The notes under the pieces: model-generated | Databases searched by the model: none | The model's input: the letters and a program-made list of their open reading frames with translations, nothing else | What the model was told of the DNA's origin: nothing | Program-made: the position numbers and the translations under genes | In this document: piece by piece, positions 1 through 35,963 of the stretch | How the letters are laid out: each line of letters starts with the position of its first letter | Numbering within the stretch: position 1 is the stretch's first letter | Origin: Oscillospiraceae bacterium | Lineage (GTDB): Bacteria; Bacillota; Clostridia; Oscillospirales; Oscillospiraceae | Length of the DNA stretch: 35,963 nt | Reading direction: 5' to 3' | Assembly (NCBI GenBank): GCA_017458085.1 | Contig: JAFTGE010000118.1 | Span: 1 to 35,963, forward strand

Positions 1-1
1 G

Positions 2-124
2 CTGAATCTGCTCATGGTCAACGTGCTGCATGTAAATGTGTACGTCTCCACCATCGTCGTCGGCGTGGTGGTCGTCGTCGGCAACTATGTGCTGAGCAAG
101 CTCTTTGTGTTTAAAAAGAAATAA
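2..124 (+). CDS. GtrA-like membrane protein, C-terminal end only
   Basis: The reading frame is open from the window edge to TAA at 122-124, giving the last 40 residues of a protein that starts outside the window. The visible part is a hydrophobic helix rich in valine followed by the ending NYVLSKLFVFKKK. A helix with an Asn-Tyr turn and a basic Phe-Val-Phe tail is typical of the last membrane segment of GtrA-family proteins, small four-helix proteins implicated in moving lipid-linked sugars across the membrane for cell-surface glycosylation. The family call rests on this short tail only. A bidirectional terminator follows 17 bases later. Confidence 0.6.
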   Translation: MNLLMVNVLHVNVYVSTIVVGVVVVVGNYVLSKLFVFKKK

Positions 125-141
125 GCCTCTCATGAGACGAA

Positions 142-169
142 AAAACGGCTTCCGGTCGGAAGCCGTTTT
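142..169. terminator. Bidirectional terminator between convergent genes
   Basis: Perfect 13-bp arms (142-154 and 157-169) flank a 2-nt centre. The ends are A-rich on the left and T-rich on the right, so both strands have a stem followed by U residues. It serves the GtrA-like gene on + and the small membrane gene on -. Confidence 0.85.
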
Positions 170-170
170 C

Positions 171-479
171 TTATTCTTCGGTTTTGTCATCCTTCTTTTT
201 CGGTTCCCCCGCCGCGTGGCGGAAGGCCAGCCAGGTGCTCGACAGGCCCAGCGTCCCGGCCGTGCCCACCAGGGCCATCTCATAGCTGAAGGGCAGCAGA
301 TGCCGCGCCAGCACGATCACCGCCAAAAACGCCACATCAAGCACCGTGCGCGTCAGGAAGACGGCAAAGACGCGCTGGGTGTTGCCGCCGGCCACCGTTT
401 TTTTCAGCAGGAGATTGTTCAGCAGCGCGCCCAGGCCGCCCCAGACTACGCCCGCCAGAATGCCGATCACATAGTTCAT
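171..479 (-). CDS. Small polytopic membrane protein, ATP synthase subunit I-like
   Basis: A 102-residue protein with three or four predicted hydrophobic segments and a charged tail ending KKKDDKTEE. The start is placed at 479 because ATG there follows GGAGG by 8 nt; an upstream TTG at 506 would put the Shine-Dalgarno inside the gene. Length, number of helices and the Gly-rich first helix (GILAGVVWGGLGALLNNLLL) resemble the AtpI/subunit-I group of small membrane proteins in Clostridia. No ATP synthase genes lie nearby, so a role in ATP synthase assembly is not supported by context. It is convergent with the gene at 2-124. Confidence 0.55.
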   Translation of the reverse strand: MNYVIGILAGVVWGGLGALLNNLLLKKTVAGGNTQRVFAVFLTRTVLDVAFLAVIVLARHLLPFSYEMALVGTAGTLGLSSTWLAFRHAAGEPKKKDDKTEE

Positions 480-642
480 GATTCCGCCTCCCCGGTGTTT
501 TTTCAAATTTTAACACAAAAGAAAGCCTTTGCCAAGGCATACTTTCCGTTCCGGCACGGCCAGAATTTAACGCGCGTTTTTTCGCCGTCAATGCAGATAC
601 TAACATCGCCCCGGAAAAATCAATCGGAAAGGAACGATCGTC

Positions 643-816
643 ATGAGTCCCAAAGAATTGCTTTATATCGAAGACGCGCTGGGTCATACGCAGTTTATGA
701 TCAAGCAGTGCAACGAGGCGGCCAAGGAGCTGTCCGACCCCATCCTGCGCCAGCAGGCCCAGCAGCTGGCCGCCGGTAACCAGCGCCTATTCGACAGCTT
801 CTACGGTCTGGTATAA
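643..816 (+). CDS. 57-residue hypothetical protein, first gene of coat operon
   Basis: ATG at 643 follows GGAAAGGA, and the frame ends at TAA 814-816. The product is a soluble, Gln- and Ala-rich, probably helical peptide beginning MSPKELLYIEDALGHTQ. It lies 13 bases before the CotF-like gene and on the same strand; the GGAGG ribosome site of the second gene begins right at this stop codon, which argues for translation as a pair. Small helical proteins of this kind commonly sit next to CotF-like coat proteins in spore-forming Clostridia and may be a shortened paralogue of that fold. No function can be read from the sequence itself. Confidence 0.75.
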   Translation: MSPKELLYIEDALGHTQFMIKQCNEAAKELSDPILRQQAQQLAAGNQRLFDSFYGLV

Positions 817-829
817 GGAGGAAACACCG

Positions 830-1075
830 ATGAACGATAAGGAAATCATGGAGAATATGCTCCTCACCGCCAAGGGCGTCTGCGACCTGTATATGCACGG
901 CTCCGTGGAGTCGTCCACGCCCAATGTCCACCAGGCCTTCAACACCGCCCTCAACGACGCCATCACCATGCAGAGCGGCATCTACACCGCCATGACCAAC
1001 CACGGCTGGTACCCCACCGAGCAGGCCGAGTCCCAGCAGATCCAGCAGGTCAAGCAGAAGTACAGCTGCTGCTAA
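830..1075 (+). CDS. CotF-family spore coat protein
   Basis: An 81-residue protein with the features of the short Coat_F family: an N-terminal segment MNDKEIMENMLLTAKGVCDLYMHG, a helical middle with TPNVHQAFNTALND, and the ending KQKYSCC with two terminal cysteines. CotF-type proteins are ferritin-like helical proteins deposited in the spore coat. The ATG follows GGAGG by 8 nt. The gene is second in a two-gene operon. Its presence suggests that the organism sporulates. Because the short versions are very divergent from Bacillus CotF, the family name is given rather than a gene symbol. A repeat element starts 9 bp downstream and may act as terminator. Confidence 0.85.
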   Translation: MNDKEIMENMLLTAKGVCDLYMHGSVESSTPNVHQAFNTALNDAITMQSGIYTAMTNHGWYPTEQAESQQIQQVKQKYSCC

Positions 1076-1083
1076 ATTGTGAA

Positions 1084-1247
1084 AGGGGCTGTCTCAAAAT
1101 ACACTCCCTTCTGTCATTCCGAGCAAAAACGACCGCTTTCGCGGTCGTTTTTGCGTGGGAATCCGTCTCTTACAGAGGGAAAACGGATTGCCACAGCCCC
1201 TTGCGGGGCTTCGCAATGACGGGATCGGACGTTTTGAGACAGCCCCT
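1084..1247. repeat. Palindromic intergenic element, copy A
   Basis: A 164-bp MITE- or REP-like element bounded by perfect 16-bp inverted ends (1084-1099 and 1232-1247, core GGCTGTCTCAAAA). Inside is a 14-bp hairpin (1123-1136/1141-1154, loop TTTC) and a smaller one at 1195-1210. The whole unit recurs in opposite orientation at 17670-17872, and one end plus the hairpin recur at 15162-15245. It holds no gene. It sits between the convergent coat operon and the symporter gene and could terminate both. Confidence 0.85.
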
Positions 1248-1254
1248 CTTGATT

Positions 1255-2619
1255 TTACTTCTTTGCGTCGCGGGCAGACTTTGCAACCACGCCGGACAGG
1301 GCCACCAGCGCAATGACGTTGGGGATGACCATGATGTTATTGAACATATCCGTCAGCTCCCAGACCAGGTCGTTTGAGAGGCAGGAGCCCAGGAAGATAA
1401 AGCAGAGGGCCAGCACCGAGTAGACCGGCACAGCCTTTTTGCCAAAGAGATACTGCACGTTCACCTTGCCGAAGAAATTCCAGGACAGGATCGTGGAGAA
1501 GGCAAAGAACAGCAGGCAGACCGCCACAAAGATGCCGCCGAGACCGCTGCCCATGATGGAGCCGAAGGCCAGCTGGGCCATATTGGTCTTGCTGATGCCG
1601 TCGGCCGCGCCGGAGGCAAGGACACCGTTACCGGCATAGAGGGTGGAGATAACGACGAGGGCGGTCATGGTGAGGACCACAAAGGTGTCGATAAAGAGGC
1701 CGACCATCGCGACCACGCCCTGATCGTGGGGCTTGGCGACGTTTGCCATGGCGTGGGCGTGCGGCGTGGAGCCCATACCGGCCTCGTTGGAGAACAGACC
1801 GCGCTTGACGCCCTGGCTGATGGCGGTCTTGAGGGCGTAGCCGATGCTGCCGCCGATGAGCGCGTTGGGGACGAAGGCATACTTGAAGATCATGCCGATG
1901 GCCTCGGGGACGAAGCGGATGCGGGCGATGAGCACCACAAGGCCGCCCACAAAGTAGAGAACCGCCATCACGGGGACAAGCTTCTCGGTGACGGAGGCAA
2001 TGCGCTGGATGCCGCCGATGAAGATCAGCGCCGCCACCGCGGTCACAACAAGGCCGACGACCCAGCTGGGCACGCCGATGGCGTTCTGCACGGTCTCACC
2101 GATGGAGTTGGACTGCACCATGCTGCCCATGAAGCCCAGCGCGAGAATGATCGCCACGGCGAAGAAGCCCGCCAGGAAGGTGCCGAAGCCGTTGGGGAAG
2201 GCGCGCTTGATGTAATAGACAGGGCCGCCGTGGATATTGCCCTCGGCGTCGGTGACGCGGGTCTCCTGGGCCAGGACCGCCTCGGAGTAGATGGTCGCCA
2301 TGCCGAAAAAGGCGATGATCCACATCCAGAAGATCGCGCCGGGGCCGCCGATGAGGATCGCACCGCAGGCGCCGACGATATTGCCGGTGCCGATCTGGGC
2401 GGCGATGGCCGTGGCGAGCGCCTGGAAGGAGCTCAGGCCGCTTTTCTGTTTGCCGCCGCGCAGGGAGAACTCCCCAAAGAAGCGGCGCCACCCCTCCTTG
2501 AAGCAGCGCACCTGGACAAACTTCGTCTTCACAGAGAAGAAGATGCCCGCGCCCACCAGCAGGACGATCAGAATGTAGTCGGAAAGATAGCTGTTAATGG
2601 TCTGCACGATGTTTAGCAT
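1255..2619 (-). CDS. Alanine/glycine:cation symporter (AGCS family)
   Basis: A 454-residue integral membrane protein that couples sodium (or proton) entry to alanine or glycine uptake. Family hallmarks are visible: SSFQALATAIAAQIGTGNI near residue 70, GGPGAIFWMWIIAFFGMATIYSE near 95, the GGPVYYI loop, and a conserved GLFSNEAGMGSTP motif in the second half. About ten hydrophobic helices are evident, and the length matches the family. Start 2619 is chosen because ATG there has AGGAGGG 8 nt upstream; earlier codons in frame overlap the riboswitch terminator region. A glycine riboswitch with its own terminator lies just upstream, so glycine is the likely physiological signal and probably a substrate. 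Confidence 0.95.
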   Translation of the reverse strand: MLNIVQTINSYLSDYILIVLLVGAGIFFSVKTKFVQVRCFKEGWRRFFGEFSLRGGKQKSGLSSFQALATAIAAQIGTGNIVGACGAILIGGPGAIFWMWIIAFFGMATIYSEAVLAQETRVTDAEGNIHGGPVYYIKRAFPNGFGTFLAGFFAVAIILALGFMGSMVQSNSIGETVQNAIGVPSWVVGLVVTAVAALIFIGGIQRIASVTEKLVPVMAVLYFVGGLVVLIARIRFVPEAIGMIFKYAFVPNALIGGSIGYALKTAISQGVKRGLFSNEAGMGSTPHAHAMANVAKPHDQGVVAMVGLFIDTFVVLTMTALVVISTLYAGNGVLASGAADGISKTNMAQLAFGSIMGSGLGGIFVAVCLLFFAFSTILSWNFFGKVNVQYLFGKKAVPVYSVLALCFIFLGSCLSNDLVWELTDMFNNIMVIPNVIALVALSGVVAKSARDAKK

Positions 2620-2646
2620 GGGATGTACCCTCCTGAAAAAGAAAAA

Positions 2647-2670
2647 AGTTGCTGACAAATCTCAGCAACT
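2647..2670 (-). terminator. Expression-platform terminator of glycine riboswitch
   Basis: A 9-bp stem (2662-2670 with 2647-2655, 6-nt loop) is followed on the minus strand by a run of six T residues. Its 5' arm shares four bases (2667-2670) with the 3' strand of riboswitch stem P1. P1 and this terminator therefore cannot both form completely, as expected of a glycine-ON switch. Confidence 0.85.
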
Positions 2671-2789
2671 CTGGAAAGGACACGCGCGGGGAGACCCCTG
2701 GCGTTTCATGCTCTGTCCTTTGGCCTGAGAGATTCGGTCTTGCGACCTTGCACCTTCGGCACCCGCGTCAAGCGGGATTCTCCAGAGTT
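2667..2789 (-). promoter_or_regulatory. Glycine riboswitch, single aptamer
   Basis: Read on the minus strand, the leader has closing stem P1 (9 bp, 2781-2789 with 2667-2675). It also has the glycine-aptamer signatures GGTGCCGAAGGTGCAA and AATCTCTCAGGCCAAAGGACAGAG in order and at the usual spacing. Only one aptamer is seen. A terminator overlapping P1 lies directly downstream, followed by the symporter ribosome site. Binding of glycine should stabilise P1, disrupt the terminator and turn the gene on. Glycine riboswitches before AGCS transporters are known; the ON assignment here is inferred from the overlap. Confidence 0.93.
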
Positions 2790-2845
2790 CCTCCACTTCC
2801 AGTCTGCAATCGATCCTGAAAGCTTCAACGGATATGAACTTGTAA

Positions 2846-2882
2846 GCGGGACTACTATAGCATAGCAGTCCCGCCATTGCAA
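2846..2882 (-). promoter_or_regulatory. Promoter of symporter transcript with overlapping palindrome
   Basis: On the minus strand, -35 TTGCAA (2877-2882) and -10 TATAGT (2854-2859) are 17 bp apart. A perfect 8-bp inverted repeat, GCGGGACT...AGTCCCGC (2846-2853 and 2867-2874, 13-bp centre), brackets the -10 box. It could be a repressor operator or simply a terminator stem for the LCP gene upstream, though it lacks a U-run. Confidence 0.6.
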
Positions 2883-2908
2883 GCTTTTTTTACATAAAAA
2901 TTCACTTT

Positions 2909-4180
2909 TCACAGGAAGGACAGCCAATCGTCGTCCGTGGGCATCATGAAGGGCAGGTCCTCGGTCGGTTCGGCCGGGGCAGGCTCGGCAGCAGGCTGCT
3001 CTGTCGGGGCAGGCGCGCTCTGCGGCGGCGGCGTCTGAGGAGGCGGCGCGCTCCAGTCTTCGGCCGGAAGCGGCTCGGGCGCGGCGGGTTCTGACGACGC
3101 GCCGGAGCTCCCGCTGCGGAAATAGGCCAGACCTTGCAGCGCCGCGGTACAGCCGACCTCGCCGTTGTGCAGGTACACCAGATCCAGCATGCCCTCGGTC
3201 ACAGGGGCTGCGCCGGGATTGAGATCGGCGTTGACCATCGCCAGCCAGTCATAGAGATCGAGGAAGGTATAGCTCAGATCATGGACAAAGGCCGGGGTGT
3301 TCGGCGCGGTCTCAAAGCGGATATCCTCCGAGCGGCAACGCAGCAGCTGACGGGCAAACCAGGCCATATTGGCCGCGGTCATATTGGTGTCCATACTGTC
3401 AGCCAGAATGCCCGCCACGGCGGGGATATTCGGGACGCTCCCCAGATTCAGAAACTGATCGGCGGCAGCCTTCAGGAAGTCGTGCTGGACATTGATGCGG
3501 TCGAGGTCGCCGTTCACATAGCCGCTGCGATAGCGGCAGAGCCACATGGCCTGCTCACCGTTTAAGAGCTGATAGCCCGGCTGCAGGTCAATCACCGGGC
3601 CGCCGTCGTAATACATCCGCTCGGGCACATCATACCAGATGCCGCCCAAAGCATCCACCGTTTGCTGGAAGGCATTCAGATCAATGACGGCGTAGCAGTC
3701 CACATCAAAGCCCGTCAGCTTCCGGACATGGCGGCGCAGGGCCTCGCTGCCGACGCCGCCGTTGTTGACCGCACCCCAGTAAACACTGTTGAGCTTGCGG
3801 ATGGGCGTGTCGACGTTGATGCAGGTGTCGCGCGGGATGCTGACAAAATTGGCGGTATGGCGCACCGTGTCGAGCTTGCCGACCATGATGGTGTCGGTAT
3901 TGCCGGTGCCGTCGTCACTGCCGGCAAACAGGAAGGTATAGACCCCATCCTGCCGCGCTGTGGCAAAGGCCGTGCCGGGGTCCGGGGTCGGACTGGGCCG
4001 GGCGGTTTCCCCGGCGCGGGACGGTGTTCCCGGCGCGATCTCACTCAACACATTGGGCTCCGCGCTTTGCGCAGGCGGCCGCTCCCACAGCATGTACAGG
4101 CTTATAACGCCCAGAATCGCAGCTACGGCGCCGCCTCCAACGGAAAGCCACAGTCGGAGGCGCTTTGCTTTCTTATCCAT
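2909..4180 (-). CDS. LCP-family (LytR/CpsA/Psr) cell-wall glycopolymer ligase
   Basis: A 423-residue protein: short basic N-terminus, one membrane helix at about residues 12-31, a Pro/Thr linker, then an extracellular LCP domain at about 80-250. The domain shows FLFAGSDDG near 84, a conserved arginine in SIPRDT near 117, RKLNSVY near 128, and the arginine-rich RYRSGYVNGDLDRI segment. LCP enzymes transfer lipid-linked teichoic-acid or capsule-like polymers to peptidoglycan on the outer face of the membrane. After the domain comes a roughly 60-residue low-complexity tail rich in Pro, Ala and Glu, ending DDDWLSFL, longer than in compact family members. ATG at 4180 follows AAAGGGA. Which polymer it attaches cannot be told. 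Confidence 0.92.
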   Translation of the reverse strand: MDKKAKRLRLWLSVGGGAVAAILGVISLYMLWERPPAQSAEPNVLSEIAPGTPSRAGETARPSPTPDPGTAFATARQDGVYTFLFAGSDDGTGNTDTIMVGKLDTVRHTANFVSIPRDTCINVDTPIRKLNSVYWGAVNNGGVGSEALRRHVRKLTGFDVDCYAVIDLNAFQQTVDALGGIWYDVPERMYYDGGPVIDLQPGYQLLNGEQAMWLCRYRSGYVNGDLDRINVQHDFLKAAADQFLNLGSVPNIPAVAGILADSMDTNMTAANMAWFARQLLRCRSEDIRFETAPNTPAFVHDLSYTFLDLYDWLAMVNADLNPGAAPVTEGMLDLVYLHNGEVGCTAALQGLAYFRSGSSGASSEPAAPEPLPAEDWSAPPPQTPPPQSAPAPTEQPAAEPAPAEPTEDLPFMMPTDDDWLSFL

Positions 4181-4238
4181 AATATCCCTTTCCGTTCGTA
4201 TGATAGTCTACAGGGAAGTATGGCCGGGAGAAAGGGAA

Positions 4239-4266
4239 AATATACGCAGGAGAGAAAATGTCACAA
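4239..4266 (-). promoter_or_regulatory. Putative promoter of LCP gene
   Basis: Minus-strand -35 TTGTGA (4261-4266) and -10 TATATT (4239-4244) with a 16-bp spacer lie about 60 bp before the LCP start. The neighbouring segment 4290-4312 contains a short TTTCGT...ACGAAA inverted repeat of unknown meaning. Confidence 0.45.
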
Positions 4267-4335
4267 AGATTTTACGGGGAAGCGATTTTCTTTCGTGATA
4301 TTTATACGAAATGTCAGAGCGCGGTCAAAAGGCCA

Positions 4336-4365
4336 TTGACTTTAGCCGTTAAAAGTGCTAAAGTC
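4336..4365 (+). promoter_or_regulatory. Promoter with spanning palindromic operator, importer operon
   Basis: The -35 TTGACT (4336-4341) and -10 TAAAGT (4359-4364) are 17 bp apart. A perfect inverted repeat GACTTTAGC (4338-4346) and GCTAAAGTC (4357-4365), with 10-bp centre, covers both boxes. A dimeric repressor bound there would block RNA polymerase. Transcription should start near 4371, only about 20 nt before the leader-peptide ATG. Confidence 0.7.
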
Positions 4366-4391
4366 ATGCCATCACCTAAGGAGACAACGAC

Positions 4392-4496
4392 ATGACCAAC
4401 TTCCGTTTTGCAGGTGCATACCGTTATTACTTTTACTTTTATGGAAGTAAGAGCGGTTTGTGCTGCAAGGAAAGCTTCGGTCAGGATTTGAGATAA
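4392..4496 (+). CDS. Phe/Tyr-rich attenuator leader peptide
   Basis: A 34-codon frame with a strong ribosome site (AAGGAG at 4378-4383, 8 nt before ATG) and TAA at 4494-4496. Nine of residues 4-17 are aromatic: Phe4, Phe6, Tyr10, Tyr12, Tyr13, Phe14, Tyr15, Phe16 and Tyr17, including the run YRYYFYFY. There is no tryptophan. The frame lies between a good promoter and a strong intrinsic terminator, before the ABC importer genes. This is the arrangement of a classical amino-acid leader peptide, where ribosome stalling at the repeated codons senses shortage of charged tRNA. It is inferred to sense Tyr and/or Phe. The peptide itself probably has no other job. Confidence 0.8.
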   Translation: MTNFRFAGAYRYYFYFYGSKSGLCCKESFGQDLR

Positions 4497-4554
4497 AGGT
4501 TCATCCCAATTCCGCCAAGCGCCGCACAGACTGCCAGTCTGTGCGGCGCTTTTT
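4413..4554 (+). promoter_or_regulatory. Trp-type transcription attenuator (predicted Tyr/Phe)
   Basis: Four segments can form mutually exclusive stems. Segment 1 (4413-4423, overlapping the first Tyr codon) can pair with segment 2 (4454-4464) with one mismatch and three G-U pairs. Segment 2 (4453-4463) can pair over 11 consecutive positions, two of them G-U, with segment 3 (4524-4534). Segment 3 is the left arm of the terminator with segment 4 (4536-4551). A ribosome stalled on the Tyr/Phe codons 4419-4442 would cover segment 1, let 2:3 form and prevent termination. All pairings were worked out by eye, without energy calculation. Confidence 0.7.
4517..4554 (+). terminator. Attenuator terminator
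   Basis: A perfect 16-bp GC-rich stem (4517-4532 with 4536-4551, loop GCC) ends in a run of T residues (4550-4554). It lies 20 nt after the leader-peptide stop and about 110 bp before the first importer gene, which marks it as a regulated terminator within the operon leader. The remaining 4555-4650 shows no further feature. Confidence 0.9.
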
Positions 4555-4666
4555 ATTGGGGTGCTGCTGAAAGCCGCTTGCTAGCCGCGGTTTCCCGCAG
4601 GCCCCTGTCTCCCGGGAGGATATTCCCAAAGAAAAACGCAAACAATCAGCAAAGGAGAAAATGAAA

Positions 4667-5683
4667 ATGAAAAAGGTACTTGCTCTCATCTGTGTTCTGG
4701 CCATGGTCTTCTGTCTGGCCGCCTGCGGCAGCAGCTCGTCCTCCACCGCCGCACCTGCCACCGCCGCGCCCGCGGCCGCAGCCCCCGCCGAACCCGCCGC
4801 CGCGGACGACAGCATCGTCATCGGCATCTGCCAGCTGGTCCAGCACCCGGCCCTTGACGCCGCCACGGAAGGCTTCAAGGACGCCGTCACCGCCGCCCTC
4901 GGCGACAAGGTCACCTTCCTGGAGCAGAACGGTTCCGGCGACTCCGCCGCCTGCGCCACCATCTGCAACCAGTTCGTAAGCGAAGAGGTCGACCTCATCA
5001 TGGCCAACGCTACCCCCGCCCTGCAGGCCGCCGCTTCCGCCACCAACTCCATCCCCATCCTGGGCACCTCCGTCACCGACTACGGCTCCGCCCTGGGCAT
5101 TGACAACTGGACCGGCGTCACCGGCACCAACATCTCCGGCACCTCGGACCTTGCCCCCCTGGACGGCCAGGCCCAGATCATTCAGGAGCTCTTCCCCGAC
5201 GCCAAGACCGTGGGTCTGGTCTACTGCTCCGGCGAGGCCAACTCCCTCTTCCAGATCGACAGCATCGAGCCCATGATCCAGGCCCTCGGCTTCGAGACCG
5301 TGCGCTTCAGCTTCGCTGACTCCAACGACGTGTCCGCCGTCATCACCAACGCCTGCGGCGAATGCGACGTGCTCTACATCCCCACCGACAACACCGCCGC
5401 CTCCTGCACCGAGGCCATCAACAACGTGGCCCTGAACGCCGGCACCCCCATCGTCTGCGGTGAGGAGGGCATCTGCGCCGGCTGCGGCGTGGCCACCCTG
5501 TCCATCGACTACTACGATCTCGGCACCGCCACCGGCGAGATGGCCGTTGACATTCTGACCGGCGGCGCCGACGTCTCCGCCATGGAGGTCCGCTTCGCGC
5601 CCCAGTTCACCAAGGAATTCAACGCCGATCTCTGCACCGCCCTCGGCATCAACGTTCCCGACGACTACGTCGCCATCGGATAA
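4667..5683 (+). CDS. ABC transporter substrate-binding lipoprotein, TrpX-like family
   Basis: A lipoprotein of about 338 residues: signal sequence MKKVLALICVLAMVFC, lipobox LAAC with Cys20 as the predicted lipidated residue, an Ala/Ser/Pro-rich linker, then a two-lobed periplasmic-binding-protein type I fold starting SIVIGICQLVQHPALDAATEGF. This matches the ABC_sub_bind family (PF04392), whose best-known operons, trpXYZ, import tryptophan or tyrosine. AGGAG at 4653-4657 is 9 nt from ATG 4667 but only 3 nt from ATG 4661, so 4667 is preferred. It is the first gene of a three-gene importer behind a Phe/Tyr leader peptide, suggesting an aromatic amino-acid ligand, probably tyrosine or phenylalanine. 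Ligand identity is inferred from regulation only. Confidence 0.9.
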   Translation: MKKVLALICVLAMVFCLAACGSSSSSTAAPATAAPAAAAPAEPAAADDSIVIGICQLVQHPALDAATEGFKDAVTAALGDKVTFLEQNGSGDSAACATICNQFVSEEVDLIMANATPALQAAASATNSIPILGTSVTDYGSALGIDNWTGVTGTNISGTSDLAPLDGQAQIIQELFPDAKTVGLVYCSGEANSLFQIDSIEPMIQALGFETVRFSFADSNDVSAVITNACGECDVLYIPTDNTAASCTEAINNVALNAGTPIVCGEEGICAGCGVATLSIDYYDLGTATGEMAVDILTGGADVSAMEVRFAPQFTKEFNADLCTALGINVPDDYVAIG

Positions 5684-5719
5684 GCTGCAACAAATAAAGA
5701 AAAACAGGAGAAAGTAATC

Positions 5720-6676
5720 ATGTCTGTGTCTGCCTATTTCGCATCGCTGAGCCTGCTGAAGCTGGCCAAGGCTGTTCCCGGGGGCATTGCCCAGGGACTG
5801 ATATGGGGTCTGATGGCCCTGGGAGTCTTTATTACCTTCCGGCTGCTGGACGCGGCCGACCTGACGGTGGACGGCTCCTTTACCCTTGGCGGCGCGGTCA
5901 CGGTGATGCTGATCATAGGCGGATGCCCCGCGTGGCTGGCCGTGCTGTGCGCGGTCGGCGCGGGGATCCTGGCGGGACTGGTCACGGGTCTGCTGCATGT
6001 CAAGCTCGGCATTCCCGTGATCCTCGCCGGTATTCTGACGCAGTTTTCCCTGTACTCCATTAACCTGCACGTGATGGGCATGGCCGCCAACAAGGCGCTG
6101 AGCGTGGATAAGTACAATCTGCTGCTCTCCTCCCGCGCCATTCCCTCCGCCATTGTGACGTCCCTGATCATCGCGGTGGCCCTGGTCTCGATCTTCTACT
6201 GGTACTTTGGCACCGAGCAGGGCAGCGCCATCCGCTGCACCGGCGCCAATCCCGCCATGGCCAGCGCCCTCGGCATCAACATCGGCGTGATGAAGATCAT
6301 CGCCCTGTCCCTCTCCAACGGCATTGTCGCCCTGTCCGGCGCACTCATGAGCCAGTACCAGGGCTTCGCGGATATCAACATGGGCCGCGGCGCCATCGTG
6401 ATCGGTCTGGCCGCTGTGATCATCGGCGAGGCGCTTGGCCACGCGCTGCTGGGCAAGCGGCTCAACTTCTGGGGCACGATGGCCTTCACGGTCATCGGCG
6501 GCGTGGTGTACTATCTGGTGGTGGTCATCGTGCTGTGGCTGCGCCTCAACTCCAACGATCTCAAGCTGATCACCGCGATCATCGTGGCGCTGTTTTTGGC
6601 GCTGCCATATCTGAGGGAGCAGAAACGCAGCTCCTTCCAGAAACTGAGAGCGAAGGAGGGCCAGCCCCATGCTTAA
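5720..6676 (+). CDS. ABC transporter permease, TrpY-like
   Basis: A 318-residue integral membrane protein with about eight or nine hydrophobic helices, of the permease family that pairs with ABC_sub_bind proteins and resembles branched-chain amino-acid permeases. Recognisable parts are the early IAQGLIWGLMALGVFITFRLL segment, LTVDGSFTLGGAV near residue 50, and a cytoplasmic coupling region TGANPAMASALGINIGVMKI near 170. It forms the membrane channel, probably as a homodimer. ATG follows AGGAG. The gene begins 36 nt after the binding-protein stop and overlaps the ATPase gene by 8 nt, so the three are one operon controlled by the upstream attenuator. Confidence 0.92.
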   Translation: MSVSAYFASLSLLKLAKAVPGGIAQGLIWGLMALGVFITFRLLDAADLTVDGSFTLGGAVTVMLIIGGCPAWLAVLCAVGAGILAGLVTGLLHVKLGIPVILAGILTQFSLYSINLHVMGMAANKALSVDKYNLLLSSRAIPSAIVTSLIIAVALVSIFYWYFGTEQGSAIRCTGANPAMASALGINIGVMKIIALSLSNGIVALSGALMSQYQGFADINMGRGAIVIGLAAVIIGEALGHALLGKRLNFWGTMAFTVIGGVVYYLVVVIVLWLRLNSNDLKLITAIIVALFLALPYLREQKRSSFQKLRAKEGQPHA

Positions 6677-7466
6677 ACTTGAAAACATCTCCAAAACCTT
6701 TAACCAGGGCACTGTCAACGAAAAGAAAGCCCTGCGCGGCGTTTCGCTGCACCTGGCCCCCGGCGACTATGTGACCGTCATCGGCTCCAATGGCGCCGGA
6801 AAATCCACCATGCTCAACGCCGTGGCCGGCGTCTGGCCCGTGGATGAGGGCCGCATTATCCTCGACGGCGAGGATGTCACCGCCAAGCCCGAACACAAGC
6901 GCGCTACAAACATCGGGCGCGTGTTCCAGGACCCCATGATGGGCACCGCCGCCAATATGTGGGTGGAGGAAAACCTGGATCTGGCAATGCTGCGCGGCGA
7001 AAGACGCGGTCTGCGCTGGGCCGTGACCAAGCAGGACCGGGAGTTCTTCCGCGAACAGCTCAAGACGCTTGGACTGGGACTGGAGGACCGTATGACCACG
7101 AAGGTGGGCATGCTCTCCGGCGGTCAGCGCCAGGCGCTGACCCTGCTGATGGCCTCGATGAAGAAGCCAAAGCTCCTGCTGCTGGACGAGCACACCGCCG
7201 CCCTGGATCCGGCCACCGCAGCCAAGGTACTGGAAATCACCGACCGCATCGTTGACGAGCACAAGCTCACCACCCTGATGATCACGCACAACATGAAGGA
7301 CGCCATCCGTCACGGCAACCGCCTGATCATGATGAACCAGGGCCAGATCATCCTGGACATCAGCGGCGAGGAAAAAAAGAGCCTGACCAAGCAGGATCTG
7401 ATGGACATGTTCGCCAAGACCGCCGGCACCACCCTCGATTCCGACGAGGCGCTGCTGACAAAATAA
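6669..7466 (+). CDS. ABC transporter ATPase, TrpZ-like
   Basis: A 265-residue nucleotide-binding protein energising the importer on the cytoplasmic face. Visible motifs are Walker A GSNGAGKST (39-47), Q-loop in GRVFQDPMMGT (about 84-93), signature LSGGQ (149-153), Walker B LLLLDEH (169-175) and the switch histidine in MITHNMKDA (about residue 207). The residue after the catalytic glutamate is His-Thr-Ala-Ala instead of the usual Pro-Thr, which is normal for the ATPases that accompany PF04392 binding proteins. It overlaps the permease gene by 8 nt with AAGGAGGG inside the permease end. A strong terminator follows directly. Confidence 0.95.
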   Translation: MLKLENISKTFNQGTVNEKKALRGVSLHLAPGDYVTVIGSNGAGKSTMLNAVAGVWPVDEGRIILDGEDVTAKPEHKRATNIGRVFQDPMMGTAANMWVEENLDLAMLRGERRGLRWAVTKQDREFFREQLKTLGLGLEDRMTTKVGMLSGGQRQALTLLMASMKKPKLLLLDEHTAALDPATAAKVLEITDRIVDEHKLTTLMITHNMKDAIRHGNRLIMMNQGQIILDISGEEKKSLTKQDLMDMFAKTAGTTLDSDEALLTK

Positions 7467-7472
7467 CACAGA

Positions 7473-7518
7473 AAAACAGAACCCACGCACGGCAATCGCT
7501 GTGCGTGGGTTCTGTTTT
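7473..7518 (+). terminator. Terminator of importer operon
   Basis: Perfect 14-bp arms (7477-7490 and 7501-7514) flank a 10-nt loop and are followed by TTTT; with the flanking A and T runs the pairing extends to 7473-7518. It begins 7 bases after the ATPase stop codon. Confidence 0.9.
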
Positions 7519-8022
7519 GGGAGATGACCACAGGATGATCGGCGGGGATATTACGTGTTGGCCACGATGAAGCTGCGTAAATGCGCCCCCCTATCTTTCT
7601 TTTCGTTCTTGCACGAAAAGAAAGACAGCGCCGCGCCCGGTGTAAGAAAGAAAAGGGCGCTAAACGCGCTGAACGTGGTTGCAGGACATAGGCTGGTCAT
7701 CGCGATCGTCGTACGTGGTGCCGGTCTAGTCCATGTCTATACCTGCCCGCGACGCCGTCCGCGGACGGCTCCCTTCGATCGCGCCGCTGGCTGGTCACTT
7801 GTCCAGACACGCAGCGCCGCGAGCGAAGCGAAGCCTTGCGCGGAAACAGCGGTGGTCAGGTATAGAGTTGTACCGGAAAATGCCCTGCTTAGTATCCGCG
7901 GGCAGTATGGATAGTTTCTGTATATGATAGCCGCGTTTAAGCGCACTTTTCTCTTGGGTCTTGATTTAAGCAGGTTCCGTCACGGCGAACAGCTAAGTTC
8001 CACCGGCGACCATCCCTTGCTT
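7519..8022. other. Gene-free stretch with hairpin and inverted repeat
   Basis: No credible gene is seen in these 504 bases. Frames that stay open (for example 7555-7914) lack a ribosome site and have a composition unlike any known protein. The stretch holds a perfect 12-bp hairpin at 7594-7625 and a 10-bp inverted repeat TCTATACCTG/CAGGTATAGA (7736-7745 and 7857-7866) enclosing GC-rich sequence. It may be a decayed or non-coding repeat element. It separates the importer operon on + from the sdpI-like gene ending at 8023 on -. Confidence 0.6.
7594..7625. repeat. 12-bp perfect hairpin in intergenic stretch
   Basis: Arms TCTTTCTTTTCG (7594-7605) and CGAAAAGAAAGA (7614-7625) flank an 8-nt loop. 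A related A/G-rich tract occurs at about 7645-7655. There is no U-run after the stem, so a simple terminator is unlikely. Confidence 0.6.
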
Positions 8023-8655
8023 TCAGATCCCCTTCCGATACAGCATATACGAATAGGCCATCGGGACCAGTACCATCACCGTCAGCGGGATCAGAAAGGC
8101 CGCAAGGCTCCAGCCGATAAAGCTCATGACCACAAAGTACAGCCCGCCGATCACCCACACAAAGCCGCCGAGACGGTGGGTGCGGTTCCAGTTTTCCTCG
8201 CTGTTGAGGGCCCAGGGGGTCTTGATGCCCATGGTATAGCTCTGCTTGGTCTTGGGCAGGTAGTTGCCGATGATGATAAACAGTAGCCCCATAAAAATGC
8301 CCAGAACCCGATCCACCCGCAGTTCATAGCCGAGGCCCCGGCCCAGCGTCATTCCGCTTGCCAGCAGCGACACCACCGGAACGATCCACAGAGTGACGTT
8401 GACGAGCTTCTCGCTCATGTTCTCCCGCTTGGGGTCGGCCTTCAGCGCCCAGGGCAGAAACAGATTCACCGCCAGCAGAATGCCCGGCAGACCGAACACC
8501 GCAAAAGCCCGGCTGGAAAAGCCGTCAGCTTCGCCGTTTATGTTCCAGTGGGTCGCCATCGTCTCCGGCAGGCGGTTATACACCAGCGCCCCCACAATCA
8601 AAGGCAACAGGCACACGACGCTTGTCAGCACACGCGTTTTCTTATCGATCTTCAT
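8023..8655 (-). CDS. SdpI/YhfL-family membrane protein with DUF1648
   Basis: A 210-residue membrane protein. The N-terminal half carries the DUF1648 signature (VYNRLPETMATHWNINGEADGFSS, about residues 25-48); the C-terminal half carries the SdpI domain with GNYLPKTKQSYTMGIKTPWALNSEENWNRTHRLGG. About six hydrophobic helices are seen. In Bacillus subtilis SdpI gives immunity to the SdpC cannibalism toxin and also sequesters the repressor SdpR at the membrane. Here no sdpABC toxin genes are visible nearby, so immunity or sensing of a foreign toxin, or a different envelope role, is possible. Its start overlaps the end of the ArsR-type gene by 14 nt, so the two are translationally coupled. Confidence 0.88.
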   Translation of the reverse strand: MKIDKKTRVLTSVVCLLPLIVGALVYNRLPETMATHWNINGEADGFSSRAFAVFGLPGILLAVNLFLPWALKADPKRENMSEKLVNVTLWIVPVVSLLASGMTLGRGLGYELRVDRVLGIFMGLLFIIIGNYLPKTKQSYTMGIKTPWALNSEENWNRTHRLGGFVWVIGGLYFVVMSFIGWSLAAFLIPLTVMVLVPMAYSYMLYRKGI

Positions 8656-8923
8656 GCGCGTTCTCCCCTTTCAGCGCCTGAATCCACAGCAGCACTTCCT
8701 CCAGCACCGAGGCGTTCAGACTGTAATAGATAAAGTTCTTCTCCCGGCTCTCGAACACAAGGCCGGCTTTTTTCAGCTGCGACAGGTGATAGGACACCGT
8801 GGCGCCGGTCATATCAAAGCGCCCGGCAATGTCCCCCGCCGTCATGCGTCCACCCTTGAGCAGGTTCAAAATCTCCCGCCGCACCGGATCGGACAGCGCT
8901 TTCATGGTTTCGCTGAAGCCCAT
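8642..8923 (-). CDS. ArsR/SdpR-family autorepressor
   Basis: A 93-residue winged-helix protein: FSETMKALSDPVRREILNLLKGGRMTAGDIA, recognition helix MTGATVSYHLSQLKKAGLV (about residues 38-56) and wing ESREKNFIYYSLN. It lacks the Cys-based metal site of classical ArsR sensors, as expected for the SdpR group. SdpR represses the sdpRI operon and is removed from DNA when SdpI binds it at the membrane. The ATG at 8923 follows GAGGGG. Two nearly identical 20-bp palindromes flank its promoter, one ending 15 bp before the start codon, which strongly suggests autoregulation. It overlaps the sdpI-like gene by 14 nt. Confidence 0.92.
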   Translation of the reverse strand: MGFSETMKALSDPVRREILNLLKGGRMTAGDIAGRFDMTGATVSYHLSQLKKAGLVFESREKNFIYYSLNASVLEEVLLWIQALKGENAHEDR

Positions 8924-8937
8924 GACACATCCCCTCT

Positions 8938-8957
8938 ATTTAGAATATTTTCTAAAT
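8938..8957. promoter_or_regulatory. Operator 1 of sdpR-like repressor
   Basis: The near-perfect palindrome ATTTAGAATATTTTCTAAAT lies just downstream of the -10 box, at the expected transcription start. It shares both half-sites with the second palindrome at 8994-9013. Confidence 0.8.
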
Positions 8958-8959
8958 AA

Positions 8960-8988
8960 ATAGTAACACGGGCTTTGTTCGCTGTCAA
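8960..8988 (-). promoter_or_regulatory. Promoter of sdpRI-like operon
   Basis: On the minus strand a consensus -35 TTGACA (8983-8988) and -10 TACTAT (8960-8965) are separated by 17 bp. Operators lie immediately on both sides. Confidence 0.85.
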
Positions 8989-8990
8989 CA

Positions 8991-9016
8991 GGTATTTAGA
9001 AAATTTTCTAAATACC
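8991..9016. promoter_or_regulatory. Operator 2 of sdpR-like repressor
   Basis: A 26-bp perfect palindrome with core ATTTAGAAAATTTTCTAAAT (8994-9013) begins two bases upstream of the -35 box. The centres of the two operators are about 56 bp apart, so repressor dimers could bind on either side of the promoter. Confidence 0.8.
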
Positions 9017-9026
9017 TGCGCAGAGA

Positions 9027-9052
9027 AAACCACACGGTTGCCCGTGTGGTTT
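9027..9052 (-). terminator. Terminator after alpha/beta hydrolase gene
   Basis: An 11-bp perfect stem (9027-9037 and 9042-9052, 4-nt loop) is followed on the minus strand by TTTT. It lies 63 bases beyond the hydrolase stop codon. Confidence 0.75.
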
Positions 9053-9115
9053 ACATAATATTTTCTTTTCCAATTCAAAAGAATGATAACAAAGCGCAGG
9101 TCCGGGGACGCAGGC

Positions 9116-10024
9116 TCACTCCCCCGCGTACTCCCGGATAAAGGCGCTCATCTCGGCAATATAGCGCTCCGGCTCACGGCCAAAGGAGCTGATGTGCGCC
9201 GCACCCATGTAGGATGAGCGCAGCTTTTTGCTGCCGCAGGCACTGTACACCTTATCCAGGTTCTCATAGGGCACCAGCTCGTCAGCCGTGCCGTGGATGA
9301 ACAGCACCGGCACACGGTTGTTTTCCAGCCCCCGGCTCAACGGATAGCGCACCGGGAAGCCCTTGAACAGCCGACAGTACGCCGAGAGCACCGACGTAAA
9401 GAAGTGCCGGAAGGGAAGCTTCGGCAGCATCAGCGTGGTCGAGTGCTCCAGCTGATCGAACAGGTTTTCATACCCGCAGTCCTCCACCGCGCACACCACG
9501 TTCTCCGGCAGCTTTTCGCCCAGGGCCGCCATCACCGACGCACCGCCCATCGACCAGCCGTACAGCACGACCTTTCCGCCGGGCTTGCGCGCGTTGATGC
9601 AGTCGATCCATTTGACAATGTCCAGCCGCTCCCGATAGCCCATGGTGAAGTACTCGCCCTCGCTCAGGCTGTGGGCGCGCTCATAAATCAGCAGCGCGTT
9701 ATACCCCCGCGCCGCCATACGGCCGGCAATGCCGCTCAGCTCCTCCGGGCCGCCCTGATAGCCATGGCAGAAAAGAATGGTGGTCTTGCCGCCCTGGTCG
9801 TAAAACCAGCCGCGGAGCTTGAGGCCGTCAAAGGATTCCACCTCCACCGCCTGCCGGTCGGCCCGGTGGAAATAGTCCCAGTCGCGGATCATGACCACGG
9901 GGGCGGTATCATCCGTCCACTCATAGTCCTTGTCCCAGCGCTTGAAGGTAAAAAGGAAGAAATAGCGCCCGGTGAAAACCAGCAGAACCAGCAGGAGCAG
10001 CACCGCTACAACAATCCAGATCAT
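9116..10024 (-). CDS. Membrane-anchored alpha/beta hydrolase
   Basis: A 302-residue serine hydrolase with an N-terminal hydrophobic anchor (residues 2-17, mostly Ile, Val and Leu) and a catalytic domain from about residue 58. Visible elements are the oxyanion-loop CHGYQGG (86-92), nucleophile Ser158 in GWSMGG, acid Asp248 in HGTADELVP, and His277 in GAAHISS. This is the arrangement of the large BAAT/Ndr-like group of uncharacterised esterases (Bacillus YqkD-like). The substrate cannot be read from the sequence; the anchor suggests activity at the membrane surface. It follows proC by 15 nt on the same strand, with GGGGAGAG upstream of ATG, and so is co-transcribed with it. Confidence 0.9.
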   Translation of the reverse strand: MIWIVVAVLLLLVLLVFTGRYFFLFTFKRWDKDYEWTDDTAPVVMIRDWDYFHRADRQAVEVESFDGLKLRGWFYDQGGKTTILFCHGYQGGPEELSGIAGRMAARGYNALLIYERAHSLSEGEYFTMGYRERLDIVKWIDCINARKPGGKVVLYGWSMGGASVMAALGEKLPENVVCAVEDCGYENLFDQLEHSTTLMLPKLPFRHFFTSVLSAYCRLFKGFPVRYPLSRGLENNRVPVLFIHGTADELVPYENLDKVYSACGSKKLRSSYMGAAHISSFGREPERYIAEMSAFIREYAGE

Positions 10025-10039
10025 GGTCTCTCCCCTCGG

Positions 10040-10831
10040 TCAGAGCTTCAGATTCTTCTCATAGGTGCTGATGACGGCGTCCATCACCGCACCACGGAAG
10101 CCCCGCTCCTCCAGCACACGCACGCCCTGGATGGTGGTGCCGCCGGGAGAGCAGACCGCGTCCTTGAGCGCGCCCGGGTGCCGCCCGCTCTCCAGGACCA
10201 GCGCCGCCGAGCCAAGCAGCATCTGCGCGGCCATCTCCTGCGCCTGCTTTCTCGGCAGGCCGCAGGCAACGCCGCCGTCGGCCAGGGCCTCGATAAACAG
10301 ATCGGCAAAGGCCGGGCCGCTGCCCGAAACCGCGGAGCCCGCGTCAATGAGCCGCTCCTCCAGCTTGAGAAAACGCCCCGCCCCGGCCATAGCCGCGACA
10401 AAAGCCGCTTCCTCCGCCGCCGTCACTGCGGTCGAGCAGCTATAGAGGATCATCCCCTGTCCGATGGCGGCCGGGGTATTGGGCATGATGCGGATGACGG
10501 GATAGTCCCCGTCCAGGGCCGTGAGCAGGCGCTCGATCGATACGCCCGCCATCATGGTCACCAGCACAAGGCGGCTCCCCCGCGCCTTGAGCAGCGGGGC
10601 AAGCTCCCCCGCCATGGCGGGGAGCATCTGGGGCTTGACGCCGAGAAAGAGGTAATCCGCGCCCGCGACGACGCCGGCGCAGTCGGTCACCGTACCGCCG
10701 ATCTCACCGGCCAGGGCCTCGGCCTTGGCACGCGTGCGGTTATACAGCAGGAGGCTGTTGTTCCCCTTGGCGGCGGCTTTCGCCAGCGCACCGCCCATGT
10801 TGCCGGTGCCGATAAATCCAATGACAGGCAT
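10040..10831 (-). CDS. proC: Pyrroline-5-carboxylate reductase
   Basis: A 263-residue enzyme that reduces 1-pyrroline-5-carboxylate to proline with NAD(P)H, the last step of proline synthesis. The N-terminal Rossmann motif is GFIGTGNMGGA (5-15); the middle has FLGVKPQMLP and IRIMPNTPAAIGQG; the C-terminal dimerisation and active-site region has SGSGPAFADLFIEALADGGV and SPGGTTIQGVRVLEERGFRGAVMDAV. Length and order fit ProC. ATG follows GGAGGG by 7 nt. Its own promoter lies just upstream, and the hydrolase gene follows in the same transcript. Nothing suggests a functional tie to that hydrolase. Confidence 0.97.
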   Translation of the reverse strand: MPVIGFIGTGNMGGALAKAAAKGNNSLLLYNRTRAKAEALAGEIGGTVTDCAGVVAGADYLFLGVKPQMLPAMAGELAPLLKARGSRLVLVTMMAGVSIERLLTALDGDYPVIRIMPNTPAAIGQGMILYSCSTAVTAAEEAAFVAAMAGAGRFLKLEERLIDAGSAVSGSGPAFADLFIEALADGGVACGLPRKQAQEMAAQMLLGSAALVLESGRHPGALKDAVCSPGGTTIQGVRVLEERGFRGAVMDAVISTYEKNLKL

Positions 10832-10867
10832 GTGTATCCCTCCAAATCGTTTCTGTGTCCACTTTTG

Positions 10868-10896
10868 ATTATAACGACTCCCGCCCCCGCATGCAA
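10868..10896 (-). promoter_or_regulatory. Promoter of proC operon
   Basis: On the minus strand, -10 TATAAT (10868-10873) and -35 TTGCAT (10891-10896) are 17 bp apart, about 40 bp before the proC start. The -35 box lies within the inverted repeat at 10877-10930. Confidence 0.75.
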
Positions 10897-10930
10897 GAGG
10901 ATTTCTCCTTTTGCGTACGGGGGCGGGACT
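10877..10930 (-). terminator. Long GC-rich stem-loop after sortase gene
   Basis: Arms 10877-10896 and 10911-10930 match at 17 of 20 positions and flank a 14-nt loop, 10 bases beyond the sortase stop. There is no clear U-run on the minus strand, so efficiency as a terminator is doubtful. The left arm also contains the -35 box of proC. Confidence 0.45.
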
Positions 10931-10940
10931 TTCTTCTCTG

Positions 10941-11732
10941 TTACACGCGCTCCACCGCCACGATCAGCAGGCGGTTATCATGCATGCCGTCAATGCAGGT
11001 GGAAAGCGTAAGGATATGACTGTCCGCGTCGACCGCGACATCGTCCAGCAGAAGCTTCTCCCCGCCGGCGCTTTGCAGCGACTGCAGAAAGGCCGTACAG
11101 TCGGCCGCGTTATCATCCTTGAACACATCCGTAATATACCGGTCGTCATAAACCACCACGGCGAAAATGTCATAGGCATGCTGCTGCGTGGGGGTATAGA
11201 CATTGATCTCACGGTGTTCGGCCAGGTATGACGCGTCACGGAAGCTCTTGAGCGAGCCGAAAAAGCTGCCGTCACGCATGTTGTGGCCGTAGATCACCGT
11301 GTTAAAAGTATCGAAATTCTGCCCCTCCATGGTGTTGGTATAGAGCGAACCGGGATACCCGGATTCTCCGTCAATGGTGATGTTCAGATAATAGTTGTCC
11401 GTGGTGGGGTGCTGGAGAATGGGATAGCGAATGTCCGTGGCCGGGATATCGAGCAGGGCAATGACGTGACCGTTGCGTGCCTGAAGCTCTGCCAGCTCCG
11501 TCGGCGCCGCATAGGGCTCCGGCGTGGGTTCGGGGCTGGGCGTCGGGGTCGGCACGGGTGTGGGGACCGGGGTCGGCGCCGCTGTAACCGCCGGGGTCGG
11601 TGACGGCTCCTCCGCGTAGACCGACATGCCGATCATCGAGTGGGCAATCGACACCACCGAAAGACACATCACCACCACGCACAGGGCGATCACCACCGCC
11701 TGGAACACCTTATTGTCAATGAGATTCTTCAT
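10941..11732 (-). CDS. srtB: Class B sortase
   Basis: A 263-residue transpeptidase with an N-terminal membrane anchor (about residues 10-35), a Pro/Thr-rich linker of roughly 35 residues (about 42-74) and a catalytic domain. Catalytic residues are visible: His150 in YGHNM, Cys246 in TLSTC and Arg254 in NRLLIVAV. Class B features include DIPATDIRYPILQ and the helix between strands. Sortases cut a sorting signal and join the protein to peptidoglycan or pilin. No protein with a sorting motif or pilin gene is seen in the window, so its substrates lie elsewhere. Start 11732 was chosen because ATG follows GAGGAGG by 6 nt. It has its own promoter. Confidence 0.95.
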   Translation of the reverse strand: MKNLIDNKVFQAVVIALCVVVMCLSVVSIAHSMIGMSVYAEEPSPTPAVTAAPTPVPTPVPTPTPSPEPTPEPYAAPTELAELQARNGHVIALLDIPATDIRYPILQHPTTDNYYLNITIDGESGYPGSLYTNTMEGQNFDTFNTVIYGHNMRDGSFFGSLKSFRDASYLAEHREINVYTPTQQHAYDIFAVVVYDDRYITDVFKDDNAADCTAFLQSLQSAGGEKLLLDDVAVDADSHILTLSTCIDGMHDNRLLIVAVERV

Positions 11733-11780
11733 GCTCTTCCTCCTCGCGGTTTTCACCGCACACTCCGGGAGTGTAGAGGT

Positions 11781-11810
11781 ATTATAGCACAGGTCTCCCA
11801 AAAATTACAA
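11781..11810 (-). promoter_or_regulatory. Promoter of sortase gene
   Basis: Minus-strand -35 TTGTAA (11805-11810) and -10 TATAAT (11781-11786) are 18 bp apart, some 50 bp before the start. A 7-bp inverted repeat (ACACTCC/GGAGTGT, around 11760-11774) lies at the expected transcript start. Confidence 0.65.
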
Positions 11811-11828
11811 TAGAGTTACAAAATATTT

Positions 11829-12776
11829 TCAAATAATTTTCTTTCCTCGTTCATTGTTGCTTCGTGCATGGATAAGCTCCATTTCAAAGTCCTGCTTGTT
11901 TTTTTGTTCGATGGTTTGGAGAATCATGCCGGTGAAGAAAGACTGAATCGCCGCAATGACGACGAAGCCACATGAGATCAGCGTAGGAATTCTTGGCACC
12001 AGTCCCGTTTTCGCGTACTCGACCAGAATTGGCAGGAAAAAAATGGCCGAAATCACCAGCAAAAGCAGCGCGACAGTGCTGTAAAAGGCCTGCGGCCGGT
12101 AGGTACGGAAAAGTCGCCAGATCGTCCGCAGCACCTTAAAGCCGTCGGAGTATGTATTTAGCTTGGACTCGCTACCTTCGGGACGATCTCGGTAATCAAT
12201 AATCACATTTGAGACCATCAGGTTCTTCTCAATAGCGTGGACGCTCATTTCCGTCTCAATCTCAAAGCCATGGGAGAGCACCGGAAACGTCTTTACGAAT
12301 TGACGACTGAACGCGCGATAACCGGTCATGATATCGCGGATATTGGACTTGAACATTGTGTTTATCCCAAAGCGGACAAGCACATTGCCAAAATTATGAA
12401 AGGGCCGCTTATTTTCTTCAAAGTAGGTAGAGGTAAGACGGTCGCCCACCACCATGTCGCACTGCCCCTCCAGAACCAGTCGGATCATCTCGGGCGCTTT
12501 CTCTGCCGGGTAGGTGTCATCGCCGTCGGCCATTACATAACACTCCGCGTCGATTTCCCGGAACATGCGGCGGATAACATTTCCTTTCCCCTGCTGACGC
12601 TCCCGCCGCACAATGGCTCCCGCCTCCGCCGCAATCCTCGCCGTTTCATCGGTGGAGTTATTGTCGTAGACGTAGACATGGCTGTTCTCCGGGAGCACCG
12701 CGAGAAAATCGGACACCACCTTTTGAATTGTCTGTGCCTCATTATAGCACGGCACCAACACGGCTACTTTGTCCAT
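11829..12776 (-). CDS. Family 2 glycosyltransferase, dolichyl-phosphate-mannose-synthase/GtrB type
   Basis: A 315-residue enzyme with a GT-A catalytic domain and two C-terminal membrane helices. The nucleotide-sugar site is shown by VLVPCYNEAQTIQKVV (6-21), DNNSTDETARIA and the metal-binding MADGDDTYP; later come GDRLTSTYFEENKRPFHNFGN and MTGYRAFSR. Such enzymes move a sugar from a nucleotide donor to polyprenyl phosphate at the inner face of the membrane; the lipid-linked sugar is then used by a GT-C enzyme outside. Start 12776 follows AAGGAG. The gene overlaps the upstream DUF6020-like membrane gene by 35 nt, which would fit a donor-synthase and GT-C pair. A GtrA-like flippase end is present at 2-124 but is not adjacent. 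Confidence 0.93.
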   Translation of the reverse strand: MDKVAVLVPCYNEAQTIQKVVSDFLAVLPENSHVYVYDNNSTDETARIAAEAGAIVRRERQQGKGNVIRRMFREIDAECYVMADGDDTYPAEKAPEMIRLVLEGQCDMVVGDRLTSTYFEENKRPFHNFGNVLVRFGINTMFKSNIRDIMTGYRAFSRQFVKTFPVLSHGFEIETEMSVHAIEKNLMVSNVIIDYRDRPEGSESKLNTYSDGFKVLRTIWRLFRTYRPQAFYSTVALLLLVISAIFFLPILVEYAKTGLVPRIPTLISCGFVVIAAIQSFFTGMILQTIEQKNKQDFEMELIHARSNNERGKKII

Positions 12777-14559
12777 TTTGTTTCTCCTTTTCGCAGGAAG
12801 CAAGAATCACCCAGGGTAAATACAGCAGCAACGGGTACTGATAGCGGCAGTAGTATCCGTTACACGGGGAGGCCAGACAAATCAGCATGACTACAAAAGG
12901 CGGGAGCAGAAGGCTTAGCGCTTTATAGCGCTTGCTGTACAGTAGCCAGACCGCCCAGATCAACAGAATCCAGGTGACGACGCCCGCCGTGTTGATTAGG
13001 GAAAAAGGCGGCGTATTCATCACCGTGTCCCGAGTCGCCTCATACAGCGTGCGCACATGTTCCAGCCGCTGCGGATGGTAAAAATTCGCTCCAACCTGCT
13101 TGTTTGTCACATCCATACATTTTTCACTCCAGCTGTATGAATAGGAATCGAAGAGGCGCTCCGGATAAAGATATTCGTAATAATTCGCCACCCAAGCAGC
13201 CATGTATGTATATGGACGCTTCATACCCATGGAAAGCCAAGTTTTGAAATATGCCTTTGCCTCATCAAGAGACAGCTGTTCAGCAAAGCTGAACTTTATA
13301 GGGTCTGATAGCCATGGTAGATAATTGTCCCCCATTTCCTTTAGGTTGTCAAAATAAAAGACTCGGAGTATTACTGCTTCTTCCTCTGCTGTAATCTCAT
13401 CCCCATATGTATAAACATACCTCGCCGTCTGCTGAACCGGGATGCTCAGCATCTCCCGTTTGCTCCCCGCTTTGATGCCCAGCGCCGGAACGACAACATG
13501 CGTCATGGTTACGCTGATTACAAGCGCGCCCAACAGAGTAGCAGTGTATTGTCGACGCAGGCCACGATCAACGATGGCAAGGATCAAAAGTGTGATACCG
13601 ACGACGTAAATGCCATCGTTTCTGAAAAAGAGGACGCCCAGAGCAGCCGCTGCAAGCACCAGTCCATTTTTCCGGTTCCAACCATTTTTCTGAATACAGA
13701 ACAGCGCCTGTCCCATGAGGATTAAAAAGGCCGCATAATACACATCCTTGGATATGAGAAACATATAGTTCACGATCCGTGGACAGATACTGTAGAACAC
13801 AAGAAGTCCAACGCACCATCTCCAATGAATTCCCGCCTCCTCAATGAGAAGCTTGATTCCCAAAGACAGCGCAAACAAGGCAAAGGCAAGCTGGGCCAGG
13901 GAGAATAGAAAAACCGCCGCATTCCAGGAGTGAAAGAGCGTCATCCCAGCCTTCAGCGTGAAGGTCAGCAGCCAAACATAAGCCAGAGGATGGTGTGTCG
14001 TCAGCTCCGACACACCAAAGCCCTGCCGGACCATTTGCGGCACATCGCCCATAAAGATGGCAGGATAGGAGACAATGATATAAGGCAGGTAGGCCAGGAA
14101 AAGTGCGATAAAGGAAAACGTCCAGGGGCGGACGTAGATCCAGCGCGCGATCCTTTTGTCCGAATCTCCATCCCTTTTCCGCGTCAGTCCGCGGCCTTGG
14201 TCAAGTATGGCAAAAAGAATTCGCAATCCATAGAAGGCTGTGATGAAGAACCCCACCAAGCCAAAGCATGATTTAACAATGCTTTCGGTATTCAAGAACA
14301 AGGTAGCGAAGCTACCGCCCTGCGAAATAGTGAAGCCCAGCACACAAGCACATGCAAACAGGGCGGCCAGAACAATGCAGTAGTTGCGCATTCTTTTTCC
14401 TGTCACAGGCGGAAAATGCTCCTTGCTCCACGCGTATATGACCGGCAGCGCGCAGCTCATCAAACAGATCCAAAGATCTCTCTGTGTTTTAAAAAAACAT
14501 ATCCCAAAAACAGCTAACACGCATACCGCGACGGTTTTTCCAGTAATTCTTTCTCTCAT
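12742..14559 (-). CDS. Large polytopic membrane protein, DUF6020/GT-C-like
   Basis: A 605-residue protein with about 12 hydrophobic helices and one extracytoplasmic loop region near residues 370-500 rich in Tyr and Trp (for example WVANYYEYLYPERLF). An acidic motif in the first large loop (SYPAIFMGDVPQMVRQGFG) followed by THHPLAY is what GT-C glycosyltransferases and DUF6020 proteins have in the active-site loop. It probably transfers a sugar from a polyprenyl-phosphate carrier to a surface polymer. ATG 14559 is preferred over a longer start because GGAGG lies 5 nt upstream. The gene is noticeably more AT-rich than most of the window and overlaps the GT2 gene downstream. Substrate unknown. 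Confidence 0.8.
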   Translation of the reverse strand: MRERITGKTVAVCVLAVFGICFFKTQRDLWICLMSCALPVIYAWSKEHFPPVTGKRMRNYCIVLAALFACACVLGFTISQGGSFATLFLNTESIVKSCFGLVGFFITAFYGLRILFAILDQGRGLTRKRDGDSDKRIARWIYVRPWTFSFIALFLAYLPYIIVSYPAIFMGDVPQMVRQGFGVSELTTHHPLAYVWLLTFTLKAGMTLFHSWNAAVFLFSLAQLAFALFALSLGIKLLIEEAGIHWRWCVGLLVFYSICPRIVNYMFLISKDVYYAAFLILMGQALFCIQKNGWNRKNGLVLAAAALGVLFFRNDGIYVVGITLLILAIVDRGLRRQYTATLLGALVISVTMTHVVVPALGIKAGSKREMLSIPVQQTARYVYTYGDEITAEEEAVILRVFYFDNLKEMGDNYLPWLSDPIKFSFAEQLSLDEAKAYFKTWLSMGMKRPYTYMAAWVANYYEYLYPERLFDSYSYSWSEKCMDVTNKQVGANFYHPQRLEHVRTLYEATRDTVMNTPPFSLINTAGVVTWILLIWAVWLLYSKRYKALSLLLPPFVVMLICLASPCNGYYCRYQYPLLLYLPWVILASCEKEKQNGQSSRVGAVL

Positions 14560-14636
14560 CTTATCCTCCAATATGCTGCCATTTAACATCTCAGCATACA
14601 GGCAAATCAGCAGCATGTTCCTTACCGTTTGGTAGA

Positions 14637-14665
14637 ATCATACCACATTTTCACATCATTAGCAA
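14637..14665 (-). promoter_or_regulatory. Promoter of glycan module
   Basis: On the minus strand, -35 TTGCTA (14660-14665) and -10 TATGAT (14637-14642) are 17 bp apart, about 80 bp before the DUF6020-like start. The region between it and the divergent XRE gene is AT-rich. Confidence 0.65.
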
Positions 14666-14728
14666 GTATCTTTCAAATTCTAACGAAATAATTGCAAGAT
14701 TCCGTATACTTAAAAAGAGGTGATTTCT

Positions 14729-15043
14729 GTGATAGGAGAACGCTTGGCCGAAATAAGGAAGGATCACGGCGATACGCAGAGATCGCTCGCGGAAAAATTG
14801 AACGTCGTTCACTTCACCGTCTCCAGCTGGGAGCAGGGAAAAAGTGAGCCAAATCATGAAATGTTGGTCAAAATCTGTCGGCTTTACCATGTTTCTTCCG
14901 ACTACCTGCTTGGATTGTCCGATGTCGATCCCGCCTACGTACGCAGCAAAATTGACGCACTCTGCAGCGAGGATCAGGCGTTTCTCAAGGAAGTTGAGAC
15001 CTTCCTGCGCTGGCGCCGCAGCCGTACGAAGCCGCTCCGATAA
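14729..15043 (+). CDS. XRE-family transcriptional regulator
   Basis: A 104-residue protein with an N-terminal helix-turn-helix of the Cro/CI type: IGERLAEIRKDHGDTQRSLAEKLNVVHFTVSSWEQGKSEPNHEMLVKICRLYHVSSDYLLG covers residues 2-62 (helices separated by the VVHFTVSSWEQG recognition segment). The remaining 40 residues are a charged helix that may mediate dimerisation. GTG at 14729 is chosen because AGAGGTGA lies 5 nt before it; GTG at 14720 would overlap that site. It is divergent from the glycan module and could regulate it, but no operator was identified. The metabolic GAPDH gene downstream is on the opposite strand. Confidence 0.88.
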   Translation: MIGERLAEIRKDHGDTQRSLAEKLNVVHFTVSSWEQGKSEPNHEMLVKICRLYHVSSDYLLGLSDVDPAYVRSKIDALCSEDQAFLKEVETFLRWRRSRTKPLR

Positions 15044-15161
15044 AGAAGCCCGCTGTTCCTCCGGCGCGCCGTCTGTAGCACCGGGATATTGAAGGCGCCG
15101 CCCCCTACAAGCAGATTCGTTTCTTTCGCTTTGGCAACTTATGCAGCAGCACACTGGACGA

Positions 15162-15245
15162 AAAGGGGCTGCCTCAAAGCGCAAACAACCCCGTCAATCC
15201 GAGAAAAAATGGCCGCAAATGCGGCCATTTTTTCTCGGATTGACA
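15162..15245. repeat. Palindromic intergenic element, copy C (one-ended)
   Basis: A shortened relative of the elements at 1084 and 17670. It keeps one end (GGGGCTGCCTCAAA, 15166-15179) and a greatly extended hairpin: perfect 24-bp arms 15194-15217 and 15222-15245 with loop AAAT. The opposite terminal repeat is missing. It lies between the XRE gene and the GAPDH terminator; the rest of 15044-15161 shows nothing recognisable. Confidence 0.8.
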
Positions 15246-15269
15246 AATTTGGACTTTATCTACACATTA

Positions 15270-15303
15270 AAATCCCCGAAAGGAAAACCTTTCGGGGATT
15301 TTG
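15270..15303 (-). terminator. Terminator of gap gene
   Basis: Perfect 15-bp arms (15270-15284 and 15289-15303) with a 4-nt loop; the stem ends in TTTT on the minus strand. It lies 19 bases past the gap stop codon. Confidence 0.9.
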
Positions 15304-15321
15304 ATTTGTTTTATGAACGTC

Positions 15322-16353
<1,032 letters not shown>

Positions 16354-16436
16354 TTATATCCTCCATTAAAATAAAGTACTATATAGATGGCGTCTCCGTT
16401 TGCGTCCGAAACGAAAACCGCTTTCATAGCTTCCCC

Positions 16437-16466
16437 ATAATAACATATACTATTGTCAAAAATCAA
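16437..16466 (-). promoter_or_regulatory. Possible gap promoter
   Basis: Minus-strand -35 TTGATT (16461-16466) and -10 TATTAT (16437-16442) are 18 bp apart, about 80 bp before the gap start. A TTGACA at 16454-16459 has no -10 at proper distance. Confidence 0.4.
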
Positions 16467-16540
16467 GCACTCAACGCCCTTATTATTCCCCAAAAAGTGC
16501 CGAATTTTTTCATCATTCGCGGTTTTTTTCACCGGGATTA

Positions 16541-16569
16541 TTGTTCATTTTGTCCAGACTTGCTATAAT
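16541..16569 (+). promoter_or_regulatory. Promoter of histidine kinase gene
   Basis: An extended -10 (TGCTATAAT, box at 16564-16569) lies 17 bp after a weaker -35 TTGTTC (16541-16546), some 40 bp before the start codon. Confidence 0.65.
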
Positions 16570-16606
16570 ATTGAAATCAGAAAAAAGCTTCAGGGAGGTT
16601 TCCGCC

Positions 16607-17668
16607 ATGATTCAGATTTCCGCCGAGCTGCTTGCTCTTTCCTCCGAACCCGCTCTGCTCTCCCGAAACGGGAAGGTCCTATTCGCCAACGCCGCGGCCT
16701 GCCGTCTGCTGGGCCAGGATTGTACCGGAAAGCCCCTGCATGCGGTTTTGGGAAAGGAAATCGCAGGCGTGCAGGCTTCTTCCTTTGTCGGAGAAGTCGT
16801 TGTCGCCGGGCAGAAGCTCCTTCTGCGCGTCAATTCCTGCGACGGGACGCGGGCCTTTTTCCTTTCTGTCTGCCAGCCGGTCGACGAGGGTGTCAACGAC
16901 GCCTTCCTGTTTTATCTGCGCAGCAGCCTGATGGACATCAATCTCTCGCTGTCGGTACTGCGCACCCGTCTGGAGGCAGCTCGCAACACCGAGCCGCTGG
17001 AGACTGTACGTGCGCTTTCCCGAAGTTTCTTCCGCCTCAACCGCGTGCTCATCAACGCGACTGTCGTGCGCGACGTCGAGGGAAACGATATCTGCTTCCA
17101 GCCGCAGCCGACGGACCTTTCCGCCCTGCTTCACGCCGTGGCCGACTCGGTGAGCCTGTACTTCCCCGCCTTTTCCCTGCAGGTGCAGGCGCCGGAGTCC
17201 CTTGTTATCCCCGCCGACAGCACACTCCTGAGATGCCTACTGTTCAATCTCATCTCAAACTGCATCCGCCACGCCGACGGCTGCCAGAACATCAGCCTGA
17301 ACCTGCGCGATACCGGTGAGCGCGTTCTGCTCTCCGTTTCCGACGACGGCCGCGGCATCCCGCCCGAGGCCATGCCGTACGTTTTTGAACGCTATCGCCA
17401 CGGATTTGAGTTGAAGGACGCCGGGGCCGGCGTGGGCCTGGGCCTGACCGCGTCGCGGGAGATTGCCCACCTGCACGGCGGCACCTTGCTGCTTGAAAGC
17501 CGGGAGGGCTTGGGGACGGCGGTGCGCGTATCGCTGAGCAAAAACCCGCGGCCGATCCATCCGCTGCTTGAAGCGCGGCACGCCTATGTTTCGGAGCTGG
17601 ACGATCTGACAACAGGGCTGGCTGACTGCCTGCCGGACTACTGCTTCGGCGAACAGTTTATGGATTGA
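16607..17668 (+). CDS. Sensor-kinase-like protein with HATPase domain, phospho-acceptor His missing
   Basis: A 353-residue soluble protein. Residues 5-95 resemble a PAS domain (NGKVLFANAAACRLLG). Residues 100-150 are a helical region in the position of the dimerisation and phospho-transfer domain. A complete GHKL ATPase follows: N box LFNLISNCIRHA (212-223), G1 DDGRG (246-250), F box YVFERYRHG and G2 GVGLGL (275-280). There is no histidine anywhere between residues 46 and 175, so the usual H box is absent. A 40-residue tail with several Asp, Cys and Leu residues follows the ATPase. No membrane helix and no response regulator is adjacent. ATG follows GGGAGG. It may be a pseudokinase, a GHKL ATPase with another output, or a regulator of a distant kinase. 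Confidence 0.85.
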   Translation: MIQISAELLALSSEPALLSRNGKVLFANAAACRLLGQDCTGKPLHAVLGKEIAGVQASSFVGEVVVAGQKLLLRVNSCDGTRAFFLSVCQPVDEGVNDAFLFYLRSSLMDINLSLSVLRTRLEAARNTEPLETVRALSRSFFRLNRVLINATVVRDVEGNDICFQPQPTDLSALLHAVADSVSLYFPAFSLQVQAPESLVIPADSTLLRCLLFNLISNCIRHADGCQNISLNLRDTGERVLLSVSDDGRGIPPEAMPYVFERYRHGFELKDAGAGVGLGLTASREIAHLHGGTLLLESREGLGTAVRVSLSKNPRPIHPLLEARHAYVSELDDLTTGLADCLPDYCFGEQFMD

Positions 17669-17669
17669 A

Positions 17670-17872
17670 AAGAGGCTGTCTCAAAACGCCTGATCCCGTC
17701 ATTGCGAAGCCCCGCAAGGGGCTGTGGTGTACACCCTGCGGGTGTGTTTGCCCCGCGGGTACAATCCGTTTTCCCTCTGTAAGAGACGGATTCCCACGCA
17801 AAAATGGCCGCATATGCGGCCATTTTTGCTCGGAATGACAGGCGGCTGGTTTCCGTTTTGAGACAGCCTCTT
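17670..17872. repeat. Palindromic intergenic element, copy B
   Basis: A 203-bp element with perfect 18-bp inverted ends (17670-17687 and 17855-17872), lying in inverse orientation to copy A at 1084-1247 and closely similar over its length. The 14-bp internal hairpin (17798-17811/17816-17829, loop ATAT) has a stem sequence that differs from copy A at paired positions but keeps full pairing. A 34-bp stretch (17728-17761) containing a small GGGTGT palindrome is absent from copy A. It lies two bases after the kinase-like gene and ten before the convergent nucleoside kinase. Confidence 0.88.
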
Positions 17873-17882
17873 ATATTCATTG

Positions 17883-18815
17883 TCAGTATTCGTAGATGCC
17901 GCCGCCGATGAATTCGCGCACCAGCGAGTCGCCGGGTACGATCGACGCGTCAATGTCGCCAAACAGCTGCAGCGCCGGGAGCACCTGGCGCAGCTCCTCA
18001 AAGCGCTCGATCCCCTCGGGGACGGACTGGAACAGCTTGGTGGCCGTCTGGTTATACACCGCAGGCTCGTAGGCCAGAGAGGTGTCAAAGCGGAAGTCCG
18101 CCTTCTCCTTGAAGGGGGAAATATACAGCCGCTCACCCCGGCGGACATTGGCCCACATGGTCATGGTCTCCTGCGGATCGGAGCCGCGGAAGTTATAATC
18201 GCGCACCAGGCGGCGCACCAGACGGAACCACGTCCGCTTGAAGACCACGCTGCCCCCAAACTCCACGTCGCTGCGGGCAGAGACATAGAGCTTGAATGCC
18301 TCCGGGTGCAGGTCGGTGATCATGCCGTTGAGCGCATGGATGCCCTCAAAAATGACAACCTCGTCCGCCTTGAGCTTGAGGGACTTGGACGGCTCCTGCA
18401 CACGCATGCGGCGGGCAAACTCGTACTTGGGCACATAGATGCGCCTGCCCTCGGAGAGCATGGAAAAGTGTCGATTCAAAAGCTCCATATCCAGGCACAG
18501 CGGGGATTCGAGATCCAGCTCCCCGTCGTCGGTGCGCGGGGTGGTATGGTCAATGGTCTTGAAATAATCGTCCATGGCCACATAGTGGGAGGCAACGCCC
18601 CGGCGCTCCAGCTCCTCGGCGATCTTCATGGAAGTGGTAGTCTTGCCCGAGCCGGAGGGACCCGACAGCAGGACAATCGGACTGTTCTTCCGGTTGGCAA
18701 TGATGCGCTCGGCAGCCTCGGCCACGCGGCTCATATACACAGCGTCGCACTCGGCCATAAACTCCTTGGGGTCGGCCACGGTTCTGAAATTGATATCGGT
18801 CAGCTGGTAGGCCAT
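17883..18815 (-). CDS. Uridine kinase-like nucleoside kinase
   Basis: A 310-residue P-loop kinase of the uridine kinase/phosphoribulokinase family. The Walker A motif GPSGSGKTTTS lies at about residues 51-61, followed by VAMDDYFKTIDHTTPRTDDGELDLESP (substrate-binding Asp and Tyr) and the Walker B-like VIFEGIHALN (about 154-163), with YVSARSD and RRLVRDYNFRGSDPQETMTMW in the lid region. Such proteins phosphorylate uridine or a related nucleoside; in Clostridia many copies carry an extra N-terminal TGS domain, which is absent here and leaves a 45-residue N-terminal helix region. It follows hemZ by only 4 nt and is co-transcribed. The nucleoside substrate is not proven. Confidence 0.88.
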   Translation of the reverse strand: MAYQLTDINFRTVADPKEFMAECDAVYMSRVAEAAERIIANRKNSPIVLLSGPSGSGKTTTSMKIAEELERRGVASHYVAMDDYFKTIDHTTPRTDDGELDLESPLCLDMELLNRHFSMLSEGRRIYVPKYEFARRMRVQEPSKSLKLKADEVVIFEGIHALNGMITDLHPEAFKLYVSARSDVEFGGSVVFKRTWFRLVRRLVRDYNFRGSDPQETMTMWANVRRGERLYISPFKEKADFRFDTSLAYEPAVYNQTATKLFQSVPEGIERFEELRQVLPALQLFGDIDASIVPGDSLVREFIGGGIYEY

Positions 18816-18819
18816 GGGA

Positions 18820-20301
18820 TCACTCCTTTAAAAAATCAGTATAGAAAGCGACGATCTTCTCTTTTTCCCGGCAGGTCTCGTCAATCTGGGCAATGTACTC
18901 CTGCGGGTACTTGGGGGCCATGAGGCGGATGTTCCGCCCGGCGTCGGGACGGATCAGCTTGGTGGAACCGCCGCCGCCCATGGCCAGGATGCTGCGCAGC
19001 TCCTCCATAATGCAGATGTTATACAGGTTGACCGTATCGTCCTTTTCCCAGCCCACATTCTCAAAGCCGCCGGACATGAACTTCTGACGGTACAGATAAT
19101 ACGGCGCATAGCCCACCGCGGTCAGCCGGGAGCCGGCATAATCCAGCATCGCCGCCACCTCCCGCGCACCGGGTACGGGCGTTTCCTCCACGGTGATGCG
19201 CGAGCCCTTCTTGCGCGCCAGCGTATGGATCGTGATATTCTCCGCGCCCAGAGTGAGCACCTTTTCCAGGGTGTTGCGAAAGCCGGCGGTATTGTCCCCG
19301 GGCAGTCCCGCGATCAGATCCATGTTCACCGCAAAGCCGCCCACCGCGCGCACCTTATCCAGCGCGGTCACAATGTCGGCCGCGGTATGACGCCGCCCGA
19401 TCAGCTCCAGCACCCGGTCGCTCATGGTCTGGGGGTTGACGCTGAGCCGGTCGACCCCGTGCGCGCGCAGCACCCGCAGCTTTTCCTCCGTAATGGTGTC
19501 GGGCCGCCCGGCCTCTACCGTGTACTCCCGCAGCGCCGAGAGGTCAAACTGCTCTTCCAGCACGGTGCACAGGCGGTCCAGCTGCCCGGCGGAGAGCGTC
19601 GTAGGCGTTCCGCCGCCCATGTAGACGGAAACAGGCCGGAGGCCGAGCGTGCGCACCGCCTCGGCTGTGGCGGCGATCTCGCGCTCCAGCGCCTCCAGGA
19701 AAGGCGCAATGAGCTTCATGCTCTTTTCCACCGACTGGCTGACAAAGCTGCAATACGCGCAGCGTGTGGGACAGAAGGGTATGCCCACATACAGGCACAC
19801 GTCCTTGTCGCCCAGGGAAGCCTCCGCCCGCATAGTCTGCCGCGTAGTGGCAAGGCACAGGGCAGCACGCTCAGGACTGACGTCATAGTCAGAGATGAAG
19901 CGGCGCACCGCCGTCTTCTCGTCCAGACCCCCGGCAATCAGCCCCGCCAGAAGCTTGCCTGGCCGCACCCCGGTCAGCGCGCCCCAGGCAGGCTTGGATA
20001 CGCCCGCACGCAGCGCGGCCTTGTAGATGGCGTTTTTGATCAGACGCTGGCAGACACGGTCAACAGCGAGCGCATCCGGCATGGTGCCGTTATCGGCACG
20101 GGCGGCCCCGCGGAAGCTTGAGCGCCCCTGTACCAGCAGGCAGCTGGCGCTGGTCACAGCCTCGCCGCGGCTCAGGCGGATCTCCATGCGGTTGCCAGCC
20201 GGCGCCCCCGCCGGATACTCGGGCCGCTCCTCCGGGAACAGGGTCAGCAGCATCTGCTCCACGGCATATTTATATTCGTGTCCGTACAGGTAAAGCCTCA
20301 T
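18820..20301 (-). CDS. hemZ: Coproporphyrinogen dehydrogenase HemZ (radical SAM)
   Basis: A 493-residue radical-SAM protein. The iron-sulphur motif CPTRCAYC has the three cysteines at about residues 177, 181 and 184, followed by MGGGTPTTLSAGQLDRL (SAM-binding GGGTP) and a VEAGRPDTITEEKLRVL strand-helix pair, then RLSVNPQTMSDRVLELIGRRHTA. The long N-terminal domain starting MRLYLYGHEYKYAVEQML is typical of Bacillus-type HemZ. HemZ-like proteins convert coproporphyrinogen III to protoporphyrinogen IX without oxygen, or act in heme trafficking as HemW relatives do; in an anaerobe without visible heme genes the actual role is uncertain. The start MRLYLYG at 20301 is preferred on family alignment and an upstream GGAG. 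Confidence 0.88.
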   Translation of the reverse strand: MRLYLYGHEYKYAVEQMLLTLFPEERPEYPAGAPAGNRMEIRLSRGEAVTSASCLLVQGRSSFRGAARADNGTMPDALAVDRVCQRLIKNAIYKAALRAGVSKPAWGALTGVRPGKLLAGLIAGGLDEKTAVRRFISDYDVSPERAALCLATTRQTMRAEASLGDKDVCLYVGIPFCPTRCAYCSFVSQSVEKSMKLIAPFLEALEREIAATAEAVRTLGLRPVSVYMGGGTPTTLSAGQLDRLCTVLEEQFDLSALREYTVEAGRPDTITEEKLRVLRAHGVDRLSVNPQTMSDRVLELIGRRHTAADIVTALDKVRAVGGFAVNMDLIAGLPGDNTAGFRNTLEKVLTLGAENITIHTLARKKGSRITVEETPVPGAREVAAMLDYAGSRLTAVGYAPYYLYRQKFMSGGFENVGWEKDDTVNLYNICIMEELRSILAMGGGGSTKLIRPDAGRNIRLMAPKYPQEYIAQIDETCREKEKIVAFYTDFLKE

Positions 20302-20445
20302 GACGCTCCGACTCTCCGATAAGCTTCTGATGTAGATGTTTATTATACCAGAATCCAGCCCCGATAGCAATGCTCAAAAGCGGCGATTTATCCGTTCCAC
20401 CCAGAGGCTCGAAATTCCCTCCAGCCCGCATGACAGGCGGGAAGA

Positions 20446-20468
20446 CGAAAATTTTTATAAAATTTTCG
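20446..20468. repeat. AT-rich palindrome before CarD promoter
   Basis: Perfect 10-bp arms CGAAAATTTT/AAAATTTTCG around TAT directly precede the -35 box of the CarD-family gene. It may be an UP-like element, an operator, or a terminator stem reading out of the hemZ side. Confidence 0.5.
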
Positions 20469-20469
20469 C

Positions 20470-20499
20470 TTGTCAATTATCCCCTTTTTGTTGTATTAT
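20470..20499 (+). promoter_or_regulatory. Promoter of CarD-family gene
   Basis: The -35 TTGTCA (20470-20475) and -10 TATTAT (20494-20499) are 18 bp apart, 35 bp before the ATG. The AT-rich palindrome at 20446-20468 sits just upstream. Confidence 0.65.
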
Positions 20500-20533
20500 A
20501 TAGGTGTAAGTAATAATATAGGGGATTTGTGTG

Positions 20534-21031
20534 ATGTTTTCGGTCGGAGATAAAATCATATACGGAGAAAACGGCGTCTGTACCGTTGCAAAGATCGGCC
20601 CGCTGGAGATGAGCGGCGCCAGTGCGGACAAGCTCTATTATTATCTGGAGCCTCTGGTCGGCACCGGCGTATACTACACGCCGGTGGACTCCGGCGCCTT
20701 CATGCGCCCGGTGATCAGCCGCGATGAGGCCGAGGCGCTGATCCTTGCCATTCCCTCCATCGCCCCCGCCATTTGCCATGACAACCGCTTCAACCATGTC
20801 GATGCTTTTTACAAGGAGCTGTTCCGGCAGCACAGCTGCGAGGCGCTGGTTGCCATCGTCAAGGGCCTGCACGAACGCATGAGCGAGAAGAAAACCAAGA
20901 GCAGCCGCGCCGAAATCACCATGAAGCGCGCCAAGGACATTCTGCACGGTGAGCTCTCCATCGCCCTGGATATGGACCTGGGCGAAGTGGAGTCCTATAT
21001 CGCAGACCGCCTTAAAGCTGCGGCTGAATGA
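20534..21031 (+). CDS. CarD-family transcriptional regulator
   Basis: A 165-residue protein. The N-terminal RNA-polymerase-interacting Tudor-like domain spans about residues 1-60 (MFSVGDKIIYGENGVCTVAKIG ... LEPLVGTGVYYTPVD), followed by a helical C-terminal domain that in CarD contacts DNA upstream of the -10 box (SSRAEITMKRAKDILHGELSIAL near residues 122-144). CarD-type proteins bind the beta subunit of RNA polymerase and modulate promoter opening, often of rRNA or stress genes. ATG 20534 is preferred to GTG 20531 from the distance to AGGGG. It is a single-gene unit closed by a long terminator; related CarD/CdnL proteins are common in Clostridia. Confidence 0.93.
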   Translation: MFSVGDKIIYGENGVCTVAKIGPLEMSGASADKLYYYLEPLVGTGVYYTPVDSGAFMRPVISRDEAEALILAIPSIAPAICHDNRFNHVDAFYKELFRQHSCEALVAIVKGLHERMSEKKTKSSRAEITMKRAKDILHGELSIALDMDLGEVESYIADRLKAAAE

Positions 21032-21035
21032 CACC

Positions 21036-21085
21036 GACATAAGACTGACCCCCGCGGACTTTTCCGCGGGGGTCAGTCTTATGTC
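21036..21085. terminator. Bidirectional terminator, 23-bp perfect stem
   Basis: Arms 21036-21058 and 21063-21085 are fully complementary with a 4-nt loop. It separates the convergent CarD-family and P-loop genes and probably serves both. Confidence 0.85.
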
Positions 21086-21099
21086 GCGACGCCGAAAAC

Positions 21100-21513
21100 T
21101 CAGCGAAGGTATTTCTTGATCGCTTCGGGGCATTTCTCCCGGTCGGAGCTCATGGAGATCACAAAGTCGATCTTCTCCCGCTCGGCAAAGGCGTCGAGCC
21201 AGGCGATGAAATCGACCAGCGCGGCCTCCTCGCGGTTATTGACCAAGCCGTAGAAATTGTCGACGAAGAAATGCGTAATGTCGTAGTTGCCGGCATGGAT
21301 ACCGGAGATAAAGCCCTTGAGCAGCTCATAGCTGCCGATGCCGTAGCTGCCGGCGTCAATGAGGCGGGCCTGATAGGGAATGTCGTAGGTAAGCTTGCGC
21401 TCCTTCTCAATGACGACCACATCGCCGGTCCCCTCGACGACGGCCTTACACACGAGACCCACCAGCTCCTTCGTCTTGCCGGAACCCTTCAGACCCATGA
21501 TAATGCTGACCAT
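21100..21513 (-). CDS. Small P-loop NTPase of unknown function
   Basis: A 137-residue soluble protein with a Walker A motif at the very N-terminus, IMGLKGSGKTKELV (about residues 5-18), an acidic Walker B-like strand ending FFVDNFYGLV (about residues 83-92), and an IDFVISMSSDREKCPEAIKKYL ending. It is built like the minimal ATP-binding core of a RecA- or thymidine-kinase-like fold, but lacks the cysteine zinc site of thymidine kinase. No partner domain is visible. ATG 21513 follows AAGGAG by 10 nt; GTG 21522 would lie too close to that site. Its promoter is unclear. I do not recognise a characterised family and give no function. Confidence 0.8.
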   Translation of the reverse strand: MVSIIMGLKGSGKTKELVGLVCKAVVEGTGDVVVIEKERKLTYDIPYQARLIDAGSYGIGSYELLKGFISGIHAGNYDITHFFVDNFYGLVNNREEAALVDFIAWLDAFAEREKIDFVISMSSDREKCPEAIKKYLR

Positions 21514-21714
21514 AACGATCACACTCCTTAGATTGAAAATTGGTGAAGCTTTCTTAGCTTTAGCTTACCATCTTTCCCGCCGACGCGCAAGAGTCCAGTT
21601 GTAAACCGCAGGTAAATTTTTTCACTGGCTGGACAGTTCTCTATGCCTTTGTATAAGATCGTTTGCCCATTGTCATTGGTTCCTGAAATCGCGCTCCATT
21701 CCGCCCTTTCTTTG

Positions 21715-21743
21715 TTGACGGAACCGAAAAGCTATGCTAAAAT
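21715..21743 (+). promoter_or_regulatory. Promoter of dehydratase-type operon
   Basis: The -35 TTGACG (21715-21720) and -10 TAAAAT (21738-21743) are 17 bp apart, with the expected start near 21750 and a leader of about 50 nt. The rest of 21523-21714 shows no recognised element. Confidence 0.8.
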
Positions 21744-21800
21744 TCAGACAGTATTTGTGCAATACGACCGTATCAGAAATATTGAAAAGAGGTGTGCTGC

Positions 21801-22988
21801 TTGAAGGATCTAAAGCATTTGATCTACTTTGAGAATCTGCTTCAGGACGCGCAGAACGAGCTGGTCACCAAGGCCGTGGACGAAGGTATGTACGCGTTGG
21901 GTTACAACTGCTACTACGTTCCGGAGACGCTGCTGAACCTGCCCGGCTGCTTCTCCTCGCGTCTGAGAGCCCCCCGCTGTGTATCCACCGATGTGGCCGG
22001 ATACTACATGACCAACCGCACATGTCCCTATGCCCGCTCGATTCTGGAACGCGCGATCGAGGGTGGGTATAACTACCTCAACGCCCTGTTCGGCTCGGAG
22101 TCCTGCGCAACCATGGAGCGTATGGAGGAGCACTTTGCGCTGCTCAAGCCGGTCAAGAACGACAAGTTCTTCACCACCATCATCGACCCGCCGATGAAGG
22201 GCGACGAAAACAATCTCACGTACTACAAGGTGCAGCTGCGCACCAAGGTGCTCGAGCCTCTGCACGAGCACTACGGCATCGACATCTCCGAGGACGCGCT
22301 GCGCGCCGCCATCGATGACCACAACGAGATCAGCCGCGTCATCACCGCCATCGGTGAGCACCGCAAGGCCGACAATCCCAACATCACCGGCTATGAGTTC
22401 CACGTGATGCAGCTGGTCAGCCAGGTATGTCCCCACACCATGATCCTGCCCTATCTGCAGGAGACGCTGGAGGAACTGGAAACGCGTGAGCCGGAGCCGA
22501 AGTTCCCCTTCCGCGCCCGCGTCGCCCTGGTCGGCTCGGAGATCGACGATCCGGAGTTTACCAAGCTCATCGAAACCTGCGGCGCCATGGTCGTGGCCGA
22601 CCGCTACTGCTATGGCAGCTTCCCCAGCCGTGAGCAGATCGAGATCCGTGACGGCGAGAGCGCCTTTGACGCCATCTGCCGCCACTACCTGCACTGGAAC
22701 CAGTGCCCGCGCTTCATGGACGGCATGAAGATCGACCAGCGCCACCATGAGGTGGAGCGCCTGATCCGGGAGTTCAAGGCGGACGGCGTGATCTTCGAGA
22801 ACATGAAGTTCTGCGAATTCTGGAGCTATGAAAAGGTCCTGTCCAACCACATCTTCACCAATGAGCTGCACATCCCCTGCTGCACCATTGAAAAGGAATA
22901 CGCCCTCGGCGCCGTCGGCCAGCTGCGCACCCGCTTCCAGGCCTTTATCGAGTCGCTGGAGATCAAGCAGATTCAGGGAGGGAAATGA
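21801..22988 (+). CDS. 2-hydroxyacyl-CoA dehydratase/benzoyl-CoA reductase family, small subunit
   Basis: A 395-residue protein of the HgdB/BcrB fold. It has several conserved cysteine-containing turns: LPGCFSSRLRAPRC (about residues 47-60), MTNRTCPYAR, FGSESCATMERM, RYCYGSFPSR and MKFCEFWSYE, some of which should ligate an iron-sulphur cluster. Family enzymes remove water from (R)-2-hydroxyacyl-CoA, or reduce aromatic CoA esters, after one-electron activation by an ATP-driven activator. TTG at 21801 is chosen as start because AGAGG is 8 nt upstream; GTG 21792 lies on that site. It overlaps the next gene region by tight spacing (2 bases between this stop and ATG 22991). No ASKHA-type activator gene is in the window. 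Substrate unknown. Confidence 0.85.
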   Translation: MKDLKHLIYFENLLQDAQNELVTKAVDEGMYALGYNCYYVPETLLNLPGCFSSRLRAPRCVSTDVAGYYMTNRTCPYARSILERAIEGGYNYLNALFGSESCATMERMEEHFALLKPVKNDKFFTTIIDPPMKGDENNLTYYKVQLRTKVLEPLHEHYGIDISEDALRAAIDDHNEISRVITAIGEHRKADNPNITGYEFHVMQLVSQVCPHTMILPYLQETLEELETREPEPKFPFRARVALVGSEIDDPEFTKLIETCGAMVVADRYCYGSFPSREQIEIRDGESAFDAICRHYLHWNQCPRFMDGMKIDQRHHEVERLIREFKADGVIFENMKFCEFWSYEKVLSNHIFTNELHIPCCTIEKEYALGAVGQLRTRFQAFIESLEIKQIQGGK

Positions 22989-22990
22989 GA

Positions 22991-24598
22991 ATGAAAGCTA
23001 CCGATAAACTCATCGCCGCCATTGACAAGAAGCTTGAACGCTTCGATCCCCTGTGGCAGGCCGAAAACGGCACCGGCGGCCTCAGAAGCCGCTACTACGA
23101 CAAGACCGGCGTCGCCAAATGGCGCGAGTGGCGCGGCGTGAAGGATACCTTCTACGATTACACCCAGTGGATCAACAACCTGGTCTCGATGGCCGGGATG
23201 GTCGCCTCGGCGCCCGTCCCCATTCTCAAGGGCTTTTGGGAGTACCGCTGGATGGGCTCGTACCTCGGCACCTTCATGTTCATCGACCGCCTGTTTGAGG
23301 GCTACCGCGGCACCGAGCTGCGCATCGCCCACCAGAACATGCACGCCATCGTGCAGAGTCTGACCAAGCGCATCGCGTTTATCCTGTCCAATGACCGCCG
23401 TCTGGGCGGCGGCCCCGACACCGACAAGATCATCCCCCACGACGAGACCATTACGCCGCTGTTCCTCAAGGGCTTCAAGGACCTTTATCCCGTACCCATG
23501 CAGACGCTGCCGGAGTTCATCATCTGCGACATCGACCAGCACATTGAGCCCTATTACATCGACGTGGCCGAGTCCTTCGGCCTGCCCGCCGACGTCTGCT
23601 CCCGCTGCGCGGCGGAGACCGGCGTGGCTCTGGACGACGCGCTCCCCCTGGTGGGCAAGATCATGCTCTCCACCAACATGCCCTGCAACGCCTCCGAGGC
23701 GACCTCCATGTTCCAGCGCCGCCGCATCGGTCTGCCCGACAACCCCATCACCCTGGCCATGCAGCACCAGGAAAAGGAGGCCATCCCCTACTCCCGCAAG
23801 GAGCTGGAGAACGCGCTGGCCTTCGTGGAGGAGCATTACGGCGTCAAGTACGACTGGAACGAGCTGTTCAAGTACGCCACGCTCATGAACGAGCAGAACA
23901 CCATTGAGCTTGAAAAGTGGGATCTGTTCAAGACCCCCTATTCTCCCCTCTCCGGCATTGCGGAATCTCTGTACCGGCTGTACTCCTGGCAGTCCGCCAA
24001 CGGCACCGACCCCTACTTCAACAAGGTCGACCGCAAGGTCATCGAGATCATGCGCAAGTGCTACGAGGACAAGTACCTCCCCTTCGGCGGCAAAACCCGC
24101 CACCGCGCCTTCCTGTGGGGGCCCTCGGCCGTGTACTACACCGACTTCCCCACCTGGACGCAGAACTGCTGGGGCATCACGATCGTGCTGAACATGGACT
24201 CTACCATGGGCTACAACATGATCGACACCACCGATCCCGACAAGGCCATGGACGACCTGACCGCCTTCACACAGCGCGCCTGCATGCGTCACCACGCCGT
24301 CGGCGGCTGGGAGAACATCAACGCCGTCTGGGAGTGGGCCAAGAACTTCAACTGCGATATGGTGCTCATGAACGACAACATCGCCTGCAAGGGTATGCTG
24401 GGCGTGCATGCGGTGATGGAAGAACAGGCCCGCGATCTCGGTCTCCACTTCATCTTCATCGAGCATGACCTGGAGGACAGCCGCACTGTTTCCCGTCAGG
24501 ACATGCGCAACTGCGTCAACAACTACATGTCCGTCGTCCTCAATGAGAAGCCGCTTGACCCCACGCTCCTTGAGTTTGACGATTCCCAGGCATTTTAA
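22991..24598 (+). CDS. 2-hydroxyacyl-CoA dehydratase-related large subunit
   Basis: A 535-residue soluble protein forming a pair with the preceding gene. It is longer than the 375-480 residues usual for characterised dehydratase subunits. Residues 1-150 form an N-terminal part rich in Trp and Tyr (RYYDKTGVAKWREW, WEYRWMGSYLGTF). The central part carries family-like strands such as FIICDIDQHIEPYYIDVAESF and MLSTNMPCNASEATS. The C-terminal part has NAVWEWAKNFNCDMVLMNDNIACKG and FIFIEHDLEDSRTVSRQDMRNCVNNYM, which resembles the end of dehydratase subunits (a final cysteine loop and an Arg-rich helix). ATG 22991 has GGAGG 8 nt upstream; ATG 22985 lies too close. Co-transcribed with the small subunit and the microprotein. 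Specific reaction unknown. Confidence 0.75.
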   Translation: MKATDKLIAAIDKKLERFDPLWQAENGTGGLRSRYYDKTGVAKWREWRGVKDTFYDYTQWINNLVSMAGMVASAPVPILKGFWEYRWMGSYLGTFMFIDRLFEGYRGTELRIAHQNMHAIVQSLTKRIAFILSNDRRLGGGPDTDKIIPHDETITPLFLKGFKDLYPVPMQTLPEFIICDIDQHIEPYYIDVAESFGLPADVCSRCAAETGVALDDALPLVGKIMLSTNMPCNASEATSMFQRRRIGLPDNPITLAMQHQEKEAIPYSRKELENALAFVEEHYGVKYDWNELFKYATLMNEQNTIELEKWDLFKTPYSPLSGIAESLYRLYSWQSANGTDPYFNKVDRKVIEIMRKCYEDKYLPFGGKTRHRAFLWGPSAVYYTDFPTWTQNCWGITIVLNMDSTMGYNMIDTTDPDKAMDDLTAFTQRACMRHHAVGGWENINAVWEWAKNFNCDMVLMNDNIACKGMLGVHAVMEEQARDLGLHFIFIEHDLEDSRTVSRQDMRNCVNNYMSVVLNEKPLDPTLLEFDDSQAF

Positions 24599-24615
24599 GA
24601 AAGGCGGAAGAAGCT

Positions 24616-24801
24616 ATGAAGAAAGTATTCGCATTTCTGCTGAAGCTGATCGGCAAGCTGCTGCTCATCGCGCTGATCGCATTCGTCGCCACCTTTACCC
24701 TGTACATCACCAACGGCGAGAACAAGCTGATCTACTACGTGGTGCGTCCCTTCCTCAACAAGCATTACGACGCCCAGGTCCGCGACCGCCGCATCGTATA
24801 G
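24616..24801 (+). CDS. 61-residue single-helix membrane microprotein
   Basis: A small protein with a basic start MKKVFAFLLK, one long hydrophobic helix (about residues 5-33, ending YIT) and a soluble C-terminus NGENKLIYYVVRPFLNKHYDAQVRDRRIV rich in Tyr and Arg. It begins 17 nt after the large subunit stop, on the same strand, with AAAGGCGG before the ATG, and a terminator follows 19 bases later. It is therefore the last gene of the dehydratase-type operon. The single helix suggests a membrane tether or a partner of a membrane complex. I do not recognise a family. A cleavable signal peptide is unlikely, since no clear cleavage site is seen. Confidence 0.8.
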   Translation: MKKVFAFLLKLIGKLLLIALIAFVATFTLYITNGENKLIYYVVRPFLNKHYDAQVRDRRIV

Positions 24802-24820
24802 CATTCATCAGGATAAGACA

Positions 24821-24869
24821 ACAGAAAAGATACCCCGTACCCAAAGAAGGTACGGGGTATCTTTTCTGT
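24821..24869. terminator. Bidirectional terminator between dehydratase and rnf operons
   Basis: Perfect 21-bp arms (24821-24841 and 24849-24869) with a 7-nt loop and A/T-rich outer parts. It serves the microprotein operon and, on the other strand, the rnf operon. Confidence 0.9.
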
Positions 24870-24874
24870 AGCTC

Positions 24875-24932
24875 CCACCCTCCGCGGCAATGTCGCCGGT
24901 CTTGGCGACGCTGCGCGGCGGGTGGTTTTTTT
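24875..24932 (+). terminator. Second terminator-like stem with seven T residues
   Basis: Outer arms 24875-24886 and 24914-24925 pair with one mismatch, and an inner GTCGCC/GGCGAC stem lies between them; T7 follows at 24926-24932. It probably backs up the first terminator for + strand transcription into rnfB. Confidence 0.65.
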
Positions 24933-24940
24933 GTCGGCGC

Positions 24941-25738
24941 TCAGGCGCCGAAGTAGTTGATAATGTGGCGGGGGCAGATATCCGCGCAGTGGCCGCACTG
25001 GACACACTTGCTGGTATCGACCTGAGCCAGGAAGTCCTTGACAACGATCGCGTCGGCAGGGCACTCACGCTGGCACTTCATGCAGCCGATGCAGCCGAAG
25101 TCGCACATCTTCATGACCTTGGCGCCCTTGTCCTTGTTGCCGCAGGCGGGCATGATCTTCTGCTTCTCGGGAATCAGCTTGACGATGCTCTTGGGGCAGG
25201 TGTCCACACAGGCGCCGCAGCCGACACACTTGGAGCGGTCAACCTTGGCAACGCCGTCGACAATGTGCATGGCGTCAAACTGGCAGGCGCGCACACAGTT
25301 GCCGAGACCGACGCAGGCGAAGGTACATGTCTTGTTGCTCTTGCCGCCAAAGAGCATGGCAGCCTGGCAATCCTGGGGGCCGGTGTAGTTAAAGCGCAGC
25401 TCCGCATGACCCTCGGTGCCGGAGCAGGGCACGAAGGCGACCATTTTCTCAGCCGCTTCATTGCTGGCACCCATGATCTCGGCCACCTTGGCCGCGGTCT
25501 CTGCGCCGCCGGCAACGCAGCGGTTGCAGGGAGCCTCGCCGCGGGCGACCGCAGCGGCATAGCCGTCACAGCCGGGGTAGCCGCAGCCGCCGCAGTTGGC
25601 GCCGGCCAGAACCTCACGCACAGCGGCCTGCTTGGGGTCGACCTCAACATGGAAGATCTTGGAGGCGAAGGCCAGCAGCGCGCCGAAAATGCCGCCCAGC
25701 ACGCCGAGAACCACGATAGAAAGAAGTATAGTTTTCAT
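24941..25738 (-). CDS. rnfB: Rnf complex subunit B
   Basis: A 265-residue iron-sulphur protein that receives electrons from ferredoxin for the Rnf complex. One N-terminal membrane helix (about residues 4-24) is followed by the RnfB cluster motif [15 protein letters not shown] and then four further four-cysteine groups: [29 protein letters not shown], the [16 protein letters not shown] group, and [12 protein letters not shown]. This gives places for about five [4Fe-4S] clusters, as in clostridial RnfB. ATG 25738 is preferred over TTG 25741; GAGGAGG lies 8 nt upstream. It is the last gene of rnfCDGEAB, 13 nt after rnfA. Confidence 0.97.
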
Positions 25739-25751
25739 CAATTATACCTCC

Positions 25752-26339
25752 TCAGACAGGGATGGACATGCCGCTGAAGCCCATGAAGGCCAGGGCCACC
25801 AGCGCGGCGGAAACCAGGCAGATGGCAAAGCCCTGGAAGCACTCGGGGTAGTCGGCGAATTCCACGCGCTCACGCACGCTGGCAAACAGCACGATGGCGA
25901 GCATGAAGCCGAGGCCGCCGGTGACACCGTAGACCAGAGACTCGATGAAATTGTACTTGTTCTGCACGTTCAGCAGCACCACGCCCAGCACCGCGCAGTT
26001 GGTGGTGATCAGGGGCAGGTAGATGCCGAGGGCGGAGTACAGGGAGGGGACGGACTTCTTCAGGAACATCTCGACAAACTGGACCAGCGCCGCGATGACC
26101 AGGATGAAGGCCAGCGTCTGAAGGAACTCAAGGCCCAGCGCCACGAGGATGTACTCATTGATGACCCAGCAGATGGCGGAGGCAAGACCCATGACGAAGA
26201 CGACGGCCAGGCCCATACCGACGGCGGTGTCGACCTTGTTGGAGCAGCCGAGGAAGGGGCAGCAGCCCAGGAACTGGGAGAAGATGAAGTTGTTGATCAG
26301 AATGGCGCCGAGAGAGATGGTAATGATACTGCTAAGCAT
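25752..26339 (-). CDS. rnfA: Rnf complex subunit A
   Basis: A 195-residue membrane subunit with six hydrophobic helices. RnfA and RnfE form an inverted-topology pair that holds a [2Fe-2S] cluster in the membrane; the conserved cysteines in FLGCCPFLGCSN (about residues 24-35) and TTNCAVLG (about 112-119) are in place. It begins with MLSSIITISLGAILINNFIFSQFLG as usual. The ATG overlaps the rnfE stop by one base (TAATG), so translation is coupled. The membrane path of electrons through this subunit drives sodium or proton export. Confidence 0.97.
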   Translation of the reverse strand: MLSSIITISLGAILINNFIFSQFLGCCPFLGCSNKVDTAVGMGLAVVFVMGLASAICWVINEYILVALGLEFLQTLAFILVIAALVQFVEMFLKKSVPSLYSALGIYLPLITTNCAVLGVVLLNVQNKYNFIESLVYGVTGGLGFMLAIVLFASVRERVEFADYPECFQGFAICLVSAALVALAFMGFSGMSIPV

Positions 26340-27043
26340 TATTCCTCAACCTCCTTCTCTATCTCAGCGGCGGCTTTTTCGGCCGCTTCCTTTTTCTTTG
26401 CTGACTTCTTGAGCGCGTACTGCATCACAGCCATCAGGCAGCCCAGCGTAAGGAAGCCGCCAAAGGGCAGGGACAGAATGGACGCGCCGTAGGTTTCGGG
26501 GAAGATCTGGATGCCGCCGCCCGTACCGTCGAGGGTGAGGCGGAAGCCGTTGGCCACGTCGATCAGGCCGCCGCCGAAACGGCCGGCGCCCAGAAGCTCA
26601 CGCACCACACACATGATGATCAGCACGCAGGTGTAGCCCAGGCCCTGGAACACGCCGTCAAAGAAGGAGGGGCCGATGGGCATCTTCTGACAGAAAGCCT
26701 CGGCACGGCCGATGATGATACAGTTGACGACGATCAGCGGGATGAACACGCCCAGCGCCTCGCTCAGCGCGGGAACGAAAGCCTGCAGCAGCAGGTCGAC
26801 GATGGTAACAAAGGTTGCGATAACAACCACGAAGATCGCCAGACGGATCTCGTCAGGGATGATCTTGCGGATCGCAGAGATAACAACGTTGCAGCAGGTG
26901 AGGATGATCAAAACGGACAGGCCCATGCCGATGCCGTTGAACAGCGTGGTCGTGATGGCCATGGTAGCGCACATGCCGATCTGCTGAACAAGGACAGGGT
27001 TATTGGTGATGAGGCCTTCCTTGAACTGTTTCTTGATATTCAT
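26339..27043 (-). CDS. rnfE: Rnf complex subunit E
   Basis: A 234-residue membrane protein with six helices, pairing with RnfA. It has the expected NNPVLVQQIGMCATMAI start and cysteine sites near LTCCNVV (about residues 49-54) and VVNCIIIGRAEAF (about 109-121). The last 27 residues are a highly charged, Ala/Lys/Glu-rich extension (KKSAKKKEAAEKAAAEIEKEVEE) that continues beyond the usual end of the family. Tails of the same character end RnfC and RnfD. The gene starts 15 nt after rnfG and is in the same operon. Confidence 0.97.
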   Translation of the reverse strand: MNIKKQFKEGLITNNPVLVQQIGMCATMAITTTLFNGIGMGLSVLIILTCCNVVISAIRKIIPDEIRLAIFVVVIATFVTIVDLLLQAFVPALSEALGVFIPLIVVNCIIIGRAEAFCQKMPIGPSFFDGVFQGLGYTCVLIIMCVVRELLGAGRFGGGLIDVANGFRLTLDGTGGGIQIFPETYGASILSLPFGGFLTLGCLMAVMQYALKKSAKKKEAAEKAAAEIEKEVEE

Positions 27044-27057
27044 TCAGCCAACCCTCC

Positions 27058-27600
27058 TTAACCCAGAGATTTGACGACACGGATCGACTCCGCGACGGCG
27101 CCGGTGATGGCGCGGGAGGTGATCGTCGCGCCGGTGAGGGCGTCGATGCTGCCGCCGGACTTGCTGAGGGCGATGTTCTCGTCCTCGCCGACGAACTGGG
27201 CGCGGAACTTCACGCCGACCTCGCCGGTGCTGGCGGCGTTGGCGCCGAGGCCGGAGGTCTCGGAATGCTCGATCACGGAGATGCCGGTGCACTTGTAATC
27301 GTTATCCACGCCGACGGCCAGGGTGATGTTGCCCTGCGCGCCGGAGAAGGTGGAGGTGACCACGTAACCGGCGTCGTTGGTGGCGTGATTGACGGAGTTG
27401 ACCGTCGGGAAGGCGGCCGAGTCGAAGCCGACCTCCTCATAGCCGTCGGCCTTCATGACGGCGGAGAACGCCTCAACGGTTTTGGCCTGCTGCTGCGCGT
27501 CGATGCGGCGGTAGGTCAGCTCGTTGACGACGCCCAAAGCGCCGGCCGCAATAGCACAAACCAGGAACAGAACGAGGGTGAGTTTAAGAATCTTATTCAT
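27058..27600 (-). CDS. rnfG: Rnf complex subunit G, covalent FMN protein
   Basis: A 180-residue subunit with one N-terminal membrane helix (residues 6-25) and an extracytoplasmic FMN-binding domain. The covalent FMN site is visible as DALTGATITS (about residues 153-162), where the second threonine of TGAT is the usual phospho-threonine-linked FMN residue. It also has HSETSGLGANA, the conserved ETxGLG segment. It accepts electrons from the RnfA/E cluster on the outer side. ATG overlaps the rnfD stop by one base (TAATG). Confidence 0.97.
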   Translation of the reverse strand: MNKILKLTLVLFLVCAIAAGALGVVNELTYRRIDAQQQAKTVEAFSAVMKADGYEEVGFDSAAFPTVNSVNHATNDAGYVVTSTFSGAQGNITLAVGVDNDYKCTGISVIEHSETSGLGANAASTGEVGVKFRAQFVGEDENIALSKSGGSIDALTGATITSRAITGAVAESIRVVKSLG

Positions 27601-28631
27601 TACACAGCCTCCTTCTTCGCAGCCTTCTTGGCCGCTTTCTCGGCGGCGATGTCTTCCTTGGTGACACCGAACTGGTGACGGTGGAAGCCCTTGTCAATGG
27701 CCCAGGTGCACAGGTTCATGATCAGGATGGCGTAGGAGACGCCTTCGGGGAAGCCGCCGAAGTAACGGATCAGCATGGTGATGGCGCCGATGCCGAAGCC
27801 GTAGAGGATCTGGCCCTTGAAGGTGACGGGGCTGGTGGTGTAGTCGGTGGCCATGAAGAAGCCGTTGAGAATGATGCCGCCGGTAAAGAGGTTATAGAGC
27901 ATCCAGCCGCCGCGGTCCAGCGTACCATAGCCAAAGACCAGGGAGAGGATGGCGACGGTGCCGAGGAAGGACAGCGGAATGCGCCAGCGGATGACCTTGC
28001 GGTAGACCAGATACAGGCCGCCCAGGATCAGCAGCAGCGCGCTCACCTCACCCAGGGCACCGGCGGTGGTGCCGAGGAAGATGGCCTTCAGGGAGTAGTA
28101 CTTAGGCATGGCAGCCTCGCCGTACATATAGCTCAGCGGCGTGGCCATGGTGACAGCGTCCACAGTGCCCTTGAGGGCGCGGGGAACAGAATAGGTGCCC
28201 ATGATGGAGGCGTAGGACGCCATCAGGAAGGCACGACCGGCCAGAGCGGGGTTGAGGAAGTTCTTGCCGATGCCGCCGTAGAGCTGCTTGACAACCACGA
28301 TGGCGAAGAACACGCCGATCACGGGGACCCACCAGGGTGTGGAGGGAGGCAGCGTCATGGACAGCATCAGGCCGGTGACGACGGCGGAAAGGTCGTCGAT
28401 GGTCTGTTCCTTCTTGAGGAGCTTGCGGTAGCCCCACTCGAAGAAGACGGCGGAAGCGCAGGAGACGAGCATCAGCACCAGGGCGTTGATGCCAAACTGG
28501 TAGACGGCCCAAACAGCGGCAGGCATCAGCGCGATGATCACGTCCAGCATGATGCGCTGGGTGTCACGGTTGGTCTTTACCTGGGGCTGGTAGGCGACGT
28601 CAAAGACGATTCTTTCTTTCTTTTCGCTCAT
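27600..28631 (-). CDS. rnfD: Rnf complex subunit D, covalent FMN membrane protein
   Basis: A 343-residue membrane protein with about ten helices, of the RnfD/NqrB family that couples electron flow to ion transport. The covalent FMN site is seen as VDAVTMATPLSYM, with the threonine before Pro as expected attachment residue. Other family segments are GLMLSMTLPPSTPWWVPVIG, YGGIGKNFLNPALAGRAFL and GFFMATDYTTSPVT. The start is MSEKKER at 28631, overlapping the rnfC stop by 4 nt (ATGA). The protein ends in a Lys/Ala-rich helix-like tail (AAEKAAKKAAKKEAV), unusual compared with compact RnfD proteins. Confidence 0.97.
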   Translation of the reverse strand: MSEKKERIVFDVAYQPQVKTNRDTQRIMLDVIIALMPAAVWAVYQFGINALVLMLVSCASAVFFEWGYRKLLKKEQTIDDLSAVVTGLMLSMTLPPSTPWWVPVIGVFFAIVVVKQLYGGIGKNFLNPALAGRAFLMASYASIMGTYSVPRALKGTVDAVTMATPLSYMYGEAAMPKYYSLKAIFLGTTAGALGEVSALLLILGGLYLVYRKVIRWRIPLSFLGTVAILSLVFGYGTLDRGGWMLYNLFTGGIILNGFFMATDYTTSPVTFKGQILYGFGIGAITMLIRYFGGFPEGVSYAILIMNLCTWAIDKGFHRHQFGVTKEDIAAEKAAKKAAKKEAV

Positions 28632-29980
28632 TTCGCGGCCTCCTTTGCAGCAGCCTCCGCCTCGGCCTTGGCCTTCTCCTTGGCGGCTTTCTGCTGGAAC
28701 ATGATCTTTGCGGTCTTGAAGGCGTGGGTCAGCGGCATACGGGCGGGGCAGTTGAAGGAGCAGCTGCCGCACTCAAAGCAGTCAGTAATGTGGTACTTGG
28801 CCATCATCTCGAAGTCCCGCTTGGTGTAGTACATGTACATGAACAGGGGCTCCAGATTCATGGGACATACCGTCAGACACTTGCCGCAGTGGATGCAGGT
28901 GGGATTGTCCACATGCCTATCCTCATCCTCGGTGAAGAACAGCACGCCCGCGGTACCCTTGACATTGACCGCCTCCAGCGTGGTGGCGCAGATACCCATC
29001 ATGGGGCCGCCGAGGACGATCTTGCGCGGTGTCTTGACAAAGCCGCCGCACTGCTCGGCAATGTGCTCGAAGGAGGTGCCGACCCTGGTCAGTCCGTTGA
29101 CGGGCGCAGCCAGGGCGCTGCCGCCGTATGTAACGATACGCTCAATGACGCTCTTGCCCTCGTAGCAGGCCTGATAGATCGCGTAGGCGGTACGGGTGCT
29201 GACGACGTTGCAGCCGACGCCAGAGGGCAGTCCGCCGGGCTTGACCTCACGGTTGGTGATGGCCTTGACCTGCATCTTTTCGCCGCCCTGGGGGTACTTG
29301 ACATTTTCGGGCACGATCTCAATGCCGTACTGGGCGGGATTGAGGGAGTTGAGCAGGTCGATGGCGTCCTGCTTATTCTTCTCAATGCCATAGTAGGCCT
29401 TCTCGACGCCCTGGGCAATGCGGACCAGCTCAATACCCTTGAGCAGCTGTTCGGGGAAGTTGAGCATGGTCAGGTGGTCGCCGTTGAGGTAGGGCTCGCA
29501 CTCAGCGCCGTTGATAATCAGCGTATCAACCTTGCCGATACCGCCGCGGATCTTCAGCGCCGTGGGGAACATGGCGCCGCCCATGCCGACCACGCCCGCC
29601 TCGCGGATACGCGTCAGAATGGCCTCGGGGTCCTTGAGCTGCTCCTCGGTCAGGGGTTCCATCAGTTCGGGCGTATCCTGGAAGTCGTTCTCAATCACGA
29701 CCGCGGGGATCAGATCGCCCAGGGGATGGGGTCTGGGTTCAATGGCCACGACCTTGCCGGAGACGGAGGCGTGAACCGGTGCGGACACAGGGGCCGGATT
29801 TTCACCGATCTTCTGGTACATCTTCACATAGTCGCCCACCTGAACCAGGGGTTTGCAGGGCGCGCCAATGTGCTGTGCCATGGGAATGACCACCTGTTTC
29901 GGCGGTGCGATCACGGTCACCGGGATCTCCGGAGACTTCATGTAATCGGGATGAACACCGCCTCTGAACTTGTAGGACAT
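28628..29980 (-). CDS. rnfC: Rnf complex subunit C, NADH-binding
   Basis: A 450-residue peripheral subunit that exchanges electrons with NAD. It starts with the RnfC barrel-like domain (FRGGVHPDYMKSPEIPVTVIAPPKQVVIPMAQHIGAPCKPLV), carries the NADH/FMN-type region with REAGVVGMGGAMFPTALK and INGAECEPYLNGDH, and ends with two [4Fe-4S] motifs, CIHCGKCLTVCP and CFECGSCSFNCP. A 25-residue Ala/Lys/Glu-rich tail follows. The start at MSYKFRGG (29980) is set by GAGGTG upstream; in-frame codons further upstream lack a ribosome site. It is the first gene of the operon and overlaps rnfD by 4 nt. Confidence 0.97.
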   Translation of the reverse strand: MSYKFRGGVHPDYMKSPEIPVTVIAPPKQVVIPMAQHIGAPCKPLVQVGDYVKMYQKIGENPAPVSAPVHASVSGKVVAIEPRPHPLGDLIPAVVIENDFQDTPELMEPLTEEQLKDPEAILTRIREAGVVGMGGAMFPTALKIRGGIGKVDTLIINGAECEPYLNGDHLTMLNFPEQLLKGIELVRIAQGVEKAYYGIEKNKQDAIDLLNSLNPAQYGIEIVPENVKYPQGGEKMQVKAITNREVKPGGLPSGVGCNVVSTRTAYAIYQACYEGKSVIERIVTYGGSALAAPVNGLTRVGTSFEHIAEQCGGFVKTPRKIVLGGPMMGICATTLEAVNVKGTAGVLFFTEDEDRHVDNPTCIHCGKCLTVCPMNLEPLFMYMYYTKRDFEMMAKYHITDCFECGSCSFNCPARMPLTHAFKTAKIMFQQKAAKEKAKAEAEAAAKEAAK

Positions 29981-30024
29981 TAGCTTCACCTCGTTATTTT
30001 TACGTGGTATTTCTCGACTCTGCC

Positions 30025-30054
30025 ATTTTATCATAAACAGGCAAGCCGTGTCTA
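30025..30054 (-). promoter_or_regulatory. Promoter of rnf operon
   Basis: On the minus strand, -35 TAGACA (30049-30054) and -10 TAAAAT (30025-30030) are 18 bp apart, about 45 bp before rnfC. The space up to the thrH terminator (30055-30244) holds no gene, only an imperfect direct repeat (ACGCAGCGG, about 30143 and 30215). Confidence 0.6.
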
Positions 30055-30244
30055 CGGCTTTTCTCTGGTTTTTTGTCAAAATCGCATGATAAGTTTGTCA
30101 CAAGCACGCCCGTTTTCGGGAATTTGTTGTAATTCTGACGAATGACGCAGCGGGCATACCTTCCTTTTTTTGTAAATTTTGCAGATGCCCTCCCTGACCC
30201 ATCCTATTCCCACAACGCAGCGGACATGCCATCGAAGCCGGGCA

Positions 30245-30282
30245 AAACAGCAGGGCGCTCCCAACGGAGCGCCCTGCTGTTT
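30245..30282 (-). terminator. Terminator of thrH
   Basis: Perfect 17-bp arms (30245-30261 and 30266-30282) with a 4-nt loop, ending in TTTT on the minus strand, ten bases after the thrH stop. Confidence 0.9.
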
Positions 30283-30291
30283 ACAGGAAAT

Positions 30292-30894
30292 TTAATCCAT
30301 GGCCCCCTTGATCAGGGCCAGAAGCTCGTCATAGCTTTCGCAGGCCGGAATTTCCGGGTGCTGCCTGCGGATGCTTTCGGGCGCACGGAAAAGGAAGCCG
30401 GCCTTGCTGGCCTGGATCATGGCCAGGTCGTTGAAGCTGTCACCGCTGGCGATGGTCTCATAGCCCACCGACTGGAAGGCCCGCACGGTGGAAAGCTTGG
30501 TTTCCTTGCAGCGCAGGCGAAAATCCGTAACCATGCCGTCGGAATCGATCACCAGTTCGTTGCAGAAAAGCGTGGGCCAGCCGAGCTTTTTCATCAGCGG
30601 CTGGGCAAACTGCGTGAAGGTATCGCTGATAATGACCGCCTGGGTCAGGCTGCGCAGCTCGTCCAGAAATTCCCTGGCGCCGGGCAGCGGATCGATGGTG
30701 GCAATGGTATCCTGGATCTCCTTCAGGCCAAGCCCGTGCTCCTTCAAAATGCCGAGCCGCCAGCGCATGAGCTTGTCATAATCCGGCTCGTCGCGGGTGG
30801 TACGGCGCAGCTCGGGAATACCGGAGGCCTCGGCAAAGGCGATCCAGATCTCGGGAACCAGAACGCCTTCCAGGTCCAAACAGGTAATATACAT
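30292..30894 (-). CDS. thrH: ThrH: phosphoserine phosphatase / homoserine phosphotransferase
   Basis: A 200-residue HAD-family enzyme that removes phosphate from phosphoserine and, in Pseudomonas, can hand it to homoserine. The nucleophile motif is CLDLEGVLVPEIWIAFAE (residues 5-22), with the Asp-x-Glu signature that marks ThrH rather than SerB; then TTRDEPDYDKLM, IISDTFTQFAQPLMKKLGWPTLFCN and the metal-binding SGDSFNDLAM. Length and order match Pseudomonas ThrH closely. It is a single-gene unit with its own promoter, divergent from the tat operon, and the start has AAGGAAGG upstream. Its likely job is the last step of serine synthesis. Confidence 0.95.
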   Translation of the reverse strand: MYITCLDLEGVLVPEIWIAFAEASGIPELRRTTRDEPDYDKLMRWRLGILKEHGLGLKEIQDTIATIDPLPGAREFLDELRSLTQAVIISDTFTQFAQPLMKKLGWPTLFCNELVIDSDGMVTDFRLRCKETKLSTVRAFQSVGYETIASGDSFNDLAMIQASKAGFLFRAPESIRRQHPEIPACESYDELLALIKGAMD

Positions 30895-30933
30895 AAGAAA
30901 ACCTTCCTTTATATGTTATGTGGTTCTAAAACA

Positions 30934-30962
30934 GTTAAAACACAAAGAGCGGTCTTTGTCAA
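30934..30962 (-). promoter_or_regulatory. Promoter of thrH
   Basis: Minus-strand consensus -35 TTGACA (30957-30962) and -10 TTTAAC (30934-30939), 17 bp apart, about 40 bp before thrH. It is back-to-back with the tat promoter. Confidence 0.65.
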
Positions 30963-30977
30963 GGGCTGTGCCGGGTA

Positions 30978-31006
30978 TTGACGGACACTTTAAAATCATG
31001 TAAAAT
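30978..31006 (+). promoter_or_regulatory. Promoter of tat-reductase operon
   Basis: The -35 TTGACG (30978-30983) and -10 TAAAAT (31001-31006) are 17 bp apart, about 45 bp before the first tat gene. It matches the boxes before the dehydratase-type operon exactly. Confidence 0.8.
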
Positions 31007-31052
31007 AATTTAAACTTTTTTACTTTCTGACCGCCAAGGGAGGTAGGTTCCT

Positions 31053-31490
31053 ATGAAGATCGGCGCGTTGGAGCTGCTGGTCATCTTTATCGTGGCCCTG
31101 CTGGTCATCGGGCCGGATAAGCTGCCCCAGTACGCCCGCAAATTCGGCGTTGCCCTGCGGGAGTTTCGGAAGGCCTCCGCCGATGTGACCCAGGAGATCC
31201 GCGAGAGCGTCATCGATCCCCTGGAGGAAGCGCAAAAGCCTCTGCGTGAGGCGATGGAGCCGCTGGAGGAGCTGGACAAGGACATCCGCGGCAACATCAA
31301 GAGCGTGGAGAAGGATCTGAAAAACATCGGAAAGGGCGAGAAAAAGGACGCAGCCAAGGCCGCCGGGACGGAGCCTGCGCTTGAGAGCAAGCCCGCGCCG
31401 GAGACAGAAGCAGCGCAATCCTCCCCGGAGACAGACGCCCCCCGGGAGGAAACCATAATAACAGAAAATAACGGAGGAGAATCAACATGA
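31053..31490 (+). CDS. TatA/TatB-family translocase subunit with long tail (TatB-like)
   Basis: A 145-residue protein. Residues 2-20 are the short membrane helix (GALELLVIFIVALLVIG), followed by the hinge PDKLPQYARKFG and an amphipathic helix, then a long, charged helical stretch and a Pro/Glu/Ala-rich end. The long tail is characteristic of TatB, which recruits the Tat substrate with TatC, but TatA/B assignment from sequence alone is uncertain. ATG follows AGGGAGG. It begins an operon tatB-like, tatA, tatC, reductase; its last four bases overlap the tatA start (ATGA). Many Firmicutes manage with TatA and TatC only, so a second TatA/B-type gene is notable. Confidence 0.88.
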   Translation: MKIGALELLVIFIVALLVIGPDKLPQYARKFGVALREFRKASADVTQEIRESVIDPLEEAQKPLREAMEPLEELDKDIRGNIKSVEKDLKNIGKGEKKDAAKAAGTEPALESKPAPETEAAQSSPETDAPREETIITENNGGEST

Positions 31491-31666
31491 GACTCGGAAC
31501 GCAGGAACTGATCATTATTCTGATCGTCGTCATCATTATCTTTGGGCCCACCCAGATCCCCAAGCTGACCAAGATGTTCGGCAAGAGCGTCAAGAATTTT
31601 AAGGACGGCATGGAAGAGGGCGACAAGGAGAAGACGAGCAAGGCCTCGGATGAAGACAAGGACTAA
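31487..31666 (+). CDS. tatA: Twin-arginine translocase subunit TatA/E
   Basis: A 59-residue protein: short N-terminus MRLGTQ, membrane helix ELIIILIVVIIIFG (about residues 7-20), hinge PTQIPKLTKMFGKSV and an amphipathic helix KNFKDGMEEGDKEK with an acidic end. TatA forms the ring that lets folded proteins cross the membrane. The conserved Phe-Gly before the hinge is present. ATG follows GGAGGAG by 6 nt and overlaps the previous stop; the end overlaps the tatC start by 17 nt. Confidence 0.93.
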   Translation: MRLGTQELIIILIVVIIIFGPTQIPKLTKMFGKSVKNFKDGMEEGDKEKTSKASDEDKD

Positions 31667-32426
31667 GCAGAAAAGAAATCAGCAGGAAACCGCAAATCCC
31701 AACGGGAGCATGCCCCTGTCCGGGCATCTGAAGGAGCTGCGCCGACGGGTGCTGATCTGTGTGCTGGTGCTGCTTGCCGGGGTCATCATCTGTCTGAGCT
31801 TTTCCCCGCAGCTGGTGACGGCGCTGACGGACATGGGAAAGGCATATAATTACGTTTTTGTGTACATCGCGCCGCAGGAGCTGCTGCTGGTATACATGAA
31901 CGTGGCGCTGCTGGGCGGCGTGATCCTCGCCTTCCCGGTGATCGCCTATCACGCCTACGCCTTTTGCAGCCCCGGCTTGAGCCGGAAGGAACGTATGTTT
32001 ACCCTCGGGGCGCTGCTGGCCGGCACGCTGTGCTTTCTTATCGGCGTGGCCTTCGCGCGTTGGATCAGTCTTCCCTTCATGCTGCGTTTTCTGATCCAGT
32101 TTACCTTTGAGGTGGACGTGTCCGCCTCCATCAGCATCGACCAATATGTGAGCTTTCTGCTGACGGTGTTTGTGATCTTCGGCCTGGTCTTTGAGCTGCC
32201 GGTGATCTCCGTGCTGCTGACGGGTCTGGGCCTGATCAGGGCCGAATGGCTGGTCAAAGGCCGCAAAGTTGTGATCGTTCTGATCTTTGTGATCGCCGCG
32301 ATCATCACGCCGCCCGACGTGGTCTCCCAGATCATGGTGGCAATTCCCATGATCGGCTTGTATGAGCTGAGCATCGTTTTGTGCCGTGTCTTCGGACGGA
32401 AAAAGGACGCCGAAGCAGAGGCATAA
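31650..32426 (+). CDS. tatC: Twin-arginine translocase subunit TatC
   Basis: A 258-residue integral membrane protein with six helices. A basic 20-residue N-terminal tail precedes MPLSGHLKELRRRVL, the conserved HLxELRxR segment that binds the twin-arginine signal. Later family segments are the Glu/Pro-containing VFELPVISVLLTGLGLI and IAAIITPPDVVSQIMVAIPM. The start at 31650 lies inside tatA; Met21 (MPLSGHL) is an alternative start, though without a good ribosome site either. TatC recognises the signal peptide; the only Tat signal seen in the window belongs to the reductase encoded 54 nt downstream. Confidence 0.95.
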   Translation: MKTRTKQKRNQQETANPNGSMPLSGHLKELRRRVLICVLVLLAGVIICLSFSPQLVTALTDMGKAYNYVFVYIAPQELLLVYMNVALLGGVILAFPVIAYHAYAFCSPGLSRKERMFTLGALLAGTLCFLIGVAFARWISLPFMLRFLIQFTFEVDVSASISIDQYVSFLLTVFVIFGLVFELPVISVLLTGLGLIRAEWLVKGRKVVIVLIFVIAAIITPPDVVSQIMVAIPMIGLYELSIVLCRVFGRKKDAEAEA

Positions 32427-32480
32427 GGCATAACCCCGGCGAATACCTATTTCAAATATATAACAAAACAGGAGGATCTT

Positions 32481-34556
32481 ATGGCAAAGAAAGAGCTATC
32501 CCGCAGAGAGTTCCTCAAGGGCATGGCCGCAGGCGCCGTTGGCGTGGCCGCGGTTGGCGTACTGCCCGGCTGCGGGGACTATGTCCTGCAAGACAGCAAG
32601 GCCGCTGCAGCGGCTGAGGAAGCGAAGGTCGCGGCCATCGCCGCGGCCAAGGAAGCCGCGGCCGCAGGCGGCACGCCCATCTACACTCCCGGCACCTATA
32701 CCGCCAGCGCCAAGGGCATCAACGGCGACGTCACCGTCACCATGACCTTTGACGAGTTTTCCATTACCGACGCCAAGATCGACGTCTCCGGCGAGACCCC
32801 GGACATCGGCGGCGCCATCGGCGGCCAGATGGAGCAGGCGATCCTCGTCGGCCAGACCGCCGACGTTGACGCCGTCACCGGCGCCAGCATCACCAGCGAC
32901 GCCATCCGCACCGCCGCCGCCGACTGTATCGCCCAGGCCAGCGGCAAGGAGGTCGTCCTCACCGAGCGCGACGAGGGCGGCAGCGCCGATTGGCTGGGCA
33001 CCGCCCCAGAAATCGCGGAGAGCGATATCACCGAAGAGCTCAGCACCGAGGTTCTGGTGGTCGGCTGCGGCACCGGCGGCTGGATCGCCGCCATGACCGC
33101 CGCGGAGGAGGGCTCCAAGGTCCTCGTCGTGGAGAAGGCCGAGACCCCCACCAAGATCAAGGAGGACATCGGCTCCATCAACTCCAAGCTCCAGCTGGAG
33201 GCTTTCAAGACCTTCCCTGAGTTTGAGATCAACAAGACCGAGGCTTTGCAGGAGATCGTCCGCTACGCCAGCGGTTACGTCGACAGCGATCTGGTCAAGG
33301 TCTGGATCGACAACTCCGGCGAGCTGGTCGACTGGCTGACCGATATCCTCGAGGGCACCGGCCACTGGTACATGAGTCTGGAAGGCGGCATCGGCAATCA
33401 GGAGCACCCCGAGCGCGACAAGGCCTTCGCCACCGGCCACAGCCCCCATCCCGTGGAGGGCAAGCCCGACGAGGTCACCCTCAACACCGACATGCAGGAG
33501 TTTGTTGAGACCCGCGGCGGCGAGATCCGCTGCAACACCAGCCTGGTCAAGCTGGAGCAGGATGCCTCCGGCAAGGTCACCGGCATCATCGCCCAGGACA
33601 CCAATGACGAGCACTACATCCGCATCAAGGCCAGCAAGGGCGTGATCATGGCCACCGGCGGCTACGCCAGCAATACCGCCATGATGCTGGCCCTGCAGCC
33701 GCAGACCATGAAGATGAAGATCAACGTGCCCATGGGCTCCAAGTCCGACGGCGCCGGCATCAAGGCCATGCTCTGGGCCGGCGGCGAGATGGACCCCTGC
33801 CACGCTTCCATGATGTTCAACCGCTGCTCCTGCCTGCCCACCGAGACCGCCGGCTACAAGACCAACGGCAAGTGGTTCTGGTTCGGCGAGCAGCCCTTCC
33901 TCAAGGTAAACCTCAACGGCAAGCGCTTCTGCAACGAGTCCGGCCCCTATGAGTTCATGCTGCACTCCATGTACATGCAGCCCAACCACACCTACTGCGA
34001 CATCTTCGACGCCAACAACAAGCAGTACTGCGAGCAGTTTGACGAGGTCGGCTGCTGCCGTCTGTTCCCGTTTGACAACGGCGCGCTCTCCAACCGCGGC
34101 TACGACGCCACCTGGAAGGAAATGACCGAGGGCGAGAACTCTCACCTGGCTCTTGGCTACCTGCAGAAGGCCGACACGCTCGAGGAGCTGGCCGAGAAGC
34201 TGAACATCCCGGTGGATAACTTCGTTGAGTCCGTCAAGCGCTACAACGAGCTGTGCTATAAGGGCGTGGACGAGGACTACGGCAAGGGTCCCCACCGCAT
34301 GACGCCGGTGGACACCGCCCCCTTCTACGGTATCCGCACCGGTGCCTGGCACCTGACTACGCTGGACGGCTGCCGCATCAACACCGACATGCAGGTCATC
34401 CGTGAGGACGGCACCCCCATCGAGGGCCTGTACGCCACCGGCGACTGCACCGGCGGCTTCTTCGCCAACAACTACCCCAACCTCTTTACGGGCCTTGCCT
34501 GCGGCCGCACCATGACCTTCGGCCGCCGCGCCGCCAAGAACGTGTCCAAGCGCTGA
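32481..34556 (+). CDS. Tat-exported FMN/FAD flavoprotein reductase (fumarate/urocanate reductase-like lipoprotein)
   Basis: A 691-residue surface flavoprotein. The N-terminus has the Tat motif SRREFLKG (Arg8-Arg9), a weakly hydrophobic stretch and a lipobox LPGC with Cys31, so a membrane-anchored lipoprotein outside the cell is predicted. An Ala-rich helical linker (about 40-64) leads to an FMN-binding domain (68-150) with covalent-FMN motif DAVTGAS (130-136). A FAD-binding reductase domain starts at about 188 (VLVVGCGTGG, then VLVVEK) and ends with GLYATGDCTGGFF. This is the architecture of extracellular fumarate, urocanate and related organic-acid or enoate reductases used for anaerobic respiration. 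The electron acceptor is unknown. ATG follows AGGAGG. It follows tatC by 54 nt, in the same operon. Confidence 0.93.
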   Translation: MAKKELSRREFLKGMAAGAVGVAAVGVLPGCGDYVLQDSKAAAAAEEAKVAAIAAAKEAAAAGGTPIYTPGTYTASAKGINGDVTVTMTFDEFSITDAKIDVSGETPDIGGAIGGQMEQAILVGQTADVDAVTGASITSDAIRTAAADCIAQASGKEVVLTERDEGGSADWLGTAPEIAESDITEELSTEVLVVGCGTGGWIAAMTAAEEGSKVLVVEKAETPTKIKEDIGSINSKLQLEAFKTFPEFEINKTEALQEIVRYASGYVDSDLVKVWIDNSGELVDWLTDILEGTGHWYMSLEGGIGNQEHPERDKAFATGHSPHPVEGKPDEVTLNTDMQEFVETRGGEIRCNTSLVKLEQDASGKVTGIIAQDTNDEHYIRIKASKGVIMATGGYASNTAMMLALQPQTMKMKINVPMGSKSDGAGIKAMLWAGGEMDPCHASMMFNRCSCLPTETAGYKTNGKWFWFGEQPFLKVNLNGKRFCNESGPYEFMLHSMYMQPNHTYCDIFDANNKQYCEQFDEVGCCRLFPFDNGALSNRGYDATWKEMTEGENSHLALGYLQKADTLEELAEKLNIPVDNFVESVKRYNELCYKGVDEDYGKGPHRMTPVDTAPFYGIRTGAWHLTTLDGCRINTDMQVIREDGTPIEGLYATGDCTGGFFANNYPNLFTGLACGRTMTFGRRAAKNVSKR

Positions 34557-34569
34557 AAATCGGTTCTAC

Positions 34570-34609
34570 ATAAGAAAAGCTCCTGCCAGCCGGCAGGAGC
34601 TTTTCTTAT
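34570..34609. terminator. Bidirectional terminator, reductase operon and ZIP gene
   Basis: Perfect 18-bp arms (34570-34587 and 34592-34609) with a 4-nt loop and A/T-rich ends. The right arm overlaps the stop codon of the ZIP gene at 34606-34608. Confidence 0.9.
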
Positions 34610-35340
34610 CCCAGGGCGACGTCAAGCACCATCATCAGCACAAAGCCGCCCACAAAGCCAAAGGCACCGCCACGGCCCGCGGCCTGAGGGACAAGCTCAT
34701 GGACGGTGACATAGAGCATCGCCCCGGCGGAAAAGGCCAGCAGCCAGGGCATCAGCGGATGCACCGCCGTTGCCGCCAGCACCGCCAGCATGCCGAACAC
34801 CGGCTCCACCGCGCCGGAGGCTACGCCGTAAAGAAAGGCGCGGCGACGGCTCATGCCCTGCTGTCTCAAGGGCAGGGACACCGCCGCCCCCTCCGGAAAA
34901 TTCTGCACGCCGATGCCGAGCGCCAGCGCCATGGCGGAAGCCAGCCCCTCCCCATCAACTGCCAGCGCAAAGGCCAGCCCCACAGCCATCCCCTCGGGGA
35001 TGTTGTGTAAGGTGATGGCGGAAAAGAGCATGCTGCGCCTCTCCCCCTGTCGGACAGGCAGCAGATCCAACAGCGAGAGAAACAGCGCCCCGAGTATCAG
35101 TCCCAGCGCTGCGGGAAGCCAGCCGGGTAAGCGCCCCTCCGCCGCCGTCTGCTCAATGGCAGGCAGCAGCAGGCTCCACACCGCGGCGGCGGTCATGACG
35201 CCCCCGGCAAAGCCCAGCAGTGCCCGCTGGGACAACAGGCGCGGCTCGCGGACAAAGAAGAACACCAGCGCCGCGCCGAGGCTGGTCATCAGAAAAATAA
35301 ACTGCGTCCCGGCCAGGGCCCGGAGATAAACAGAAGCCAT
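34606..35340 (-). CDS. ZIP-family metal transporter, GufA type
   Basis: A 244-residue membrane protein with eight hydrophobic helices. The paired metal-binding motifs of the GufA branch of ZIP transporters are present: LHNIPEGMAVG (about residues 112-122, helix 4) and VQNFPEGAAVSLPLR (about 146-160, helix 5), followed by GAVEPVFG and the late motif VTVHELVPQA. Such proteins take up zinc and other divalent metals into the cytoplasm. ATG 35340 has AGGAGG 10 nt upstream, but that site lies within an 11-bp hairpin (35347-35380). The gene appears to stand alone; a hypothetical gene precedes it on the same strand. Confidence 0.93.
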   Translation of the reverse strand: MASVYLRALAGTQFIFLMTSLGAALVFFFVREPRLLSQRALLGFAGGVMTAAAVWSLLLPAIEQTAAEGRLPGWLPAALGLILGALFLSLLDLLPVRQGERRSMLFSAITLHNIPEGMAVGLAFALAVDGEGLASAMALALGIGVQNFPEGAAVSLPLRQQGMSRRRAFLYGVASGAVEPVFGMLAVLAATAVHPLMPWLLAFSAGAMLYVTVHELVPQAAGRGGAFGFVGGFVLMMVLDVALG

Positions 35341-35346
35341 AAAAGC

Positions 35347-35380
35347 AACGCCTCCTGAACCAGTATAAGCAGGAGGCGTT
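35347..35380 (-). promoter_or_regulatory. Hairpin masking the ZIP ribosome-binding site
   Basis: On the minus strand, arm AACGCCTCCTG (35370-35380) precedes a 12-nt loop and arm CAGGAGGCGTT (35347-35357). The second arm contains the Shine-Dalgarno AGGAGG, and CCTCCT pairs with it. The stem could lower translation, or serve as a weak terminator for the gene upstream (only TTTT follows after GC). Confidence 0.6.
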
Positions 35381-35396
35381 ATTTATGTGACAGTTT

Positions 35397-35963
35397 TTAC
35401 CCTCTGCCGGGGTCGATCTGGCCGATGCCCTCGGCGTAGTAGCTCTCCTCGTGATAGGGGCGCTCGCCGCTGTCACGGATCTCCAGCTCGCGGGCAATGT
35501 GCTCCAGGGTTTCCAGATCGGAGGTGCCGGTGACCTGGACAAGCCAGCCCTTTTCCCCGTTAAACAGCAGGACAAAGCTTGCCTTGTCATAGGCCCAGCG
35601 CAGGGTGCAGCCGGTATAATCGCTGGTCAGCTCAATGACGTGCCAGTCGTCCCAATCCTCTTCTTTGGCAACGGTGACCTCACCGTTGATGACGGTGCGG
35701 TGATTGTTCCGCACAACGCCGGCCGAGACGATGTAGGGGATATCCGCGTCCCGGCCCTGGTCAGAGAGATAGGTGGCCCAGCCCTCGGCATCCGTATAGC
35801 CGAAGTCGGCCTCGCTCGGCAGATACCAGCAGCGAAACTCCGGCTGGTTGGACGTCTCCGCCGGGCCGTCAAAGCTCAGCACCATCCCGGCATCGGGGAA
35901 GCTGATCTTTTGATCCTCCAGCACCTTGCCGTTTTCATCCTCCAGATACCAGCGGCCGCTGAC
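35397..35963 (-). CDS. Hypothetical protein, 5' end outside window
   Basis: The frame is open to the window edge, giving the last 188 residues. The visible part begins VSGRWYLEDENGKVLEDQKISFPDAG and contains a beta-rich region with aromatic pairs (CRWYLP-like turns, DWDDWHVIEL, TLRWAYDKASFVLLFNGEKGWLVQVTG), ending in IGQIDPGRG. Such composition fits an extracytoplasmic domain, perhaps of a lipoprotein, but no signal sequence is visible because the start is missing. No family is recognised. A hairpin and the ZIP gene follow; the two genes are 56 bases apart and could be co-transcribed. Confidence 0.7.
   Translation of the reverse strand, partial: VSGRWYLEDENGKVLEDQKISFPDAGMVLSFDGPAETSNQPEFRCWYLPSEADFGYTDAEGWATYLSDQGRDADIPYIVSAGVVRNNHRTVINGEVTVAKEEDWDDWHVIELTSDYTGCTLRWAYDKASFVLLFNGEKGWLVQVTGTSDLETLEHIARELEIRDSGERPYHEESYYAEGIGQIDPGRG

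Follow-up and report, generated by a model that had tools for sequence, protein, structure and literature searches.

The window analysed here is a stretch of 35,963 nucleotides from an Oscillospiraceae genome (contig C54 of an assembly that is 93.5% complete), and it raises the question of how its ABC importer is regulated and what the importer carries. The importer is encoded on the + strand by genes for a substrate-binding lipoprotein (4661..5683, PF04392), a permease (5720..6676, PF02653) and an ABC ATPase (6669..7466, PF00005). In Firmicutes, amino acid genes are expected to be controlled by T-boxes. In our study, the DNA in front of the importer very probably encodes a trp-type ribosome-mediated transcription attenuator, which would sense charged tRNA-Tyr (and tRNA-Phe) before an importer of aromatic amino acids, most likely of tyrosine.

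The leader ORF and its alternative pairings

The promoter (4336..4364, +) contained a -35 element TTGACT at 4336, a 17-nt spacer and an extended -10 element TAAAGT ending at 4364, a layout common to the importer upstreams of many relatives. It was followed by a Shine-Dalgarno sequence AAGGAG (4378..4383, +; read by eye) and by a leader peptide ORF (4392..4496, +) of 34 codons, MTNFRFAGAYRYYFYFYGSKSGLCCKESFGQDLR. The peptide contained nine Tyr/Phe residues at the positions 4, 6, 10 and 12-17. Among the ATG ORFs of 12-60 codons on both strands of the window, it was the only one with at least 8 aromatic residues in 14; none of 60 simulated windows (first-order Markov, same length) contained so aromatic an ORF, and the best reached 7 in 14. 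The intrinsic terminator, the pairing 3:4, was found as a hairpin at 4517-4551 with 16 pairs (4517..4557 with its T-rich tail, +; -30.7 kcal/mol, z -7.35). The promoter, the 34-codon ORF with nine aromatic residues among positions 4-17 and the terminator 5' of the importer had all been pointed out in the preliminary description, and each was confirmed in the sequence.

Folding placed segment 1, which overlaps the Tyr/Phe codons, at 4406..4435 (+) as the 5' arm of the 1:2 hairpin, whose 3' arm (4442..4470, +) contains segment 2 (-27.5 kcal/mol, z -4.77). Segment 2 (4453..4466, +) is the 5' strand of the 2:3 antiterminator, and segment 3 (4521..4534, +) is its 3' strand and at the same time a part of the 5' arm and loop of the terminator; both were delimited by covariation and folding. 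The 2:3 helix of 4453-4463 with 4524-4534 was paired at 11/11 positions and extended to 4465-4466 with 4521-4522, giving a duplex of -19.6 kcal/mol. The 2:3 and 3:4 pairings proposed earlier thus hold, and the 1:2 helix proposed at 4413-4423 with 4454-4464 (10/11 positions paired, by eye) is mostly the inner part of the hairpin at 4406-4435/4442-4470.

When segment 4 was absent, the fold of 4446-4536, in which the RNA up to 4445 is masked, contained the full 2:3 helix, and the fold of 4392-4536, in which the leader is free, contained 1:2. The fold of 4446-4556, or of the whole leader, was the terminator at equilibrium, which beat 2:3 even with segment 1 masked. Since the equilibrium fold of the complete RNA is the terminator, the switch must be kinetic, as in the known attenuators.

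Leaders of the importer in related genomes

The closest relatives of the window genome are Ruminococcaceae/Oscillospiraceae MAGs, some of them from goat reticulum or roe deer rumen. A search of the 102 genomes of the genus gave 76 places with the importer binding protein, in 75 genomes. The upstream DNA was compared for 73 places and for the window (74 in total), leaving out two places at contig edges. A leader was called when an ORF had an ATG, a Shine-Dalgarno-like motif and at least 4 aromatic residues. By this rule 63/74 upstreams contained an aromatic leader, and two more were recognised by eye. Among the 11 rule-negative upstreams, G060 has its leader farther upstream, G093 has a truncated leader and G028 is cut by a contig end; in the other eight (G035, G039, G024, G000b, G087, G059, G020 and G056) no leader was seen by eye. 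The aromatic codon run, conservation of which had been named as a check on the attenuator, is therefore kept in most relatives, with eight readable upstreams that are devoid of the leader. The window's own genome has, in G000b (G000:C107:3360-4247), another copy of the binding-protein gene, which lacks a leader.

The typical importer leader peptide was MRFVRFAFAYRYYRYFDRK; four leaders (G014, G018, G067 and G071) were Phe-rich instead of Tyr-rich. A divergent subtype without the GTGCTGC core was found in G052, G079 and G001 (importer upstreams L167, L184 and L182, respectively), where the Tyr run is kept and segment 2 and the terminator are different; these leaders likely follow the same logic in another sequence. 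Six of 36 named importer loci contained an ORF with at least 6 aromatic residues in 12, in a screen that had little upstream DNA at some loci and missed L031 because its ORF is too long. A hairpin terminator was called in 165 of the 166 leaders of the importer and aroF sets, by automatic calling that misplaced a few hairpins (G014, G064). Of 56 registered importer leaders, 43 have their stop codon ahead of the segment 2 core and 13 behind it, including the window leader, whose stop codon ends 37 nt beyond the start of the core.

In alignment A1 (57 rows), the 2:3 helix was paired in 98.2% of the cells lettered on both sides, as against 25-51% when one strand was slid; 59 gapped cells, all in the three outermost pairs, were set aside. 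Six of the 13 pairs were changed on both sides, in 42 cells compared with 11.9 in shuffles (0/500), and the covariation score was 0.231 compared with 0.150 (0/500). Because the relatives are not independent of each other, these figures are not probabilities. One position contained A-U, C-G, U-A and G-U, which implies repeated change, and GAAG/CTTC, GTCG/TGAC and GCGG/CTGC were found as covarying examples. A second set was anchored on motifs, which dropped the rows without a segment 2 core or a segment 3 motif and kept 58 rows (59 after one was restored); 96.1% of its 2:3 cells pair (737/767 in 59 rows). Breaks in one or more of the 11 contiguous pairs were seen in 16 of 58 anchored rows, and G090 and G033 lose three outer pairs. 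In the variable block, with 31 distinct variants, segments paired with their own partner at 3.61 of 5 positions versus 2.83 (sd 0.13) with swapped partners (0/20000). Covariation of the three stems had been suggested as a check, and for 2:3 it was largely passed; across the genus this covariation shows a putative switch under selection.

The energies of the 2:3 duplex agreed in three sets of leaders. The native duplex was at -21.4 kcal/mol versus -18.2 with swapped partners in the importer leaders (n=60), at -20.8 versus -17.9 in the aroF leaders of the genus (n=51) and at -18.3 versus -13.4 in other aroF leaders (n=47), with 0/5000 swaps in each case. The native codons also gave a stabler 1:2 hairpin than the mean synonymous recoding in 55/61 importer leaders, in 43/47 aroF leaders of other genera and in 49/54 of the genus (the last as a count only). 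For the window leader itself this margin was small (-35.6 versus -31.9, sd 4.4; 0.8 sd). Rows with a terminator energy above -9 were excluded from the swap and recoding comparisons.

The importer and the genes behind related leaders

The TrpX equivalog (NF041285) was rejected as a name for the window binding protein, which scored 216.8 bits, far below the cut-off of 390. The best-scoring solved structure was 6HNI, which is CD0873 of C. difficile. CD0873 is reported to bind tyrosine specifically, with Glu-263 in contact with the hydroxyl of Tyr and Tyr-279 keeping Trp out; at the same two sites the Phe binder VC_1101 contains Ala and Tyr, and the Trp binder SP1069 contains Ala and Gln (PMC6816091). 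E268 and Y284 of the window protein align with E263 and Y279 of CD0873, so that the two proteins have the selectivity residues in common. The Tyr-type Glu and Tyr were found in 62/62 rows compared; two of these rows represent a single protein present in two collections, and three belong to Ruminococcus records that lack the leader. Leaderless relatives share these residues, and they therefore mark the type of importer and not the leader. A correlation of Phe-rich leaders with a Phe-type pocket was also rejected, as G014, G018, G067 and G071 all keep the Tyr-type Glu. Leader and pocket thus agree imperfectly, and the specificity may be for Tyr or for Phe; by its residues, tyrosine is the likeliest substrate.

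Related leaders were searched for with two covariance models, R1 built from importer leaders and R2 built from 55 aroF leaders. R1 matched in 73/102 genomes of the genus. Beyond the importer leaders, it matched at 56 further places, not counting two weak antisense matches over importer leaders; aroF (DAHP synthase) follows at 55 of these, and at the last one the contig ends before a gene could be assigned. The aroF leader of G060 was probably picked wrongly. In the order, R1 matched 52/394 genomes and 34/169 genera, the window's own included, and 48 of the 52 places besides the window's precede aroF. In L221, from another genus, the leader precedes a TrpX-like binding protein gene. In L217 a leader-like element (274-374) with a short Tyr-containing ORF is followed by a small ORF and tyrS (818-2059), and this is a second place in its genome, G259. 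The remaining places, L232 (a partial match) and L239, lie outside the aroF, importer and tyrS assignments.

In the class, R2 matched 52/391 genomes and 32/223 sampled genera, again with the window's own included. We read 29 of the 59 places besides the window's: aroF follows the leader at 27 of them, tyrA at one and a gene for chorismate mutase-prephenate dehydratase at another. One more of the 59 (G132) was read in the phylum scan, and the other 29 stand outside the counts. In L335, L348 and L356, where the ORF screen gave no leader, and in L340 and L343, where it was doubtful, an aromatic leader was found by eye in all five. In the phylum, at a stricter E<=1e-4, R2 matched 8/398 genomes; besides the window's there were seven loci, and six of them precede aroF (five outside the class, and G132 in the window's order), the exception being L370. 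The aroF genes were called by tblastn with one reference, which the profiles NF006421 and PF00793 identify as a DAHP synthase. Phe and Tyr made up 36-39% of the residues in three leader sets, and Trp was found in 5/165 leaders; as aromatic or Phe/Tyr content had served to select these leaders, the percentage is partly built in.

Among 12 named genomes, R2 matched four. Full-length elements were found only in the uncultured RUG12358 and RGIG3212, and the partial matches in Ruminococcus bromii ATCC 27255 and in a Pseudobutyrivibrio MAG resemble plain terminators. The other eight, including two Anaerotruncus colihominis, Blautia hansenii, a Butyrivibrio, R. bromii 5AMG and Ruminococcus sp. FMBCY1, gave no match, and none of the cultured species among the 12 contained a full-length element. 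As the matches across these ranks indicate, the window leader is not a one-off before one importer; it is one member of a class-wide family.

Other regulatory RNAs were seen near some of these leaders. On the strand opposite the aroF leader, L196 contained FMN and SAM riboswitches (1773-1908 and 2652-2751, +) and L211 a glmS ribozyme (1805-1959, +). The window itself contained a glycine riboswitch (RF00504, 2703-2795, -, 66.1 bits) before a gene of the sodium:alanine symporter family (1255-2658, -).

In many relatives aroF and chorismate synthase are separated by a few kilobases. A search of the window's own assembly (93.5% complete) found neither DAHP synthase (aroF, TIGR01361) nor chorismate synthase (PF01264). 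The aro operon may have been lost, which would make this genome depend on the importer for Tyr/Phe, or the assembly may lack one stretch. The absence of the two genes is compatible with an aromatic auxotrophy of this genome.

Proposed mechanism, alternatives and known systems

The comparison brought out conserved aromatic codons, a covarying 2:3 helix, a terminator, codons that favour 1:2 and leaders before Tyr/Phe genes, from which we infer ribosome stalling, a response to Tyr/Phe and the transported substrate. When charged tRNA-Tyr/Phe is low, the ribosome would stall on the codon run and cover segment 1; segment 2 would then pair with segment 3, the terminator would be blocked and the importer transcribed. 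With ample Tyr/Phe, the ribosome would move on and either occupy segment 2 or allow 1:2 to form again behind it, so that segment 3 could pair with segment 4 and transcription would end near 4555. With a stop codon ahead of the segment 2 core, segment 2 would be covered by a ribosome that has reached the stop; in the window leader, whose stop codon ends 37 nt past the core start, segment 2 would be uncovered at that point, and termination would need 1:2 to re-form. Early-stop and read-through leaders would both yield termination when Tyr/Phe are plentiful.

The features of an attenuator were found together here, namely a run of amino acid codons, a covarying 2:3 helix exclusive with 1:2 and 3:4, and a terminator before the regulated gene. 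Genes that match the amino acids of the leader were found in aroF, tyrA and prephenate dehydratase, whereas the importer matches only via its binding-site residues. Sensing of Tyr/Phe gains support because related leaders precede these three genes and because the binding protein of the importer keeps the Tyr-selecting residues of CD0873. Together with the conserved codons and the 2:3 covariation, this speaks for the ribosome-stalling attenuator for Tyr/Phe that the preliminary description had put forward.

The leader could also be read in other ways. The short ORF might encode a functional microprotein, such as a transporter-linked peptide, beside an incidental terminator; it has a Shine-Dalgarno sequence, and some members share start (RFAxAY) and end (GLCCK) motifs. 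However, the peptides differ from one another in sequence, length and place of the stop, Tyr can stand for Phe and vice versa, the covariation is at the RNA level, and the RNA of the GTTTGTGCTGC stretch is conserved both where it is translated and where it is not (stop beyond the core in 13 of 56 leaders and ahead of it in 43), and we regard a microprotein as very improbable. Just as improbable is that tyrosine, tRNA (in a T-box-like manner) or a protein is sensed directly by the leader RNA, with the ORF as a bystander. T-boxes are present in the window's own genome (seven matches, two above the Rfam cut-off), which means that T-boxes and the leader switch coexist there. At the window leader, however, no Rfam 15 family was found at gathering score, T-box (RF00230) included, and the leaders of 15 related loci gave no T-box, riboswitch or other Rfam match (E<=0.5) except a sub-threshold Thr_leader in L149 (27.7 bits, cut-off 55); the sole T-box match among these loci (L205, 1091-1304) lies away from the leader. 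Alignments A1 and A2 keep the codon run and the switch helices, and no aptamer-like core was seen in them.

The promoter overlaps an inverted repeat, ACTTTAGC-N10-GCTAAAGT (4339..4364, +), which was located by exact pattern match on both strands. A similar repeat was found in 53/71 importer upstreams of the genus (those of at least 500 nt). These included five leaderless importer upstreams from five genomes, where the repeat sits ahead of a different promoter (by eye). The leader might hold a plain terminator, with a repressor acting at the repeat and the attenuator as a relic, and the persistence of the repeat without a leader agrees with this. We consider a relic hardly more probable than the two preceding readings: the genus-wide 2:3 covariation points to selection on the switch, and the aroF leaders have the switch but seldom the repeat (2/55 upstreams in the genus). 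A scan of the own genome with up to 2 mismatches gave 30 matches versus 49 in the control, that is, no enrichment of the repeat. Its exact pattern was found at two places, in the window and at G000:C77:14406-14431, directly 5' of a DctA/GltP symporter-like gene (its scores fall short of the model cut-offs). The palindrome may be a candidate operator of a regulator that adds a second layer of control, and the attenuator and control at the promoter may coexist as layers.

In the enterobacterial trp and phe attenuators, a short ORF that contains codons for the regulated amino acid is followed by three mutually exclusive helices and an intrinsic terminator. The family of the window has the same short ORF, exclusive helices and terminator as this generally described anatomy (Trp_leader, Phe_leader). 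Unlike those attenuators, it is clostridial, has no Rfam match, governs an importer plus synthesis genes, and in 13/56 leaders is translated through segment 2 before the stop. The preliminary description regarded ribosome-mediated attenuation as best known from Proteobacteria, which needs qualification, as His leader attenuators (PMC2965389, PMC9413887) and a Leu-rich ilv-leu leader attenuator of S. aureus (PMC5794164) have been published for Firmicutes; they are likewise proposed to be ribosome-mediated and concern other amino acids and other genes. The uORFC-13-1 motif 5' of aroF in Acholeplasma, with a uORF containing Phe codon(s) and a terminator, was also proposed to act by attenuation; it differs in resting on 24 sequences, which come from one genus and environmental DNA, in containing Phe only, and in its exclusive position before aroF (PMC8632094). 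The trpX importer of Streptococcus suis is of the same type and has an amino-acid-responsive leader, but it is reported to take up tryptophan and to sense tRNA by a T-box and not by leader translation (PMC9382623). In the open-access literature, outside which many relevant papers lie, we found no description of a leader attenuator for Tyr/Phe ahead of clostridial aroF or importer genes. The mechanism is classical and known; the putative Tyr/Phe attenuator family of clostridia appears to be new.

Tentatively, and with slightly less than even confidence, we propose that this is one homologous Tyr/Phe attenuator, old in Clostridia, whose regulon takes in tyrosine import along with aroF, tyrA, prephenate dehydratase and possibly tyrS, in genomes that also have T-boxes. 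A copy of it would have passed from the aro operon to the importer in the window's genus, and where the aro operon was lost, perhaps here, only the importer copy would be left.

With R2 matches in 32/223 sampled genera of the class, Firmicutes may possess a second sensor of aromatic amino acids that works by translation and has been overlooked. For an importer that comes closest to TrpX among named models, the leader suggests a substrate, and it predicts when such bacteria would take up tyrosine. It also yields a usable covariance model and a case in which one type of attenuator would be common to genes of synthesis and of uptake.
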